A DNA stretch of 64,000 nucleotides from Acidobacteriota bacterium (lineage in GTDB: Bacteria; Acidobacteriota; Terriglobia; Terriglobales; Acidobacteriaceae): positions 1 to 64,000 of the forward strand of contig QIAN01000162.1 of assembly GCA_003225005.1 (NCBI GenBank), read 5' to 3'. The notes beneath the pieces were generated by a model. It made no database searches and was not told the origin of the DNA. It worked only from the letters and a program-made list of their open reading frames with translations. The translations under genes were made by a program, and so were the position numbers. How positions within the stretch are numbered: position 1 is the first letter of the stretch; every line of letters starts with the position of its first letter. Below are positions 1-64,000 of this stretch, in pieces.

Positions 1-71
1 AAAACCGGACATTTTAACTTGCTAACAACAGCAAAAACGTGCCGGTTGCCCTTGATGGTACAGTCCCATAA

Positions 72-1760
72 CTATTGGGTTCCCTCTACGATCTTGAGAT
101 AACGATTTACCTGCAGGTTTGAGAGCTTTTGCCGAGCGCCGCTGGGCCACAGGACCTCAACGCAAACCGCCTCCCCGTTGGAATGCCCCAGTCCCACCAG
201 CACTCGCTTGTCAGAAGACGAAATATAGCTCGAACCGCCCACAATCCACCGGACGAAATGCCGGGTCCCGGCGATCACGGTAACCTTGGCTCCGATCGCA
301 TCCCGGTTGCTTTTGGTTCCCTGGAGCTCGAAACCGACCCAACTGCTGTCCTGGCCGACGTTGTTTCGGAGTAATAACGGCGTTCCGTTCAACCTCGTGA
401 GACCTACATCGGGATCGCCGTCGTTGTCAAAATCTCCAACCGCGAGGCCACGCGCGATGTAACTCGAATTGAATTCGGGCCCACCTTCCTGTGCGGCATT
501 TCGCAACACTCCCTGGCCTTCGTTGTGTAGCAGCAGGGGAGGTTCCTGATATTTGACGTCTCCGCGAATCAGTTCAATCGACTGGTTGATGTGTCCGTTG
601 ACGATGATGAGATCGAGGTTCCCGTCGTTGTCGTAATCGAGGAACTTCGTTCCCCAGCCAACATCCGCTTTGGAAAATTGTGCCAGGTGAGAGGCAACAG
701 TTCGGTCCTGGTACGGCAAGGACGCAGAACCCATAAATAAAGAGTGATACTGGCCGTTGAAATTCGTGACTACAAGGTCCGGCATGCCGTCTCCATTTAC
801 GTCACCGACGTCTACGCCCATCCCTGCTTTGGCATTGCCATTCGCGTCATAGGCAACTTCCGCGTCGAGCGCGGCGTCTTGAACAGTCCCATCGCGCTTG
901 TTGATAAGCAGCAGATTTGGAGAGGCGTCGCGAGCTACAAATAGATCGGGCCAACCGTCGTCGTTGAAATCAATGGCTACCACTCCCATGCCCCGCCCAA
1001 CCATCTTGTCCAGTCCCGAGCGCGCACTGACATCGGTAAAGGTTCCGTCGCCTTTGTTGTGATAGAGCGTCAGCGGCATTCCCTTGTATGCCACTTGCGC
1101 GCAGTACGAGCGGACGCCATTCACTTCGCATTTTTTCGGCTGGTCAAAAGAAAACTCCGCGTAGTTGGTGACGATCAGATCGAGAAGACCGTCGCGATCG
1201 TAATCGAACCACGCCGCTCCTGCTGCCCACCTGCCAGAGTTTTTTACTCCGGCCCGAGCAGTAACGTTAGTGAACGTTCCGTCTCCATTGTTATGAAATA
1301 AAGCGCACTCCGGGTAGCCGGTGATGAAAAGATCGGGAAAGCCATCATTATCAAAATCAGCAACCGCGACGCCCATGCCATAAAAGTTCATGCGGTCAAC
1401 GCCGGCCTGCGCAGCAACATCCTGAAATTTTCCATTTCCAAGATTCCGATACAACGCGTTGCGAACCGGCGTCGGACTTTTACCGTTTGGCGTTTCACCA
1501 CCATTAACGAAGAAAATGTCTTGCCGGCCGTCGTGATCAAAATCCAGGAAGCCAACGCCTCCACCCATGGTTTCTATCAGAAAGCGATCAGAGGATTCGC
1601 CGGAAAAGTGGGTCCACGTGATGCCGCTTTCTCGCGCGACATCGGTGAAAACAGTCCTGGAGGCTACGCTTGACGATGTAGGCTGGCTGCCGCCAACCGC
1701 CGCGACGATGAATAAGAAAAGGGAAGCGATCCCGCAACGAAGAGCTGCCACGGAATGCAT
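72..1760 (-). CDS. Secreted FG-GAP/VCBS repeat protein with ASPIC/UnbV C-terminus (CRTAC1 type)
   Basis: 562-residue exported protein. The N-terminus has a signal peptide (hydrophobic run at about residues 10-25). At least seven calcium-binding-type repeats follow, each with a D-x-D/N-x-D-G core such as LDFDHDGRQD, ADFDNDGFPD, FDYDRDGLLD, IDFNDDGWPD, GDVNGDGMPD and GDFDNDGDPD; this is the FG-GAP/VCBS beta-propeller pattern. The last ~90 residues (around RDAIGAKVTV) fit the ASPIC/UnbV domain found in CRTAC1-like proteins. The substrate is unknown; family members are thought to be surface or periplasmic binding proteins. The ATG lies one base after the stop of the upstream TPR gene, so the two are almost certainly co-transcribed and translationally coupled. 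Family assignment is firm, function is not. Confidence 0.9.
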   Translation of the reverse strand: MHSVAALRCGIASLFLFIVAAVGGSQPTSSSVASRTVFTDVARESGITWTHFSGESSDRFLIETMGGGVGFLDFDHDGRQDIFFVNGGETPNGKSPTPVRNALYRNLGNGKFQDVAAQAGVDRMNFYGMGVAVADFDNDGFPDLFITGYPECALFHNNGDGTFTNVTARAGVKNSGRWAAGAAWFDYDRDGLLDLIVTNYAEFSFDQPKKCEVNGVRSYCAQVAYKGMPLTLYHNKGDGTFTDVSARSGLDKMVGRGMGVVAIDFNDDGWPDLFVARDASPNLLLINKRDGTVQDAALDAEVAYDANGNAKAGMGVDVGDVNGDGMPDLVVTNFNGQYHSLFMGSASLPYQDRTVASHLAQFSKADVGWGTKFLDYDNDGNLDLIIVNGHINQSIELIRGDVKYQEPPLLLHNEGQGVLRNAAQEGGPEFNSSYIARGLAVGDFDNDGDPDVGLTRLNGTPLLLRNNVGQDSSWVGFELQGTKSNRDAIGAKVTVIAGTRHFVRWIVGGSSYISSSDKRVLVGLGHSNGEAVCVEVLWPSGARQKLSNLQVNRYLKIVEGTQ

Positions 1761-1761
1761 T

Positions 1762-3345
1762 CTACTTGGCTTTGTCGGTTGCGGCTTCCGGTGAAGCCTG
1801 AGCCTCTGTCGCTCCGTTCAACTTCTCGTAAAGCGCCATTTCTTCCGATGATTCGTCTATGCGCCCCAGCCGCCGATATGCGTTCGCCAGCGCAAAGTGA
1901 ACTTGACTGCTTTGTGGCGCCAGCTTTTCCGCTTGCTCAAGATGCTCCAAAGCCTCGGTGGTGCGACCGCGCTTGAGGGCAAGATTACCTAATTCGTAAT
2001 GGGCGGCAGGAAGCGAGCGATCGGTGGCCAGGGCGGACTGCAAAAGGCGCTCGGCATGGGCTTCTGCGGACGCGTCCCCCGTCTCTGCCAGCTTCAAAAG
2101 CGAGGCTGCATATTGCACCTTGAAGCGGAGGTCGCGCGGAAATGTCTTGATTCCGGTTTCAAAGTTCGTGCTCGAGTCCTGTGTCAGCGCGGCTGCGGAT
2201 TGCGCTTCCGCCAGTCCCAGCAGAGCATCGGGACGGGTCCGATCCAGATGCCATGCTTGAGAGTATGACTCAACCGCGTCGCGAAATCGTTCCGTCTTCT
2301 CTTCGACAAGGCCCCGCAGTTCAAACGCCCGCGCACTATGAGGAAAGCTGAGAGTTGTCTCTTTCGCGATGCTTAATGCGGCAGAGAAGGACCTTTGCGC
2401 TATGCGGATTTTGATCAGGTCCAGGTAATTTGTTTCGTCGCTCGGGAATTGCGCTAGGGCCTGTTCCAGAGTTTGTATCGCTTTGCCACTCTGGCCCAGG
2501 TTCTGATAGTTCCAAGCCAACAGGTTGTAACTCTCGCTGCTTCCGCCATTCTGCTCGATCAACCTGTGCAATGTCCGCAGGCTTTCTTCGAATTGTTTTG
2601 CGTGGAATTGAGCAAGCGCAATTCTGTAACCGATCAAAGCCTGGTTTCCGGGGTTGGGAGCAATCGACAAGAGCAGCTGCTGCTCGGTTGAGAAGTCTGC
2701 TGCCTCATCGGCGATCTGCGCGCCGAGAAGAATCGCATTGCCTGACTGTGAAAACCGCGACATCTTTCCCAAGGTAGCTTGGGCGTCCCTGGCTCGGTTC
2801 AGGTGATAGTACGACCTCGCGAGCGCGGCCAGTGATTCCGGTCGTTGCTCTGTTTCATCCGAAACGCTGGCCAGCAACTCGGCAGCCCGGGCGTAATCAT
2901 GCATGTTCTCTGACACCATGCCCAGGAGCAGACGCGATTGGCGGTCTTGTGGCGCCTGTTTGAGAAGAATCTCAAGATTTTGCTTTGCCTCAGGATACTT
3001 GTGTAACTGCCAAAGATTGGCGGCCAGATATCGCCTCACAGTCACGTTGCCGGGATCCCTCTTGAGGACCTCGTTGAATATGGTGTTCGATTCGTCGAAT
3101 CTCTTTTCCCTTGCCAGCACCGTCCCGAGGTTCGCTCGGTATGAGATCTCGGAGGGCGCGAGAAGCGCGGCGCTGCGTAACTCTGATTCAGCCTGGTGAA
3201 GATTTCCAGCCTGTATAAACTCCGCGGCCCGATTCGCATGGGCTTCCGCTGTATCATCCTGTGCGCTGGAGGGAGTGCAGCACACGAGCACGACAATAAG
3301 CGCTGGGATCAGGCCCGAAACAATCCTGCGGAAGATCCTACCCAC
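1762..3345 (-). CDS. Exported tetratricopeptide-repeat protein
   Basis: 527 residues with an N-terminal hydrophobic export signal (about residues 8-28, ending near PSSAQ) and TPR repeats over almost the whole mature length. Typical helices with A, G, Y and P at TPR positions recur every 34 residues, for example AEFIQAGNLHQAESELR and YRANLGTVLAREKRFDES. It probably serves as a periplasmic scaffold. The GTG start at 3345 is preceded by AAGGAG six bases upstream, which fixes the start better than the nearby ATG in another frame. It is followed with a one-base gap by the FG-GAP/ASPIC gene. TPR plus CRTAC1-type pairs recur in Acidobacteria and Planctomycetes as far as I recall; the partnership is inferred from coupling alone. 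Confidence 0.88.
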   Translation of the reverse strand: MGRIFRRIVSGLIPALIVVLVCCTPSSAQDDTAEAHANRAAEFIQAGNLHQAESELRSAALLAPSEISYRANLGTVLAREKRFDESNTIFNEVLKRDPGNVTVRRYLAANLWQLHKYPEAKQNLEILLKQAPQDRQSRLLLGMVSENMHDYARAAELLASVSDETEQRPESLAALARSYYHLNRARDAQATLGKMSRFSQSGNAILLGAQIADEAADFSTEQQLLLSIAPNPGNQALIGYRIALAQFHAKQFEESLRTLHRLIEQNGGSSESYNLLAWNYQNLGQSGKAIQTLEQALAQFPSDETNYLDLIKIRIAQRSFSAALSIAKETTLSFPHSARAFELRGLVEEKTERFRDAVESYSQAWHLDRTRPDALLGLAEAQSAAALTQDSSTNFETGIKTFPRDLRFKVQYAASLLKLAETGDASAEAHAERLLQSALATDRSLPAAHYELGNLALKRGRTTEALEHLEQAEKLAPQSSQVHFALANAYRRLGRIDESSEEMALYEKLNGATEAQASPEAATDKAK

Positions 3346-3781
3346 TGCATCTCCTTATTGTGATCCACACCCATCATCTCACCGCGCCCCATGCGAATGA
3401 TCGTCAGTACTGGCAAACATTTCTCGTCCCGCAGATACATGATGCGAATCTCTGCTTTGGTCATCCCGAAAGGAGTCTGAATCACCGGTTCGAAGTTCAT
3501 TCGCTCCTGAAGAATGTAGTCTTACGAGGCCAGACTTGTCCAAACAGTCGAAACAGAACGCGCTATCAGTACAGAAGCTGCTAGCGTGGGTGGAATCGGA
3601 ACAACGGAAGCCTGAGCAACTGATAGGCGGAGAGAATAGTTTTGGCCATCCCGATCCCATCAGTGAGTTCGAGGGCCGGATCTGGGCGTACAAACTTGTC
3701 CCTCGCGGCGCAAGTCACGGACATGAGGGCGTCTTCTTTCCGTAGAAGAATTCACGAAGTCTCGTTGGCTGAAGTGCAGAG
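3346..3781. other. Non-coding stretch, nothing recognised
   Basis: Upstream region of the leftward TPR gene. Short open frames occur on both strands, but none has recognisable motifs, a good ribosome site or family resemblance. Part of it could be the lost 5' end of the decayed DUF5818-like gene that follows on the plus strand. No clear promoter hexamers could be fixed. Confidence 0.5.
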
Positions 3782-4035
3782 TTCTATGTCGGCGCGATTT
3801 CTCTGGGGGCGGTGCCAAACACAAGATGGATGGCGACGAGGTCTCCTGTCTTCGTGCGTGCGTCCAGATAGGCTCGAAATATGACTTGGTGGTCGGGGAC
3901 AAGGTTTACATTACTGGATATCAACGATCAATCCAGCGCTGACATCCTCGGCAAGCTGGCCGGTCAGCAAGTGAAGGGGAAAGCGAGGCCAGTGGTGACA
4001 CCATTGAGGTCCAGTCAGTAGCTGCAGCGGAGTAG
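3782..4035 (+). pseudogene. Decayed DUF5818-like small secreted protein
   Basis: Reading three frames in turn recovers a protein that matches the intact gene at 61532-61942. Around 3782 the frame gives FYVGAIS; from 3802 (frame 1) it gives GGAKHKMDGDEVSCLRACV, then GSKYDLVVGDKVYITG; near 3918 it shifts to frame 2 (SADILGKLAGQQVK); near 3980 it returns to frame 1 (ASGDTIEVQSVAAAE, stop at 4033). The intact protein reads GAKH, CTRACVHAGSQFALVEG and GNTIMVSSVAAI at the same places. The first Cys of the family's usual CGAKH motif is replaced by Gly. At least two, probably three, frameshifts make it non-functional unless these are assembly errors. The 5' end and signal peptide are not recognisable. 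Confidence 0.72.
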
Positions 4036-4108
4036 ATCCCGGTTCGATTCTGACAAAACCCGTCTTACGCTGTTCGGCGGGGAGACCGCTTCGCGCGGCC
4101 TTCCGCGT

Positions 4109-4783
4109 TCAGGCTGAGATCCTGTCTGCATACAAGGCCATTCCGACAACGGAGTCCATCCCCAGCGCGTCGAGGCTGTCGATCTCTTGCTGCGTCCGGA
4201 TACCACCGGCGACCACCAGTCGCCGGAAAGTAGCTTGCCGGATTGCAGCGACAGCATCCATAGGGATTCCTGCCATCAACCCTTCCGTATCGATGTGCGT
4301 ATAGAGAAAGGTTTCGCAAAATGGTTCGAGTGCTTGAATCATGTCGAACGCGGTAACCGCAGTGGGTTTGCGCCATCCCTCAATCGCAACCCGACCGCCT
4401 CGCGAATCGAGGGCAAATACCAGCGCCGCGGTGCCGAGTGAAGTTGCCAGCGTGGCAGCGAACTTGGTGTTGATCTTCCCGTCCTTCAACAACGCAGAAC
4501 CAAAAACGGCCCTACGAGCTCCGGTTTCTAAAAGCTCTCGAGCGGTTTCGGCGGTGCGAATCCCTCCACCAACCTGACATGGGAGCCGCTGCACAATCTG
4601 AGCCACAATCGCCCGGTTATTTCCCGTGCCGCGGGCTGCGTCGAGGTCGATCACCTGCACCAGCGGATACTTAGAAAATCGCTCGATCCAATAATCGAAG
4701 TCGTCGAACTCCAGTGCTTTGTTTTCGCCCTGCACCAACTGGACAATCTTGCCGCCCATCAGGTCAATCGACGGAATCAGCAT
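4109..4783 (-). CDS. hisA: Phosphoribosyl-formimino-AICAR ribotide isomerase
   Basis: Fourth histidine-pathway reaction: Amadori isomerisation of ProFAR to PRFAR in the cytoplasm. About 224 residues, slightly shorter than the usual 240. The (beta/alpha)8 half-barrel signatures are visible: the N-terminal [16 protein letters not shown] with the catalytic Asp, phosphate loop QVGGGIRT around residue 75, and second phosphate loop VVAGGIRT near residue 190. The start is taken as ATG at 4783, which has GAGG six bases upstream; a GTG two codons earlier is possible. It overlaps the end of hisF by 7 bases and is the last gene of the his operon. No terminator is obvious after it. Confidence 0.93.
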
Positions 4784-5550
4784 GGCCACCTCACGGGTAT
4801 GCTGGCATCGTGCAGTTCACGCTTCAATTGTGCGATATTCTCCATGCCGAAGTGAAAAATGGACGCTGCCAGAGCCGCGTCAGCGCGACCATCGCGGAAC
4901 ACCTCGATGAAGTCGCGCGCTGAGCCTGCGCCCCCAGAGGCAATCACAGGAATCGAAACCGCTTCTGCCACCTCACGCACCAGCGCGCAGTCAAATCCGG
5001 ATTGCGTTCCGTCACGGTCCATCGAGGTCAGCAGTATTTCACCCGCTCCCCAGGCAGCCGCTTCCCGCGCCCACTGAATCGCCCCCCTGCTCGTGGGCAC
5101 GCGTCCGCCGGCGACGAACACTTCAAAACCTCGGTCGACTTCCCTGGCATCGATCGCCACTACAACTGATTGTGAACCAAAGCGTCGCGCGATCTCGCCG
5201 ATCAATGCGGGGTTGCGCACAGCCGCTGAGTTGATGGCAATCTTATCCGCGCCGGCATCGAAGACTGCTGCGGCATCCTGGAGTTGGCGAATTCCGCCTC
5301 CCACCGTAAACGGAACGAACAGCGAGCGCGCCGTGCTGCGGACCGCATCCAGCAGCGTGCGTCGGTTTCCGCTGGTCGCGGTGATATCGAGCAGCACGAT
5401 TTCATCCGCGCCGTCGCGAGCGTGGGCCGCGGCAGACTCCGACGGATCGCCGGCGTCGCGCAAATTGTTGAACCGCACGCCCTTCACCACGCGCCCACCA
5501 TCCATGTCCAGGCAGGCAATGATCCGCTTGGTCAACACCTCAGACCTCAC
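4777..5550 (-). CDS. hisF: Imidazole glycerol phosphate synthase, cyclase subunit
   Basis: 257 residues. With HisH it forms IGP synthase, which uses ammonia from glutamine to convert PRFAR to imidazole glycerol phosphate plus AICAR; the AICAR feeds purine synthesis (compare purH at 37990). The N-terminus [16 protein letters not shown] carries the first catalytic Asp, VVAIDARE carries the second, and phosphate loops are FTVGGGIRQ and [10 protein letters not shown]. Length is normal. It overlaps hisH by 11 bases and hisA by 7, consistent with coupled translation and stoichiometric assembly with HisH. Confidence 0.96.
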
Positions 5551-6130
5551 AGAAATTCTTCAGGATCGACAGTCCCACGTCTCCTGATTTCTCGGGATGG
5601 AATTGCACTCCGAAAATATTGCCGCGCTCGACGGCGCCGGCGAACCGCAGTCCGTATTCGCTAGCCGCCGTGGTTTCCGTCACGACGGGCGCATGAAAAG
5701 AATGGGTGTAGTACACAAATGAATCCTGTGCGATGCCCCGCAACAATCGTGATCCTTCTTGAACCGTCAGGGAATTCCAGCCGACATGCGGCGACTTCAC
5801 TGACGAAGGAAACTGCCGGCATCGGCCGGGAAAGACGCCTGCCCCCGCAACCTCGAGGCACTCTTCACTCCCTTCGAAAAGCCACTGCATTCCCAGGCAG
5901 ATTCCGAGAAACGGCTTGCCGGCGGAAGCGCTTTGCAGCAGGGCCTCGTCCAAACCCGTGGTGTTCAGAGCTCGCAGAGAGGAAAAATGTCCCACGCCGG
6001 GTAACACGATCTTGCTGGCCGCTGCCACGGTCCCAGGCTGGTCGGTCACGACAGCTTCGGCGCCTAGACAGTCGAACGCCTTCTTTACCGAATGCAGATT
6101 GCCCGCTCCGTAATCCACGATGGCGATCAT
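5540..6130 (-). CDS. hisH: Imidazole glycerol phosphate synthase, glutaminase subunit
   Basis: 196 residues, class I glutamine amidotransferase that supplies ammonia to HisF. The catalytic triad is visible: nucleophile Cys in [11 protein letters not shown] (about residue 80) and the His-Glu pair in [10 protein letters not shown] (about residue 180). The start ATG at 6130 begins [19 protein letters not shown], the usual HisH N-terminus. It shares ATGA with the stop of hisB (4-base overlap). The same frame stays open upstream to 6313, but that part is hisB antiphase sequence and is not HisH-like. Confidence 0.96.
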
Positions 6131-6714
6131 AGAAATCCTTTGGTAGACGGAAGCATACGGCCCAGGCGGCGGTCGCGGGAGCAGGCCACGCGCAAGGCTC
6201 GTGCGAAAGCCTTGAACAGAGCTTCGATCTTGTGGTGGCTGGAACGTCCGTAAAGCACACGGAGATGAACATTGGCGCGTGCGCCCCGGGCAAAGCCCTC
6301 GAAGAAATCGCACACCAATTCCACCTGCAGATCTCCCACTCGCGCCGAACGGACTCTGGTATCGACCACCGCCGCCGCGCGTCCTCCGAAATCGACGGCG
6401 GCGAGACCGAGAGTTTCATCCATGGGCATGACAAAGTAGCCGGCGCGCAGAATTCCGCGGCGATCTCCCAGCGCGCGGTCGAAGACCTCGCCCAGAGCAA
6501 TGCCGACGTCTTCGACCGTGTGGTGCTGGTCCACGTCCAGATCGCCTACTGCCGCGAGTTTCAGATCGAATCCGCCGTGTCGAGCAAAGAGCTCCAACAT
6601 GTGGTCGAGAAAACGGATTCCAGTGGAGACCTGGTACTTCCCGCGACCTTCAATCGTGAGCGCAACCCGAATCTCGGTTTCCGCGGTCTCGCGATGCAGC
6701 TTGGCTTTCCTCAC
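6127..6714 (-). CDS. hisB: Imidazoleglycerol-phosphate dehydratase
   Basis: 195 residues, the monofunctional form without the N-terminal phosphatase domain found in enterobacteria. It dehydrates imidazole glycerol phosphate to imidazole acetol phosphate using two manganese ions. The duplicated metal-binding signatures are clear: [28 protein letters not shown] near residue 65, and the C-terminal [17 protein letters not shown]. Histidinol-phosphate phosphatase must be a separate gene outside the window. It overlaps hisC by 4 bases (ATGA) and hisH by 4 bases. Confidence 0.96.
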
Positions 6715-7787
6715 ACCCTCACCTCGGGGCGTTTATTGATGGTCTCGATCACGCCGCGCAGTGCGTCAATCAGAGTGCGCATATCTTCGCCGGATCCCAC
6801 GGTCAGGCGCACGCAGCCTTCACATCCTGGATCGGAATTTCTGTCCCGCACCAGGATTCCGCGTGTGCGCAAAGCTTGAATGAATTCCGTATGGGCAGGG
6901 CCGACGCGCACCAGCACAAAGTTGGCCCGGCTCGACCAGTACTCGAGGCCAAGAGTTCGGAGTTCCCGCTCCAATAGTCCGCGGCCGTGCTGCACCTCGG
7001 CGACGTAGTTTTTAACGTACTCCTGATCGCGCAGCGCCTCGGGCAACACAGCCAGTGCGACCGCGTTCACGTTGTAGGGCGAAGTGGAGCGCCGCACCAT
7101 CGCCATCTGTACAGAATCCCCGGCGAGGATGCCGAGGCGAAGACCAGCCAAACCGTAGGCCTTCGAGAAGGTTCGCGCCACGAAAAGATTCGACGGCCGC
7201 CCAGGATGGTTAAGGATGGTCTCCTGGTGAAACTCAAAGTAAGCTTCGTCCACCAAAACCGCCGCCTGCGGCGCCGCCCGAGCGACCTGGAGCAGAATGT
7301 CGCAAGCCACCGCCACTCCCGTTGGGTTGTTCGGATTTGCCACGGCGATGAGCCTTGTGCGTTCGCTGATCCGGGAGAGCACTTCTTCTAAAGGAAAAGC
7401 GAAATTCTCACCTGAGAGAACCTGCACCAGGCGAGCGCCTTCAGCCTGAGCGAAGATGGCATACATGGCAAACGTCGGCACCACGATGATGGCGTCGTCG
7501 CCGGGCTCAAGATAGGTGGAGCAAAGCAGATGAATCGCCTCATCCCCCCCGTTGGTCAGCAGAACCTGAGCCGCATCGAGTCCGAGAAAATCGCCCACCT
7601 CGCTTTCCAGCGGTTCACGCTCGGGATAGCGTGCCAATGTTTCGGCGTCGAGCGAGCGCAGTTGTGCTAACACCCGGGGCGAGCAGCCAATGGTGCTCTC
7701 GTTGAAATCGAGACGCAGTCCTTGACGCCCCGCCAGCGGCGGCCGGTAAGCATGCAACTTCTTCACTGCCTCGCGCGCCTCAAGCAT
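6711..7787 (-). CDS. hisC: Histidinol-phosphate aminotransferase
   Basis: 358 residues, fold-type I PLP aminotransferase converting imidazole acetol phosphate and glutamate to histidinol phosphate and 2-oxoglutarate. Visible features: [11 protein letters not shown] near residue 80 (cofactor phosphate contacts), [10 protein letters not shown] around residue 155, the DEAYFEF segment, and the PLP lysine in [16 protein letters not shown] near residue 215. Length is normal. It overlaps hisD by 8 bases and hisB by 4. The position inside the his operon makes HisC more likely than a general aromatic aminotransferase. Confidence 0.95.
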
Positions 7788-9033
7788 TTGAGCACCTCAC
7801 CCGTAACGATTCCGCGTGGGCGCGCAATCCCTCGGCCTCGGCCAGCGCAATGGCAGGTGGTGCAATGTGCCGAATTCCCTCGCGCGAAACTTCCTGGCAA
7901 GAAATGACGCGGAGGAAATCCAGAACACTCAGTCCGCCCCGCACACGCGCCATCGCTCCGGTCGGCAACACATGATTGGGACCCGAGATGTAATCCCCAG
8001 CGGACTGGGGCGTGAACGCGTTCAGAAAAATCGATCCCGCATTTCGAACTGCCGGTGCCAGAGCGGATGGCAGCGTGAGATGCTCGGGCGCAATGCGGTT
8101 CGCGGTTTCGACCGCTTCCTCCAGAGAAGGAACCAAAAGGATGGCCCCGCGACGAGTCAGTGACTCAGCGGCAATGGGATTTGTATTGGTGCGCCGCCGC
8201 ACTTCCGTCTGCACAGCCTTGGCTAATTCATGCGAACTGGTAATCAAGATGCAGAGTGCATCGGGATCATGCTCCGCCTGCGCTACCAGGTCACACGCGA
8301 TGAGAACCGGCTCACCCTTATCGCTGATGAACACGGCTTCCGTAGGACCAGCGAGGAATTCAATGGCACAATCGAACGCAACTAGTTTCTTGGCTGCCGT
8401 CACGTATCGGTTGCCCGGACCGACGATCTTATCCACGCGAGGAATGCTCTCCGTTCCATAGGCTAGCGCCGCGACGGCGTGTGCTCCGCCCACACGGTAG
8501 AACTCGCGCACACCGAGAAACGCCGCAGCCGCCAAAGTCGCCTGCGCCGGACGCGGTGAGACCACGCGAATCTGCGGCACGCCCGCGACCTGGGCGGGAA
8601 TCACCGTCATCAGCAAGGTCGAAAGCAAGGGATATCGCCCTCCGGGCACATAGCAGCCCACCGATTCCAGAGGGCGTACCAGTTGCCCCACGCAAACTCC
8701 AGGCTGAATCTCGCGCCGCCACTCCTCTGGTTTCTGCCACGCGCAGTAGCGGCGAATGTTTGCCGCCGCCTGCGTGATGGCCTCCCGTAACCCTGCAGAA
8801 GTTCTCCGCCAGGCTTCTTGCGCATCAGCGTCAGGCACGAGCACAGGCTCGCTTCGTTCCAGACCATCCCAACGAGCCGCGTAACTCCGTAAAGCCCGAT
8901 CGCCGTTGCGGCGAACATTGTTCACAATGCGCCGCACCATCGGCTCAAGCTCCGCTAGATCGGTCGCACCACGCTGTTCGAGCGCCTGCATGCATCGATC
9001 CTTATTACGCCCGTCAAGAATCCGAATGCGCAT
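7780..9033 (-). CDS. hisD: Histidinol dehydrogenase
   Basis: 417 residues, a zinc enzyme that carries out the last two steps, histidinol to histidine with two NAD+. Signatures: VDKIVGPGNRYVTAAK near residue 200, the substrate loop EFLAGPTEAVFIS, AEHDPDALCIL, RIAPEHLTL with catalytic Glu-His, and the metal region GDYISGPNHVLPTG. Length is near the usual 430. The ATG shares its A with the TAA stop of hisG (TAATG), typical of translational coupling. Confidence 0.96.
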   Translation of the reverse strand: MRIRILDGRNKDRCMQALEQRGATDLAELEPMVRRIVNNVRRNGDRALRSYAARWDGLERSEPVLVPDADAQEAWRRTSAGLREAITQAAANIRRYCAWQKPEEWRREIQPGVCVGQLVRPLESVGCYVPGGRYPLLSTLLMTVIPAQVAGVPQIRVVSPRPAQATLAAAAFLGVREFYRVGGAHAVAALAYGTESIPRVDKIVGPGNRYVTAAKKLVAFDCAIEFLAGPTEAVFISDKGEPVLIACDLVAQAEHDPDALCILITSSHELAKAVQTEVRRRTNTNPIAAESLTRRGAILLVPSLEEAVETANRIAPEHLTLPSALAPAVRNAGSIFLNAFTPQSAGDYISGPNHVLPTGAMARVRGGLSVLDFLRVISCQEVSREGIRHIAPPAIALAEAEGLRAHAESLRVRCSNA

Positions 9034-9902
9034 TACATCACCACCTTATTCAGCGGATACTCGACGATTCCCTGGGCATTCGCCTGCTTAAGCTTCGGAA
9101 TGAGCGACCAGGCGGTTTGTTCTTCGATCACGGTATTGACCGCCACCCATTCGCCATCGGCCAACGGCGCGACAGTCGGATTTTTCAACGCGGGCAGCAG
9201 GCCGAGAACTGCCGCTAGATGTGGTTTTCGCACGTTGAGCATCAGGCCCACCCTGCCCTCGGCGGCCATCGCTCCACAGAGCATCACAGACAGATTTTCA
9301 ATCCTGCGATGCCGCTCGGGATCGGCCCAGGCTTTCTGGTTCGCCACCAGTTGCGTGTTCGACTCCAGCACCGTCTCGATAATTCTCAAATGATTGGCGC
9401 GCAGCGAACTCCCGGTCTCAGTGACTTCGACAATCGCATCCGCCAGCAGCGGCGGCTTCACCTCCGTCGCGCCCCAGGAGAACTCAACCCGCACCGGAAC
9501 CTTCTGGCTGGCAAAGTAGTTTCGCGTGACCGTGACCAGCTCGGTGGCGACGATCCGGCCTTCCAGGTCTTCGGGTTTCTGGAAGTTCGAATCCTCCGGC
9601 ACGGCCAGCACCCACTTCACTTTTCCCATGCTCTGTTTGGCATAGATCAGGTCGGCGACGCTGACCACCTCGAGCCCGCTTTCCAACACCCAGTCGAGAC
9701 CGGTCAGGCCCGCATCCAGCGCACCGTGTTCGACATATCTCGCCATTTCTTGCGCACGAATGAGCAAGCAGTCGATCTCCGGATCATCGGTCGCCGCGAA
9801 GTACGAGCGCGGGTTGGTGTAGACGCGCAGCCCGGCGCGGGTGAACAAGCTAAGCGTCGCTTCCTGCAAACTTCCCTTGGGAATGCCCAGTCGAAGTTTC
9901 AT
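9033..9902 (-). CDS. hisG: ATP phosphoribosyltransferase (long form)
   Basis: Committed step of histidine synthesis: ATP plus PRPP to phosphoribosyl-ATP. About 289 residues, the long form with a C-terminal ACT-like regulatory domain (HisG_C, last ~75 residues), so it should be feedback-inhibited by histidine without HisZ. The N-terminus [20 protein letters not shown] is standard; [10 protein letters not shown] and the PRPP loop region [10 protein letters not shown] are visible. Start ATG at 9902 shares ATGA with the stop of hisI. The frame is open to 10319, but the upstream part is hisI antiphase sequence and I exclude it. Confidence 0.95.
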
Positions 9903-10252
9903 CGCCGCGCCTTCTCTTCCGCCAGGGCGTTGCCCAGTGGCAGTTCCTGGGTGAAGCAGGATCGCGATCCGGTATGGCAAACCTTGCCTGCGCCTAAAAC
10001 TCGAACGCGCAGCAACACCGTGTCGCGGTCGCAGTCCGTCCACGCCGCCACCACCTCGAGGCGATTGCCGGAGGTTTCTCCCTTGGTCCAAAGGGTCTGC
10101 CGGGTGCGGCTGTAAAACGTGACGAAGCAAGTTCGCAAAGTCGTCTCCAGTGCATCGAGATTCATGAAGCCCACCATGAGCAGTTCCCCGGTGGCCGCAT
10201 CCTGAATCACCGCGGGAGCCAAGCCGTGCATTTTGTCGAAGTCGATCTCCAT
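9899..10252 (-). CDS. hisI: Phosphoribosyl-AMP cyclohydrolase
   Basis: 117 residues, zinc and magnesium enzyme that opens the adenine ring of phosphoribosyl-AMP. Conserved features: [19 protein letters not shown] with the substrate strand, the metal motif [13 protein letters not shown] around residue 75, and the zinc-ligand motif CHTGSRSCF near residue 95. It contains only the cyclohydrolase domain; there is no fused HisE domain and no hisE gene elsewhere in the window. First structural gene of the operon, about 45 bases after the 3' end of the intron remnant. Confidence 0.95.
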
Positions 10253-10336
10253 CGAAACCTCCTTCTTCTAACCATTCCCCATGCGCCCGCGACAGAATCG
10301 GCATAGGGGGGAGAGTCACCTCTCCTCCCCTGCCAC

Positions 10337-10369
10337 ACCACCGGACATGCGGGTCCGCATCCGGCGGTT
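10337..10369 (-). ncRNA. Group II intron domain V hairpin (domain VI at 10301-10330)
   Basis: Minus-strand reading gives a 33-nt stem-loop: lower stem AACCGCCGGAT/GTCCGGTGGT, a two-base bulge, and upper stem TGCGGACCCGCA. This is the familiar domain V layout, including a CGC catalytic-triad candidate in the lower stem. Domain VI follows as GGGGAGGAGAGGTGACTCTC-type stem at 10301-10330 with an unpaired A candidate seven bases from the intron end. Domain V is thus intact by eye even though the intron is gutted. Confidence 0.75.
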
Positions 10370-10381
10370 CGGCGGATTAAG

Positions 10382-10582
10382 CTAGGACCGTATGACCATG
10401 GCCGGGAGTCCAAGAGAGTCGAAGTAGGCATTGGGTAACGCAAGGCTCAGGGCCGGCGAGTTCGCGATTCGCCACGGGCCGTGCGCACTGCCGGCGGTTT
10501 GCGCCGCCAGGTCTTTGCCCACACCCCGTTTACGGAGTTCTTTGAATCGCGTCCGTCCCCGTTTCCATTGCTTCCACACCAG
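10382..10582 (-). pseudogene. C-terminal fragment of group II intron reverse transcriptase/maturase
   Basis: The minus strand encodes WKQWKRGRTRFKELRKRGV followed by HGPWRIANSPALSLALPNAY and ends FDSLGLPAM-VIRS at a TAG (10382). This is the typical maturase (domain X) C-terminus of bacterial group II intron proteins. No reverse transcriptase domains (the YADD motif and others) are present; sequence upstream of about 10582 is domain I-like RNA sequence, so the junction marks a large internal deletion. It has no start signals and is not expected to make a working protein. Confidence 0.85.
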
Positions 10583-10804
10583 TGGACTTGATGGATATGG
10601 GCTTCGCAATCAGTTGCTCGCTCGCCCGCCACCGTAGGCCTCACATCCGGTTCTTGTTCATCGGCTCGCGCCTTTGCTCCACGCTTCTTTCAGGCCCCGC
10701 CTCGCGGCGAGTGTTATTTCACCCTTGCGCTTTGCTAACCCTTCACCTCCATCAGGGTGGGTAGAGGACTTGCACCTCCTGGCTGTTGAACATGCTCGGC
10801 ACAC

Positions 10805-10841
10805 AACAAAAAGCCCGCTGCGCGGTTTGCGTCAGCGGGCT
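10805..10841 (-). terminator. his operon attenuator terminator
   Basis: Minus-strand hairpin with 9-bp stem AGCCCGCTG/CAGCGGGCT (10841-10833 with 10820-10812), an inner CGC/GCG pairing, and a following TTTTTGTT run. It sits 28 bases after the stop of the histidine-rich leader peptide and before hisI, where an attenuator should be. A competing antiterminator is possible between leader bases around 10881-10895 (GCGTGTCGGCGGA) and the 5' arm around 10829-10845, but I could not fold it. The intron 5' end follows the T-run directly. Confidence 0.82.
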
Positions 10842-10868
10842 GGATTTCCTATAAAAGCTTTTAGGCTA

Positions 10869-10943
10869 TCATCCGTACTCCTCCGCCGACACGCTCATCG
10901 CGCGATGATGATGGTGGTGACGGTGGTAGTTCGATGAAATCAT
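10869..10943 (-). CDS. hisL: Histidine-rich his operon leader peptide
   Basis: 24-codon reading frame on the minus strand, ATG at 10943 and TGA at 10869. Residues 7-13 are HRHHHHH, six His codons (CAC, CAC, CAC, CAT, CAT, CAT) with one Arg between; the rest begins MISSNY and ends SAEEYG. It is followed after 28 bases by a strong terminator hairpin and then the his structural genes. This matches the known logic of histidine attenuation: stalling at His codons when charged tRNA-His is scarce prevents terminator formation. The ribosome site is weak (no clear GGAGG; an in-frame TAA lies just upstream), so the exact start is less sure than the His run. Not previously obvious because of its size. 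Confidence 0.83.
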   Translation of the reverse strand: MISSNYHRHHHHHRAMSVSAEEYG

Positions 10944-11226
10944 AACCAGTTTTTGATGTTAGGACGGTCAGCATCTCTCCGTCAATCGAATTCCACATAC
11001 TCACCGTGGTTCAAATCGAGAACTCCGTAAGGCGTCGATTGGCTGCCGGCTGAACGCAGCTCAGCCTGGAGCAGGGAACTCATATTAAAGAAATCACTTA
11101 GCTTTTTTGGGACATTCGTCCTGCGGAGGTGAGTATCGCAAACCTGAATTTGTCCGATCGCTTCTTTGCGTGTGCCGGTGGGTTGCAAATAGCAGGGGGA
11201 ACGTTCCGTTGCTACCAGCGCTTTGT
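10944..11226. other. Intergenic region upstream of his leader, probable his promoter
   Basis: 283 bases between the end of hypB and the his leader. The his promoter should lie here, but I could not settle on -35/-10 hexamers. A 68-codon minus-strand frame (10982-11188), ending LDLNHGEYVEFD, is open, but it has no recognised relatives or good ribosome site; it could be a small gene trailing hypB or chance. No convincing terminator for the hyp operon is visible. Confidence 0.4.
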
Positions 11227-11910
11227 TTAGACTGCAACTGCCCCGCGCAATTCGTCCAAGCGCGCCCTGAGGAAGTTCAAGTACTCTTCCATTCCATCGG
11301 CCGTCTTGGCGGAGAGCTTTAAGACCTGCATGCCTGGGCGTATGGCCTGGATGTTGCCGTACGCGGAATGCCAGTCGAACTCAACCGCTTGCGCCAGGTC
11401 CATTTTCGTGACGACCGCCAAGTCCGCACTATTGAATATTGTAGGGTACTTCAGCGGCTTATCCTCGCCCTCCGTCACTGAGATGAGCACCAGTCGAAGA
11501 TGCTCACCGAGATCATAGGACGAAGGACAAACCAGGTTCCCCACGTTTTCGATGAAGAGAAAATCCAGATCATTGAGATCCCATTCCTCGAGCGCGTTCT
11601 GGACCATCGCGGCCTCAAGGTGACATAGCGTGCCGGTGGTGATTTGTTTGACGGGAGCCTGGCTCCGCGCCAGTCGGACTGCATCGTTTTCCGTGGCGAG
11701 ATCTCCAACCAGCGCGGCTACACGGTAACTTTGGCGAAGCAGCGTGAGGGTTTTCTCCAACAACAGGGTCTTGCCCGAGCCGGGACTTGATACCAGGCTG
11801 ACGACATAGACTCCCGCAGTTCGGAACTGCTCGCGAAGCGCATGAGCGGTCAGATCATTCTGCTTTAGAACGTTCTTCCTGACTTCGACTAAACGGGGTT
11901 GTGAGCCCAT
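11227..11910 (-). CDS. hypB: Hydrogenase nickel incorporation GTPase HypB
   Basis: About 227 residues from ATG at 11910 (MGSQPRLVEV). GTPase that with HypA inserts nickel into the [NiFe]-hydrogenase large subunit. P-loop SSPGSGKT around residue 42; the metal site Cys-His in TGTLCHLEAA; FIENVGNLVCPSSYDLGE with switch II and a second Cys; base-recognition motif TKMDL near residue 165. It lacks the N-terminal CxxCGC and His-rich nickel-storage segments of some HypB proteins, as in short HypB forms. It overlaps the hypA stop by 22 bases and is the last gene of the hyp operon. Confidence 0.95.
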   Translation of the reverse strand: MGSQPRLVEVRKNVLKQNDLTAHALREQFRTAGVYVVSLVSSPGSGKTLLLEKTLTLLRQSYRVAALVGDLATENDAVRLARSQAPVKQITTGTLCHLEAAMVQNALEEWDLNDLDFLFIENVGNLVCPSSYDLGEHLRLVLISVTEGEDKPLKYPTIFNSADLAVVTKMDLAQAVEFDWHSAYGNIQAIRPGMQVLKLSAKTADGMEEYLNFLRARLDELRGAVAV

Positions 11911-12251
11911 TCTTGTATCTCCAATGCAACGACTTCGAGTTCCTTGCCTTGCACAATTTCGGACGTTGCCGTGCCGCATTGAGCGCAACAAAACAATTGC
12001 ACGGAGCTAACCGGACGCTGCGCCTTGCAGCTTGGACAAAAAACCCCGACGGGAACTTCTTCGACGACCAAGCGTGACCCCTTCAACGGACTGTCGCTGC
12101 AGGCCACCTCATAGCAAGACCATAGAGCTTCTTTCACGACGCCGGACAGAGCCCCAAGCTTGAGGTGAACAGCACTGACTTGAACGCCGCGCCGCGCCGA
12201 CTCTTCCTCCGCCAGCTCTATGATGCTCATCGCGATGGAAAGTTCGTGCAT
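11889..12251 (-). CDS. hypA: Hydrogenase nickel metallochaperone HypA
   Basis: 120 residues starting MHELSIAMSII at ATG 12251, the invariant N-terminus that binds nickel through Met1-His2-Glu3. The structural zinc site is visible as CPSC and CAQC about 14 residues apart (residues 73-93). Partner of HypB in nickel delivery. The frame continues 8 codons upstream, but MHEL must be the true start for nickel binding. Follows hypF after 30 bases and overlaps hypB. Confidence 0.95.
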   Translation of the reverse strand: MHELSIAMSIIELAEEESARRGVQVSAVHLKLGALSGVVKEALWSCYEVACSDSPLKGSRLVVEEVPVGVFCPSCKAQRPVSSVQLFCCAQCGTATSEIVQGKELEVVALEIQEWAHNPV

Positions 12252-12281
12252 CGTTATCTTCCTCGGTGTGCGCAAGCCATC

Positions 12282-14573
12282 TCACGCACTGCAATCAAAC
12301 CGCGCAAACGCCGCCAGGGCCGCCTGTCCCAGGCTGATCCCACCATCGTTGGGTGGGACCGCGTGGTTGGTCCACACTGCGATGGGTTCGCTCTGAAACA
12401 TTGATTTCAGGTCTTCCAGCAGTAACTCGTTCTGGAAAACACCTCCGGAGAGAACCACAATACTAAGATTATGTTCTCTGCATATGGCAATCAGGGCATC
12501 GTGCAGGCCTTGACCAAGGCCACGCTGGAAGGCGCGCGCAATCTCCCTAATATTCCGACCGCGAAGCCGGTCGTCAACCACGGATCGAAGTAACGGCCGA
12601 AAGTCCAGTTCGCCACCGGCGTATGGAAACGGATACGGTTCCACCAGAGGTGCGTTGCGGGCGAGTTGCTCCAGCCACATTGCAGCCTGGCCTTCAAATG
12701 TGACCTGACGTGTAAAACCAACGAGCGCGGCTGCTGCGTCGAAGAGCCGCCCGGTAGAAGTGGTAACAAAGGTCCGGACATCTTTGTGGACTAAGTCCAC
12801 AGCCTTCTGATAGCGGTCGGAGAAGCCGAAGGGCGCTGCCGTGATGTCGGGCAAATCATTTAACTGGGTTAGGAACCCAGCCGCAGCCTGAACCGGATAT
12901 TGCGCTGCAGCATCGCCGCCTGGCAACGAGGCGCTGCGCAGGTGAACGACACGTTCAAAGCCTCCCCTGACGCTCCCTACAAAGATCTCGCCGCCCCAAA
13001 TACTCCCGTCATCCCCGTAGCCGGTGCCGTCGAGGCTGACTCCCACGACATCTGTTTGCCATTCGCCCCGTTCGGCCAGCACCGAAGCAACATGGGCACG
13101 GTGATGCTGAACAGCCAGCGACTGCGGAACTCCGAGCGCTAAGGCATGAGCGGTGGAGGCGTACTGCGGGTGGGAATCGTGCACCACGAGCAGATCTTCC
13201 GGACGAACCTCATACATTGAGATTAAATCCTGGATCGTTTCCTGAAACGCGCGGAGCGACTGGAAATCTGACAAATCGCCGATGTGCTGGCTAACGAATG
13301 CCTGGCCGTCCACGACGAGGGTAATTGTATTTTTCAGGTCGGCGCCTACGGCCAAAATCGGACGCGCATTCGGGAAGGTCGCCACGGCACCCGGAGCATA
13401 GCCACGAGCCCGACGAAGGATCACGGGTCCAAACACTCCCGCACGGGTCACCGAGTCATCAACACGGCGCGCAATCGGACGTTCCCCGATCAAGAACGCG
13501 TCCGCGATTTCAGAAAGGCGGTCAAGCGCCTCCTCATCTTCATAGGCGATAGGTTCACTCGAGCGATTTGCGCTGGTCATCACCAACACTTCCGGTGCAC
13601 CCGCCGCGAACAGCAAAAAATGCAAGGGCGTGTACGGCAGCATCACTCCCAGTTCGTTATTTTCCGGGGCTACTCCTTCGAGCTCCGACTTCGCGGGCGC
13701 AAGCACGATAGGCCGAGCTTTGGACATGAGTAGCCCGGTGGCGTCCTCTGCAAGCTCGACCAAATTGCGGGCAACTTCGATGTTGCTGGCCATGAGTGCA
13801 AAAGGCTTTTCCTTGCGGTATTTGCGTCCGCGCAGGGCTCGGACGGCGGTTGGATTCGAGGCATCGCACGCCAGATGGTAGCCGCCGAGTCCCTTCACGG
13901 CGAGGACATTGCCATGATTAAGAAGCTGAACCGCGGCGCGTATACTCTGTTCACTCCCATGCGCTACCTCATCGCCGCAGTGCAGGGAAAGATGCAAGGA
14001 ACGGTGCAGGGAATAGCCCGGACCGCAACCCGGGCAAGCCACGGGCTGCGCGTGAAAACGGCGATTGGCCGGATCTCCGTATTGAACGCCGCAGTACTCG
14101 TCCAGAGGCCAGTCCCGCATTGTGGTGTAGGGCCGATCGTAAGGAAGCCCAAGCACAATGGTGTAGCGCGGACCGCAGTTGGTGCAGTTGATATAGGGGT
14201 ACCAGTAGCGCCGGTCGGCAGGATCAAAAAGTTCTTTCAGGCAAGCATCGCAAACAGCAAGGTCGGGCGAAATGCGGACCGTGGGACGTTCTCGCCGTTG
14301 ACTCTGACGAATGGTGAAATCATTAAGGCCTACCGGGTGCGCGGGGTAGACTGTGATTTCTGCCATGCTGGCTGCGGGGGGAGGCTGTGTTTTGAGGTCC
14401 TGAACAAAGGACCGCAACCTGGTCGCAGAGCCTTCCAGGTAAATCTCAACTCCTTCCTCGCCGTTCAGGACCCATCCCGCGAGCGTGTTGGCGCGGGCCA
14501 AACGATACACGTACGGACGAAAGCCAACACCTTGCACCACCCCGCGAACTCGAATAGAACAAGCACTGGACAT
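12282..14573 (-). CDS. hypF: Carbamoyltransferase HypF
   Basis: About 763 residues from ATG 14573. Uses carbamoyl phosphate and ATP to make a thiocarboxamide on HypE, the source of cyanide ligands of the [NiFe] centre. Domains in order: acylphosphatase (RVRGVVQGVGFRPYVYR, residues 5-95); two C-x2-C zinc fingers (CDACLKELF, CTNCGPRYT, CPGCGPGYS, about 105-195); YrdC-like domain (VKGLGGYHLACDA onward, about 210-390); Kae1-like domain with VQHHRAHVASVLAE metal histidines and GVSLDGTGYGDDG (about 400-760), ending VVLSGGVFQNELL. Full length and intact. Two bases separate its ATG from the glutaredoxin-like gene's stop. Confidence 0.96.
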   Translation of the reverse strand: MSSACSIRVRGVVQGVGFRPYVYRLARANTLAGWVLNGEEGVEIYLEGSATRLRSFVQDLKTQPPPAASMAEITVYPAHPVGLNDFTIRQSQRRERPTVRISPDLAVCDACLKELFDPADRRYWYPYINCTNCGPRYTIVLGLPYDRPYTTMRDWPLDEYCGVQYGDPANRRFHAQPVACPGCGPGYSLHRSLHLSLHCGDEVAHGSEQSIRAAVQLLNHGNVLAVKGLGGYHLACDASNPTAVRALRGRKYRKEKPFALMASNIEVARNLVELAEDATGLLMSKARPIVLAPAKSELEGVAPENNELGVMLPYTPLHFLLFAAGAPEVLVMTSANRSSEPIAYEDEEALDRLSEIADAFLIGERPIARRVDDSVTRAGVFGPVILRRARGYAPGAVATFPNARPILAVGADLKNTITLVVDGQAFVSQHIGDLSDFQSLRAFQETIQDLISMYEVRPEDLLVVHDSHPQYASTAHALALGVPQSLAVQHHRAHVASVLAERGEWQTDVVGVSLDGTGYGDDGSIWGGEIFVGSVRGGFERVVHLRSASLPGGDAAAQYPVQAAAGFLTQLNDLPDITAAPFGFSDRYQKAVDLVHKDVRTFVTTSTGRLFDAAAALVGFTRQVTFEGQAAMWLEQLARNAPLVEPYPFPYAGGELDFRPLLRSVVDDRLRGRNIREIARAFQRGLGQGLHDALIAICREHNLSIVVLSGGVFQNELLLEDLKSMFQSEPIAVWTNHAVPPNDGGISLGQAALAAFARFDCSA

Positions 14574-14575
14574 TG

Positions 14576-14812
14576 TTATTCTGAATCCACCATGCAACTG
14601 CGGCCCTGCCAGCCGATTTGAATCACCTTGCCATCTTCGACCAGCACCGGCACGCTACGTTGTCCCGCGGATAACTCGCGCATCCGTTGACGGGCCCCGA
14701 CGTCGGCTTCGACGTCATACTCCAGGAAGTCACTACGTTTCCACTCCAGCCATTCCCGCATCTCCCGCGTGTGCGGGCACCGACGCGTGCCGTAAAGTTC
14801 AAGCTTGGCCAC
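14576..14812 (-). CDS. Glutaredoxin-like protein
   Basis: 78-residue thioredoxin-fold protein. The N-terminus MAKLELYGTRRCPHTREMREWL has a monothiol-type active site CPHT, then a short helix; the cis-proline motif RSVPVLVEDGKVIQIGW is at about residue 53-68. It overlaps the end of the double SIS gene by 14 bases and ends two bases before hypF, so it is embedded in the hydrogenase maturation operon. A role in keeping maturation cysteines reduced or in Fe-S handling is possible, but this is only context. Family assignment is good; the partner is unknown. Confidence 0.82.
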   Translation of the reverse strand: MAKLELYGTRRCPHTREMREWLEWKRSDFLEYDVEADVGARQRMRELSAGQRSVPVLVEDGKVIQIGWQGRSCMVDSE

Positions 14813-15983
14813 GGCTCACTACCTCCAATGTTTCACGGATGATGTGGTAGATCGAGGCCTGCACTTCCTGAATGCGTGGTATGTAGTCGCACTGGACAAC
14901 GATGGGAAAATCCGCCAACTGGCGGCGCTTGATCTCTCCGCCATCGTAACCGAGCAATGCGACGGTCAACAGATTCCGCTTGCGAGCTTCTTCCAGCGCC
15001 GTAATGATGTTGCGCGATCCACCGCTGGTGGAAATTCCGATGGCAATGTCATCAGGACGGGCATGTGCGATGAGCTGGCGCAAGAAAATTACTTCTGTAC
15101 CCACGTCGTTCGCGATGGCGGAGATATTCGCCGGCTCGAGAGAAAGCGAGACTGCTGCGATGGGACGATAGCCTGACGGCGGAAGCACGCAGTCAATGGC
15201 CCAATCATTCGCATCGGTTGCCGACCCCCCATTGCCGAAGAGAATGAGCTTGCCACCTCTCAACCGGCGCGCATGAATTGCGAGCGCCGCGCTACTGATC
15301 TGCTCCGCTTGCTCACGAGCCGCTTGCGCGCGCAGCCTTGAATCATCCTGAACCTTCATCTGGATCGAGGCTGCGACTTGGGATACCAAATCGTCGGTCT
15401 GCTGCCTCTCCTGACCGAGGAATGGGTACAGAAATCCAGCATCTCCAACGTCATGGCCCAGTTCGCGATGTTCCAGAAAGACGTGAACGGTTTCCCACAG
15501 CGTGTGATAAAGGATCTCAATCATCTCTTGATGAATGAACGAATCATGGCTGAAAGCTTCGACAGCATAAGAGCCTTCAACACCGGGTAGGGCAAAGGTG
15601 AGAGCATCTTGCGCCTGGGCAGACTTCAACGCGGATCGAATCTCATCGTCGCCCCCCGGAGGTCCGAATCCCATCACGATGTCCTCAGGATGAAGAATCG
15701 TTTCTACCCAGGGGCGGAATGCGATGGAAATATCCAGCGCGGGAAGAGCCCGCTTTCCCACGATCACGGGATGAACAAATTCGACGGAGACATGTTGGGC
15801 ATCGGTCGCATAAGGACCGCGTCCGAATGCGAGTAGCCGACCTCCCTTGAGAAATCGTTCGGACATGGAGCGGCAAGCTTCAGCCAAACGCAATGCCTCC
15901 CGCGAAAAAAACTCCTCGACGATCTCATTTCGCGCGAGCAAGCCCTCTTCTATGCGCGTCGCCAGCCCACAAACCGTTGCCAT
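14799..15983 (-). CDS. Double SIS-domain protein (GmhA-like tandem)
   Basis: 394 residues containing two SIS (sugar isomerase) domains. The C-terminal half (about 200-390) is close to phosphoheptose isomerase GmhA: FGNGGSATDANDW, ISTSGGSRNII, GYDGG and RIQEVQASIYHIIRE. The N-terminal half (about 1-190) has the same layout but degraded sugar-phosphate motifs (FGRGPYATDAQHV, GFGPPGGDDEI), and ends IHQEMIEILYHTLWE. It lies between hypE and the glutaredoxin-like gene. I recall SIS/GmhA-like genes near high-affinity [NiFe]-hydrogenase clusters, but a defined role is not known to me. Annotation as a heptose isomerase would be too strong because the active site is only partly kept. Confidence 0.8.
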   Translation of the reverse strand: MATVCGLATRIEEGLLARNEIVEEFFSREALRLAEACRSMSERFLKGGRLLAFGRGPYATDAQHVSVEFVHPVIVGKRALPALDISIAFRPWVETILHPEDIVMGFGPPGGDDEIRSALKSAQAQDALTFALPGVEGSYAVEAFSHDSFIHQEMIEILYHTLWETVHVFLEHRELGHDVGDAGFLYPFLGQERQQTDDLVSQVAASIQMKVQDDSRLRAQAAREQAEQISSAALAIHARRLRGGKLILFGNGGSATDANDWAIDCVLPPSGYRPIAAVSLSLEPANISAIANDVGTEVIFLRQLIAHARPDDIAIGISTSGGSRNIITALEEARKRNLLTVALLGYDGGEIKRRQLADFPIVVQCDYIPRIQEVQASIYHIIRETLEVVSRGQA

Positions 15984-16007
15984 GGCCTATTCCTAACCTA
16001 TCCATTT

Positions 16008-17042
16008 CTAACAAATGCGCGGGAGCGGATCGCTGACCAGCATATCTACGATCCTGCTGCCACCATAACGCGTTGTCACCTGAACCGCGCCGGACGGCTC
16101 TTCCCGCACCTCCCCGATCATCTGCGCATCCTGGCCTCCCGGCGCGGCGCTCAAGGCGTTGAGGGCGGCGTCCGCGTATTCTGGTGCCACCACCGCCAGG
16201 AACTGGCCTTCATTCGCAATGTGCAATGGGTCCAATCCTAATAACTCGCAAGCGCCGCGAACCGCATCATGTACCGGAATCAGCTCCTCCGAGAGCACAA
16301 CGCCCAGACCGCAGTCGCGGGCAAGTTCATTGAGGGAAGTCGCCACTCCGCCGCGCGTCGGGTCGCGCATCCAGCGGACAGCCGGACCCGCCGCCTTTAC
16401 TAACGCCTCGACCAAAGGAAGGACGGAGCGAGTGTCAGACTGAAGATCGGCCTCAAGGTCGAGTTCGCCGCGCGCCAGAACAACTGTGATGCCATGATCT
16501 CCAATGGGGCCTGACAGGAGAATCTTGTCTCTTGGACGAACGCATCGCGGATCGGTTTTCACCCCGTGCAGAGGACGGCCAATCCCGGTCGTGGTGATGT
16601 ACATGGAATCAGCCTTGCCATGCTCCACAACTTTCGTGTCGCCGCCCGCGATGGTGATACCGGCTTTGCGTGCCGCATTCCCCATGGCACGCACTTCGAC
16701 TTCAAGCACAGGCGTAGGCAGCCCGGCCTCAAGCACATAAGTGACGACCATGACTTCTGCCTTCGCTCCCGACACCGCCAGATCGTTCACAGTTCCGTTC
16801 ACAGCAATTTCTCCGATGGACCCTCCCGGGAAACTCAGCGGCTTGACCACAAAACTGTCTGTGGTGATAGCGATCTGGGTACCGTTGAAATTAAGATGGG
16901 CCGCATCTCCCAGCGGCTCTGAAGAGGACGCAAAAAGAAGAGGAGCGAAGAGACCTTCGACGAGTCTGCGGCTGGCCTTCCCTCCGGCGCCATGAGCCAT
17001 CTCGATCTGTGGCTCGCGGAAGCGAACCTTTGGCTCTAACAT
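16008..17042 (-). CDS. hypE: Hydrogenase maturation protein HypE
   Basis: About 344 residues. HypE carries the carbamoyl group from HypF on its C-terminal Cys and dehydrates it to cyanide. The C-terminus ends PRIC as required. PurM-like fold motifs: MAHGAGGKASRRLVEG near the N-terminus, GEIAVNGTVNDLAVSGA, ITIAGGDTKVVEHGKADS, and RDPTRGGVATSLNELA. Start taken as ATG 17042 (MLEPKVRF); a GTG at 17072, two bases after the hypD stop, would add ten residues and is a real alternative. Intact. Confidence 0.95.
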   Translation of the reverse strand: MLEPKVRFREPQIEMAHGAGGKASRRLVEGLFAPLLFASSSEPLGDAAHLNFNGTQIAITTDSFVVKPLSFPGGSIGEIAVNGTVNDLAVSGAKAEVMVVTYVLEAGLPTPVLEVEVRAMGNAARKAGITIAGGDTKVVEHGKADSMYITTTGIGRPLHGVKTDPRCVRPRDKILLSGPIGDHGITVVLARGELDLEADLQSDTRSVLPLVEALVKAAGPAVRWMRDPTRGGVATSLNELARDCGLGVVLSEELIPVHDAVRGACELLGLDPLHIANEGQFLAVVAPEYADAALNALSAAPGGQDAQMIGEVREEPSGAVQVTTRYGGSRIVDMLVSDPLPRIC

Positions 17043-17074
17043 CTTGGGCGCCGCCTCATCGGCCGTGGCCACGT

Positions 17075-18205
17075 TCAGGCCACCGACTCTATGCTGGTCA
17101 CCATCGCCGTTTTGCGGTGTTCGTAATTGAAGTACGCTGCGCATGACCCCTCTGATGAAACCATGAGTGCGCCAATCGGATGTTCGGGAGTGCACTCCTT
17201 GCCAAAAAGCTTGCATTGGTGAGGCTTGAGCACACCTTTCAACACTTCTCCGCATTGCGCAGCCTTGGGATCAGTGACCCGTACGCCCGGAACGTGGAAA
17301 CGCTGTTCTGCATCCCACCCTGCGTAACTGTCGCGGATGCGCAGAGCCGACTGCGAGATAAATCCCAACCCCCGCCACTCAAAGTAGGGACGCAACTCAA
17401 AAACCTCTGCCATGGCCCTGAGCGCGGCACGATTTCCTTCCCATGGCACCACGCGTTTGTATTGATTCTCGATCTTGGCCTCATCCGCTTTGAGTTGACG
17501 CAGAACCATGACGATGGATTGCAGAATATCCAGCGGCTCAAAGCCGGAAACCGCAACTGGTTTGTCTTCGTCCTTCGCGATCCACTCATAGGGTCGGCAA
17601 CCAATCACCGTCGACACGTGCCCAGGGCCGATGAATGCGTCAATACGCATGTCTGGAGAATCCAGGATCGCCCGGATCGCAGGAATAATCGTGACGTGGT
17701 TGCAGAAGACAGAAAAATTGTGGACACCCTGATTCTTCGCTCGCACCAGTGTCAGCGCGGTGGATGGAGCCGTGGTCTCGAATCCTATGGCAAAAAACAT
17801 GACGTGCTTATCGGGATTGGTTTGCGCGAGCTTCAGCGCATCCGAGGGAGAATAGACGATGCGAACATCCATACCGCGCGCCTTGTGTTCCAGAGGGCTG
17901 CCCCGGGTACCCGGGACCCGCATCATGTCCCCGAAGGCGGCGAAGATGACATCCGGCTGCTGAGCGATGGAGAGACCGTCGTCGATTCTGCCCATGGGGA
18001 GCACGCAAACCGGGCAACCTGGCCCGTGAATGAGCTCGATATTGGATGGCAGCAGATCCTTCAGGCCAAAGCGATAAATAGCGTGAGTGTGTCCTCCGCA
18101 CACTTCCATGATGCGATAGTGACGGTTAGCATCAGCCAGCCGACGGATTTCCGCGGCAGTCCTGGTAATCACCTCGGGTTCGCGAAATTCATCGACAAAC
18201 TTCAT
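17075..18205 (-). CDS. hypD: Hydrogenase maturation protein HypD
   Basis: 376 residues, the Fe-S scaffold on which, with HypC, the Fe(CN)2CO unit is built. Motif 1 EVCGGHTHAIYRFGL (about 40-55), IHGPGCPVCVLP (about 65-77), FFAIGFETTAPSTA (about 145), and the C-terminal [4Fe-4S] cysteines in QCGEVLKG, QCKLFGKECTPEHP and SSEGSCAAYFNY. All key cysteines are present. It overlaps hypC by 4 bases (ATGA). Confidence 0.96.
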   Translation of the reverse strand: MKFVDEFREPEVITRTAAEIRRLADANRHYRIMEVCGGHTHAIYRFGLKDLLPSNIELIHGPGCPVCVLPMGRIDDGLSIAQQPDVIFAAFGDMMRVPGTRGSPLEHKARGMDVRIVYSPSDALKLAQTNPDKHVMFFAIGFETTAPSTALTLVRAKNQGVHNFSVFCNHVTIIPAIRAILDSPDMRIDAFIGPGHVSTVIGCRPYEWIAKDEDKPVAVSGFEPLDILQSIVMVLRQLKADEAKIENQYKRVVPWEGNRAALRAMAEVFELRPYFEWRGLGFISQSALRIRDSYAGWDAEQRFHVPGVRVTDPKAAQCGEVLKGVLKPHQCKLFGKECTPEHPIGALMVSSEGSCAAYFNYEHRKTAMVTSIESVA

Positions 18206-18477
18206 GATTGTTCCAATCCATACCCTTGAACCTCTTGCATGGCAGCTTCGGCCTCTCCTAGCATCCGCAGCGTACGCATCTGGTCGTTCGCATCTTGCTC
18301 GCTGATCTTGCTCATGGCGAACCCCACGTGAATGAGGACCCAGTCCCCGGCGACGGGCGGCTGATCTTGCAGAAGGCCCAGATCAACCTTGCGACGGACG
18401 CCCACCACGTCGACCATAGCGGTCTGCGGTTGATCCGGGAAAAGCTGAACGATCTTTCCCGGTATGGCTAGACACAT
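18202..18477 (-). CDS. hypC: Hydrogenase assembly chaperone HypC
   Basis: 91 residues starting MCLAIPGKIVQLF. Cys2 is the conserved ligand used to bind HypD and later the large-subunit precursor. The beta-barrel core VDVVGVRRKVDLGLL and GDWVLIHVGFAMSKI is standard for HypC/HybG. The ribosome site AGGAGG is visible just upstream (18483-18488 region). First of the contiguous hyp genes; its usual client, the hydrogenase large subunit, is not in the window. Confidence 0.95.
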   Translation of the reverse strand: MCLAIPGKIVQLFPDQPQTAMVDVVGVRRKVDLGLLQDQPPVAGDWVLIHVGFAMSKISEQDANDQMRTLRMLGEAEAAMQEVQGYGLEQS

Positions 18478-18548
18478 GCGGCATCCTCCTACGACGTGGT
18501 GATTCGCTTCATCCTGACCCGTGTTCGCAAACCCGTGCCGCTAGCCGG

Positions 18549-19115
18549 TCACTCCTGCCTGCGAGCGGAAATATTAAATGACAGCTTGAGCTCATCCTTA
18601 AGCTTCACGGCTCCCCCCAAAGCGGAAACCGGGTCAATCTTGTAATCGCTCTGGCGAAGCGCAAAGTCCCCCATCGCCCGCAACGTATTCCCGTCTTCCG
18701 AAACGCGCGCCGACACGGGCTGAGCGCGCTTAACTCCGTGCAGCGTGAGTTCCCCGTTCCAGGCGAGCCAATACTGTCCCTCTCCGGTCTTGCTGGCGGA
18801 CAGGCCAGAGCACTCGTAGACAATGTCAGGGAAGGAATCCGATTCGAGGACTTCCTGGTGCATCCTGTGGTTAATTTCTTCTCGATCCTTTTCGCTGACG
18901 TCATCGGTCACGGTAAGCGAGAGGGCACGAACCACTATCCGAAGAGAACTCTGTTCCATTGCCTCAGGATTAAGAAGGATTTCCCCCTCGAGATCGGGAG
19001 CGGCAATCGTCGGGCTATGCCCCAGTGCCGAAAGCAATCCCGCAGCAAACGCCCGCGCGGTAAAGGTACTCCCCTTTGCGAACTCCTCTAAGTATGCCCA
19101 TCTGCCCTCCTTCAA
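18549..19115 (-). CDS. YceI-like lipocalin-fold protein
   Basis: About 188 residues if TTG 19115 is used. The domain reads FTARAFAAGLLSALGHSPTI, then ESDSFPDIVYECSGLS, NGELTLHGVKRAQPVSA and ending VSALGGAVKLKDELKLSFNI, all typical of the YceI superfamily (isoprenoid-binding lipocalin-like barrel). No ATG lies in frame before the domain; the open frame continues upstream only into the out-of-frame hydrogenase relic, so a TTG or other rare start is likely. No signal peptide is evident. It lies between the hydrogenase fragment and hypC; a link to hydrogenase is contextual only. Confidence 0.72.
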   Translation of the reverse strand: MKEGRWAYLEEFAKGSTFTARAFAAGLLSALGHSPTIAAPDLEGEILLNPEAMEQSSLRIVVRALSLTVTDDVSEKDREEINHRMHQEVLESDSFPDIVYECSGLSASKTGEGQYWLAWNGELTLHGVKRAQPVSARVSEDGNTLRAMGDFALRQSDYKIDPVSALGGAVKLKDELKLSFNISARRQE

Positions 19116-19199
19116 CCCGATTTCGCATCTCCCTTTGATGCTATTGTTCCTCAAAAGGAGGTAATGCAAGAAACTATCACCCGAGATTGTTTGACACGT

Positions 19200-19540
19200 G
19201 CGCTTTCTAAAACGTGAAAAGTAAGACCGACTATTTCCGGCGTGCTCCACTTTCTGCCCCGCCAGGTCGGCTCTTTGTTCAGCGACGCTTGCGTGGATCT
19301 CCGGAGCGCCATGGATGGCCCGGCCATATGTCTGAACCGCAGCGGAAGATAGTAGCGACCCGGGCGGCCGATTCATGAAGGGCATAAACTTATCGGGGAA
19401 GCCGGGCATGGTGCAGCCGATGCAAATGCCACCCCCATTGGGACAACCGCCAATCTCCGCCATCCATCCGCGCTGCCTACGTTGCATTGAACCACAGGGC
19501 CCCAGCATCCGAGTTTAACCATGCACTGAGGGGACCAATT
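19200..19540 (-). pseudogene. C-terminal relic of [NiFe]-hydrogenase small subunit
   Basis: Minus-strand translation in three frames rebuilds the end of a hydrogenase small subunit: SPQCMVKLGCWGPVVQCNV (from about 19540), a frameshift near 19474-19478, RGWMAEIGGCPNGGG and ICIGCTMPGFPDKFMPFM, a second frameshift near 19311-19318 (YGRAI into ALRRSTQASLNKEPTWRG), ending about 19200. The cysteines are the ligands of its iron-sulfur clusters. The CIGCTMPGFPDKFMPFM stretch is like the small subunit of high-affinity (group 1h/5) enzymes as I remember them. About three quarters of the subunit and the whole large subunit are missing. The fragment begins at the stop codon of the neighbouring membrane-protein gene, suggesting a deletion junction. 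Confidence 0.85.
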
Positions 19541-19916
19541 AGGAACTTTGTGGGTCTTTTAGCGCCGAGTTCTGCTGACGACTTTCTTCTGCGGTCACGG
19601 CGATCCGCTTCGATTTCCGATAGACGTTTGCAACCGCCATCGTCCAGAAAGGAACTAAATCGACTCCGGGCACGAGCTTGGCAAGAAACGATGGCAGAAA
19701 TTCCCACTGCCAGCCTAGAAGGTGAACCATCAGGGCTGCGATGGCGAAATCGAGTAAGTCATCTGCGGGTGATAAAGCGCCTGCAATGAACAAGGGGAAA
19801 ACTATGATTTGGAGCGCATCCGCAATGATGGCCAACACCATTGCGGCTCGAAAGGGTAAACCCGGCGAGATTGTGATGGTTTCGTCAGCCACGGCAGTGC
19901 TGCCTTCCTGCTGCAT
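19539..19916 (-). CDS. Small membrane protein of unknown function
   Basis: About 125 residues from ATG 19916 (MQQEGSTAV). Two to three hydrophobic segments: AAMVLAIIADALQIIVFPLFIAGA split over two, then a helix around LLDFAIAALMVHLLGW and one near VDLVPFWTMAVANVY. The C-terminus is charged. I do not recognise the family with certainty; similar small proteins occur in Acidobacteria as far as I recall. The frame runs upstream to 20102, but the extra part has no features. Its stop overlaps the hydrogenase small-subunit relic, so the 3' end may be a deletion junction. Confidence 0.6.
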   Translation of the reverse strand: MQQEGSTAVADETITISPGLPFRAAMVLAIIADALQIIVFPLFIAGALSPADDLLDFAIAALMVHLLGWQWEFLPSFLAKLVPGVDLVPFWTMAVANVYRKSKRIAVTAEESRQQNSALKDPQSS

Positions 19917-20240
19917 GCCTATTCTAAACCGATGCTCCGCATACGGGACAGCACCCGATGACGATTGCACTACTTGAAAGGTGGTGGCCAGGTCTTGAGC
20001 ATCGTCAGCCCTTGCAAACGGCCCCCTAAGTTTCGCTTTCCCGACCCTATCCTGACCCTTTCCCAGCCCCATCCACTCGCGCTTATGCACCGAAGTCAAC
20101 ATCCGAAGTCAATTCGGTCATTAAGCATGCGGCTGTAGAGCATGGTCTTACCGAGGCTAAAGCAGAGGGGCAGAAGCCCGGGTGAGCTGGAAACTCCGGC
20201 TAGACTTCATGATGGCGCTCTTCCGGTGTAAATTTCCATC

Positions 20241-22388
20241 ATGCATGTGCGCGCGGTCCTCGTATCAAGCCTCTTACTCTTCTATGCCTTCGTTTTCCAT
20301 ACCTCTGGAGACATTCAGCTCCTGCCCCGGGTCGCATCGAAAAGTGATGCATCCTTTTTAGAGAATCGCGATTGGCCCATTTGGGGAGGAAGCCCGGAAA
20401 ATAGCCACTACTCGCCGTTGGCACAAATTAACCGGGCAAACGTAAAGCAACTTGAAGTGGCCTGGAGTTTCGATACCGGCGAACCAGGTGGCCTTCAAAC
20501 CAGTCCCATCATTGTGGATGGAGTTCTCTACGGCATCACGCCGATCCAGAAAGTCTTCGCCCTGAATGCCGCCACCGGCCAGCCTTTGTGGAGCTTCGAC
20601 TCCGGCATCAAAGGCCTGCAGCCCAACCGTGGATTGGCTTATTGGGCAAACAGCAGCGACAAACGCATTCTGGTCAGCGTGATGAACTTCCTATACGCCC
20701 TGAATGCCGACAGCGGCCGGCCGATCCCCTCCTTCGGCACGAGGGGCCGGATTGATTTGCAGGAAAACCTCGGACGAGATCCGAGGTGGCAATCCGTTGT
20801 GTTGACCAGCCCCGGAGTTGTCTATAAGGACCTCATCATCGTTGGAGGCCGTAATCCCGAGACGCTGCCCGCGCCGCCGGGCGACGTTCGAGCCTACGAC
20901 GTGCGTAGCGGAAAGCTGCGCTGGTCATTTCACACCATTCCGCGCCCCGGTGAGTTTGGCTACGACACATGGCCCAAAGACGCCTGGAAAGTAAGTGGAG
21001 CCGCTAACAACTGGGCTGGGATGGCGCTCGACGGCAAGCGAGGCATAGTTTACGTACCCACGGGATCAGCGGCGTTCGATTTCTATGGCGGGGATCGACT
21101 CGGAGACAATCTGTTCGCTAACTGTCTCATCGCTTTGAATGCCGAGACCGGCGAAAGAATCTGGCACTTCCAAGGTGTGAAGCACGATCTCTGGGACCGC
21201 GACTTCCCCGCGGCGCCTGCCCTTGTGACCATCAAGCGCGACGGGAGAGAGGTCGACGCGGTAGTCCAAACGAGCAAGCAAGGATTCATTTACCTATTCG
21301 ATCGCGTTACCGGGGCGCAGCTGTTTCCCATTGAGTACCGCAAATATCCCGCAAGCACTATGCAGGGAGAGGGTGCTGCTTCTGAACAAGGCTTGCCCGC
21401 CAAGCCCGCTCCCTACGCGCGCCAGAACATGAGCCAGGACGCGTTGACGAACCGCACCCCAGAAATTCATCAGTGGGCGGTAGAGCATTTTCGCAACATT
21501 CGCAACGACGGCCAGTTCGTACCTTTCAGCGTGGGAAAGGAGACCCTGGTGTTCCCCGGTTTCGATGGAGGCGCCGAATGGGGCGGGCCGGCTGTAGATC
21601 CGGAAAGCGCAATCGTTTACGTGAATTCCAACGAGATGGCATGGATGGCAGCGTTGTTCGAAGACAAAGGCGAACACGGAGCCCAGGCCATCTACATGAG
21701 CCAGTGCAGCGTTTGCCACGGCGAGAACATGTCAGGCTCACCGCCGGCCTTCCCTTCGCTGATCGGGGTCGGCAATCGCGTGAGCCCAGCCGATGTCGCG
21801 AGCACCATCAGAAAAGGCAAAGGGCGTATGCCCGGCTTTCCGAACCTCTACTCAGACCAACTGGATGCATTGGTAGACTTCCTGCTGACCGGAGAAAACC
21901 AGGAGATCGCCAGTCCCGAGCCTCGTTCGCCGGCAATGAAGTACCGGCTCACCGGTTATCGCAGGTTCCTCGATCCCGATGGATACCCGGCGATCGCTCC
22001 GCCCTGGGGCACGCTCAATGCGATCAATCTGAACACAGGTGAGTCGGTGTGGAAGATCAATCTCGGTGAGTACCCCGAACTCGCCGCCAAAGGCATGACC
22101 AATACCGGATCAGAGAATTACGGCGGTCCCATTGTCACCGCTGGCGGACTGCTCTTCATTGGGGCAACCAACTACGACAGGAAATTCCGCGTCTTCGACA
22201 AATCGACTGGCGAGTTGTTATGGGAGACGGCGCTTCCCTTTGCTGGAAATGCTACTCCAGCGACTTACGCGGTGAATGGGCGGCAGTACGTGGTGATCGC
22301 AGCGGGCGGAGGAAAGGATCCCAAATCTGCTTCCGGGGGAGTCTACGTGGCTTTCGCACTGCCTGGGAAAGCGCCCAATAGCCATTGA
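20241..22388 (+). CDS. PQQ-dependent dehydrogenase with cytochrome c domain
   Basis: 715-residue periplasmic quinoprotein. Signal sequence at residues 1-24; then an eight-bladed propeller with tryptophan-docking repeats such as LNAATGQPLWSFDSG, YDVRSGKLRWSFH, LNAETGERIWHF and LNTGESVWKI. A haem c site CSVCHGENMSG at about residue 490 with a downstream Met ligand candidate (KGRMPGFPNL) is inserted before the last blades. This layout is that of membrane-anchored-free glucose/alcohol-type dehydrogenases common in Acidobacteria; the substrate cannot be read from sequence. It is transcribed divergently from the hydrogenase region with 138-320 bases between. No pqq biosynthesis genes are in the window. 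Confidence 0.88.
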   Translation: MHVRAVLVSSLLLFYAFVFHTSGDIQLLPRVASKSDASFLENRDWPIWGGSPENSHYSPLAQINRANVKQLEVAWSFDTGEPGGLQTSPIIVDGVLYGITPIQKVFALNAATGQPLWSFDSGIKGLQPNRGLAYWANSSDKRILVSVMNFLYALNADSGRPIPSFGTRGRIDLQENLGRDPRWQSVVLTSPGVVYKDLIIVGGRNPETLPAPPGDVRAYDVRSGKLRWSFHTIPRPGEFGYDTWPKDAWKVSGAANNWAGMALDGKRGIVYVPTGSAAFDFYGGDRLGDNLFANCLIALNAETGERIWHFQGVKHDLWDRDFPAAPALVTIKRDGREVDAVVQTSKQGFIYLFDRVTGAQLFPIEYRKYPASTMQGEGAASEQGLPAKPAPYARQNMSQDALTNRTPEIHQWAVEHFRNIRNDGQFVPFSVGKETLVFPGFDGGAEWGGPAVDPESAIVYVNSNEMAWMAALFEDKGEHGAQAIYMSQCSVCHGENMSGSPPAFPSLIGVGNRVSPADVASTIRKGKGRMPGFPNLYSDQLDALVDFLLTGENQEIASPEPRSPAMKYRLTGYRRFLDPDGYPAIAPPWGTLNAINLNTGESVWKINLGEYPELAAKGMTNTGSENYGGPIVTAGGLLFIGATNYDRKFRVFDKSTGELLWETALPFAGNATPATYAVNGRQYVVIAAGGGKDPKSASGGVYVAFALPGKAPNSH

Positions 22389-22620
22389 ACGGATGGCTCT
22401 GAGGCCGCAGAATCGCGTGCCTAGAAATTATCCTGCTACGTCTGAAAGTCACCTTCACTTTGTCACTTTGCAAAATCATCTTGACGATGGCCCTTTACTG
22501 CAAGCCCGCCGCTGTGATTTGGAAAACTAGACGGCCAAACGCATGTTGCAAAACGCTGTCAAACCTCTCCTGGATTCGCCTCTTGCCAGCCAGAGCGATA
22601 AACTGGAAACTAAGCAGTCC

Positions 22621-23346
22621 ATGAAAGCCGTTGCTATCATTCCTGCCCGCCTTGCCTCCACTCGGCTGCCACGAAAAGTGCTGCGTGAGATCGCAGGCAA
22701 GCCGCTGATTGGCCTGGTCTACGAGGCTGTACGATCTTCTCCCCTGTTGGCCGACGTGATCATCGCCACGGACTCAGCAGAGATTATGGAAGTCTGCCGC
22801 AAGAGAGGATGGAAAGCTCAGATCACTTCGTCCGAGCATCGCAGCGGGACGGAGCGGGTGCACGAGGTTTCCAAATCGGTGGTGGCTGATGTTTATGTGA
22901 ACGTGCAAGGGGATGAGCCGCTTACCCGCGCAGAGCATATTGCTACGTTGCTCGAAGTGATGAAGAATCCTTCCGTAACGGTGGGAACCGTGATGACATC
23001 CGCCGGCGCGGCGGACATCTCCAATCCTAACGCGGTAAAGGTGGTTACCGATTTGTATGGCCGAGCGCTTTATTTCTCGCGGGCCACTCTTCCATTCGAC
23101 CGCGACGGCACACAGCCGCGTTATTACAAACATCTCGGCGTTTATGCATACCGCGAAGCCGCGCTCAACCGATTCGTGAGCCTGCCTGAGTCCATGCTTG
23201 AGCAGAGCGAGCGGCTGGAGCAACTGCGTTTTCTGGAAAACGGCATTCCGATCTATGTGGGCGAGACTCCATATGACACAGTCGGAGTGGATACAGAACA
23301 GGACCTGCAACGTGTGGCTGAGATATTACAGCGCGGAAATCGCTGA
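22621..23346 (+). CDS. kdsB: CMP-Kdo synthetase (3-deoxy-manno-octulosonate cytidylyltransferase)
   Basis: 241 residues from ATG 22621 (MKAVAIIPARLASTRLPRKV). Activates Kdo with CTP for lipopolysaccharide core assembly in the cytoplasm. Motifs: the nucleotide-binding IPARLASTRLP, EHRSGTERV at about residue 75, NVQGDEPL at about 95, and the C-terminal ETPYDTVGVDTEQDL. The frame is open from 22543, but the extra 26 residues are not family-like. It fits with lpxA/lpxI further right as evidence for an outer membrane with lipid A-Kdo. Confidence 0.94.
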   Translation: MKAVAIIPARLASTRLPRKVLREIAGKPLIGLVYEAVRSSPLLADVIIATDSAEIMEVCRKRGWKAQITSSEHRSGTERVHEVSKSVVADVYVNVQGDEPLTRAEHIATLLEVMKNPSVTVGTVMTSAGAADISNPNAVKVVTDLYGRALYFSRATLPFDRDGTQPRYYKHLGVYAYREAALNRFVSLPESMLEQSERLEQLRFLENGIPIYVGETPYDTVGVDTEQDLQRVAEILQRGNR

Positions 23347-23368
23347 CAGCCCCCGCAGGCCATAGGAG

Positions 23369-24523
23369 TTACGCGCTCGGAGTTGCCGCCGCTTGCGTCC
23401 GACTCCATGCTTCAGCGGCCGCGACGCGCTTGGAGATGGCGGGGTGCGAGTGAAAAAGCAATTCTATCCACTCCGAAGGCGTGCGCTCTGCAAGGTTCTG
23501 CTTGGCCAGCTTGTTCATCGCGGAAATGAAAGGCTCCACGCTGACGATGGACTCGAAGGCATACCGATCGGCTTGCCGTTCATTGAAGCGCGAGTAAGCA
23601 TTCATCGCCGGCATCAGCAACACTGAAAGTAAGGCAGAGACCAGCACGAGCAAAGGCAGGTCGGCAAAGTCAGAGAGTTCTTCGAACATTTGCTGGTCAA
23701 CGGCGTAATGAAGCACCCAGTTCGCGGCCCAGAACCCAGCAAAAGTAATCGCTGCCTGCACCATAATGCTCTTCAGAATGTGCCGGTGGACGTGATGTCC
23801 CAGTTCGTGGGCCAGCACCGCTTCAATTTCTTCAGGAGCGTAGTGGTCGAGTAAAGTATCGGCCAGGATGATGCGCCGCGTGTTGCCCAGTCCGGTAAGG
23901 GCCGCGTTGGCTTTCTTGCTCTTTTCGGAAAGCTTCCAGCGATAGACTCCGCGCACGCGCGTTCCGGCGCGTTCACTCAGAAGTACGAGACGGCGACGCA
24001 GGTCTTCATTGTCCAGCGGCTCAAACTTGTAGAAGATAGGAAACAGGATTACCGGTGCAAGCTGGGCCAGCAGGATGAATAGCCCCATGAAGAGCGCCCA
24101 CATGATCAGCCACCAATGCAGCGGGGATTGGCGGATTGTGAAATAGAGCAACTCGACGACGATCGCCGCCAGGATGAGGCCGACGAGAAAGCCTTTGACT
24201 TCATCCCATATCCAGGCGCGAAGCCGTTGATTCGAAAGTTGAAACTCCCGCTCCAGCCGGAAACCGTAGTAGTCAAGGCCGAAACCGAGCGTCTTACCCA
24301 TCGCCAGCAACAACAGTACATACAGAAATGTAGCCAGCGTGTAGTTCTGAAAACCCCAGAGGTAGGCAAGGTCCCGCAACCAAGCTGACCAGCCCGTGAT
24401 CAGCAGGATAATCATGAGCAAAAGCCCAAGCAGAAAGTCGGCAATCCCCAGCCAGCGCCGGATACTGTTGTAGCGGCGTGCGTCTGGAGAATCGGAGGGG
24501 GTCGGGCTGGATACAAAACTCAT
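23369..24523 (-). CDS. M48 family membrane metalloprotease (Ste24/CAAX-protease type)
   Basis: About 384 residues from ATG 24523. Several membrane helices in the first half, then the zinc motif VLAHELGHHVHRHI near residue 255 with the downstream Glu in the NERQADRYAF segment (third ligand, about residue 320). The layout is that of Ste24-like CAAX endopeptidases with a long N-terminal membrane part, rather than the shorter HtpX. In bacteria these take part in membrane-protein quality control; the substrate is unknown. The frame is open to 24583. Confidence 0.9.
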   Translation of the reverse strand: MSFVSSPTPSDSPDARRYNSIRRWLGIADFLLGLLLMIILLITGWSAWLRDLAYLWGFQNYTLATFLYVLLLLAMGKTLGFGLDYYGFRLEREFQLSNQRLRAWIWDEVKGFLVGLILAAIVVELLYFTIRQSPLHWWLIMWALFMGLFILLAQLAPVILFPIFYKFEPLDNEDLRRRLVLLSERAGTRVRGVYRWKLSEKSKKANAALTGLGNTRRIILADTLLDHYAPEEIEAVLAHELGHHVHRHILKSIMVQAAITFAGFWAANWVLHYAVDQQMFEELSDFADLPLLVLVSALLSVLLMPAMNAYSRFNERQADRYAFESIVSVEPFISAMNKLAKQNLAERTPSEWIELLFHSHPAISKRVAAAEAWSRTQAAATPSA

Positions 24524-24621
24524 GTCTGCCAGAAGTATCGCACTTCTGCCGTAAAAGATGGCCCTCAGAAAACGGTGGGGCAATTTCGTTGCACGGTAGG
24601 TTGATGTCTCGGGGAAGGACC

Positions 24622-26043
24622 CTACCCGCTGTTTCTTACGAACTGTTCTGCGCTGGCGAGAATTTCGCGAACCAACTCGGGCGAAGCGGCCTCGGAGTAC
24701 AGGCGTAGAAGCGGTTCTGTCCCGGACGCGCGGAACAAGATCCAGGCTTCAGCGCCATTCCCGTTCGTGGGCGCATCGAGAAAAAACTTAACGCCGTCCA
24801 TGTATTCCTTCTTGATAACGCGATAATCGCCCAAGCTCTCGGTGCCTTCGGCTCGTGCACGCTGAATGGCAAACTGCTTCACGGCTTCAGAAATGTGCAA
24901 GTCGCGCCGCCCATAATGATGCGCGCCGAACTCACGTTGCACATCTGCAACCAATTGTCCCAATGGCTTGCCTTCCTCAGCCATGACATTGGCCAACAGC
25001 AGGCAGTTCAGCACTCCATCGCGCTCAGGTAGGTACCGCGAGTAGCCGATTCCACCTGATTCCTCGCCACCAATCAGGATGTCCCGCTCCATCATCAAGT
25101 CGGCAATGTACTTGAAACCGATTGAGCACTCATGGACTTTGCGGCCATGCTTTGCGGCGATACGGTCGACCATGCGCGTAGTGTTGAATGCGCGGACGAC
25201 ATCGCCGGGCCACTTTTTGCGCTCCAAGAGCCAACGCAGCAGAATGGAGAAAATCTTGTGCGAGTCCACAAAGCTTCCGTCTTCGGCTACCGCGCCGATG
25301 CGGTCGGCATCGCCATCGGTAGCCAAGCCGGCATCGCATCTCTCGCGTACCACCGTCTGTTGCAGCAAGGCCGTGTGTGGCTCGATGGGTTCGGGATTGA
25401 TGTCGGGGAACAGTGGATTCAATTCCTGGCGGATGGCAACATGCTGAACTCCTCGCTCGCTGAACATTCCGGTCAGAACGCCACGGCCTGAGCCGTACAT
25501 GGAATCCACGACGAATTTGAATGTTGTTCGGCCGATGAGGTCCATATCGGCGAAGCGGCAGGCCGCACGAACGTAAGCCTGCTTCAAATCGACCTCCTCA
25601 ATGTGCGCTTTGTTTCCTTTTGGCAGTGCGCCAGCGCGAAGCTCTTCCTCCACTCTTTTCATAATGGCAGGCGTGGCCGAGCCTCCGAACTTGCCTTTGA
25701 ACTTTACCCCGTTCCAGTTCCAGGGATTGTGGCTGGACGTGACCATTATTCCGCCGGCGGCGTTCTGCTGTTTCACCGAGTACGAGACCGCAGGAGTGGG
25801 CACAAAATCGTTGGCGAGTTTAACCGGAATTCCAGCCGCCGCAACGGTTTCTGCCGCCACCCGTGCTGCTGCTGGTGAAGCGAAGCGGGTGTCGTACCCA
25901 ACGAAGACCCCCTGCTGACTATCTTCGTGCTTCAATACATAGGAGGCGATCGCGCCCGCTACGCGGCGCACGTTTTCGAAGGTGAAGTCGTCAGCTATGA
26001 TGCCGCGCCAGCCATCCGTGCCGAATTTTATCTCCTGGGCCAC
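24622..26043 (-). CDS. Phosphoglucomutase/phosphomannomutase family protein
   Basis: 473 residues, GTG start at 26043. Alpha-D-phosphohexomutase with the four domains: catalytic phosphoserine loop VTSSHNPWNWNG around residue 100, metal loop DGDADRIGA around 245, sugar-specificity loop GGEESGGIGYSRY around 325, and phosphate-contact RASGTEPLLRLY near 445. Specificity between glucose and mannose cannot be fixed, but placement after manC and manA suggests a mannose-6-phosphate to mannose-1-phosphate step in GDP-mannose synthesis. Confidence 0.93.
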   Translation of the reverse strand: MAQEIKFGTDGWRGIIADDFTFENVRRVAGAIASYVLKHEDSQQGVFVGYDTRFASPAAARVAAETVAAAGIPVKLANDFVPTPAVSYSVKQQNAAGGIMVTSSHNPWNWNGVKFKGKFGGSATPAIMKRVEEELRAGALPKGNKAHIEEVDLKQAYVRAACRFADMDLIGRTTFKFVVDSMYGSGRGVLTGMFSERGVQHVAIRQELNPLFPDINPEPIEPHTALLQQTVVRERCDAGLATDGDADRIGAVAEDGSFVDSHKIFSILLRWLLERKKWPGDVVRAFNTTRMVDRIAAKHGRKVHECSIGFKYIADLMMERDILIGGEESGGIGYSRYLPERDGVLNCLLLANVMAEEGKPLGQLVADVQREFGAHHYGRRDLHISEAVKQFAIQRARAEGTESLGDYRVIKKEYMDGVKFFLDAPTNGNGAEAWILFRASGTEPLLRLYSEAASPELVREILASAEQFVRNSG

Positions 26044-26130
26044 TGATTTTGCTGGTTGGTAGCTCGTGGTTAGGATTCAGTTTGTCGCATCTCAGAAACA
26101 ACGTTGGTCGCTGCTGACGGAGCTTTGGTC

Positions 26131-27240
26131 TCACACCAGCTTGTGCAACTTTTTCTCGTCAAGGTACTTTACTATTTTGCCGACGTCTTGCGCTCGCTGG
26201 CGAGTTGTGATCAGCAAAGCATCCTCAGTTTCCACCACCACCAGATCGCTTACTCCCACGGCCGCCACAAATTTGCCCGGGGCGTGCACATAATTGCCCT
26301 GAGCGTTCAGAACGAAGTGGCCGGAGCTGGCAATGAGATTGTTTTCCCGCGGGCGACTCTTGGCGGTGTGATGCTCGTGCAGTGCCGTCCAGGAGCCCAG
26401 ATCGTTCCAACCGAACTCCGCCGGCAAGCAAAACATGTTCCCGCCCTGTTCGCCTTTTGCCGAGCGCGGTTCGAGCACGGCATAGTCCACGCTAATGTTT
26501 TCGCACTTCGGATACAGCTTTTGGAAAGTGGCAGCAAACCTGCGCGTGCCGAAGGCAGCGGCAATCTCTTCGAGCAGTGGCGCGGTTTTCGGCAGATGCT
26601 CGCGCAAGGCGTTGGCTAGGGTTCGAGCACTCCACAGAAACATCCCGCTGTTCCAGAAATAGTTCCCGGCTGCAACAAACTCGGCGGCGGTTTTGTCGTC
26701 CGGCTTCTCTGTGAAGCGACGGACACTGCAGACGTTTGCGTCCGAAGCCGCTCCCGCCTCCACGTAGCCATAGCCGGTTTCAGGCCGTGTTGGCCTGATG
26801 CCGAGTACAACGATGTTCTCGCCCGTGCTGGCGATTTCAATTCCACGCTGCAGTGTGTGGCGATAACGCTTCTCGTCGGCTATGACGTGGTCGGAGGGAA
26901 ACATGCCGATCACACCATCGGGATCGGCCTTCAGTAAGAGAAAAGCGGCGAGTCCGATCGCAGGAGCGGTGTTCCGCCCAGCTGGCTCAGCGAGTACTTG
27001 CGGTTTGGGCAACTTCGGAAGCTGGCGCAAGATTCGAGGCCGGAGATCATGGTTCGTGATGATCCAGAAACGCTTCGCCGGAGCCATCGGCCGCAGGCGC
27101 GCCACCGTCTGCTGGATCATGCTCTGACGGCCATCGAGCGCAAGAAGTTGTTTGGCGCGCTTCTTCCGGCTTAATGGCCAGAAGCGCGTGCCTCGGCCCC
27201 CAGCCAGAATTACGGGGTAGAAATTAGAATTTTCCCTCAC
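26131..27240 (-). CDS. manC: Mannose-1-phosphate guanylyltransferase
   Basis: 369 residues, GTG start at 27240. Makes GDP-mannose from GTP and mannose-1-phosphate. Nucleotidyltransferase signature VILAGGRGTRFWPLSRKKR with the pyrophosphorylase K; FPSDHVIAD at about 105; KPDDKTAAEFVAAG and NSGMFLW motif at about 175; VDYAVLEP near 235 (sugar contact). No fused phosphomannose isomerase domain; that activity is supplied by the separate manA upstream. Same strand as manA and the mutase, forming a GDP-mannose set. Confidence 0.92.
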   Translation of the reverse strand: MRENSNFYPVILAGGRGTRFWPLSRKKRAKQLLALDGRQSMIQQTVARLRPMAPAKRFWIITNHDLRPRILRQLPKLPKPQVLAEPAGRNTAPAIGLAAFLLLKADPDGVIGMFPSDHVIADEKRYRHTLQRGIEIASTGENIVVLGIRPTRPETGYGYVEAGAASDANVCSVRRFTEKPDDKTAAEFVAAGNYFWNSGMFLWSARTLANALREHLPKTAPLLEEIAAAFGTRRFAATFQKLYPKCENISVDYAVLEPRSAKGEQGGNMFCLPAEFGWNDLGSWTALHEHHTAKSRPRENNLIASSGHFVLNAQGNYVHAPGKFVAAVGVSDLVVVETEDALLITTRQRAQDVGKIVKYLDEKKLHKLV

Positions 27241-27292
27241 TGATTTTCACCGATTCCAGCAGCAATGATCAATCGTCCAAGACCGCACATCA

Positions 27293-28294
27293 CTACATTC
27301 TGGTTTCGGGCTCCGGCAAAATCTTGCCCGGCACATACGACTTCAAGATTTCGAGCGTCCACTGCGGTCGCACCCTGAATTTATCAAGCAGGGCGGGCAC
27401 GACCACGGCGTCGCCCTTGGCCAATGTGATGGGCTCCAGTCCGGGGATCTCGACCACGCCGCATCCTTCGACAGCAACCAGAATCTGCACCGAACGGTTG
27501 CCAGAGTCGTCACGCGTAGAAAGTTCTAGTTCTTCCCTGATCTCGAACATGTCCACCACAAAATAGGGAGCGGCGATCAAGTGGGCCTGTCGATTGTTCG
27601 TTTTACCGATCTGTTTTGCCGCCGGCCGAATGACCTTTCCGGAGGCAACTCTCTCGTTCACCGCCGCCAGCCCGTCTTCGAGATGCAATTCCCGCGGACG
27701 CCCGTAATCGTACAACCGATAGGTCGTATCCGACTGTTGCTGGGTTTCTACAATCACCGAACCCGGGCCTAGCGTGTGCACGGTCCCGCCTGCAACGTAA
27801 ATCATGTCTCCCGAGTAAACATTGAGCCAGTTCAGCAGGTCTTCGGCGCATTTGTCGTGGATCGCCTGCTCCAGTTGAGCAGTGGTCACGCCGGGCTTGA
27901 GTCCCAGCGCGATTTGCGATCCGGGTTTGGCATGCGCCACGTACCAGCACTCGGTCTTGCCCCACGGCTGGCCGATCTGATGGGCGCGTTCATCGTCGGG
28001 ATGAACTTGCACTGACAGTTTCTCCTGCGGAAAAAGAAACTTCAGGAGCAACGGGAATCGCCGCGCATCGCGTGCCGCATCGCCCACTAACTCTCGTTGA
28101 TACTGCTCACTGAGCTGTGAGAGAGTCTTTCCCTTCAGTGGACCGTTTGCCACTTTGCAATCGTCCCCCGTGAGCCAGGCTTCGCCAATTCTCTCTGCGA
28201 ACTTGTGATTCGGATAAATCGGCGACAGGTCGTAACCGCCCCAGGGCCGCGGATCGAAGCCCGGTAACATCAAAAGTGGATAAAGACTTGCCAT
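27293..28294 (-). CDS. manA: Mannose-6-phosphate isomerase, class I
   Basis: About 333 residues from ATG 28294 (MASLYPLLMLPGFDPRPWGG). Zinc enzyme interconverting fructose-6-phosphate and mannose-6-phosphate. Metal-binding QVHPDDERAHQ near residue 98, KTECWYVAHA near 115, and GGTVHTLGPGSVIVETQQ near 175 with the YRLYDYGR signature. A short type I form. The translation start lies only about 13 bases after the T-run of a hairpin terminator (28307-28333), so expression may involve read-through or an attenuator-like step. Confidence 0.92.
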   Translation of the reverse strand: MASLYPLLMLPGFDPRPWGGYDLSPIYPNHKFAERIGEAWLTGDDCKVANGPLKGKTLSQLSEQYQRELVGDAARDARRFPLLLKFLFPQEKLSVQVHPDDERAHQIGQPWGKTECWYVAHAKPGSQIALGLKPGVTTAQLEQAIHDKCAEDLLNWLNVYSGDMIYVAGGTVHTLGPGSVIVETQQQSDTTYRLYDYGRPRELHLEDGLAAVNERVASGKVIRPAAKQIGKTNNRQAHLIAAPYFVVDMFEIREELELSTRDDSGNRSVQILVAVEGCGVVEIPGLEPITLAKGDAVVVPALLDKFRVRPQWTLEILKSYVPGKILPEPETRM

Positions 28295-28306
28295 GTTCAA
28301 CCATAT

Positions 28307-28341
28307 AAAAGGCCGCTCCCGGATGGAACGGCCCTTTTTCA
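28307..28341 (-). terminator. Hairpin terminator between aminotransferase gene and manA
   Basis: Minus-strand stem GGCCGTTCC/GGAGCGGCC (28333-28325 with 28319-28311; one G-U pair) with a 5-base loop and TTTT after it; the plus strand also ends in TTTTT, so it can act both ways. It should end transcripts from the aminotransferase-coaD side, yet it lies 13 bases before manA's start codon. Confidence 0.7.
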
Positions 28342-28373
28342 AACTCAAACCCTGCTTGTATCCGAGGATCCCA

Positions 28374-28428
28374 GGGGCTAAAGCCCATTCTTGTGGTGGG
28401 CCCTAGGCGGCACGGCTGAAGCCGTGCC
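28374..28428. repeat. REP-like palindrome pair
   Basis: Two palindromes close together: GGGGCTAAAGCCC (28374-28386) and GGCACGGCTGAAGCCGTGCC (28409-28428, perfect 8-bp arms around TGAA). This GGCTRAAGCC theme resembles dispersed intergenic palindromes I know from Acidobacteria genomes. It could form stem-loops in the 3' end of the aminotransferase transcript. Confidence 0.65.
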
Positions 28429-28465
28429 CAAACCGGTTGGCTGAGCGATTCCAACAAACGGTGCC

Positions 28466-29662
28466 TTATAGCGCCGCAAAAAACTTCCGCATGCGCTCCA
28501 GGCCGCGATCCAATTCCGCCTTTGAGGTGGCGTAGGAAACGCGGATGTGGTCGCTGGTGCCGAATCCTTCGCCCGGCACCGTAGCCACGTGCGCTTCGCG
28601 GAGCAACCGTCCGGCCACGTCCGACGCCGACTTCACGTTTCCCCGCCCCAGAAAAGACGAGATGTTTGGGTAGGCGTAGAAGGCACCCTCGGGCATGGTG
28701 CAGGTCACCCCCGGAATGGAGCGTAATCCTTTCACCACATGGTCACGCAGTTCAATATATTCGCGCCGCATCTGCTCAACGCACTCTTGCGGTCCATGCA
28801 AAGCTGCAACCGCGGCCTTCTGTACGATCGAAGTGGGATTGGAAGTGGATTGGCTTTGCAGCTTGGCCATGGCGCTCACAACTGGGGCGGGGGCGAGAGC
28901 GTAGCCCAGACGCCAGCCGGTCATGGCATAGGTCTTCGACAGTGAGCCCAAGACGACGATGCGCTCTTGGTATTGGCGCAACGATCCCACGGAAAAGTTC
29001 TTGCCGGTGTAGTTCAGGTAAACGTAGCACTCGTCGGACAGAACCCAGATGCCGCGCTCCTGCGCCAGGCGGATGAGTTCGGTCATATCCTCCGGGCTCA
29101 TCACCGCGCCCGATGGATTCGACGGCGAGTTGAGAATGATGGCCTTGGTCCGCGAAGTGATCAAGTTCGCAACCATGTCGGCGGTAACCCGAAAGCCTCG
29201 TCCTTCGTCGGACTGCAGTAGCACGCATTGGGCGCCCGCGTAACGAATAATGTCTTTGAACGAAACCCAGTAGGGAACCGGCAGAATCACCTCGTCGCCG
29301 TGGTCGACCAGAACCTGCATCGCGTTGAACAGCGCTTGCTTGCCTCCCACGGAGGCAATGACTTGGTCGCGACCGTAGTCAGAATCGAAATCTACGGCGT
29401 GACGGTGCACAATCGCATCGCGCAATTCCGTTGTACCAGCCACCGCGGTATATTTGGTGAAATTGCCCTGGATCGCGGTAATGGCCGCGTCTTTGATGTG
29501 CTGCGGCGTAGCGAAGTGCGGTTCTCCGGCGCCGAAATCAACTACGTCGACTCCCTGAGCTCGTAGCTTGTCCGCTTCAGCAACCACCGCCATGGTAGCT
29601 GACGGCTCAATTCGCTGGATTCGTTCGGTAAGTCTTAGGGCTTCGCTGGTCGCAGTACTCAT
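28466..29662 (-). CDS. Class I/II pyridoxal-phosphate aminotransferase (aspartate aminotransferase type)
   Basis: 398 residues. Fold-type I PLP enzyme: ASVGGKQALFNAMQVL at about 105, NSPSNPSGAVMSPEDM at about 175, DECYVYLNY around 205, PLP lysine in VLGSLSKTYAMTGWRLGYA about 235, and the substrate Arg in SDHIRVSYATSK near the end. This is the Thermus-type aspartate/prephenate aminotransferase subgroup. ATG 29662 overlaps the coaD stop by 4 bases, so the two are co-transcribed. Confidence 0.92.
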   Translation of the reverse strand: MSTATSEALRLTERIQRIEPSATMAVVAEADKLRAQGVDVVDFGAGEPHFATPQHIKDAAITAIQGNFTKYTAVAGTTELRDAIVHRHAVDFDSDYGRDQVIASVGGKQALFNAMQVLVDHGDEVILPVPYWVSFKDIIRYAGAQCVLLQSDEGRGFRVTADMVANLITSRTKAIILNSPSNPSGAVMSPEDMTELIRLAQERGIWVLSDECYVYLNYTGKNFSVGSLRQYQERIVVLGSLSKTYAMTGWRLGYALAPAPVVSAMAKLQSQSTSNPTSIVQKAAVAALHGPQECVEQMRREYIELRDHVVKGLRSIPGVTCTMPEGAFYAYPNISSFLGRGNVKSASDVAGRLLREAHVATVPGEGFGTSDHIRVSYATSKAELDRGLERMRKFFAAL

Positions 29663-30207
29663 GCTTTCTTTTTCCTTTTCCTCGGGGTTTCGACGATCCC
29701 ACGGATATTTTGCAGCTTGTAGGCTGGCTCCAGTTTTTGCCTCAGCTTATGCTCCACTACCTCCGGCACCAGCCCTTTGACTGGTCCTCCGAGCTGAGCC
29801 ACTTCGCGCACCAGACGGGAGCTGACATAAGAATACTTGTCGGCGGGCATCATGAAAACCGTCTCCAGCGTGGGCTCAAGCTTGCGGTTCAGAAGCGCCA
29901 TTTGCAATTCGTATTCGTAGTCGCTGATGGCGCGGATGCCGCGCAGCACGCAAGTCGCATCGATTGATTTCGCGTATTCCACCATCAAGCCGCCGAAGGT
30001 ATCGAGCCGCACATTCTTCAAGTGCGCGGTCAGAGTCGTGAGCATCTGGAAGCGCTCCGCCACGCTGAACATCGGGCTCTTTTCCGAGTTGCGCAGGATT
30101 GCCACGACTAACTCTTCAAAGATCTTGCTGCCTCGCTCAATCAGGTCGAGGTGACCATTCGTGGGCGGATCAAACGACCCGGGATAAATAGCGATGCCCT
30201 TGTTCAA
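29659..30207 (-). CDS. coaD: Phosphopantetheine adenylyltransferase
   Basis: 182 residues, a little longer than the usual 160 because of a basic C-terminal tail (PRKRKKKA). Penultimate step of coenzyme A synthesis. The (T/H)xGH motif is in IYPGSFDPPTNGHLDLIERG; RGIRAISDYEYELQMALLNR and the ISSRLVRE-like SYVSSRLVREVAQLGG motif are present. TTG start at 30207, as no ATG or GTG precedes the first strand. It overlaps the aminotransferase gene by 4 bases. Confidence 0.94.
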   Translation of the reverse strand: MNKGIAIYPGSFDPPTNGHLDLIERGSKIFEELVVAILRNSEKSPMFSVAERFQMLTTLTAHLKNVRLDTFGGLMVEYAKSIDATCVLRGIRAISDYEYELQMALLNRKLEPTLETVFMMPADKYSYVSSRLVREVAQLGGPVKGLVPEVVEHKLRQKLEPAYKLQNIRGIVETPRKRKKKA

Positions 30208-30354
30208 TAGTCCCCTTGCGTAGGCGGAAGCGAGTCTTCCGTAGACAAGCCCGCGTGCAGATGCGCGAATAGAAGATTCTATGCGGCGGACAGCAGAGAT
30301 AGCAATGAGAACTCCGTGAGGCGCAGAGCATAAGCACTACGCCCACACGGAAAC

Positions 30355-31470
30355 TTACCGGCGCGCGGCCACGGGTACCTTGGCCCCATCGGTGCCAGTC
30401 GGCATGGTTGTAACGCGCGCCCCCTGGGGTGCACCGGGCGCTTGCGCAGGGGCCGGGACGGCGGTGGGCGCAGCCGTAGGGACCAAACCCAGCGCCTTAC
30501 GCACCTCGGCGTCAAGCTTGCCCATGGTGTCTTTATTGTCTTTGAGGAACTGACGGGCGTTCTCGCGGCCCTGGCCAATGCGTTCGCCTTTGTAGCTGAA
30601 CCAGGAGCCAGATTTTTCGAGTAGGTTGCTGTTCACGGCCAGATCGAGCAGATCTCCTTCGCGCGAAATGCCCTCGCCGTAAAGAATGTCGAATTCGGCC
30701 TCGCGAAAGGGCGCGGCGACTTTGTTCTTCACGACTTTTACTCTGGTGCGCGAACCTGTGACCAGGTCTCCGTCTTTGATGGCGGCAATGCGGCGAATGT
30801 CGACCCGCACCGATGAATAAAACTTTAGCGCGCGCCCGCCAGTCGTTGTTTCCGGATTACCGAACATCACGCCGATTTTTTCGCGGATTTGGTTGATGAA
30901 GATGAGACAGGTGCGCGACTTGGAAACCGTTCCCGTCAGCTTACGCAGCGCCTGCGACATCAGCCGCGCCTGCAGACCCATATGACTGTCGCCCATTTCG
31001 CCATCGAGTTCGGCCTTGGGCACGAGCGCGGCGACGGAGTCCACAACCAGCACATCAATGGCATTCGAGCGCACTAGCGCCTCGGTAATTTCCAGCGCCT
31101 GTTCGCCGTAATCGGGCTGCGAGACCAGCAGGTTGTCGACGTCCACGCCCAGCTTTTTCGCATAGCCGGGGTCGAGAGCGTGTTCTGCGTCCACAAATGC
31201 GGCCATGCCCCCGGTTTTTTGTGCTTCTGCAATCACTTGCAGGGTGATTGTGGTCTTGCCCGATGACTCCGGGCCGAAGACTTCAACCACCCGACCGCGT
31301 GGAAAGCCTCCCACTCCCAAGGCCGCATCGAAGGAGATGGCGCCGGTCGAGATCACAGCGATAGGGACGATGGCTTCCTTCGAGCCCAGCCGCATGATCG
31401 AACCTTTGCCAAACTGCTTTTCAATCTGTGACACCGCCAGCTCAATTGCCTTGCCCCGTTCATCTGCCAT
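30355..31470 (-). CDS. recA: Recombinase RecA
   Basis: 371 residues. DNA strand exchange and LexA co-protease. Walker [14 protein letters not shown] at about 66, MAW-type motif [16 protein letters not shown], Walker [15 protein letters not shown] near 145, loop L2 [21 protein letters not shown] near 200. The C-terminal tail is Ala/Pro-rich ([16 protein letters not shown]) and ends basic rather than acidic, unlike E. coli. Start ATG 31470 has AAAGGAG ten bases upstream. Intact, no intein. Confidence 0.97.
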
Positions 31471-31514
31471 GGGAGTGTGGCTCCTTTTAAAGAGTGCAGA
31501 ACTAATCTGGCCGG

Positions 31515-31520
31515 ATTATA
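31515..31520 (-). promoter_or_regulatory. Candidate recA -10 element
   Basis: Minus-strand TATAAT in the context CTGTATAATCCGG, 45-50 bases before the recA start codon. The -35 region at the right spacing (TTTTAT-like) is poor, so activity would depend on other factors. I could not recognise a LexA box. Confidence 0.4.
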
Positions 31521-31835
31521 CAGACAGCCGGAAGCGAATAAAAGGCGAATCGGAGAAATTGTTGTGAATAACGTTCCGAAATGGGCAATAACTGGGGCAG
31601 CGCCTTCCCCGCTGCCATCCTGAGGCCGCGCCCTTTGAGGACCTGCTCCTCGTGAATGGATTCGATCCAGACGTCACCAGGCGTTGCCAGGGAACCACAT
31701 TGTGGAGGTAATGCTCCAGCACCCGTTCCAGCGCAAACCGCCGCGACTGCCCATTCTCCTTGGGGTATCAAGATAAATCTAGACGTTACCACAAAAACCG
31801 AGGTCGCAATTGAAGGTGAGCCCCTTTTGGTCTCT
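31521..31835. other. Gap between tandem ThyX gene and recA; no gene recognised
   Basis: About 315 bases. Two overlapping minus-strand frames stay open (31502-31792 and 31516-31722), but neither has known motifs, a good start site or typical composition. It should hold the recA promoter region and the thyX 3' end. Confidence 0.45.
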
Positions 31836-33464
31836 TCAGCGCTGCAGCAAATCCACCGGCACCGTCACATCATGCACGCGGAAATACTTTGCCAGTGCCG
31901 GATACTTCCGCATCACGGCCTCATACATCGCATGGGCTACGTTGCGGTAGGAAACGTGTCCTGCCGGGGTGGTCCGTAACTCGGAAATGTAAACGGCCTC
32001 AGCGAAATCCATTTTGAAGAGGGCACGCTTGCGGAAGGCAAGAGGTATCCCATACTGCGAGTTTTCCGCGGCGCCCGCTGCATCTCGCTTGGCCAAATTC
32101 TCCACCGCGGTTTGCGCACGCTGCATCGCGGTCTGGTAACGATGGCGCACTCCGGCATCTTCCACATCGAGCAGCATTTCGTAGCCGTGGTGCGTGGTGA
32201 ATCCCTGCATCAGCTGGATGCAGCGCCGGTGACGGTGCATGTCCCGGAATCCACCAATATCCATGAGAATGTCGAAGCGGAATTGCTGTCCGGCGCGGAA
32301 AGCACGCGCCATTTCGTCATGCTTCCCGCGGTGGCGCAGGCCAAGATCGATGATCTCTCTGCGATACCGCTCTCCCGACACTTGTACCGACTGGCGAATC
32401 TGACGGTAGGAATAATGGCAGTGTTCATAGAGCAGTGTCGTGGCAATTTCCACTTCGAGCGGTTCTTCATCGAGCAGATCGACAATCGCCTTCGAGGGCG
32501 CGACCGACTCGGTCTTCATCAGTTCACGGGCGGCCTGGCGAAGATCTCGGCGAGTCTCTATCTCATATTGATTGGGGTCAGCGTATTTCACCAGCGTGGG
32601 GGCAACACGTACTTCGCGGAGCAATTCCTGCTCTGCCTGCGCCCCGAGTGCGGAGTTTAGAGCCCGAATGCGTTCCACTAATTCACCCAGCGACTCGGCA
32701 TTTACGTTGTAGGCCGGTGAAGTCGCGGCTTCCTTGAGCAGCACGCCCAGCCGCCGCAATTCGGCATGCGTGTGCGAGAGCAGATGCGACACCTGCGTTT
32801 CCAGGGTGCGCGCGTTAACGATCTCGCCTAGCGACGTGTTTGTGGCCAGCGGTAACACATAGCGAGTGATGTCGAAAGCCCGCGCCTTCAGCGTGCGCTC
32901 GTAAGTCTCCTGCTTCATGTCTGCGGGCTTGGGCGTAATGCTGATCAGGTGTTGCGTCATGTGCGCCGAAAGCGCTTCGTATTCAGCGAACAAAAAACTC
33001 ACGGTTTCGCGGTACAGCGTGCGCGCTTGTTCGTCGCTACCAAAGTCGGGAGTGAAGCATCCGCTTTTCTTGAAATCCTGATAGCGGGTGGATCGTTCCT
33101 GTCCGTCCCAACGCTGTTCGTCGGCCAGCTCGATGGCGGCAAGAATCGACAGCTTCTCTACCGCCAGCGCAATGTGCGCCAAATCGGCGATCGAGCGGTG
33201 CCCGTACTGGAAGTAAAAAGTGTTGAGAAACTTTTCCGCCTTCTGCTGGCTGATCTCCTTTAGCGACTCCTTCATGGAAAGGGCAGACCGCGAGTATTTG
33301 GCCATCGCATAGGCCTGGATCTCGGGCTCAGCGCCGAATACGGCGAAGACCTCGACTGAGGGCGTTTCTACTACCGCGGGTTTGTCGGCCTCAAGCGATA
33401 TCTCGGCGTTGGAATCGGAAGAGTCTGGCATATGGCTCACTTCGGAGATCGTAGCATTGGGCAT
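31836..33464 (-). CDS. Tandem FAD-dependent thymidylate synthase-like protein
   Basis: About 542 residues from ATG 33464 (another ATG at 33431). Normal ThyX is about 220-250 residues; this has two ThyX-like halves. The N-terminal half (about 35-260) has YGHRSIADLAHIALAVEK, then ERSTRYQDF where the RHR motif should be, and LPLATNTSLGEIVNARTLE. The C-terminal half (about 300-540) has FRDMHRHRRCIQLMQGF with RHR but not the usual following Ser residues, and RTTPAGHVSYRNVAH. The active-site parts are therefore divided. ThyX makes dTMP with FAD and methylene-tetrahydrofolate; long forms exist in some phyla, and activity of this form is uncertain. Confidence 0.8.
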   Translation of the reverse strand: MPNATISEVSHMPDSSDSNAEISLEADKPAVVETPSVEVFAVFGAEPEIQAYAMAKYSRSALSMKESLKEISQQKAEKFLNTFYFQYGHRSIADLAHIALAVEKLSILAAIELADEQRWDGQERSTRYQDFKKSGCFTPDFGSDEQARTLYRETVSFLFAEYEALSAHMTQHLISITPKPADMKQETYERTLKARAFDITRYVLPLATNTSLGEIVNARTLETQVSHLLSHTHAELRRLGVLLKEAATSPAYNVNAESLGELVERIRALNSALGAQAEQELLREVRVAPTLVKYADPNQYEIETRRDLRQAARELMKTESVAPSKAIVDLLDEEPLEVEIATTLLYEHCHYSYRQIRQSVQVSGERYRREIIDLGLRHRGKHDEMARAFRAGQQFRFDILMDIGGFRDMHRHRRCIQLMQGFTTHHGYEMLLDVEDAGVRHRYQTAMQRAQTAVENLAKRDAAGAAENSQYGIPLAFRKRALFKMDFAEAVYISELRTTPAGHVSYRNVAHAMYEAVMRKYPALAKYFRVHDVTVPVDLLQR

Positions 33465-33606
33465 GGGAGTGTTTTTGAATGGTACTGGTCTGCCTGCAGA
33501 CGCGCAATGCGGTTGACAAAGTGATACCGGCACTTGGTAAGAATGCCCGGTGCGAGCCAATCGTGGCGACTTCACCTGCGGGGAAGTTTCCACCTACACT
33601 GGAGTC

Positions 33607-34338
33607 GTGGATCCTCTGCTGCAGATGGCCGAGCATCGCCCCTGGCCTTTGCCTTCCGGTCCGTGGGTGATGAAACAAATCTGGCATGATCTAGTGTTTG
33701 CACACTGGCCTGTGGCGAATGACGCTCTGCGGGGTCTGGTCCCACAGGGGCTAACGCTCGATACGTGGGGCGGCCAAAGTTGGGTGGCCGTCACGCCTTT
33801 CCGCATGAGCGGCGTACGCGCTCCGGGACTTCCCGCGCTGCCCGGACTCTCCAGGTTCCCCGAGCTGAACGTGCGAACCTATGTAACGTATGGCGGCAAA
33901 CCCGGAGTTTATTTCTTCAGCCTCGATGCCGCCAATCTGCCCGCCGTATGGGCGGCGCGGGCGTTGTATCATCTGCCTTATTTTCATGCCGCGATGAGAT
34001 GTGAAGAACTCGATGGAGCCATTCATTACCACTCGCGCCGGCATGGCACAGCCGCGGAGCTCATTGCCAGGTATGGGCCGGTTGCTGACGTGCAGATCCG
34101 TGACAACGACAGCATCGAGCGCTGGCTGACCGAACGCTATTGCCTGTACTCGGTCCATCGCGGGTGCGTCTATCGCGGCGAAATTCATCACCAGCCGTGG
34201 CCCTTGCAGGATGCCCACGCGGATTTCATGGTCAACACAATGGCACAGGCTGCCGGTATCGGGCTACCGAAGTCCGCTCCGCTGCTGCATTTTGCTCGCA
34301 GGCTGGAAGTTCTCCTATGGCCTCTGCGCCGGGTCTAG
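33607..34338 (+). CDS. YqjF-type DUF2071 protein
   Basis: About 243 residues from GTG 33607 (VDPLLQMAEHRPWPLP); an ATG six codons later and an upstream frame to 33550 are alternatives. DUF2071/YqjF family: WHDLVFAHWPV near the N-terminus, LTLDTWGGQSWVAVTPF, NVRTYVTYGGKPGVYFFSLD, LPYFHAAM and a conserved C-terminal YSVHRGCVYRGEIHHQPWPL. Cytoplasmic, function unknown. Divergent from the ThyX gene, with about 140 bases between the two starts. Confidence 0.85.
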   Translation: MDPLLQMAEHRPWPLPSGPWVMKQIWHDLVFAHWPVANDALRGLVPQGLTLDTWGGQSWVAVTPFRMSGVRAPGLPALPGLSRFPELNVRTYVTYGGKPGVYFFSLDAANLPAVWAARALYHLPYFHAAMRCEELDGAIHYHSRRHGTAAELIARYGPVADVQIRDNDSIERWLTERYCLYSVHRGCVYRGEIHHQPWPLQDAHADFMVNTMAQAAGIGLPKSAPLLHFARRLEVLLWPLRRV

Positions 34339-34411
34339 GCCTATTTCTTTCTCCCGGCGATGCGTTCCGGGCAGCTTATAATTCCCGTTTCTCAGCTCCC
34401 GAGGAGAATCC

Positions 34412-35155
34412 ATGAATATTTCCGGCCGAGTTGCGCTGGTCACGGGCGCGTCGCAGGGAATTGGGCGGAGTTGCGCGCTGAAGCTGGCGAGTACAGGGGC
34501 TACCGTCGCCCTGGCGGCGCGCAATCAGGAGAAGCTTAATGAACTGGTAAGGGAAATTTCCGGGGCAGGCGGGAAAGCTGCGACCTTCAAGGTTGACGTC
34601 AGCGACGAAGCGCAGATCAAGTCCGCCTGCAAAGCGGTGATTACTCAATTCGGCAAGATCGACATTTTGGTCAACAACGCCGGGATTACACGCGATCAGC
34701 TCGTAATGCGCATGAAGCGTTCCGACTGGGACGCTGTACTCAGCACGAATCTGACCTCGGCATATCTCTGCATACAGCAAGTCATCGGTTCCATGCTGAA
34801 GCAGCGTTGGGGACGGATCATCAACATCGCGAGTGTCTTCGGGCAGATGGGCCAGGCGGGCCAGGCCAACTACGCGGCATCCAAGGCGGGACTGATCGGG
34901 CTCACCATGGCCATCGCCCGCGAAGTCGGATCCCGCACGATAACCTGCAACGCAGTGGCGCCTGGCCTCATCGAAACCGCCATGACGGCTGGCCTCGGCG
35001 ACGAGTTTAAGCAGAACGCCGTTAAACAAATTCCACTTGGCAGGGTCGGATCGCCGGAGGATGTTGCCCATGCGGTGGCTTACCTTGCGTCGGAAGAGGC
35101 GTCATACATTACAGGTCACGTGTTGAATGTGAACGGCGGGTTGCTGATGGGGTAG
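34412..35155 (+). CDS. fabG: 3-oxoacyl-ACP reductase-type short-chain dehydrogenase
   Basis: 247 residues. NADPH-dependent reduction of beta-ketoacyl-ACP in fatty acid elongation. Cofactor motif VTGASQGIGRSCA (about residue 12), NNAGITRD (about 88), catalytic Ser in INIASVFG, Tyr-x3-Lys in QANYAASKAGL (about 150), and the PG motif NAVAPGLIET. Strong ribosome site GAGGAG eight bases before ATG. FabG-like paralogs are common, so the housekeeping role is likely but not proven; no other fab genes adjoin it. Confidence 0.88.
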   Translation: MNISGRVALVTGASQGIGRSCALKLASTGATVALAARNQEKLNELVREISGAGGKAATFKVDVSDEAQIKSACKAVITQFGKIDILVNNAGITRDQLVMRMKRSDWDAVLSTNLTSAYLCIQQVIGSMLKQRWGRIINIASVFGQMGQAGQANYAASKAGLIGLTMAIAREVGSRTITCNAVAPGLIETAMTAGLGDEFKQNAVKQIPLGRVGSPEDVAHAVAYLASEEASYITGHVLNVNGGLLMG

Positions 35156-35190
35156 GCCGACACCAGCTCGACCAAAAGGGCACAGAGAAA

Positions 35191-35721
35191 ATGAAAGCCG
35201 AACGCACAATCCCGTTGAATGCCTCCGTGCACTCTGTGCCCCCTGTGGTGAAGAACTTGGCAGTCATCCCAGCCCAGACGTCGACCCAAATCGCCCAAGC
35301 CCGCGAATTATTTCTGGAGTACGCTCAATCTCTCGGCTTCAGCCTCTGCTTCCAGAATTTCGACAAAGAACTAGCTGCCCTTCCCGGCGATTATGCGCCT
35401 CCGGACGGCCGTCTGCTGTTAGCGGAATATGAAGGCAAAGTCGCTGGTTGCGTGGCGCTGCACGGACTGGGCGACAATATCTGTGAAATGAAGCGGCTTT
35501 ATCTCCGCCCTGAATTTCGCGGAAAACGCTTGGGACGAGCGCTGGCGGAGTGCGTCATTGCCGAGGCACGACGGATCGGCTATCACCGTATGCGGCTCGA
35601 TACGGTCGAACCGTTGATGGGCGACGCTGTAGCGATGTATCGCAAAATGGGCTTCAAGGAGATCCCCCCCTATCGCCCAAACCCCATTGCAGGCGCCATC
35701 TATATGGAGCTAGAGTTGTGA
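35191..35721 (+). CDS. GNAT family N-acetyltransferase
   Basis: 176 residues. Core GNAT fold from about residue 28: LLLAEYEGKVAGCVALH (strands 2-4), CEMKRLYLRPEFRGKRLGRALAECV with the acetyl-CoA loop R-G-K-R-L-G, and DTVEPLMGDAVAMYRKMGF near the C-terminus, where a helix closes on AMYRKMGF. The first ~27 residues look like a non-conserved extension. Substrate unknown. It lies 35 bases after fabG and 11 bases before the hydrolase gene, likely in one transcript. Confidence 0.88.
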   Translation: MKAERTIPLNASVHSVPPVVKNLAVIPAQTSTQIAQARELFLEYAQSLGFSLCFQNFDKELAALPGDYAPPDGRLLLAEYEGKVAGCVALHGLGDNICEMKRLYLRPEFRGKRLGRALAECVIAEARRIGYHRMRLDTVEPLMGDAVAMYRKMGFKEIPPYRPNPIAGAIYMELEL

Positions 35722-35732
35722 GGGTCCCGAGG

Positions 35733-36485
35733 ATGAATCCCCTGAAAAACATTGCTCTGGGTTTACTCGTCATTGTTTTCGCCCTGGCCTCGTTCGCTGC
35801 CGAGGGCAAGAACGTTTCTTACAAGAGCGGCGGCGAGACCGTACAAGGCATGCTCTACACACCGCCGGGGAAGGGACCGTTTCCCGCCATCATCGTTATC
35901 CACGAATATTGGGGACTCAACGAATGGGTGAAGGAACAAGCCTCGAAGCTGTCCGACCAGGGCTACGTGGCGCTGGCTGTGGACCTCTATCGTGGCACGG
36001 TCGCAGACAACCCCGAACTTGCCCACCAACTGATGCGCGGCTTGCCGGAAGACCGGGCCAAGCGCGATCTTCACGCTGCTTTTGAATTTCTCCCGACGCA
36101 GCCTAAGGCGAGGAAAGACCGCATAGGTTCCATCGGCTGGTGCATGGGCGGCGGCTATTCGCTGGACGTGGCGTTACAAGAGCCCACGCTGGCCGCCGAC
36201 GTTATCCACTACGGCCATCTCGCCACGGACTCGGAGGCGCTAAACAAGATCAATGCGGCTATTCTCGGGATCTTCGGGGGAAACGATCAGGGCATCCCGC
36301 CGGAGTCAGTGAAAATGTTCGAGGCAACTTTGAAGCAAATTGGCAAAAGGGTCGAGATCAAGATGTATCCCGATGCAGGCCATGGCTTTGAAAATCCTAA
36401 TAACAAAGCCGGGTACCGCCCCGACGACGCCGCTGATGCCTGGAAAAGAACGATCACGTTTTTGGTCGATACTCTCAAGAAATAA
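35733..36485 (+). CDS. Secreted dienelactone hydrolase family protein
   Basis: 250 residues from ATG 35733 with GGA before it; signal peptide at residues 1-23 (IALGLLVIVFALASFA). Alpha/beta hydrolase with a Cys nucleophile in IGSIGWCMGGGYSLD (about residue 140), Asp in IFGGNDQGIPP and His in DAGHGFENP. This is the dienelactone hydrolase pattern (GxCxGG). Family members have varied esterase activity; no chlorocatechol genes are near, so the substrate is open. The upstream open frame from 35550 is acetyltransferase antiphase sequence. Confidence 0.9.
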   Translation: MNPLKNIALGLLVIVFALASFAAEGKNVSYKSGGETVQGMLYTPPGKGPFPAIIVIHEYWGLNEWVKEQASKLSDQGYVALAVDLYRGTVADNPELAHQLMRGLPEDRAKRDLHAAFEFLPTQPKARKDRIGSIGWCMGGGYSLDVALQEPTLAADVIHYGHLATDSEALNKINAAILGIFGGNDQGIPPESVKMFEATLKQIGKRVEIKMYPDAGHGFENPNNKAGYRPDDAADAWKRTITFLVDTLKK

Positions 36486-36664
36486 GAAGAGGCCGCTAAT
36501 TGCGATAGGGATCAGACGGTTGCAGCGTGCGCGATCGCACAAATAATTCCGTGAACTCTGTGCAAATTGCGGGCCGCCGGTTTGTCAAGTCTCAATTTTC
36601 CACATGGCACTAATTTCCTCTTGCCAGACGATTCCGATGTGGTTACTATGCACGCATCCTAGTC

Positions 36665-37027
36665 ATGCTCCCCACCATCAACATAGGCGAGACCATTCGA
36701 AACTACCGGCTGCAGAAAGGCATGTCCCAGGGCGACATTGAGAAACGCACCGGCCTGCTGCGCTGCTATCTTTCGCGAGTGGAAAACGGCCATACCATTC
36801 CTTCGCTCGACACGCTGTCGAAAATTGCTGGCGCCATGGAGATCGCGCTTTCGCAATTCTTCTCCGAGTCAGGCCACGCGAACGGATCCAAGGGCCTGCC
36901 TCAGCTTTCCGATGATGAACTACGGTTCTTGAGCCAGATTCGCCGCTACGCCACCAACCTGAACGATAGCGACCGCAAGCTGGTCCTGGCCATGGTCAAG
37001 AAGATGGCGTCAAGTTCGGGGAAGTAG
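36665..37027 (+). CDS. XRE-family DNA-binding protein
   Basis: 120 residues. Helix-turn-helix of the Cro/CI type over residues 5-65: IRNYRLQKGMSQGDIEKRTG, then LSRVENGHTIPSLDTLSKIA and AMEIALSQFF. The C-terminal ~50 residues (DDELRFLSQIRRYATNLN) are charged and probably helical, without a sensor domain. Targets unknown. Stands alone with about 180 bases in front. Confidence 0.87.
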   Translation: MLPTINIGETIRNYRLQKGMSQGDIEKRTGLLRCYLSRVENGHTIPSLDTLSKIAGAMEIALSQFFSESGHANGSKGLPQLSDDELRFLSQIRRYATNLNDSDRKLVLAMVKKMASSSGK

Positions 37028-37050
37028 CCGTTTAGCCCGCAGCGACCCAA

Positions 37051-37078
37051 GCCAAGAACTAAAGCCTAAAGCCAATTG
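37051..37078. repeat. Short period-7 degenerate repeat
   Basis: Four heptads, GCCAAGA-ACTAAAG-CCTAAAG-CCAATTG, in the gap after the XRE gene. Weaker than the other heptad tracts at 53004, 53506 and 60205, but of the same period. Confidence 0.4.
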
Positions 37079-37174
37079 CCGCCCCAGGGTACTTTCGTAC
37101 CATGACCTCGGTGCCCGACGGGTACCTCGCTGCCCAGGCCGACACCTCCTACACTAGGTTCTGGAGGCTCTCGC

Positions 37175-37831
37175 GTGACCACCGACGAAGAACTGAATGT
37201 TCTCGACTCGCAGCTGCGGCGGTTGAAGATCGAGTACGAGATCTATTTCAACAATCCCGCAAAGCGGCCTCCCACCGACATCGAGTGGAAGGTACTGGCG
37301 CTGCTGCGCAAGTTTTCCGACGGCGGCCGCATGAACTTTACGCAACGTTTCCGCTACAACGAAATGGCCCAGCGCTATGCCATATACAGCGACCTATGGC
37401 GCAAGAAAGCTCGCATTCGGGAAGAGGGCTACCGACGGCCTCAGGACGCGCTGCTCTCGATCCAGGGAGTGCGTGAGGAAGAACACGAGCCTCAGCACCC
37501 CACCGTGTACGGGGTGAATCACGCCGCGGCGGCCGAGGCTGCAGCTGCAGGAGTGGCAGCTGCCCCGGCGCTAGAGACACCGGCGTCGCAACCCTTCACG
37601 TTGAAGCGAGTTGACAAGAAGGAACACGAGCAAGTCGAGCGCCTGTACAATGCCTTGGTCGCGGCCAAGAAAAAAGCTGGAGAAAATGTTTCCGGTGATC
37701 TCGAATCTTTCGCCACCTTCGTGCAGAAGAAGACCCAGCAAATTCGCAAGCGGTACAGCTGCGAAAGCGTGGAATATTCGGTCGAACTGGCGGAGGGCGG
37801 GGTCAAGCTGAAGGCTAAGGCAAAAGTCTAG
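37175..37831 (+). CDS. MXAN_5187-like hypothetical protein
   Basis: 218 residues, GTG start with GGAGG eight bases upstream. Two helical segments: residues 1-90 (DEELNVLDSQLRRLKIEYE, MAQRYAIYSDLWRKKARI) and residues 140-218 (EQVERLYNALVAAKKKAGEN, FVQKKTQQIRKRYSCESV), joined by an Ala-rich linker (AAAAEAAAAGVAAAP). The C-terminal part resembles the domain I know from the myxobacterial MXAN_5187 family; in that family the function is undefined. No signal peptide or membrane helix. Confidence 0.78.
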   Translation: MTTDEELNVLDSQLRRLKIEYEIYFNNPAKRPPTDIEWKVLALLRKFSDGGRMNFTQRFRYNEMAQRYAIYSDLWRKKARIREEGYRRPQDALLSIQGVREEEHEPQHPTVYGVNHAAAAEAAAAGVAAAPALETPASQPFTLKRVDKKEHEQVERLYNALVAAKKKAGENVSGDLESFATFVQKKTQQIRKRYSCESVEYSVELAEGGVKLKAKAKV

Positions 37832-37989
37832 CGCGGAAGGTTAGTTACAAGCGGTCAACCCTCGTTTATTTTTGGACCCGGTTTCACTCTATCTAAATCT
37901 TTAGGCTCCTCCGGTTCTGCTCGGCAGATGTGCAATTGCTGATAGAATTTTCCTTGTCAGCTCCGCACATCATCCGCCGAGGCCGCTCA

Positions 37990-39558
37990 ATGTCTCCAGC
38001 CCAAACCAAGATTCGGCGCGCCATTCTCAGTGTCACCGACAAGACCGGCTTGCCGGACTTCGCGCGGAGACTGGCCGAACTGGGCGTGGAGCTGATTTCA
38101 ACTGGGGGAACGGCGAAGTTGCTGCGCGACTCCGGGATCGCGGTCAGGGACGTTTCGGAGCTTACCGGCTTCCCCGAAATGTTCGACGGCCGCGTGAAGA
38201 CGCTGCATCCCAAGGTGCACGGCGGAATCCTTCACCGGCGCCAAGATGCCGCCCACGTTGCAGCCGTTGCTGAACACGACATTGCGCCAATTGACATGGT
38301 AGTGGTGAACCTTTACGCCATCGAGAAGACCGCGACCAAGCCGGATGTGCAGTTCGAGGAACTGGTCGAGAACATCGACATCGGGGGACCTTCGATGATC
38401 CGCTCCGCCGCCAAGAATTTTCACGATGTCGCCGTCCTAATCTCGCCCGCCGATTACCACGCCATTGCTGAAGAAATGACCAGTTCCGGCGGCAGCCTCT
38501 CACTCGCCACCAAGTGGCGTCTCGCGCAGAAGGCGTTCGCGACTACTGCGGCTTATGATTCGTCCATCGCGTCCACTCTGGAGCGTGTCAGCACCAATGG
38601 CAATTTCCAGCTCCGCGGTGCAGAAGGCTTTCCGCAGACTTTGCGTCTCTCGTTCCAGAAAAAGCTCGATCTGCGCTACGGTGAAAACCCGCATCAGAAA
38701 GCCGCCATGTATTCGGACGGCTCGGACGCAGGCGTGGCCAACGCCCGCCAGCTCCAGGGTAAAGACCTTTCCTACAACAACATCGTGGACTTAGAGGCCG
38801 CCTGGGACCTGGCCCAGGAATTCGAGGAGCCGGTCTGCGCCATCATCAAGCACACTAATCCCTGCGGCGTGGCTACTGGGAAGACCCTGGCCGAAGCTTA
38901 CCAGCGCGCTTTGGAATGCGACCCTGTTTCGGCCTTCGGCGGAGTAATCGGCGCAAACCGCCCGGTGGACAGCGAGGCCGCCGACGAAATGCACAAGCTG
39001 TTCCTCGAAGTCATTGCGGCCCCCGCCTTCGACGAACCTGCCATAGCTAAGTTTGCTTCCAAGAAGAATTTGCGCCTGGTCGAAGTCGTTTCCGCAAATC
39101 AGAAATGGGTACTCAAGAATGTTTCCGGAGGAATGCTGGTACAAGACGCCGACACCCGCTCACTTCAGGAATCGGATCTGAAAGTGGTCACAAAGCGCGC
39201 ACCCACGGCAGAGGAAAAGCGCGCCCTTCTCTTCGCCTGGAAGGTATGCAAACACGTCAAATCCAATGCCATCGTATATGCCCGCGACGGGCAAACGGTC
39301 GGAGTTGGAGCGGGCCAGATGAGTCGAGTCGACTCCTCCAAGATCGGCGCCATGAAGGCCCAACTTGCGCTGAAAGGAACTGTGGCGGCCTCTGACGCTT
39401 TTTTCCCTTTCCCCGACGGGGTGGAAGAAATCGCCAAGGCCGGCGCCACCGCCATCATTCAACCCGGGGGCTCGCAGCGGGATTCCACCGTCATTGAAGC
39501 GGCTGACCGCTTGGGTCTGGCCATGATTTTCACCGGAGTGCGTCATTTCCGGCACTAG
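37990..39558 (+). CDS. purH: Bifunctional AICAR transformylase / IMP cyclohydrolase
   Basis: 522 residues from ATG 37990 (MSPAQTKIRRAILSV). Last two steps of purine synthesis. N-terminal MGS-like cyclohydrolase domain (residues 5-200: AILSVTDKTGL, STGGTAKLL, FDGRVKTLHPKVHGGIL, VENIDIGGPSMIRSAAKN) and C-terminal transformylase (LRYGENPHQKAA, KHTNPCGVA with catalytic Lys-His, DAFFPFPDGVEEIAKAG, QPGGSQRD). It consumes the AICAR that HisF/HisH release. Intact, standalone. Confidence 0.97.
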   Translation: MSPAQTKIRRAILSVTDKTGLPDFARRLAELGVELISTGGTAKLLRDSGIAVRDVSELTGFPEMFDGRVKTLHPKVHGGILHRRQDAAHVAAVAEHDIAPIDMVVVNLYAIEKTATKPDVQFEELVENIDIGGPSMIRSAAKNFHDVAVLISPADYHAIAEEMTSSGGSLSLATKWRLAQKAFATTAAYDSSIASTLERVSTNGNFQLRGAEGFPQTLRLSFQKKLDLRYGENPHQKAAMYSDGSDAGVANARQLQGKDLSYNNIVDLEAAWDLAQEFEEPVCAIIKHTNPCGVATGKTLAEAYQRALECDPVSAFGGVIGANRPVDSEAADEMHKLFLEVIAAPAFDEPAIAKFASKKNLRLVEVVSANQKWVLKNVSGGMLVQDADTRSLQESDLKVVTKRAPTAEEKRALLFAWKVCKHVKSNAIVYARDGQTVGVGAGQMSRVDSSKIGAMKAQLALKGTVAASDAFFPFPDGVEEIAKAGATAIIQPGGSQRDSTVIEAADRLGLAMIFTGVRHFRH

Positions 39559-39639
39559 CAATCTGTCGATTTGTTGCACTGATCGCTGTAAAGGCACAGC
39601 TCGCTCCGGAAAGTCTTTACCCCAGGTTGACGCTCTGTC

Positions 39640-39965
39640 TCTACCATTTTTGAAAATTATGCCGACGGCACTAATGATGATCATTCCGAAGCCGGCAACG
39701 TGGTTCCATCGAAACGGCTGCTTCAAATGAGAAACTGAGAAAACGGAAAAAACCACGAGAGTAATGACTTCCGGAATGGTCTTCAGCTGTGCCGCGTTGA
39801 ATTCGTAGGAGCCAATGCGATTGGCGGGAGCCTGGAAGCAGTATTCGAACAACACGATCATCCAACTGAGCAGGATTACTGTGAACAGGAGTACGTTGCG
39901 ATAATTTCAAGTGGCCCTACCAGGCAAAAGTCGTGAAAATATTTGAAATGGTAAGATCAGTGAGT
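39640..39965 (-). pseudogene. Decayed DMT-family (DUF486-type) membrane protein gene
   Basis: Minus-strand reading gives LTISNIFTTFAW, then a TAG (39919-39917) where the family has Tyr in FAWYGHLK, then GHLK, a one-base shift, YRNVLLFTVILLSWMIVLFEY, CFQAPANRIGSYEFNAAQL, KTIPEVITLVVFSVFSV and FRWNHVAGFGMIIISAVG. The normal stop after the last helix is also lost, so the frame runs on into purH antisense. These match the small four-helix DUF486/DMT-type proteins. A nonsense codon plus a frameshift in an otherwise well kept sequence points to recent inactivation. Confidence 0.78.
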
Positions 39966-40149
39966 CTCCCTAAACTATTAAGCGCTGACATCTCTACCGT
40001 AAACCAGTTGATTGCATCAGCCTATGCGAGCTACAGAGTATGAGATAGCGTTCCAGATGTTCTTTACGGGTTTTGCGGTTACAATTTGTTGCCGGCAACC
40101 AGCCGCGTGAGAATCCCGCCTGCAAGCCAACCATCAGATCCCGGTCGCC

Positions 40150-41142
40150 GTGGTAGGAGTGGGCGTTTTCGGACGAAATCATGCTCGCGTTTACAAAGAA
40201 CTCGAGCAGCAAGGTGAACCTGTACGCCTGGTGGGGGTTGTAGATCCTGACCTGAACCGCGCCGATGCCGTGGCCCGCGAGTTTGGCTGCCGCGCCTTCG
40301 GGTCCGCGAAACAGATGCTCAGTACTCACAGCGAAGTCCGAGCGGCGTCGGTAGCGGCGCCCACTGCACATCATCTTGCGGTCGCCCGCGCGCTAATGGA
40401 ATCGGGCACAGACGTTTTGATCGAGAAACCACTGGCGTCGTCGCTCGCCGAGGCCGACACCCTAGTGCAACTGGCCGCGGACCACAAAAGAATAGCCCAG
40501 GTCGGGCACCTGGAGCGCTTCAATCCTGCTGTCCGTGCCACCATTCCTTTGCTAACGCAGCCCATGTTTTTTGAGGTGCACCGGCTCAGCGTGTTCTCGC
40601 CACGTTCGCTGGATGTGGATGTGGTGCTCGATCTCATGATCCACGACCTTGACATAGTGCTGGCGTTCGCCGATTCGACGGTAAAAGAAGTCCGCGCTGT
40701 CGGGCTGCCTATTCTTTCCGGCAAAGTGGATATAGCCAATGTGCGGCTGGAGTTCGAATCAGGCTGCGTGGCCAACTTCACCGCTAGCCGCGTTTCCACC
40801 GAGCGGGTGCGCAAGGTACGTTTTTTCCAGCCACGCCAGTACGTGTCTCTCGACTACGGACGCCAGGAAGTGCTGGTCTTCACCGTCGCAGGAGACAGCG
40901 AAGCCGCCGGCGCTCCGTCCGCGAATCCGCAGATTAAAGTTGCCAAGCCTGTGGTGGCTTCAGAAGAGCCCTTGCATGCGGAGCTGAAGTCATTCTTGAA
41001 TGCGGTGCGTCATCGTTCTGCTCCCGCCGTTTCCCTCGAAGACGGCCGCCGGGCGCTCGCGCTCGCCCTCGACATCGTCGCTGCTATCCGCGATCACGGG
41101 AAAAAGGTTGATCTCCCGACTATTGCTGGGGCTACGCGCTGA
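40150..41142 (+). CDS. Gfo/Idh/MocA family oxidoreductase
   Basis: About 330 residues. Rossmann NAD(P)-binding domain: VGVGVFGRNHARVYKEL, ASVAAPTAHHLAVA, DVLIEKPLASSLAEA (EKP motif about residue 90), GHLERFNPA near 120; C-terminal dehydrogenase domain with LDLMIHDLDIVLAF (His-Asp) near 165. The start is uncertain: GTG 40150 cuts off part of the first strand (IPVAV), and the only in-frame alternatives back to the TGA at 40108 are rare codons such as CTG 40120. Family members act on sugars or UDP-sugars; in some Acidobacteria a relative lies among lipid A genes, here it does not. Confidence 0.87.
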   Translation: MVGVGVFGRNHARVYKELEQQGEPVRLVGVVDPDLNRADAVAREFGCRAFGSAKQMLSTHSEVRAASVAAPTAHHLAVARALMESGTDVLIEKPLASSLAEADTLVQLAADHKRIAQVGHLERFNPAVRATIPLLTQPMFFEVHRLSVFSPRSLDVDVVLDLMIHDLDIVLAFADSTVKEVRAVGLPILSGKVDIANVRLEFESGCVANFTASRVSTERVRKVRFFQPRQYVSLDYGRQEVLVFTVAGDSEAAGAPSANPQIKVAKPVVASEEPLHAELKSFLNAVRHRSAPAVSLEDGRRALALALDIVAAIRDHGKKVDLPTIAGATR

Positions 41143-41408
41143 CCTCGTATGCCCGATTTGCGATTGCCGATTAAGGGAATTGCGTTGTGCGTTGTTTTCT
41201 GCTGAGTCCGTTTATGACGAACTGCACCAGCGCCGAGGTTTACAAATGTTTACGCCCCGAAGTCTCAGCCCATTCGTAGTGAGCAGAATCGCCTGAAAGA
41301 TGCGAAAATAAAGACAACTTGGCGGCAGCCGTCGAAGTGCATTCTTCCGTGAAACGCGGGATCGAACGCAGCGTCTCGATTGCGTGTCTAATCAGCCAAG
41401 ACTGACGC

Positions 41409-42518
41409 ATGCCGATTACGCAAATTCCATTCCAGGACCCGGTGGCGCCGCCCAAGCCTCCCCCCGCGGAACAACAGCTCGGTCTTTACGACGCGGAGGG
41501 GTGGGAGACCGCTTACCGTGACCTGGATGATGCTCGTGTGCCGCACCTGCTCATCCAGTTGCAGGACGATTTGGCGCGCTCCCGTCGCAGGGAAGCAGCG
41601 TGGATTTCCATCATCACACACCTTGTGCTGATCATCCTGGTGGTCAACATCGAAAGATTGGAAAAGTACTTGCCGTGGCACTCGGTGATCGTAGTTTCAC
41701 CGAATGATGCAACTCGCGGTAAGGATGTCACATTCTTGGCGCTTCCCCCCGATGCGCAGAAGCTAACACGTAAATCAAACACCAACATCATTTCTGATAA
41801 AGATCGCATCGCAACCTCGCGCCACCCCGAACTCGATCCCAAGGAGTTGCGGAAGATTCTCGCTACTCCTCCTCCAGGCGCGCCCGGACCGAACGGCCCT
41901 CGAATGCCGCAGCCGGCGGCACCCTCTGCGCCCGCGGTGGCACAAAATCAGCAACCTCAGCAGCAGACGGGTCAGGAGCCGATGCAACATCCGCCCAGCG
42001 AGGCCAATGCAGTGGCCAAGCTGCAGCTTCCTGCCAAGCCGAATCCATTCAAACTGGGTGGCGCCATGTCTCCTGGATCCGCCATTCAAGAAGCCACCCG
42101 TGAGGCGGCAACGCGGCGTGGTGGAGGCGGCCAGGAAGGCGATTTCGGCTTAGGAACCGGCGCCCATGGCCGCCAAATGGGTGCGCTCGAAGTCTTGAGC
42201 GATACGCAGGGAGTGGATTTCGGACCTTATCTCGCGCGCATTCTGCAAGACGTCAAAGAGAATTGGTATCGACTCATTCCTGAATCTGCCGTCATGAAGA
42301 AGGGCAAGCTGGCGATCGAGTTTGCCATCACCAAGGATGGCAAGGTCGCGGGCATGAAGTTGACAGATTCCTCCGGCGACGTCGCTCTCGATCGCGCAGC
42401 CTGGGGCGGTATCACCGCTTCGAACCCCTTCCCCCCCTTACCCAGTGATTTCGGTGGGCAGTATCTCGCCTTGCGTTTTCGCTTCTACTACAACCCCGAC
42501 AAGTCCGAACTGGAGTAG
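41409..42518 (+). CDS. TonB-type C-terminal domain protein with membrane anchor
   Basis: 369 residues. One membrane helix at about residues 68-86 (ISIITHLVLIILVVNI) follows a cytoplasmic N-terminus; a Pro/Gln-rich periplasmic linker (residues 155-240, for example PQPAAPSAPAVAQNQQPQQQ) leads to a TonB/TolA-like C-terminal domain (about 275-365: VKENWYRLIPESA, GKLAIEFAITKDGKVAGMKL, ALDRAAWGGI, LALRFRFYYN). It may couple inner-membrane energy to an outer-membrane receptor, but no ExbBD or receptor genes are near. Confidence 0.83.
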   Translation: MPITQIPFQDPVAPPKPPPAEQQLGLYDAEGWETAYRDLDDARVPHLLIQLQDDLARSRRREAAWISIITHLVLIILVVNIERLEKYLPWHSVIVVSPNDATRGKDVTFLALPPDAQKLTRKSNTNIISDKDRIATSRHPELDPKELRKILATPPPGAPGPNGPRMPQPAAPSAPAVAQNQQPQQQTGQEPMQHPPSEANAVAKLQLPAKPNPFKLGGAMSPGSAIQEATREAATRRGGGGQEGDFGLGTGAHGRQMGALEVLSDTQGVDFGPYLARILQDVKENWYRLIPESAVMKKGKLAIEFAITKDGKVAGMKLTDSSGDVALDRAAWGGITASNPFPPLPSDFGGQYLALRFRFYYNPDKSELE

Positions 42519-42538
42519 GACTCTTAGCAGCGATTCCT

Positions 42539-44590
42539 CTACCACACGCGGCAGCGATTTTGATTCACCATCGGCGATCCTACTTTGCAATGGAATGCCT
42601 GCTGGAATTCGGGCATGTTTGAGACCACACCGTTGGCGCGATATTGCTCGGGAGAATGCGGATCCACCGTCGCGCGCAGACGCCTGTTCTCGTCTCGTTC
42701 ATTGGCGCACCAGCTCTGGCCGTAGCCGACGAAGAAACGCTGCTCGGGGGTGAGTTCATCCAGGGGCTGCAGGTTTTGTCCCTGGGTGTCTTCCTTCCAC
42801 GCCATGTAAGCCAGAATCAGTCCGCCCAGATCGGCGACATCCTCGCCCAGTGTGAGTTTTCCGTTGATCTTGATGTCGTCAATGATGGTGTAGCCGGAAT
42901 ACTGGTCTGCGATGCAGGTGGCTCGCTTTATGAATTCCTTTTCGTCGTCCGGGGTCCACCACTGGCGCAGATTGCCCTGAGCATCGTACTGGCGGCCTTC
43001 ATCGTCGAAGCCGTGGGTGAGTTCGTGTCCAATGGTGCCGCCGGTGTTGCCATAGTTGGGTGCGTCATCGGAACTAGGGTCGAAAAGCGGCGGCTGCAAC
43101 ACGCCCGCCGGAAAATTGATGTCGTTCATTTGATCGTTGTAATAGGCGTTGACCGTCGGAGGAGTCATGTCCCATTCTCCGCGGTCCACGGGCTTTCCGA
43201 TTTTGGCCAGTTGCCGATTGAACTCGAATTGCCGAGCTCGCAGAACGTTGCCCAACTTGTCGCCGCGAATGATTTTAAGTTTGCCGTAATCGCGCCATTT
43301 GTCGGGATAGCCAACCTTATTGGCAACGGCGTGCAATTTCACCAAGGCTAGCGGTTTGGTGCCGGCGCTCATCCAGGGCAGGGTATCGATGTCCGCCTCC
43401 ATCGCGCTCTCGATCTCCTTCACCATCCGGACCGCTTGCCGCTTGGCTTCGGGGCTGAAGTATTTCTCCACATAGGCCTGCCCCAGCGCCTCACCGAGAT
43501 CATCGTCCACGTCTTCCGTGCAGCGTTTCCATCGCGGTTCAATTTCCTGAACCCCCTGCAAGGTCTTTTCGTAGAAATCAAAATCAGCGTTCACGAATGC
43601 CGAAGACAGATGGCGGGCATTGGCGTGAATCAAATGCCAGCGCAGATATGTCTCCCAGCTGGCCAAGTCTCCCTTTTCGATCTCGGCGTTCATCGCCTTG
43701 AAGAATTCTGGCGTGGCAACGTTCAGACTGGCAAGAGATGGCAAGCCCACTTTCGCAAAATAAGTCTTCCACTGAAATGAAGGAGCCAGGGCTTCGAACT
43801 CCTGTACCGTCATTTTGTGATAAAGCTTCTGCGGATCGCGCCGCTCCACACGAGTCATTGATCCCTTCGCCAGGGCCGTCTCGATGCGCATCACGGTCTG
43901 CGCCTCGGCGGCGGATCTTTCCGGCTTATCGCCGAGAAGCTCGAACATCTTCTGCACGTGTGCCCGGTAACTCTGGCGCAGTTGCTGTGATTTTTCGTCG
44001 TCCTTCAGGTAGTAGTCGCGATCTGGCAATCCCAGACCGCCTTGATCCGCCTCAGCAATGATCTGTGCAGAATCCTTCGCGTCCTGATCGGAGCGAAAGT
44101 GAAACAGAGTCCCGCGCCGATACAGGGGCAAGCCATAAATGCCATCGGCGAGGAGTACGGCCAGACCTGGTTTGGAGCGGATACCCTCAATGCCGGCGAA
44201 GCTTCGATTGAGTGGCTTTATGCCCGCCGCTTCTACTGCCTTTTCGTCTGTGCACGAGGCGTAATAGTCGCCAATTTTCTGGTGCGCGGAATCGCGCTGA
44301 GCATCCGATGCAGAGGCTGCTTCGAGAATCCCGCGCAGGCGACCAAGGTTTTCGTCCTGCAACTTGCCATACGCGCTCCAACTGGACTGGTCTGGGGGAA
44401 TCGGATTGTTCTTCATCCAGCCCCCGCAGGAGTATGTGTAGAAGTCCACGCAGGGGTCGATGCTCCGGTCCATGGAGGTTAGGTCCAGAACGGGCTGCGG
44501 CTTGGCCGTTCGAGAGGGCTGTTGCGCATTCGCCAGCGCCAAAAGTGAAGCGACTGCCGTGACAGTCAGAATGGTGCGTGTGATTACCAT
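42539..44590 (-). CDS. Secreted M13 family metallopeptidase (neprilysin type)
   Basis: About 683 residues from ATG 44590, chosen because GAGGG lies seven bases before it; signal peptide ITRTILTVTAVASLLALANA. N-terminal M13 domain DPCVDFYTYSCGGWMKNNPIP; catalytic zinc motif GTIGHELTHGFDDEGRQYD near residue 525 with third ligand Glu in TLGEDVADLGG near 585; C-terminal NMPEFQQAFHCKVGSPM and a final CRVW typical of the family. Probably degrades peptides in the periplasm or outside. The open frame continues upstream to 44863 but that is antisense of the next gene. Confidence 0.93.
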   Translation of the reverse strand: MVITRTILTVTAVASLLALANAQQPSRTAKPQPVLDLTSMDRSIDPCVDFYTYSCGGWMKNNPIPPDQSSWSAYGKLQDENLGRLRGILEAASASDAQRDSAHQKIGDYYASCTDEKAVEAAGIKPLNRSFAGIEGIRSKPGLAVLLADGIYGLPLYRRGTLFHFRSDQDAKDSAQIIAEADQGGLGLPDRDYYLKDDEKSQQLRQSYRAHVQKMFELLGDKPERSAAEAQTVMRIETALAKGSMTRVERRDPQKLYHKMTVQEFEALAPSFQWKTYFAKVGLPSLASLNVATPEFFKAMNAEIEKGDLASWETYLRWHLIHANARHLSSAFVNADFDFYEKTLQGVQEIEPRWKRCTEDVDDDLGEALGQAYVEKYFSPEAKRQAVRMVKEIESAMEADIDTLPWMSAGTKPLALVKLHAVANKVGYPDKWRDYGKLKIIRGDKLGNVLRARQFEFNRQLAKIGKPVDRGEWDMTPPTVNAYYNDQMNDINFPAGVLQPPLFDPSSDDAPNYGNTGGTIGHELTHGFDDEGRQYDAQGNLRQWWTPDDEKEFIKRATCIADQYSGYTIIDDIKINGKLTLGEDVADLGGLILAYMAWKEDTQGQNLQPLDELTPEQRFFVGYGQSWCANERDENRRLRATVDPHSPEQYRANGVVSNMPEFQQAFHCKVGSPMVNQNRCRVW

Positions 44591-44640
44591 TGCAGGTACC
44601 CTCATCCTGTCTGTTGGAAAAACGAAGAATGGCGCGGCAT

Positions 44641-45432
44641 TTAACTCTTTCTCAAGTGAATCGAGCCATCGCCGGTGTGGATTGTCAACGGATTTCCGCC
44701 TCCGTTTAGCTTGCCGTGAACTTCGTTCTCCCGAATTTTGCCTTGGGTTGAAACCGGCAAATCCAGATCGATATGGCCGTCGCCGGTGTGCAGATCTACA
44801 TCGGCTGCAAGGTTTTCCGGGACCTCCAAAGTGACACTGCCGTCCCCACTCTCGAGTCTCCATCCGGTGGCCAGCGAAGAACCAGCGGTCGCCCGAACTT
44901 CAACCCGGCCATCGCCAGTATGCAATTCAAGCGCCTCAAACCGGCCATGGGCCCGAATATGTCCATCGCCGGCAGTGGCACGCAGCTTACCTTCAACCCC
45001 ATCGATCTCCTGCGAGCCATCTCCGCTGCGCAGATCCATGTCGCCCTTGAAGCTGTTCACGTCGATCTTGCCATCGCCGGTATGCAAATTGATGCGGCCT
45101 TCGCGCGGCATATGGATATCGATGTCCACATGATGGCTGCCAATTTCGAAGTTGAAATTGTGATGAGGGAACCGAACCTCGAGTTCGACTTTATCGCCCT
45201 CCTGATGATCTTCAATCCGGATACCGTTTTCCCCGATCTTGTAGCGGAAGGTCGTGACCTTGGCCTCAATCGTGTCTTGTTCCCACGTGGAAATGCGAAT
45301 GTCGGCATCCGAGGTCTCCACCCGTAGTTCCGGCTTGCCCGTAAGTTTGAACGTTTTCGACCATTCGTCGGCGCGGACTTGCAATGTGGCCGAAAAAGTG
45401 AGACCGAGAATTACCCCTGCCCAACCCTTCAT
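44641..45432 (-). CDS. Secreted GDG-repeat (DUF4097-like) protein
   Basis: 263 residues with signal peptide (residues 1-21) and AGGAGG ribosome site before ATG 45432. From about residue 110 it has at least seven short repeats of form T/S-G-D-G-x-I/V: HTGDGKIDV, RSGDGSQEI, TAGDGHIRA, HTGDGRVEV, ESGDGSVTL, HTGDGHIDL, HTGDGSIHL, spaced 17-26 residues, as expected for a right-handed beta-solenoid. Resembles DUF4097/adhesin-type putative surface proteins. Lies 50 bases before the M13 peptidase gene on the same strand, so probably co-expressed. Confidence 0.82.
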   Translation of the reverse strand: MKGWAGVILGLTFSATLQVRADEWSKTFKLTGKPELRVETSDADIRISTWEQDTIEAKVTTFRYKIGENGIRIEDHQEGDKVELEVRFPHHNFNFEIGSHHVDIDIHMPREGRINLHTGDGKIDVNSFKGDMDLRSGDGSQEIDGVEGKLRATAGDGHIRAHGRFEALELHTGDGRVEVRATAGSSLATGWRLESGDGSVTLEVPENLAADVDLHTGDGHIDLDLPVSTQGKIRENEVHGKLNGGGNPLTIHTGDGSIHLRKS

Positions 45433-45535
45433 AGAATCCTCCTGTCGCGAACCCACACCTCCGCCCTCGCTTTTAGACGTGAATACGCGGCTGACGTGAG
45501 ATGAGTTCCCTCATATTTTCAACACAGGCCCCAAA

Positions 45536-46441
45536 TCAAAGAGCCCCAGCTTTCGTATATGCCAGGCGAATCAGCGTTCTCTCGGCGAAAGCCACGTAGA
45601 GCAGAGCTGCCGTGGCGGCAAAAGCCGCGCCCATCCCTATCTTCTGCATAAGCAGAAACGGCGCCACCGCCCACAACAGATCGAGCGCCAAAATCAGCGG
45701 AAACATGTGCAGGAACTTCTCGCCCAGGCGCCGGTAATCGAAGCCCGCCGCTGAAATCAAGAAACAGCGCAGCGGGATGCCGGCGCCCGCGGTCACCATC
45801 GTCGCAGCTACTGTCACCGTCGCACTCCAGCCCGGCAGGAACCAGTCCGCGATCCCCTGCACGGCGTGCAAACGGAACAGCGCGGAGATGTAGAAGGCCA
45901 GATACATGATTTGCACCACTGCAAACAATCCCCGTGTCAATCCGCGGGGTGGAATGGGAACTTCCAACTCTGGGTGGAGAGCCGCCCCTTCGGATGAGAC
46001 GGCGGGCCCAGACAGGCGTTCCTCCGTGGCACGCAAATCCTCGAGCGAGTTCGGAATCGCCGCCCGGGCCTGAGTCGAATCACTCCCACCCCAGGTCGCT
46101 TTCCGGATTGGCGCAATGAACCGATATCCGCGACGAGCAAGGGTTTCCACATACTGTGGACTGGAAGCCGAATCACCCAGGACTTCACGCAACTTGTTCA
46201 CAGCGGTATTCAGACTGTGGTCGAAGTCGACAAACGTGTCTTCCTTCCACAGTTTCTGCCGCAGTTCCTCACGCGCAACGACCATTCCCGCGCGCTCCAG
46301 AAGTATGGCGAGTACCTGGAACGGCTGCTGCTGCAAGTGAAGCTTGATCCCGTTCCTGCGCAGTTCGCCCGCCTCCAGGTCGAGCTCAAAGACTCCGAAG
46401 CGTGCAATTCTTCCCGTATTGTCAGGCTGCGGAGCGGACAT
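45536..46441 (-). CDS. Membrane-bound PhoB-type winged-helix regulator
   Basis: 301 residues. N-terminal OmpR/PhoB-type winged helix (residues 13-110: RFGVFELDLEAGELRRNG, LLERAGMVVAREELRQKLW, NTAVNKLREVLGD, YVETLARRGYRFIAPI). A linker follows, then four to five hydrophobic segments (about 175-300: GLFAVVQIMYLAFYISALF, TVTVAATMVTAGAGIPL, LILALDLLWAVAPFLLM, AAFAATAALLYVAFAE). This CadC-like layout without a response-regulator receiver is frequent in Acidobacteria. Signal and targets unknown. Confidence 0.88.
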   Translation of the reverse strand: MSAPQPDNTGRIARFGVFELDLEAGELRRNGIKLHLQQQPFQVLAILLERAGMVVAREELRQKLWKEDTFVDFDHSLNTAVNKLREVLGDSASSPQYVETLARRGYRFIAPIRKATWGGSDSTQARAAIPNSLEDLRATEERLSGPAVSSEGAALHPELEVPIPPRGLTRGLFAVVQIMYLAFYISALFRLHAVQGIADWFLPGWSATVTVAATMVTAGAGIPLRCFLISAAGFDYRRLGEKFLHMFPLILALDLLWAVAPFLLMQKIGMGAAFAATAALLYVAFAERTLIRLAYTKAGAL

Positions 46442-46532
46442 GGCAAGGGCCGTAGTGTAGCACCGGCAGCAGCGCCGCCCGTCGCATGACAGCCCCAGGG
46501 CGCCAAACCCCGAAATATGGCACGCCGCAATG

Positions 46533-46558
46533 TTGGTTAATCGAGTTGGTTAATCGAG
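46533..46558. repeat. 13-bp perfect tandem duplication
   Basis: TTGGTTAATCGAG occurs twice back to back (46533-46545 and 46546-46558), about 30 bases before the small membrane protein gene at 46587. It could affect the promoter of that gene and miaA or be a replication slip. Confidence 0.7.
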
Positions 46559-46586
46559 TTCAGGTGTCCGGCGCTACAATATCGGC

Positions 46587-46745
46587 ATGCCCACCGTCGG
46601 GCGTCCAAGCCATTCTTCGTCCCGTAAGCATCAGCGGCACTCTATCTATGCCACTGAGACGACGGGCCTGCTGCTGATCGCCTTCCTTATACTCGCTATC
46701 ACACTCGCCCGCTATTGGCACACCCTTCACTGGAGCCTGCGCTGA
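46587..46745 (+). CDS. 52-residue single-pass membrane protein overlapping miaA
   Basis: Small gene of 53 codons, ATG 46587 to TGA 46745. It reads MPTVGRPSHSSSRKHQRHSI, then a clear membrane helix (GLLLIAFLILAITLA) and a short tail ending HWSLR. The basic, Ser-rich N-terminus and single helix suggest an inner-membrane protein with the N-terminus in the cytoplasm. Its end runs against miaA, so the two are likely coupled. I recall small membrane proteins in the same place in other Acidobacteria, but have no name. Function unknown. Confidence 0.65.
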   Translation: MPTVGRPSHSSSRKHQRHSIYATETTGLLLIAFLILAITLARYWHTLHWSLR

Positions 46746-46756
46746 ACCGCTCCGGC

Positions 46757-47725
46757 GTGCCGACTCAGGTTCCTGAGAGACGACTGGACCCCTTGTTGGT
46801 GGTTGTTGCGGGCCCCACTGCCAGCGGAAAGACCTCCTTGTCGCTGGCAATGGCCGAGCGCTTCGACGGCGAGATCGTTAACTGCGATTCGGTCGCGATG
46901 TATCGCGAATTTGAAGTCGGAACGGCCAAGCCTGCCGCTGCGGAACGCCTCCGCGCGCCGCATCACCTTCTCGATTTTGTTGCCCCTACCGAGTACATCA
47001 CCGCCGGTCAGTATGCGCGGCAAGCGCGGCCGGTAATCAAGGAAATCGACTCTCGCGGGCATTTGCCAATCGTGGTGGGAGGTACCGGGCTCTACTTGCG
47101 CGCGCTACTTGAAGGACTCTTTCCCGGTCCTCAGCGCTCTGAGAAACTGCGACAGCGTCTGCGGGAACGTCACGCCAGCCGAGGTTCCAACTACTTGCAC
47201 CGCCTCTTGCACCATCTAGATCGTGCGGCTGCGGAAAAGATACATGCCAATGACACGCCCAAGCTGATCCGTGCCATTGAAATCTGCCTGGCCTCGCGCC
47301 GGAAGATGACGGAGCTGTGGCAGCAGCAGGGTCGCGACCCCTTGCTCGGCTTTCGCATTCTGCGTATAGGCCTCGATCCCGATCGGAATGCGCTTTATGA
47401 GCGCATCAATCAACGTGCGCAAAACATGTTCGAACATGGGCTGATCCAGGAGTCCGAGACCTTGCTGCAAAAATATGGCGACGCCGCTCGCCCGCTGACT
47501 TCTCTCGGCTACAGACAGGCGGTTGAATTCTTGCACGGAGACCTCTCTCGCGAGCAAGCGCTCGAGGCCGCTCAGCAGGCCCACCGCAATTACGCAAAAC
47601 GACAAATGACCTGGTTTCGTCGCGAACCCGAAGTGACATGGCTCAATGGTTTTGGCAGCGATCCCCAGATCCAGCGCGTAGCGACCGATCTGGTGAAGGC
47701 ATCTCTCAGACCGGATCAGCCATGA
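46757..47725 (+). CDS. miaA: tRNA dimethylallyltransferase
   Basis: About 322 residues from GTG 46757; a TTG at 46715 in the same frame would overlap the small membrane protein gene. Adds dimethylallyl to A37 of tRNAs reading UNN codons. P-loop VVAGPTASGKTSL, then NCDSVAMYREFEVGTAKP with the DSxxxY signature, HHLLDFVAPTEYITAG, VVGGTGLYLRALLEGL (DMAPP site), and the C-terminal swinging-arm region RNYAKRQMTWFRRE. Its 3' end overlaps lpxI on the opposite strand by 20 bases. Confidence 0.94.
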   Translation: MPTQVPERRLDPLLVVVAGPTASGKTSLSLAMAERFDGEIVNCDSVAMYREFEVGTAKPAAAERLRAPHHLLDFVAPTEYITAGQYARQARPVIKEIDSRGHLPIVVGGTGLYLRALLEGLFPGPQRSEKLRQRLRERHASRGSNYLHRLLHHLDRAAAEKIHANDTPKLIRAIEICLASRRKMTELWQQQGRDPLLGFRILRIGLDPDRNALYERINQRAQNMFEHGLIQESETLLQKYGDAARPLTSLGYRQAVEFLHGDLSREQALEAAQQAHRNYAKRQMTWFRREPEVTWLNGFGSDPQIQRVATDLVKASLRPDQP

Positions 47726-48548
47726 TGGCGATCCCAGCCGCGTTCGCTGCTTGGAGAACCTCCTCGCCCTCCAGCAGCAAACATTTTCCGGCATCCAGAG
47801 CGAGACAAACTGCTCCCGCAGCCTGCATCACGTCGATGGTCTTCACGCCGATGACGGGAACATCGAAGCGCATGTCCTGATTATTCTTGGACCTCTTCAC
47901 CACGGTGAGGGCGCGGCTCAGTGTGGAGGCATCCCCTTCCAGCGTGCGCATGATATGACCGGCGCGCTCAATCGTGGCGTCGGTTCCCTCCATGGCTTCC
48001 ACCGCCACGCAAGCCGTCTCGGCAATCACCACCGTCTGCCCGATGTCGTGTTCGACGAGTTGGCGGGCGACCAAGCGTCCGTATTCGATATTTTTGCGCT
48101 CTGGCTCGCTAGGCGCACGGCGAGTGATTAAGCCAGGCTTAACCAACAAGGGTTCAAGCAGCCTGGTGGAATTCTCCAGCGTGATACCCTCATCGGCCAG
48201 CACCTTGGCGACTGCGCCCAGCAGGGAATCGGTGTTGCGCGTGGTAAGCGAAAGCAGCAGCTTGGCCAAACGCCAGTCGGGACGAATACGGGAGAAAATC
48301 TGCCTGTGTTTGACTTGGCCGGCCATCACGGCGCGCTGCACGCCTTCTCGTTTGAAGGTTTCAATCAGCTTCGAGAGCTCGCCCAAAGATAGCCAGTGAA
48401 CCGAAGCCGCGGCGCGAAACTCGATCTCAGGATCGGTCTCTTCTTTGATTGCGGCCACCACCACCTCGTAGCCCTGGGCGCGAGCAGCATCGAAAACCAG
48501 GAAGGGAAACTTGCCATTGCCGGCGATGATGCCGATTCGTTCTGGCAC
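47706..48548 (-). CDS. lpxI: UDP-2,3-diacylglucosamine pyrophosphatase LpxI
   Basis: 280 residues (DUF1009/LpxI). Hydrolyses UDP-2,3-diacylglucosamine to lipid X in lipid A synthesis; replaces LpxH in many phyla. Starts PERIGIIAGNGKFPFLVFDAA; later TETACVAVEAMEGTDATIERA (catalytic Asp region near 220), KNQDMRFDVPVIGVKTIDVM and ALDAGKCLLLEGEE. Intact. Same strand as lpxA and fabZ, with 221 bases between it and lpxA. Confidence 0.93.
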   Translation of the reverse strand: MPERIGIIAGNGKFPFLVFDAARAQGYEVVVAAIKEETDPEIEFRAAASVHWLSLGELSKLIETFKREGVQRAVMAGQVKHRQIFSRIRPDWRLAKLLLSLTTRNTDSLLGAVAKVLADEGITLENSTRLLEPLLVKPGLITRRAPSEPERKNIEYGRLVARQLVEHDIGQTVVIAETACVAVEAMEGTDATIERAGHIMRTLEGDASTLSRALTVVKRSKNNQDMRFDVPVIGVKTIDVMQAAGAVCLALDAGKCLLLEGEEVLQAANAAGIAIMADPV

Positions 48549-48769
48549 GGTTAGTATGCGCTCCCGCAGCGGGAATGGGCCCGGATCAAATTCATAACAT
48601 CCTTGATTATGTCATTCAACCGAGGACGATTTTCTCCTCAACTGGTCGGCGTCATGATGCGCTCAGGAACCGGCGCCAACTCTGGATTCGCGACTGCTCG
48701 AAGATTCAAGCCTGCCCGCGCACTGTATCGCCAGAAGCTTTGTCCGGGACTTTGGCCAATCTGCTAGCG

Positions 48770-49546
48770 CTACTTGATCACTCCACGTTCCGACGCTTCA
48801 ATGAACCGGATCAACATGTCCACGTCCTCACCGCGATCAGGCTCCGACTTCAGCTTTTCCAGGGCTTGTGTGGTGTTGCGCTTGGAGGTAAGAAGAATCT
48901 TATACGCTTGCTGAATCTTTCGAATTCGCTCCTTTGAGAACCCGCGCCGTTCCATGCCCACCTTGTTCAGGCCGTAGGCATGCGTCTCGCGCGGCGCGGA
49001 CGTCATGGAAAACGGGAGAACATCCTGGGTAATCATGGCGCCGCCGCCGATATACGAGTGCGCTCCGACGCGCACGAACTGATGCACGGCGCTCAAAGCG
49101 CCCACTACAGCCCGCTCTTCGATCGTCACGTGACCGCCCAGAGTGGCCCCATTGACCAACATGGCATGATCGGCCACCGAGCTGTCGTGGCCAATGTGGG
49201 CGTAAGCCATGAGCAAAATATGACTGCCTACGCGCGTGATGCCGCCACCTTTGACCGTGCCGCGATTGATGGTCACGAACTCACGAATTTCGTTGTGCTC
49301 GCCTATCTCCAGGCGGGTGGGCTCCCCCTTGTAAGAAACATCCTGCGGCGCCATACCGATGGCGCAAAAAGGGAGAAACTTATTGTGGGCGCCGATTTTC
49401 GCTGGCCCCTCGACGGCGACATGCGAAACCAGCCTACAACCTTCGCCCAGCTCAACGTCAGCGCCGATCACGCAATAGGGACCGACCTTGCATGATGCCG
49501 GGACCTTGGCGCGCGGATCGATGATGGCAGTAGGATGAACGCTCAT
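48770..49546 (-). CDS. lpxA: UDP-N-acetylglucosamine acyltransferase LpxA
   Basis: 258 residues, first step of lipid A synthesis. Left-handed beta-helix of hexapeptide repeats over residues 2-185 (HPTAIIDPRAKVPASCKVGP, YCVIGADVELGEGCRL), catalytic His in LMAYAHIGHDSSVADHAML near 125, then the C-terminal helical domain (LNKVGMERRGFSKERIRKIQ). Directly downstream of fabZ (18-base gap), the usual fabZ-lpxA order. lpxD, lpxB and lpxC are not in the window. Confidence 0.95.
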   Translation of the reverse strand: MSVHPTAIIDPRAKVPASCKVGPYCVIGADVELGEGCRLVSHVAVEGPAKIGAHNKFLPFCAIGMAPQDVSYKGEPTRLEIGEHNEIREFVTINRGTVKGGGITRVGSHILLMAYAHIGHDSSVADHAMLVNGATLGGHVTIEERAVVGALSAVHQFVRVGAHSYIGGGAMITQDVLPFSMTSAPRETHAYGLNKVGMERRGFSKERIRKIQQAYKILLTSKRNTTQALEKLKSEPDRGEDVDMLIRFIEASERGVIK

Positions 49547-49564
49547 GAACTCAAGTGGCGTCTG

Positions 49565-50101
49565 CTATCCCTCGTCTTCCGCATCGCCGGCGGCGGAGCC
49601 TTGTCCACGAGTGCTGTCGATGAGTTGGCAAGACAACGTCGCTTCGGCAACGCGCCTTTCGCCCACATAAGCGACCCCTTGCAGGCGCGCGGCAATCATG
49701 CTCGGGACCTCGCGCCATCCCGTCAGCTCCACTTCCAGCCGCAACTGATCGCCCGGACCCACGGGACGGCGGAAGCGGGCACGATCGATGCCGGTGAAAA
49801 CGATCAGCTTGCCGGTGCGGTCTTCCACTTCTGTAAGCAGCAGCGCCCCGCCGGCCTGTGCCATTGCCTCCACGATCAATACACCGGGCATGATGGGCAG
49901 GCCGGGAAAATGTCCGCAAAAGAAAGGCTCGTTGATGGTCACATTCTTAATGGCGACAATGCGTTTTTTTCGTTTCAGTTCAAGCACGCGGTCAATCAAC
50001 AGCAACGGGTAACGATGCGGCAGAATCTTTAAAATATCGTGAATATCGAGCACCGCCTTGGTCGCAGCAGGCTGCGATTGCGTTGCAGGGTGAGTGGTCA
50101 T
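49565..50101 (-). CDS. fabZ: 3-hydroxyacyl-ACP dehydratase FabZ
   Basis: 178 residues. Hot-dog fold enzyme that dehydrates 3-hydroxyacyl-ACP; competes with LpxA for its substrate. Catalytic His in [21 protein letters not shown] (about 75-90, with the Glu), [18 protein letters not shown] near residue 30. A ~25-residue C-terminal tail ([12 protein letters not shown]) is acidic and non-conserved. A TATAAT-like hexamer lies at 50126-50131 on the minus strand, 25 bases ahead of the start. Confidence 0.94.
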
Positions 50102-50244
50102 GGAATCATCTCAATGGGCCTGAAGATTATACTGTACCGCGCACGGCAACGGAGGGCAGCGTCGAGCTCGAACCGTTGCCATCCTCACTCTCAGCGATCG
50201 AAGCCGAGCAAGACGACGGTGAGAAAGATGACTAAAAAAATGCG

Positions 50245-51435
50245 ATGACTGCCGCGAAGAAAGCGAGGCCAGATCGGGCACCGGCTATCGGGCGAACCGC
50301 CTGGCGGGAACGTCTGCGCCATTTCGAGAAACGCCAGGACGAGATGGCCGCGACCATCCGGCAATTGGTCGAGATCGAATCCCCGAGCAACAACAAACAA
50401 GCAGCCGACCGTTTAGGTCAACTTCTTTGCGCAAAGTTTGAAGCCCTCAGCGGTCGAACACATTTCCACCGCAACAGCCAGTTCGGTGACCATTTGCGGG
50501 TTGACTTCCCGGCTGCCGCGGGCAAGCCCGTCCTTCTGTTGGGACACTATGACACCGTTTATCCGCTGGGGACGTTGGCCAGCACGCCCTGCCGGATTGA
50601 GAATGGCCGACTGTATGGCCCCGGCGCGTTCGACATGAAGTCGGGCATTGCGCTGATGCTGCATGCCATTGAGGCGTTCCAGGCTGGGCACGGGGGATTG
50701 CCACGCCCGGTCAAGGTCCTGCTGGTCTCCGATGAAGAGGTGGGCAGTGAATCGTCCCGCCCGATCACCGAAGCGTTGGCTCGAGAATGCGCGGCGGTGC
50801 TGGTGTTAGAACCGGCCGCTGGACTCCGCGGAGCCGTAAAAACCTCTCGTAAGGGCGTTGGTGAATACACCCTGAAAGTTCAAGGAGTGTCGGCCCATGC
50901 TGGCCTCGACCCGACAAAAGGGCACAGTGCGATTCTTGAGCTGGCGCAGCAAGTACTCATCCTCAACCAGTTGATTGATTTACGTCGCGGCCTGTCAATG
51001 AATGTTGGCCTCATCCAGGGCGGAACCCGCAGCAACGTGATCGCTGCGGGAGCTTCCGCAATGATCGACGTGCGGATTCAAAGTGCCAAGCAGGCCGCGA
51101 GAGTCGACCGAAAACTACGCTCGCTCAAACCCTTCGACCAGCATTGCAGCCTCGAGATTTCAGGCGGTATCAACCGAATGCCCATGGAGCGGACCGCAGG
51201 TGTTGCTGCACTCTACAAGAAGGCGAAGAGCATCGCCTCACAGATCGGCTGGAGATTGCAGGAGGCCGCCGTCGGTGGAGGGTCTGACGGCAACTTCACC
51301 GCCGCCCTGGGCATTCCCACTCTCGATGGCATGGGCGGAGTGGGGGACGGCGCCCACGCAATGCACGAGCATATCGTGATCTCGGAACTGCCACGCCGGG
51401 CGTCATTGTTGGCCGGAATGATTGAGATCTCCTGA
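50245..51435 (+). CDS. M20 family metallopeptidase (carboxypeptidase G2 type)
   Basis: 396 residues. Two-zinc exopeptidase fold: LLLGHYDTVYPLG with metal His-x-Asp near 93, GPGAFDMKSGIALML with bridging Asp, VLLVSDEEVGSESSRP with catalytic Glu pair near 155, dimerisation domain around VQGVSAHAGLDPTKGHSAI, and metal His in GDGAHAMHEHIVIS near the end. No signal peptide (charged N-terminus), so cytoplasmic. Substrate unclear: glutamate carboxypeptidase-like or peptide-specific. Confidence 0.92.
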   Translation: MTAAKKARPDRAPAIGRTAWRERLRHFEKRQDEMAATIRQLVEIESPSNNKQAADRLGQLLCAKFEALSGRTHFHRNSQFGDHLRVDFPAAAGKPVLLLGHYDTVYPLGTLASTPCRIENGRLYGPGAFDMKSGIALMLHAIEAFQAGHGGLPRPVKVLLVSDEEVGSESSRPITEALARECAAVLVLEPAAGLRGAVKTSRKGVGEYTLKVQGVSAHAGLDPTKGHSAILELAQQVLILNQLIDLRRGLSMNVGLIQGGTRSNVIAAGASAMIDVRIQSAKQAARVDRKLRSLKPFDQHCSLEISGGINRMPMERTAGVAALYKKAKSIASQIGWRLQEAAVGGGSDGNFTAALGIPTLDGMGGVGDGAHAMHEHIVISELPRRASLLAGMIEIS

Positions 51436-51684
51436 ATGTCAGGGAGATCGATGCTCAAGTTCATGGTGGTCAATAGGCTGCCGGGCCTGCGATGGCATGC
51501 ACAGAACCATGTTCGAGCCGATCGGAAGCGGAATTCTCCAGATGGAACCCCGTCATCGAACTTTACTTCGGCGATTGGGCAGCGATGGAAGTTGCTTGGG
51601 CAAGTCGGGAGGGCACTGCCTCGGATTCCGACTTGCCGGCCCGTGCCGAGCTCACGCGCGCCACTTGCTCTGTGGTCGGCGAGA

Positions 51685-52365
51685 TTATGGTTTTGGAATA
51701 ATCACCAGGAAGTAATCCATCTTGTCGCCCTTCACAAAGTCATACTGCTCCAGCAACTTGTAGCCCGCCTGCGATGCCTCACGAAGTACCACATCGCGGG
51801 ACACCCCATGATTTTCGCCATTTCCGTTGCGGTCAATAATTCCAACTTTGGCCCCCGGACGAAGCGAGGCGCGCAACTTCTGCAAAACAATAACCGGGTT
51901 CTCGACCTCGTGGTAAGTCTTGAGCAGCAGCACAGAATCAATCGCGGCCGCAGGTAGCGTAGGGTCGTCGGCTGTACTCAAGATTGTCTTCACGTTGTGC
52001 AACTTCTCTTTGTGCGCGCGGTCCTCAATGTAGCGAACGGCCTCCGGATTGATATCGACGGCGTAGACCATGCCGGCGTCCCCGACGCGCTTGGCGGCTC
52101 GTACCGTGAACCATCCGGATCCGGCACCGATGTCGGCGACGGTTTTTCCCGGACCAATTGCCAGAATATCCATGACGCGGTTGATCTGAAGACGCTCGTC
52201 CCTGCCCGGCGAATCGAAAATAGAGAGATCCCCGGTGTAAGGCTCGCTGGTTCTACGGTGCTCGGCTGGAGCTTGCGGCGTCGAAGATGGATTCTGCCCG
52301 CCAATGGCTATGGCAGCGTGCAGGCAGAAAAGCAGGGCTTGAACACGAAAGCAACGTTTGAGCAT
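51685..52365 (-). CDS. Exported class I SAM-dependent methyltransferase
   Basis: About 226 residues from ATG 52365, with GGAGG eight bases before. Unusual for a methyltransferase, it begins with a signal-like segment CFRVQALLFCLHAAIAIGGQ, then a Pro/Ser linker. SAM-binding motif I TVADIGAGSGWFTVRAA near 82, motif post-I YAVDINPEAVRYIE, and LLLKTYHEVENPVIVLQKL. Similar exported predicted methyltransferases occur in Acidobacteria and Planctomycetes. How SAM would reach the periplasm is unclear, so the enzyme may work elsewhere or lack activity. Confidence 0.82.
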   Translation of the reverse strand: MLKRCFRVQALLFCLHAAIAIGGQNPSSTPQAPAEHRRTSEPYTGDLSIFDSPGRDERLQINRVMDILAIGPGKTVADIGAGSGWFTVRAAKRVGDAGMVYAVDINPEAVRYIEDRAHKEKLHNVKTILSTADDPTLPAAAIDSVLLLKTYHEVENPVIVLQKLRASLRPGAKVGIIDRNGNGENHGVSRDVVLREASQAGYKLLEQYDFVKGDKMDYFLVIIPKP

Positions 52366-52557
52366 GGCCGTCGCCTCCAAAGCGACTGTCTTCTTCGAAA
52401 GAGAGACGCGACCGCGATTCGCTCGAGTGAGCGCTCTGGTGTACACGGAGGGGTTCGCGATCTTGTCTGTTTTGACTCCCGCAGTAATGTGGCCTAGACT
52501 TTTCCAAGCGAGCGCAGCACCGCGCCTGACTAGGCTGGCTGCGAGGAGTTCGACCGC

Positions 52558-52734
52558 ATGGAAGGCAAACTAGGCATCTGGGAAATCCTCCTGATCGTGG
52601 GGATAGCGCTCCTGCTTTTTGGTCCGAGTAAGTTTGCTACCCTCGGAAAGAGCCTAGGCGAGGGGCTTCGTAATTTCAAGTCCGCCATGAAGCACGATGA
52701 CAAGTCCGACGAAGAAGAAGAGAAGAAATCTTAA
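52558..52734 (+). CDS. tatA: Twin-arginine translocase subunit TatA
   Basis: 58 residues from ATG 52558 to TAA 52734, with GAGGAG nine bases before the ATG. N-terminal membrane helix IWEILLIVGIALLLFGPSKF, the FGPSK hinge, amphipathic helix ATLGKSLGEGLRNFKSAM and a charged tail (SDEEEEKKS). This is the complete TatA/E form, too short for a coarse gene caller. No tatB or tatC is in the window, so the translocase is split across the genome. Confidence 0.92.
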   Translation: MEGKLGIWEILLIVGIALLLFGPSKFATLGKSLGEGLRNFKSAMKHDDKSDEEEEKKS

Positions 52735-52773
52735 CTCCTCGTCCATCAGCCACTCGCCGATTAGATTCACTGC

Positions 52774-53406
52774 TCAGATCAGACTTCGTTCCGTCAACAT
52801 TCGGTACACTAAGGCCACCGGCAAACCTACGACATTGCTGTAATCCCCTTCAACGCGCGGAATCCAGCGCGATGCGATACCTTGAATCGCATACGCTCCG
52901 GCTTTATCCATCGGCTCTCCGGTAGCGATGTAGCTACCTATTTCGGCGTCAGACAAATCACTCATCGTCACCAGCGTTGTCTCGGAGCGAGCGTCTTCAA
53001 CCCAAGTTCTTAGTTCTCGGTCCTCCGTTTTCAGCGGTTTGGCCTCACTTGCCGCTGACCACTGACCACAGGCCACTTTGTCTTCCCCCAGGCACACACC
53101 CGTAATCACTCGGTGCGTGCGCCCGGACAACAGCCGCAGCATGCGAGCGGCATCGTTCTCATCGCGTGGCTTTCCCAGGATAGCTTCATCGATCACAACT
53201 ATGGTATCGGCGCCGAGCACCCATTCTCCCGGCCGGCTCTTGAAGACACATAAGGCTTTTTCACGCGCCAGCCGCTCGGCGCAATGCCGTGGCGACTCTC
53301 CCTGGTGAGGGGTCTCATCGATTTCGGCTGGTTGTACCGTGAAAGGAATGCCGGCACTCCGCAGAAGTTGCTGTCGGCGAGGCGAAGCGGAAGCGAGCAC
53401 GATCAT
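52774..53406 (-). CDS. maf: Maf-type nucleotide pyrophosphatase with repeat-derived insertion
   Basis: 210 residues. Hydrolyses non-canonical or dTTP/UTP-type nucleoside triphosphates. Conserved N-terminus IVLASASPRRQQLLRSAGIPF with SxSPRR, ETPHQGESP, GADTIVVIDEAILGKP near 68, RTHRVITGVCL near 100, and C-terminal TGEPMDKAGAYAIQG with YNVVGLP-like NVVGLPVALVYRML. Between GVCLG and TLVTMSDLS lies an extra segment of about 25 residues (DKVACGQWSAASEAKPLKTE and on) that matches a period-7 DNA repeat at 53004-53080. The frame stays open through it, so the protein is probably made, with the insertion in a surface loop. Confidence 0.88.
   Translation of the reverse strand: MIVLASASPRRQQLLRSAGIPFTVQPAEIDETPHQGESPRHCAERLAREKALCVFKSRPGEWVLGADTIVVIDEAILGKPRDENDAARMLRLLSGRTHRVITGVCLGEDKVACGQWSAASEAKPLKTEDRELRTWVEDARSETTLVTMSDLSDAEIGSYIATGEPMDKAGAYAIQGIASRWIPRVEGDYSNVVGLPVALVYRMLTERSLI
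53004..53080. repeat. Eleven degenerate heptads inside maf
   Basis: Plus-strand phase: AAGTTCT-TAGTTCT-CGGTCCT-CCGTTTT-CAGCGGT-TTGGCCT-CACTTGC-CGCTGAC-CACTGAC-CACAGGC-CACTTTG. Period 7 is clear at both ends and weaker in the middle. Located in coding DNA of maf. Confidence 0.75.
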
Positions 53407-53505
53407 GGGATCTGATTGTACGGAGACCGCGAGCTGCCAGCACAGGATTGGAGCTCAACCTCAGCCCTTCACCGTGCACGGTGGGCGAACTGAGCATGGC
53501 ACGGT

Positions 53506-53540
53506 CGGCTGAGTGCTGAGGGCTGACTGCTCAGTGCTCG
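53506..53540. repeat. Five heptads between maf and amidohydrolase gene
   Basis: CGGCTGA-GTGCTGA-GGGCTGA-CTGCTCA-GTGCTCG, ending just before the amidohydrolase stop codon at 53542. Same period as the tract in maf. Confidence 0.7.
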
Positions 53541-53541
53541 G

Positions 53542-54990
53542 TTACCGGCTTCCCACCACGCCGCGCACCGACTCAATCAGCTGCGCCGAGTCGTAACCGA
53601 TTCCATCCTTGAAGACGGTTTCCACATTTTCAATGTCGTCGATCTTTTGCGAAGGATCGCCTTTGATCACCACCAGGTCAGCCTGCTTGCCCACGGCGAT
53701 CGTTCCGATGCGGTCCAGCTCTCCCAGGAACTGCGCGCCGTTGGCAGTCGCGATGTGGATTGCTTCCACTGGGGTGAATCCAGCTTCGACCAAAAGCTCG
53801 ACCTCGCGCTGATCGCCGAAGCCGGCGATGACGCCTCCCATTCCAGTGGGATCCAACCCGGCCAGCAACAGTCCACCTGCCTGGGAGAAAGCGTACTCGA
53901 ATTCCATTTCTTTCTTGAATGCAGGTCCCCAGGGAGAGGTATCGCTGCCGTAGACTTGTCGCAGGTGGCTCACATCGCTCGAGCGAAGTCGGTTCGCCAG
54001 CAGTGAACTACGAGCGTCCGGCGATAGCGCATCGAGAACGCGTTTCTGAATCGTGGGTCGGCCTGCGAAACTTCCCATCTCAAACACGGGCAGGGTTGAA
54101 GTGACCGCAACATGATGCTGGATAAGGTCAACAATCATGTCATGAACCGCACCCGTCTTGATTGCAAGCTTGGAAATAAGTTCAGCATCCTTTGGTTCAT
54201 CCGGGCATTCGCCCGGCTTCTTCGAGGGAAAGAATTCCGTGTCGACCACCAGGCCGTGCTCAAGGTTATCGATCCCGAGGGATGCAGCTTCGCGAAAGCC
54301 GATTGAGCACAAATGCCCCGTAACTTTCGCGCCGCGCTTGTGCGCCGCGGTCACCGCGGCAGCCAGCTCGGCCGGGGTAATGAACATATAGGCCTTGAAA
54401 TTGTCTACCCCTTCATCCAGCCAGTAATTGACAGTCTTCGTAGCATCTTCCGGCCCGGTGAGCTGGTGCAATTGCAAAGCCCACGAACCCGCACCCTCCA
54501 GATATGGGCCGGTGACGTGAATCTTTGGCCCCGGCATTCTCCCCGCGTCGATCTTTTTCTTGATCTCCAGATCGGTGTAAGGCTCCAGGGAACCGGTGGT
54601 GCGGATCGTAGTCACGCCTCCCGCAAGATAAAGACGTGGAAAACTGAAACCCATCTCAGCGAAGATCACATCGCCCATGGGATAAAACATGTGGTCATGC
54701 ATGCCGACAAGGCCCGGAATCACGGTGTAGCCGTGCAAGTCGAGCACCTTGGCTTCCCCCGGTACACTTACCGACGCGGCGTCTCCGACAGCCGAGACTT
54801 TTCCTTTGAATATCATGACGGTTTGGTCTTCGCGCGCACCTGCGCCGGTGCCATCAATGACGCGTGCATGAGTCAAAGCCACAACCGGAGCATCTACTTT
54901 TACAAAATCGCGCACCTGCGGAGATAGAGTCTGTGCCATCACCACAGAGCTGACAGATAGCAACAGGGTTGCAATAAGCACTTTGCGCAT
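53542..54990 (-). CDS. Secreted amidohydrolase family protein
   Basis: About 482 residues from ATG 54990 (AAGGA six bases before it). Signal peptide MRKVLIATLLLSVSSVVMAQ. Amidohydrolase fold: LDLHGYTVIPGLVGMHDHMF with metal HxH near residue 95, KVTGHLCSIGFREA, NLEHGLVVD, LAGLDPTGMGGVIAGFGDQR with catalytic Asp near 390, and the closing beta-sandwich IATANGAQFLGELDRIGTIAVG. Family members in Acidobacteria are annotated as imidazolonepropionase-like or prolidase-like; the real substrate is unknown. Confidence 0.9.
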   Translation of the reverse strand: MRKVLIATLLLSVSSVVMAQTLSPQVRDFVKVDAPVVALTHARVIDGTGAGAREDQTVMIFKGKVSAVGDAASVSVPGEAKVLDLHGYTVIPGLVGMHDHMFYPMGDVIFAEMGFSFPRLYLAGGVTTIRTTGSLEPYTDLEIKKKIDAGRMPGPKIHVTGPYLEGAGSWALQLHQLTGPEDATKTVNYWLDEGVDNFKAYMFITPAELAAAVTAAHKRGAKVTGHLCSIGFREAASLGIDNLEHGLVVDTEFFPSKKPGECPDEPKDAELISKLAIKTGAVHDMIVDLIQHHVAVTSTLPVFEMGSFAGRPTIQKRVLDALSPDARSSLLANRLRSSDVSHLRQVYGSDTSPWGPAFKKEMEFEYAFSQAGGLLLAGLDPTGMGGVIAGFGDQREVELLVEAGFTPVEAIHIATANGAQFLGELDRIGTIAVGKQADLVVIKGDPSQKIDDIENVETVFKDGIGYDSAQLIESVRGVVGSR

Positions 54991-55128
54991 GTTCATTCCT
55001 TCGACGACCACCGGCAGGATTCTACCGAAGAAACAGTAGTTTGTGCGGAAAGCTTAGAGTGAATGTCCGACAGCCAAAAACTGAGAACTCTCACTGCCTG
55101 TTAAAATCAAGCATTGCCCCCCGCACCC

Positions 55129-56937
55129 ATGGACGCCGCTTTCCTGCGCAACTTCGCCATTATTGCGCACATCGACCACGGTAAATCCACCCTGGCCGAC
55201 CGCTTGCTCGAGCTCACTGGCTCGCTGACAGCCCGCGAGATGCAGGCCCAGGTACTCGACTCCATGGACCTGGAGCGCGAGCGAGGCATCACCATCAAGG
55301 CCCATGCGGTCCGCATGATGTACACGGCCCAGGATGGTCAGCTTTATCAGCTCAACCTCATCGACACGCCCGGCCACGTGGATTTCTCCTATGAAGTCTC
55401 GCGCTCGCTGGCATCCTGCGAGGGCGCGCTTCTCATCGTCGACGCCTCCCAGGGCGTCGAAGCCCAAACCCTGGCTAATTCTTACCTAGCCATCAATCAC
55501 GGCCTGGAAATCATTCCCGTGATCAACAAGATCGACCTGCCCAGCGCCGATGTCGCACGCACCAAGGAGATGATTGAAGGTGCCGTCGGACTTGACGCCA
55601 GCGATGCCGTTCTGATCAGCGCTAAAACCGGACAGGGCGTGCCGGACGTCCTCGAAGCCATCGTGAAACGCATTCCACCGCCGAAAGGGAATCGGGATAA
55701 TCAACTACAGGCATTGATTTTCGACTCCTGGTTCGATGCTTACCGCGGCGTCGTCATCCTGACGCGCGTCTTTCAGGGCACTTTGCGCAAGGGCCAGAGG
55801 ATTCGGCTGTGGTCGAACGGCACCACCTTCGACGCGGAAACTCTTGGAGTACTCACCCCCAAGCCGGTTGAGGTCGATGAGCTGCGCGCCGGCGAAGTCG
55901 GCTTCCTCATTGCCAACATCAAGAACGTGGCCGACACGAAAATTGGCGACACAATCATGGATGACGCCCATCCCGCTATCGAGCCCTTGCCCGGCTTTGA
56001 AGAAATCAAGCCCATGGTTTTCGCTGGCCTCTATACCGTGGACGCGCACGAGCACACCCGGCTGCGTGAAGCCCTGGAAAAATTGCGGCTGAATGATTCA
56101 TCCTTTTTTTTCGAGCCGGAGAGCTCTGTGGCATTGGGTTTCGGATTCCGCTGCGGCTTCCTGGGACTGCTGCACATGGAAATCATCCAGGAGCGCCTGG
56201 AACGTGAATTTGCGCTGGAACTCATCACCACCGCCCCCGGCGTGCGTTACAAGATCACCAAAACCGACGGCGAATTGATCGAAGTTGATAACCCCTCGCG
56301 ATGGCCCGACCCCAGCGTGATCGCCAAAGTAGAAGAGCCGGTGATTCTGGCCACGATTCTGACCAACGAAGAGTATGTCGGCGGAATCCTGAAGCTGGTC
56401 GAGGACAAGCGTGGCAAGCAGAAGACATTTGAATACGTCAGCTCATCTCGCGTGATGCTGCACTACGAGTTGCCCTTGAACGAAATTGTGCTGGATTTCT
56501 ACGACCGCCTGAAGTCGGTCTCGCGCGGCTATGCTTCTCTCGACTACCATCTGGCCGATTACTGGCAATCGCCGATGGTGAAGCTCGACATCCTTGTGGC
56601 AGGCGAACCGGTCGACGCCCTCTCTGTGATTGTGCACCGCGATTTCGCCTATGAGCGGGGTAAGGCGCTGGTCTCCAAAATGAGGCAACTCATTCCCCGG
56701 CAAATGTTTGAGGTGGCGATCCAAGCTTCCATCGGAGCCAAAGTCATTGCCCGCGAAACGGTCTCGGCCATTCGCAAGAACGTCATCGCCAAGTGCTACG
56801 GGGGAGACATCTCGCGGAAGCGCAAACTCCTCGAAAAACAGAAAGAGGGCAAGAAACGCATGAAGAGGATCGGCCGGGTTGACATTCCCCAAGAGGCGTT
56901 TCTGGCCGTGTTGAAGGTCGGCGAAGACGGTAGCTAA
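55129..56937 (+). CDS. lepA: Elongation factor 4 (LepA)
   Basis: 602 residues from ATG 55129; the frame opens five codons earlier at a TTG. Ribosome back-translocating GTPase. G1 [17 protein letters not shown]2 [15 protein letters not shown]3 [15 protein letters not shown]4 [11 protein letters not shown], then EF-G-like domains II-V and the LepA-specific C-terminal domain ([35 protein letters not shown]). Intact, full length. Confidence 0.97.
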
Positions 56938-57200
56938 CTACTTGTCGCCTCTTCGTGGCCTTGCTCCGCCGTCTTCCGTTTTATGGCGTGGAACCTTCTG
57001 AGACGTTGCCCCAGCAGTGTGGAACGCGGATTGCCGATTTTTGCCAGGGCACTTCACGAGTGTCGAAAGACTGAGAGACCCTGTGGCTGGATGGACAGGG
57101 GTAACGTCGTTACCTGTACTCATTCCGGCTGATAGCCAAGGGTCGGAGTTGAACCTCGGGCATCTAACGCGAACAAAGTTGGCTGCTAGACTCCTGAGAT

Positions 57201-57617
57201 ATGCCGGTATTTACCGAGGACAAAAGAACGCACGAGACGAAGGCGGTGGATAACGTTCAGGCCCTGGTGCAACTGTTGCGGAACCGGTCGTATGAAGAGA
57301 TTCGGCAGCGGATGTACGACAGTGCCCCGGGGAGCCCCTGGTGGTCAGCCTGCAAGGCTGAACTCGATCTGCGCAACGGCCAGCAACTGGCGGAGGCGTC
57401 GGTGGCGATGTCCAGGGTGACGGAGAAAATGAGGAGCTCGACCCAGCATTTTGAACAGCTTGCCGAGACGTTATGCCAGGCCACCAACGACGTTGCCGAT
57501 CTGCTGCGAAAGACTGAGGCGGCGGGCCGCAGACTGGAAATTGCAGTTTACGTGGCCATTGGCGTGTCTCTGGTGCAACTCTTCAATCTGATTTTTGAGG
57601 TTTTCCGGAAGCGGTAA
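57201..57617 (+). CDS. Small C-terminal membrane-anchored protein
   Basis: 138 residues. Charged N-terminus, helical middle with heptad-like hydrophobic spacing (SVAMSRVTEKMRSSTQHFEQ, LAETLCQATNDVADLLRKTE) suggesting a coiled coil over residues 70-112, then one membrane helix (IAVYVAIGVSLVQLFNLIF) and a basic tail FRKR. Likely membrane-anchored with the bulk facing the cytoplasm. I do not recognise the family. Plausible as a real gene from its consistent layout. Confidence 0.6.
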   Translation: MPVFTEDKRTHETKAVDNVQALVQLLRNRSYEEIRQRMYDSAPGSPWWSACKAELDLRNGQQLAEASVAMSRVTEKMRSSTQHFEQLAETLCQATNDVADLLRKTEAAGRRLEIAVYVAIGVSLVQLFNLIFEVFRKR

Positions 57618-58003
57618 AAAAAAATAACCAGGAAGGGCGCGAAGCAACGCCCTGAGATCGCAGAGCCGGTCTATTCTGCCCGCCCCTCTAAACGCCACCC
57701 ATCTCTGCGCGGTTGTTGCTGGCTGTTGACGCGCAAAACCATTTGTGCGCCGCCGTCCAGATGGACGTTTTTCTGGGACGAGGTGATCACCGAACCCTGG
57801 GCTGCGCTGCGGGATTGGGTGCTCAGGGCCAATCCGGGCATGCCCATTACACCGGCGCTGCTGCTGGCAGTGAGCGGGGACGAAAGATGGGCTGAGGCCG
57901 CGGCGGAAGCGACGGTGCTACCCACAGCTGAGGTCGTGGACCCCGGGACACGCCGCGGTATTGGTCACAACGCCTGTGAACCGACACAGAGAACGCGGAG
58001 TGG
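57618..58003. other. Gap with no firmly recognised gene
   Basis: About 386 bases. Opposing open frames exist (57671-57925 minus; 57726-58007 plus). The minus frame has SSQKNVHLDGGAQMVLRVN, which resembles the end of acidobacterial envelope proteins with a final 'pxGTxxxMVLxR' motif, but the rest is not convincing; it may be a remnant. A hairpin AGGGCG/CGCCCT at 57635-57656 lacks a T-run. Confidence 0.35.
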
Positions 58004-59200
58004 CTAGGCGAAGACCTCGCCTTCCAGCGCGGTTAGGGTGCGGGTGGCCAGAGTGTTCTTGACGAAGCGCTTGGGCAGCGGAGCGTAAGAAGCATCTACC
58101 TGTTTTCGTTTAATGCGAAGCTGCAGAGTGCGCTCAATCTGCCGAAGCCCCATAACCTCGACGCCAGCAGCCAGAGTGGAAGCGCGTCCCAGGCAACCCG
58201 CGCGGCCGGTCCGTCCCACGCGGTGGATAAAATCTTCCGCGAGGCCGGGCAGGTCGTAGTTGATGACGTGCGCTACATCGTCCATATGGAGGCCGCGGGA
58301 AGCTACGTCGGTGGCCACCAGGACTTTGAAGCGGCCGCCTTGGAATCCGCTGAGGGCGCCGTTCCGTTGTGATTGCGAGCGGCCGCCGTGGATCATCGCG
58401 GCAGAGAAACCATCCTGGACCAATTCTCTCGTCAGGCGTTCGGCGCCTCGCTTGGTACGGGTGAAGATCAAAGTCAGACCCTTTTCTGCGTACAGGAGCT
58501 GGCGTAGGACGTCCAATTTTTCCGCGGGGCGAACCTCGTAGGCATGCAATTCAACGCTTTCTACCGGCTTGAGAACCGAGCCTGCGGCCACGCGTATCGG
58601 ATCGTGCGTGCAATCGCGAACGAGCCCCGCCACGGACTGCTCCATCGTGGCTGAGAAGCATAGTGTCTGCTTGCCTTGCGGAAGTATGGAAAGGATGCGA
58701 CGAAGTGCGGGCAGAAAGCCCATATCCAGCATGCGGTCGGCTTCGTCGAGGACCAGAACTTTCACCTGCCTCAGGTCGATCAGGTGACGGGTGATGAAAT
58801 CCTGCAGGCGTCCGGGGGTGGCAATGACGAGACTAGAGCCGGCGCGCACCGCTGCAATCTGCGGTTTTTCCGAAAGGCCGCCGATAACCAGAGCCGACTT
58901 CGGCAGGTTACGGCTGCGGAGTTTCTCGTACTCAGCATTGACCTGCATGGCCAGCTCGCGCGTGGGTAGTAGCACCAGCGCATGAACCTGGCGCGACGGC
59001 TGCTGCTGCAACATCTCGATAAGCGGGATGAGGAAGGCCAGCGTCTTGCCGGTTCCGGTTTGAGCGGTGGCAATTACATCTTTCCCGGCCAGGACATGTG
59101 GGATCGTTTGTGCCTGGATAGGCGTTGGGATAGTGAATTCGGCTGCCGCCAGCTTCTGCTGCAAGGCAGAAGACAAGGGCAGCTCTGCAAATGTTGTCAT
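58004..59200 (-). CDS. DEAD-box ATP-dependent RNA helicase
   Basis: 398 residues. Motifs in order: Q motif FTIPTPIQAQTIP, I AQTGTGKT, Ia PTRELAMQ, Ib TPGRLQDF, II VLDEADRMLD, III SATMEQ, IV LIFTRTKRGAERL, V ATDVASRGLHMDDV, VI HRVGRTGRAG. The C-terminal extension is short and lacks the DbpA or CsdA RNA-binding domains, so it belongs with RhlE-like helicases. Probable role in ribosome assembly or mRNA turnover. Confidence 0.93.
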   Translation of the reverse strand: MTTFAELPLSSALQQKLAAAEFTIPTPIQAQTIPHVLAGKDVIATAQTGTGKTLAFLIPLIEMLQQQPSRQVHALVLLPTRELAMQVNAEYEKLRSRNLPKSALVIGGLSEKPQIAAVRAGSSLVIATPGRLQDFITRHLIDLRQVKVLVLDEADRMLDMGFLPALRRILSILPQGKQTLCFSATMEQSVAGLVRDCTHDPIRVAAGSVLKPVESVELHAYEVRPAEKLDVLRQLLYAEKGLTLIFTRTKRGAERLTRELVQDGFSAAMIHGGRSQSQRNGALSGFQGGRFKVLVATDVASRGLHMDDVAHVINYDLPGLAEDFIHRVGRTGRAGCLGRASTLAAGVEVMGLRQIERTLQLRIKRKQVDASYAPLPKRFVKNTLATRTLTALEGEVFA

Positions 59201-59687
59201 TACTAGTATGTTCTTTCTGGAGGGGCCTAGGGTCAGATACTCAGACTCGCGTCCTTGTTCTCGTGCCGCTCACACTTAACATGTGCTGAAATAAACGGCC
59301 GGCAGGAAAAGCGGAGATGGGGCTGATCCAACAGAGGATCCCGCGTCACGAGCAAACCGTGGCTACAGCGTCCTGATTAGTATAGCAGAGTGGCGGGGGC
59401 GGTAATGGAGTACTTCGGGTTCGGGCTGCCTTAGGCGAGGTAACCCACTTGCCCTCAGCAATATAACGTGAACCAAGTGAGGATGCTGGCGAGCCTTAGG
59501 CACCTGAGGACTCGGGTGGTCTTGTTGTGCGGGATACCGATCGCCGCTTTTCAGTCCGAGTTTGGACTTGTGCAGGAAAGTATCTGCTCCCGCCCCGGCT
59601 GCACAGCCCTCTCGATCCCAGCCGGTTCAAGGGCTCGCACTGGGACCGAACTGATCCGGCCTTGTCTGCCCCATCGGATTGTGACAT
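59201..59687. other. Gap between helicase and ispF; no gene recognised
   Basis: 487 bases with no protein motif, tRNA or rRNA piece that I can support. It should contain the helicase promoter (near 59201-59400) and the ispF 3' region. An inverted repeat GCGCCCTT/AAGGGCGC (59693-59700 with 59714-59721) overlaps the end of ispF but has no T-run. Confidence 0.4.
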
Positions 59688-60248
59688 TTATGGCGCCCTT
59701 TTTTTCAATGTTGAAGGGCGCGGATGAGACTTTTTCTGGATTCCTTCAAGGAGCACCACTGCATGCGCCAATACCGCGTTTTCCGAGTTCAGTCCCTCCG
59801 GGGTTTTGGCCTTCAGCCCAACACAATTCGCAGTAATGCCCAGCAACTCAGCCAGGCGAAGGCGAATCAAGCCAGCATGAGGGCCGATCTTCGGTGCCGC
59901 CAGGATCAGACTGGCATCGATGTTGGCGATGGCATATCCAGCCTGACGCACGCGTTTCAAGGCCTCGCGGAGAAAGATTACCGAGTCGGCATCCTTCCAC
60001 TTCGGCTCTGAGGGTGGAAACAGCGCTCCGATATCGGGTGCGGCCACGGCTCCAAGCAGCGCGTCGGTGATGGCATGGAGCAAGACATCCCCATCGGAAT
60101 GTCCGCCAAGTCCTTTGTCATGTTTGAGCTTGATGCCGCCAATTTTCAGCGGAATTCCGGGACGGAACTCGTGGGAGTCGAATCCGTAGCCAACGCGAAC
60201 CGCAAGTTTCGAGTTTTGAGTTTCGAGTTTCGAGCCCTTTTTAAGCAC
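59688..60248 (-). CDS. ispF: 2-C-methyl-D-erythritol 2,4-cyclodiphosphate synthase
   Basis: 186 residues, fifth step of the MEP isoprenoid pathway. Core starts RVGYGFDSHEFRPG with zinc ligands Asp and His in D-x-H; GLGGHSDGDVLLHAITDALLG, DIGALFPPSEPKWKDADS, and C-terminal KAKTPEGLNSENAVLAHAVV. The only usable start is GTG 60248, giving an N-terminal extension LKKGSKLETQNSKLA that is coded by a heptad DNA repeat (60205-60232). A C-terminal tail of about 15 residues (SHPRPSTLKKRAP) is also unusual. Directly follows ispD. Confidence 0.93.
   Translation of the reverse strand: MLKKGSKLETQNSKLAVRVGYGFDSHEFRPGIPLKIGGIKLKHDKGLGGHSDGDVLLHAITDALLGAVAAPDIGALFPPSEPKWKDADSVIFLREALKRVRQAGYAIANIDASLILAAPKIGPHAGLIRLRLAELLGITANCVGLKAKTPEGLNSENAVLAHAVVLLEGIQKKSHPRPSTLKKRAP
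60205..60232. repeat. Four near-perfect heptads at the start of ispF
   Basis: Plus-strand phase AGTTTCG-AGTTTTG-AGTTTCG-AGTTTCG; one base differs among four units. It lies inside the ispF reading frame, just after its GTG start. Confidence 0.85.
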
Positions 60249-60284
60249 TTGTGGGATCTGTCTTCGTCTTGGAGAACCGGCTGC

Positions 60285-61022
60285 TTATTTCTTAAGGTAG
60301 AACTCCGCGAGTTCCATGTCTGCCGGGCTCGTGATCTTGATATTTCTCGGCGAGCCCATCACCACTGCGACTTCATATCCCGCGCGTTCCACCAACGAGG
60401 CTTCATCGGTTCCGAGAAATCCATCGGCCGCTGCTTCGTCGAATGCCTTCTTGATTACGCCGTACCGGAAGCCTTGCGGGGTCTGTGCCATCACTACGCG
60501 CTCACGAGGGATTGTCGCCTTAACCAGCGCACCGTCGGCTGTGCGCTCGACTTGCTTCACGGTATCGACGGCGGGCAGGCCCGCGATAGCTGCCCCGTAT
60601 TTTCGAGCTGCTTCGATTACTTCCCTGGTAATTTCCGTGGTCACAAAGGGCCGCACTGCGTCGTGCACCAACACGATGTCGTCGGCGGCAGCAGAAACTG
60701 CATTGAGCGCGTTCGCCACTGATTGCTGGCGGTGCTCGCCGCCGGCCACGAGTTCGACTTTTTTCTTTTTCACGACGTCATTGGCTTCTGTTTCCAATCG
60801 AGCGCGAAAGCCCGCAATTTCGCTTTCCCTCAGTGCCACCCAAATTTCTGTCACCGCGTCGACGGCGGCAAATTTGCGCAGCGTGTGTATGAGAATCGGT
60901 TTCCCGCCCAAGTCGGTGAACTGCTTGGACGGGGCGGACTTCTTGCCTTTGTCCTGAGCGCTCGGCACCGGCGCCATGCGCGTGCCAAGACCAGCCGCGG
61001 GGATGATCACTATTACCTTCAT
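60285..61022 (-). CDS. ispD: 2-C-methyl-D-erythritol 4-phosphate cytidylyltransferase
   Basis: 245 residues. Makes CDP-ME from MEP and CTP. Nucleotidyltransferase motif VIIPAAGLGTRMAPVPSAQDKG with an unusual insertion (about ten residues, PVPSAQDKGKKSAP) before SKQFTDLGGKPIL; VALRESEI, VAGGEHRQQSVANAL, VLVHDAVRPFVT near 115, and AQTPQGFRYGVIKKAF. Located upstream of ispF on the same strand (36-base gap), the common ispDF order. Confidence 0.94.
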   Translation of the reverse strand: MKVIVIIPAAGLGTRMAPVPSAQDKGKKSAPSKQFTDLGGKPILIHTLRKFAAVDAVTEIWVALRESEIAGFRARLETEANDVVKKKKVELVAGGEHRQQSVANALNAVSAAADDIVLVHDAVRPFVTTEITREVIEAARKYGAAIAGLPAVDTVKQVERTADGALVKATIPRERVVMAQTPQGFRYGVIKKAFDEAAADGFLGTDEASLVERAGYEVAVVMGSPRNIKITSPADMELAEFYLKK

Positions 61023-61083
61023 GGCGGGCTGTAAGTATACGGGGGGTAGAGGAGGGAGTTCAAATTAACCGGGGCTCCCACGA

Positions 61084-61330
61084 TCAGCGCCGGCCTCTAG
61101 GCTTGATTTTCATCCTTTCCGCAGTCGCCCTTCGCCGGTTCCCATCGTGCGACGTTCGATCCGATGACCATCCGGGTCCATGATCCAGTGCAAAGCGACC
61201 ATCGCACTGAGAATCAACCTGAACGCCAGCTGTTCTCAGTTGTTCCAACAACGCGCCCAAGTCATTTACGCGGGGGCGTCTGCTTCCCAGGTGTCTGCAG
61301 GAAACACCGTATCGAGCAAACTCTGCCGCT
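61084..61330 (-). pseudogene. Decayed VOC/glyoxalase-family gene (C-terminal part)
   Basis: Minus strand encodes VNDLGALLEQLRTAGVQVD, then after a few codons GRFA; shifting one base gives WIMDPDGHRIERR, so that together they read like the usual VOC ending (GRFAWIMDPDGNRIELW). Upstream, another frame gives FPADTWEADAPA. At least two frameshifts are needed. A 160-codon open frame (61084-61566) covers the region but mixes frames and has no coherent protein. N-terminal VOC module not found. Confidence 0.62.
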
Positions 61331-61531
61331 GCGAAGGAAACTCTTGCCCGGTAATACCGTAACCACCCGCGCGAGCCCATCCAGCAACTGCTCTGGCGTG
61401 AGTAGCTTAGTCCCTGTTTGCGGGAGCCACTTCCAGTGGCCCCTCGCTTGCGAACTAGCATTGGTGGAATGCCCTCTGCCTGACACACAGTGGGCGTGCA
61501 ACCGTCCAAGCGAAAGCAGGCACTAACTCTC

Positions 61532-61942
61532 ATGAAAGTAACCCGCCCCTGGTTTGGGATTGTCACACTGTCTTTTGCCGTCGCCTTGGCCTTGGCGCTG
61601 GTAATCGGAGCTCTGGGTACCGTTCGGGGTGGCGCAGAAGTATCGCCGCCAACGCAAGCGAGCGAGCCCTCTGCGGGTCCGGGTCGGCAGCAAACCTATG
61701 AAGGCATGGTGACCGACTCTCGCTGCGGGGCCAAACACCAATCTTCGATCGGCAAGACCGCCACTGACTGTACGCGAGCTTGTGTCCACGCCGGCTCGCA
61801 GTTCGCCCTAGTGGAGGGGAACAATACTTATCTTCTTGAAGGACATCCCCTTGAACTGAAACGGGCGGCAGGGCTGCGCTCCACGATCACCGGCACGCTC
61901 CGCGGAAACACAATCATGGTGTCTTCGGTCGCCGCGATTTAG
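61532..61942 (+). CDS. Small exported DUF5818-like protein
   Basis: 136 residues from ATG 61532. N-terminal signal anchor or peptide (FGIVTLSFAVALALALVIGA). Mature part reads TYEGMVTDSRCGAKH, CTRACVHAGSQFALVEGNN, YLLEGHPLELKRAAGLRSTI, TGTLRGNTIMVSSVAAI. Three Cys residues (CGAKH, C-x3-C) are kept, likely for a disulfide or metal. This resembles DUF5818 proteins common in Acidobacteria; function unknown. A decayed copy lies at 3782-4035. Confidence 0.8.
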   Translation: MKVTRPWFGIVTLSFAVALALALVIGALGTVRGGAEVSPPTQASEPSAGPGRQQTYEGMVTDSRCGAKHQSSIGKTATDCTRACVHAGSQFALVEGNNTYLLEGHPLELKRAAGLRSTITGTLRGNTIMVSSVAAI

Positions 61943-61975
61943 TGGGTTTGGGGCCCTCGAACGCTACTTCTGACT

Positions 61976-63109
61976 CTAGTCTTCTCGCCGCTCGGCCATT
62001 ATGGGCTGCGCCTTTTTCGCGTCCAAGGTAGAGTTCTGGACTACTGCCGCAGGCACCGGCGTTGTTGAAAGAGGCACAGATGGGGCTGGCGGAGTCAGGG
62101 ACGCAGTTTGTCGACCGAACCCCATCCTGTCATCCCACTTGCCGAAAATCATCTTTCCGGCGGTCGTCTGCAGTACGGAGGTTACGGAGACGTCTATTGT
62201 CTTTCCGATCATCTTCCGGGCATTGTCGACCACCACCATGGTGCCGTCGTCGAGGTAAGCAACCCCCTGGTTATATTCCTTGCCTTCCTTGAGGATAAAC
62301 ACGCGCATGGTTTCGCCCGGGAGCACGATCGGTTTGAGCGAGTTGGCGAGCTCGTTGATGTTGAGCACTTCCACGCCCTGCAGTTGCGCGACCTTGTTCA
62401 GATTGAAGTCGTTGGTGATGATCTTGCCCTCGTAGAGCTTTGCCAGCTCAATGAGCTTCAGGTCCACTTCACGGACAGAGGGGAAGTCGTTCTCCACAAT
62501 CTGAATCTGCAGGGTGGTCATCTTCTGCAGGCGTTGGAGGACATCGAGGCCTCGGCGTCCGCGGTTACGTTTTAAGGAGTCGGCTGAATCGGCCACAAGC
62601 TGCAGCTCACGCAGCACGAACTGCGGAGTGACGACAATTCCGTCGAGGAAACCGGTCTCGGCGATATCGGCGATGCGCCCGTCGATGATGACGCTGGTGT
62701 CGAGAATCTTGTAACTTTTCTTCGACTGCTTTTCACCACCGAAGATTCCGCCCAAGGCAGCCAGGTTGAGCAAGTCGCCTTTGTTGGCGCCTACGATCAA
62801 ACCGACGTAGGCCATCAGCAGCATGACCAATATCTGTAGGAAGCTTTGGGTATGGCTTGCCGGCACGCTGTTTCGGATCACCAGCGCGAACAAGTAGGCA
62901 CCGCAGATTCCAAGAATGCTTCCGATCGCCGCGCCGATGAGGCGAGTCAGCCTAACCCGCCGCAGCCTCCATTCGAAGAGCACGATGCCGAGCCCCACTA
63001 GGGCGCCTACTCCGGCATCCAGTTTGCTAGGGAGCCCGAAAGGCTCGATTACATAACAGGTAACTGCAACCACCAGGACGAAAAGAAGACGTACAAGAAT
63101 TAAATCCAC
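61976..63109 (-). CDS. PIN-TRAM domain membrane protein (YacL type)
   Basis: About 377 residues from GTG 63109 (GGGGAGG seven bases before); an ATG at 63127 is the alternative. Four membrane helices in residues 1-125 (LVRLLFVLVVAVTCYVI, VGALVGLGIVLFEW, and two more), then a PIN nuclease domain (ILDTSVIIDGRIADIAETGF, acidic residues Asp-Asp-Glu; TNDFNLNKVAQLQGV) and a TRAM RNA-binding domain (MRVFILKEGKEYNQGVAYLD, DGTMVVVDNARKMIGKTIDV). The last 50 residues are a Pro/Thr-rich tail. Probably a membrane-tethered RNase; B. subtilis YacL is the named relative. Confidence 0.9.
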   Translation of the reverse strand: MDLILVRLLFVLVVAVTCYVIEPFGLPSKLDAGVGALVGLGIVLFEWRLRRVRLTRLIGAAIGSILGICGAYLFALVIRNSVPASHTQSFLQILVMLLMAYVGLIVGANKGDLLNLAALGGIFGGEKQSKKSYKILDTSVIIDGRIADIAETGFLDGIVVTPQFVLRELQLVADSADSLKRNRGRRGLDVLQRLQKMTTLQIQIVENDFPSVREVDLKLIELAKLYEGKIITNDFNLNKVAQLQGVEVLNINELANSLKPIVLPGETMRVFILKEGKEYNQGVAYLDDGTMVVVDNARKMIGKTIDVSVTSVLQTTAGKMIFGKWDDRMGFGRQTASLTPPAPSVPLSTTPVPAAVVQNSTLDAKKAQPIMAERRED

Positions 63110-63390
63110 GTATGGACCTCCCCGCATGGCATGCCGCCGGAATTCCGGAGTGCGCTACCATCCGTGCCCGCTCCTCGCCGCCCCCGGCGGGAACCGGCAT
63201 TCCTGTCATGCGGGGCGCGCATGAATTAGGGGAATGAATGAACGCCCCGTCCCGGCCGCTGGGGCTGCCGGGAAACGGTAATTCAACGCCAAGAGTATAT
63301 ACCGGAGTGGCCAGCTGACGCAGGCAAAAAAATGGATCCGCCGAGCAAGACGCGGGTGGAGAGCGCAGATTGGGCTGGTAGACTCTCCAC

Positions 63391-64000
63391 GTGAAAGCCT
63401 TGGTTATTACGCGTACGGGTGGTCCCGAGGCGCTTGCGCTTCAGGACGTAGCCGAGCCATCGCCACAACCTGGACATAGGATCGTCCGGGTCGCCGTCGG
63501 GGGACTCAATTTCGCTGACATCATGACCACTGCGGGCGGATATCCCGGCACCCCGGCACCGCCCTTTGTGGCGGGTCGTGAGTTTGCCGGCGTCGAAGAA
63601 ACTACTGGACGCCGTGTGATGGGCTATGTGCAGTGGGGCGCCTTCGCCGAAAAGATTGTGCCGAAATCTGAGTTGGTATGGCCGGTACCGGAACCTTGGA
63701 CCGACGAGCAGGCAGCGGCATTTCCGGTGAATTATTTCACGGCATATCTGGGCTATTGGCAGGCGGGGATGACGCAGACGGCTGCCCGGGGACGAACTCA
63801 CCGCGTCCTCATCCACGCAGTTGCGGGTGGCGTGGGGACGGCGGCCGTGCAGATGGGAAGGATTTTAGGGATCGAGATGTACGGCACATCGTCTTCGAAT
63901 GAGAAACTGACGCGGGTGAAGAGTCTGGGGCTCGAACACGGCATCAACTACAAGGAATCCGACTATGAAGAGGTCATCAAAGAACTCTCTGGTGGCGAGG
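63391..64000 (+). CDS. Quinone oxidoreductase-like MDR protein, cut by window end
   Basis: Open frame from GTG 63391 to the end of the window (about 203 codons, no stop). Medium-chain dehydrogenase/reductase: VKALVITRTGGPEALALQDV, then NFADIMTTAGGYPGTP, FVAGREFAGVEETTGRRVMG, YFTAYLGYW, and the NADPH-binding VLIHAVAGGVGTAAVQMGR. No catalytic zinc cysteines, so a QOR/zeta-crystallin type. Divergent from the PIN-TRAM gene with 263 bases between. C-terminal end is outside the window. Confidence 0.9.
   Translation, partial: MKALVITRTGGPEALALQDVAEPSPQPGHRIVRVAVGGLNFADIMTTAGGYPGTPAPPFVAGREFAGVEETTGRRVMGYVQWGAFAEKIVPKSELVWPVPEPWTDEQAAAFPVNYFTAYLGYWQAGMTQTAARGRTHRVLIHAVAGGVGTAAVQMGRILGIEMYGTSSSNEKLTRVKSLGLEHGINYKESDYEEVIKELSGGE

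Follow-up and report, generated by a model that had tools for sequence, protein, structure and literature searches.

A predicted histidine attenuator ahead of the his operon in Acidobacteriota, with a group II intron directly behind its terminator

The his operon of an Acidobacteriota bacterium (GenBank assembly GCA_003225005.1) is very probably preceded by a ribosome-mediated transcription attenuator. By all comparative signs, the mechanism itself is one that is already known, and the DNA studied here appears to add two twists to it: a leader mRNA that is probably leaderless and, in this genome, an intron lodged in the switch. The window analysed is a stretch of 64,000 nucleotides (contig QIAN01000162.1, positions 1 to 64,000). 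A preliminary description, made from the letters of the window alone, had proposed the attenuation layout, and this proposal is now supported by the conservation of leader, terminator, and antiterminator and by their linkage to his genes.

The genome comprises 7.9 Mb in 550 contigs; judged by HisI, its closest named relatives are metagenome-assembled genomes of Acidobacteriaceae and Terriglobia, labelled mostly palsa, bog, or fen, in keeping with the guess of a probable acidobacterium in the preliminary description. Along the minus strand follow, in order, a hypA-like gene, hypB, leader, terminator, intron, hisI, hisG, hisD, hisC, hisB, and hisH, and the operon was read as far as hisH (six his genes). 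The hypB gene, encoded on the leader's strand with its end at 11227, matches TIGR00073 above the cut-off; the hypA-like gene scores 76.1 bits against TIGR00100, below the cut-off of 88.1. The features in the direction of transcription are as follows.

10956..10985, minus strand: putative sigma-70-like promoter, -35 box TTGACG (10985-10980), 18-nt spacer, -10 box TAACAT (10961-10956); from a scan and relatives
10869..10943, minus strand: leader peptide ORF of 24 codons, MISSNYHRHHHHHRAMSVSAEEYG, ATG at 10943, stop at 10871-10869; from sequence
10905..10925, minus strand: regulatory codons 7-13, CAC CGT CAC CAC CAT CAT CAT, six His in seven; from sequence
10883..10894, minus strand: segment 2, predicted 5' strand of the antiterminator, GCGTGTCGGCGG, in the leader ORF past the His run; from folding, third codon positions 0.97
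10829..10838, minus strand: segment 3, 5' arm of the terminator, CCGCTGACGC, with segment 2 as its alternative partner; from folding
10805..10841, minus strand: intrinsic terminator, hairpin AGCCCGCTGACGCAAACCGCGCAGCGGGCT (10841-10812) and U-tract (10811-10805); fold-based finder, -22.8 kcal/mol
10297..10804, minus strand: group II intron of 508 nt that encodes no protein of its own, immediately past the U-tract; from Rfam, intron copies, and empty sites
10253..10296, minus strand: 3' exon with the hisI Shine-Dalgarno sequence AAGGAGG; from sequence
9899..10252, minus strand: hisI, phosphoribosyl-AMP cyclohydrolase, first gene of the operon; NF000768 130.9 bits, cut-off 126
9036..9902, minus strand: hisG; TIGR00070 and TIGR03455 above cut-off
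7780..9033, minus strand: hisD; TIGR00069 above cut-off
6711..7787, minus strand: hisC; TIGR01141 above cut-off
6127..6714, minus strand: hisB; NF002111 above cut-off
5540..6133, minus strand: hisH; TIGR01855 above cut-off

The leader frame stands as first described, with 24 codons between the ATG at 10943 and the stop at 10871-10869 and six His in codons 7-13. It is the sole ORF of at most 60 amino acids in the 64-kb window that has at least five His in eight codons; 20 Markov-simulated windows combined gave one such ORF and none with at least six. The RNA of this leader folds more stably than its own shuffles (z -2.97). Among 28 aligned leaders, column homogeneity (the sum of squared base frequencies) in four His columns is 0.98 at the first two codon positions and 0.58 at the third, CAC and CAT being swapped freely. 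In the stretch that directly follows the run, AGCGTGTCGGCGG, it is the third positions that are most homogeneous (0.97, against 0.85 at positions 1-2). Thus, the run appears to be kept for decoding and the next stretch for its bases, and by this comparison the latter is conserved as RNA. The number and spacing of His codons differ between leaders. In one relative (L055, 936-1065), the run is greatly expanded, to about 20 His around an N, through growth of the repeat or through an error of assembly.

The strong terminator with a T-run that had been noted behind the leader is present at 10841-10805; its hairpin starts 27 nt past the leader stop codon, and not 28. Because its stem is bulged, a simple terminator scan leaves it off its list, while the fold-based finder reports it. 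The his genes do follow, with hisI at the head of the operon, but not directly: the intron (10804-10297) lies between the terminator and the start of hisI at 10252. The same description leaves out this intron, and also the probably leaderless start and the wide occurrence of the leader in relatives. A hairpin of -16 kcal/mol or stronger, followed by a T-rich tail, is found in 76 of 80 distinct leaders, the window's own included. In the other four (L026, L131, L135, and L136, the last two from family f17), the fold-based finder detected no convincing terminator; control may be translational in these cases, or another terminator may be used.

Can the terminator be dismantled by an upstream partner? 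The alternative antiterminator was a matter of inference in the preliminary description, and mutually exclusive folds have now been computed. In the model of the stalled state, which uses assumed ribosome footprints, a ribosome occupies the run's first His codon and RNA has been made as far as the terminator loop. Under these assumptions, mean pairing of the terminator 5' arm with upstream RNA is 0.77 in the stalled state, 0.17 once the ribosome has reached the stop codon, and 0.56 when the intervening segment is shuffled; the corresponding values for the window's own arm are 0.77, 0.25, and 0.63. The antiterminator is better than its own shuffles in 69 of 76 leaders. It is no better in the remaining seven (L016, L017, L019, L023, L024, L052, and L115), of which L016, L017, L019, and L023 are similar to each other in sequence; in L017, L019, and L023 the minimum-energy fold contains no upstream partner. 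At least six bases of the terminator arm are paired in both structures in 71 of 76 leaders. An upstream partner exists in 73, and in all but one of these (72) it begins within the leader ORF. By computation with the assumed footprints, then, pairing of segment 2 with segment 3 is predicted to exclude the terminator and to be gated by the position of the ribosome.

We infer the following course of events, in which the transcription start, the ribosome positions, and the response to starvation are predictions. RNA polymerase would start from the promoter (10985-10956) and make a transcript that is leaderless, or nearly so, with a ribosome loading on or close to its 5' end. When His-tRNA is plentiful, the ribosome would pass the His codons, reach the stop codon, and cover much of segment 2 (10894-10883); segment 3 (10838-10829) would then pair with the 3' arm of the terminator, and transcription would end at about 10805. 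When His-tRNA is scarce, the ribosome would stall in the His run and leave segment 2 free. Pairing of segment 2 with segment 3 would prevent the terminator from forming, and hisIGDCBH would be transcribed. As the intron of this genome stands behind the terminator, its RNA would be made only in read-through transcripts.

The absence of the His run or hairpin from close relatives had been named beforehand as the observation that would count against this reading; the comparison shows no such absence. A His-rich leader was found ahead of hisI at 84 loci, including the window's own, of which 80 are distinct, the locus sets having four identical loci in common. HisI is present in 28 of 41 genomes (the window's own and 40 relatives), and 27 of the 29 loci L009-L037, the window's among them, have the leader. 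The exceptions are L022, with only 11 nt of upstream DNA, and L031, where the 269 nt available hold other sequence ahead of hisI and no leader. Among named Acidobacteria and Terriglobia (L039-L056), 17 of 18 loci have it, the exception being L041 with 69 nt upstream.

How far does the leader extend within the phylum? The PRA-CH domain was detected in 155 of 247 genomes of a phylum sample. All 40 hisI upstream regions L100-L139, from nine acidobacterial families (f1, f5, f17, f26, f35, f46, f48, f60, and f64), contain a leader with at least four His in eight codons; these were hand-picked from about 155 places, 20 from the home family and the others mostly for short HisI frames. At 50 loci of other families (L070-L099 and L140-L159), no His leader was found directly before hisI. 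In 18 regions of such families, of about 20 kb each, hisI is preceded by other his genes in 14 and stands apart from them in four (L162, L163, L164, and L174). Five of the 18 have a His-rich leader 136-405 nt before hisG (L172, L173, L177, and L179) or hisD (L169), and L166 has one 1.1 kb before hisG; in the other 12, the detector used found no leader near his genes. Thus, where it is found, the leader tracks the first his gene of the operon, whether this is hisI, hisG, or hisD. As controls, leaders were found at none of 12 Bacteroidales HisI loci, and the same detection applied to the reverse strand gave leaders at 2 of 121 loci.

A covariance model (R1), built from 28 home-genus leaders including that of the window, where it locates the element at exactly 10943-10805, gives a further view of this linkage. 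The family is represented by 60 genomes, 43 of them with hisG; R1 matches at E<=1e-6 occur in 39 of these 43 and in none of the 17 genomes without hisG (best match there E 2.9e-5), although the search of this set, more than 40 genomes, used stricter filters by which weak matches may have been lost. The association has a Fisher p of 1.5e-11, uncorrected for relatedness. In 38 of the 39 cases the match is on the same contig and strand as hisG, 350-909 nt upstream of it. Outside the home genus, and therefore outside the training set, 37 of 41 hisG-bearing family genomes are matched. R1 misses two divergent leaders that have terminators (MQLHRHHSHTHHIATGVSEALPNHP in G303 and MSRSYHHDLHHLHELHACGQP in G329), and in two further genomes (G328 and G336) the contig edge is reached. 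In the genus, which is largely the training set, the 18 genomes with hisG among 31 are the same 18 that have R1 matches at E<=1.2e-22, and no match in the other 13 is better than E 0.005. These comparisons argue for a conserved link of the leader to the his operon.

Four weak R1 matches were set aside. No leader is seen at L272 (G014), which ends in an ordinary terminator, and L273 (G326) has none either. L274 (G295) is a Thr/Met/Ile leader ahead of an aspartate kinase gene. L271 (G018; 366-531, minus strand) appears to be a relic of leader and terminator without the His run or hisI, and an intact copy is found elsewhere in that genome. Separately, 13 of the 31 genus genomes (for example G001, G003, G005, and G007) and 17 of the 60 family genomes show no hisG, some of them 98-100% complete; these organisms may be histidine auxotrophs, or may use another pathway.

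Where does transcription of the leader start? The promoter site of the window is weak on its own, since the scan found one site where shuffles gave 0.5. By comparison, 65 of 80 distinct leaders have a promoter of the form TTGAC...TAnnnT that scores at least 8 of 12, with the end of the -10 box 6-10 nt from the leader start, compared with only 0-2 of 79-80 leaders at eight shifted offsets. With the search limited to 3-16 nt ahead of the start codon, the best -10 box lies 6-10 nt from it in 72 of 80 leaders and 12-16 nt in seven, and is absent in one; L010 and L052 have an in-frame GTG at 9 nt. The gap in the window is 12 nt, above the usual 6-10. Transcription usually begins 6-9 nt past the -10 box, so a box 6-10 nt ahead of the start codon would make the mRNA leaderless or nearly so. 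No Shine-Dalgarno sequence was seen ahead of the leader start in the window, and Shine-Dalgarno-like words precede only 2 of 80 leader starts. For hisI, a rough count gives 44 of 70 starts with one (some of these starts, such as those of L010 and L011, are misassigned, which does not affect the count for leaders). The leader mRNA is thus probably leaderless or nearly so, with a predicted 5' end.

Most of the DNA between terminator and hisI is a group II intron. Domains 1-4 match RF02001 above the cut-off (76.1 bits, 10711-10545), and domains 5-6 match RF00029 at 39.6 bits with E 3.7e-6 (10369-10297). Intron matches occur at eight other places in the genome; in five of them (L002, L003, L005, L006, and L007) the alignment reaches the 5' end of the intron, and all five lie directly behind a terminator-like hairpin; these and the intron of the window are copies of one kind. 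The 3' end, taken from the empty site of relatives (the junction of TTTTTGTT and TCTGTCGC in L012 and L013), coincides with the end of the Rfam match. By its insertion site, the intron is IIC-like: it has inserted immediately past the terminator, a position typical of IIC introns. At all 83 other leader loci, the leader stop and the HisI match are separated by 58-227 nt, which leaves no room for a 508-nt intron. The genome holds 17 group II reverse-transcriptase matches or pieces.

Other explanations of the leader and hairpin have been weighed. It is hardly credible that the hairpin terminates the upstream hyp genes and that the His codons are there by chance. With hypB upstream on the same strand, a terminator would be expected at this place; however, no hypB match was found at the loci of 48 relatives (L010-L056 and the fragment L069; flanks of up to 1.5-3 kb, some cut by contig ends), 43 of which have the leader. 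In addition, the His codons are kept while their third positions are free, and in 65 of 80 leaders the promoter stands directly at the leader; both count against this explanation. The same 48 loci bear on the proposal that the frame encodes a His-rich micropeptide that binds nickel or zinc, and not a sensor of His-tRNA. The peptide is indeed rich in His, and in this genome it lies downstream of hypB and a hypA-like gene (the latter under its cut-off). Its linkage, however, is to his genes, its His residues differ in number and spacing between leaders, and the region past the run is conserved as RNA, so that this proposal too must be judged extremely improbable. Translational attenuation, in which alternative structures mask the ribosome-binding site of hisI, is highly unlikely, if a little less so: the four leaders without a clear terminator would suit it, whereas the other 76 have the hairpin and T-rich tail, and the hisI Shine-Dalgarno sequence of the window is separated from the hairpin by more than 500 nt, on the far side of the intron.

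A more serious doubt concerns the intron, which could quite possibly, although on balance not probably, be a dead remnant that is perhaps already harmful to his expression. It has no reverse-transcriptase gene, its domain 5-6 match falls just below the Rfam cut-off of 40 bits, and the 325-amino-acid reverse transcriptase of the related copy L003 looks shortened, its family match stopping at position 247 of 353. Against this, both domain matches cover their whole models (1-170 of 170 and 1-77 of 77), the six his genes examined all match their families, and four of the reverse-transcriptase matches in the genome are above the family cut-off, one of them over positions 2-352 of 353.

A tentative reading, rather unlikely as a whole, joins three proposals. 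The attenuator's terminator stem would double as the stem-loop that a IIC intron uses for recognition of its 5' splice site and for DNA homing. The pairing of segments 2 and 3 during starvation would allow the intron to be transcribed and yet dismantle this stem. Histidine starvation would thereby switch on transcription of the intron, while splicing would be delayed until the leader refolds, with splicing and antitermination competing for one segment. If this is true, a mobile ribozyme has come under the control of an amino-acid switch. The intron within the attenuator is also a natural experiment, a mobile element living in a regulatory RNA.

Are other leaders of this kind present in the phylum? 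Of the 24 loci L280-L303, three have Thr/Met/Ile-rich leaders (e.g., MRSLIQSTGRTMTMTTMAMRITALLEEGAG) with terminators ahead of an aspartate kinase gene, namely L280 (the same place as L274, where the kinase matches TIGR00657 above the cut-off), L282, and L293; they are candidate threonine-type attenuators. Before trpE and ilvB of relatives (17 loci each, first 1.7 kb per locus), a crude detector found no Trp-rich or Ile/Leu/Val-rich short ORFs; trpE and ilvB are possibly not the first genes of their operons. The Rfam His_leader family RF00514 has no match to the element, either at the gathering cut-off or at E<=10. Thr_leader (17.6 bits, E 1.5) and Trp_leader (15.6 bits, E 3.8) matches are below threshold, and an anti-hemB match (23.8 of 49.5 bits, E 0.0037) was dropped as far under its cut-off.

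According to the 2010 survey PMC2965389, almost no predicted Acidobacteriota attenuators have an associated function. The main text of PMC5900883, a comparative genomics study of the phylum, contains none of the terms 'histidine', 'attenuat', 'leader peptide', or 'auxotroph'. Among the matches listed for the open-access literature (PMC4833913 and PMC1262725 were also consulted), none describes a his attenuator in Acidobacteriota; since the coverage is mainly of open-access papers, priority is not proven. With this element, the range of ribosome-mediated attenuation of his genes would come to include Acidobacteriota, a phylum dominant in soil. The covariance model and simple sequence rules can now be used to annotate such leaders, and the family, which has cultured members, offers a setting in which a leaderless leader peptide could be tested.

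How does this element compare with known systems? The hisL leader of enterobacteria (Rfam RF00514) has a short leader ORF with a His run, a terminator, and an exclusive antiterminator. The present element resembles it in its run of His codons in a short ORF, the terminator before the his genes, and the predicted exclusive antiterminator. In contrast to hisL, it appears to have a single short antiterminator helix that overlaps the leader ORF, a probably leaderless start, the gene order hisIGDCBH, and an intron behind the terminator. The hisL features are described in passages of PMC9413887, which place His attenuators in Proteobacteria and three lineages of Firmicutes. The Firmicutes leaders of that study are a parallel in that a His-rich leader, terminator, and antiterminator were recognised by comparison in a phylum other than Proteobacteria; the same passages make no mention of a leaderless start or an intron. 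PMC7298713 describes a leaderless leader in Sinorhizobium meliloti, whose trpL attenuator RNA starts with the leader peptide's own ATG. That 5' end is known, whereas the one proposed here is predicted, and trpL differs in having Trp codons and in belonging to an alphaproteobacterium. Finally, according to PMC7161350 and PMC12350094, group IIC introns lie behind terminators, and the stem-loop helps to define the 5' splice site; a position behind terminators is reportedly also a subject of Robart et al. 2007. The intron of the window resembles them in its position directly behind a terminator hairpin and T-run. It differs from those cases in having no protein gene and in that its terminator would be a regulated attenuator, with an alternative partner for the hairpin.
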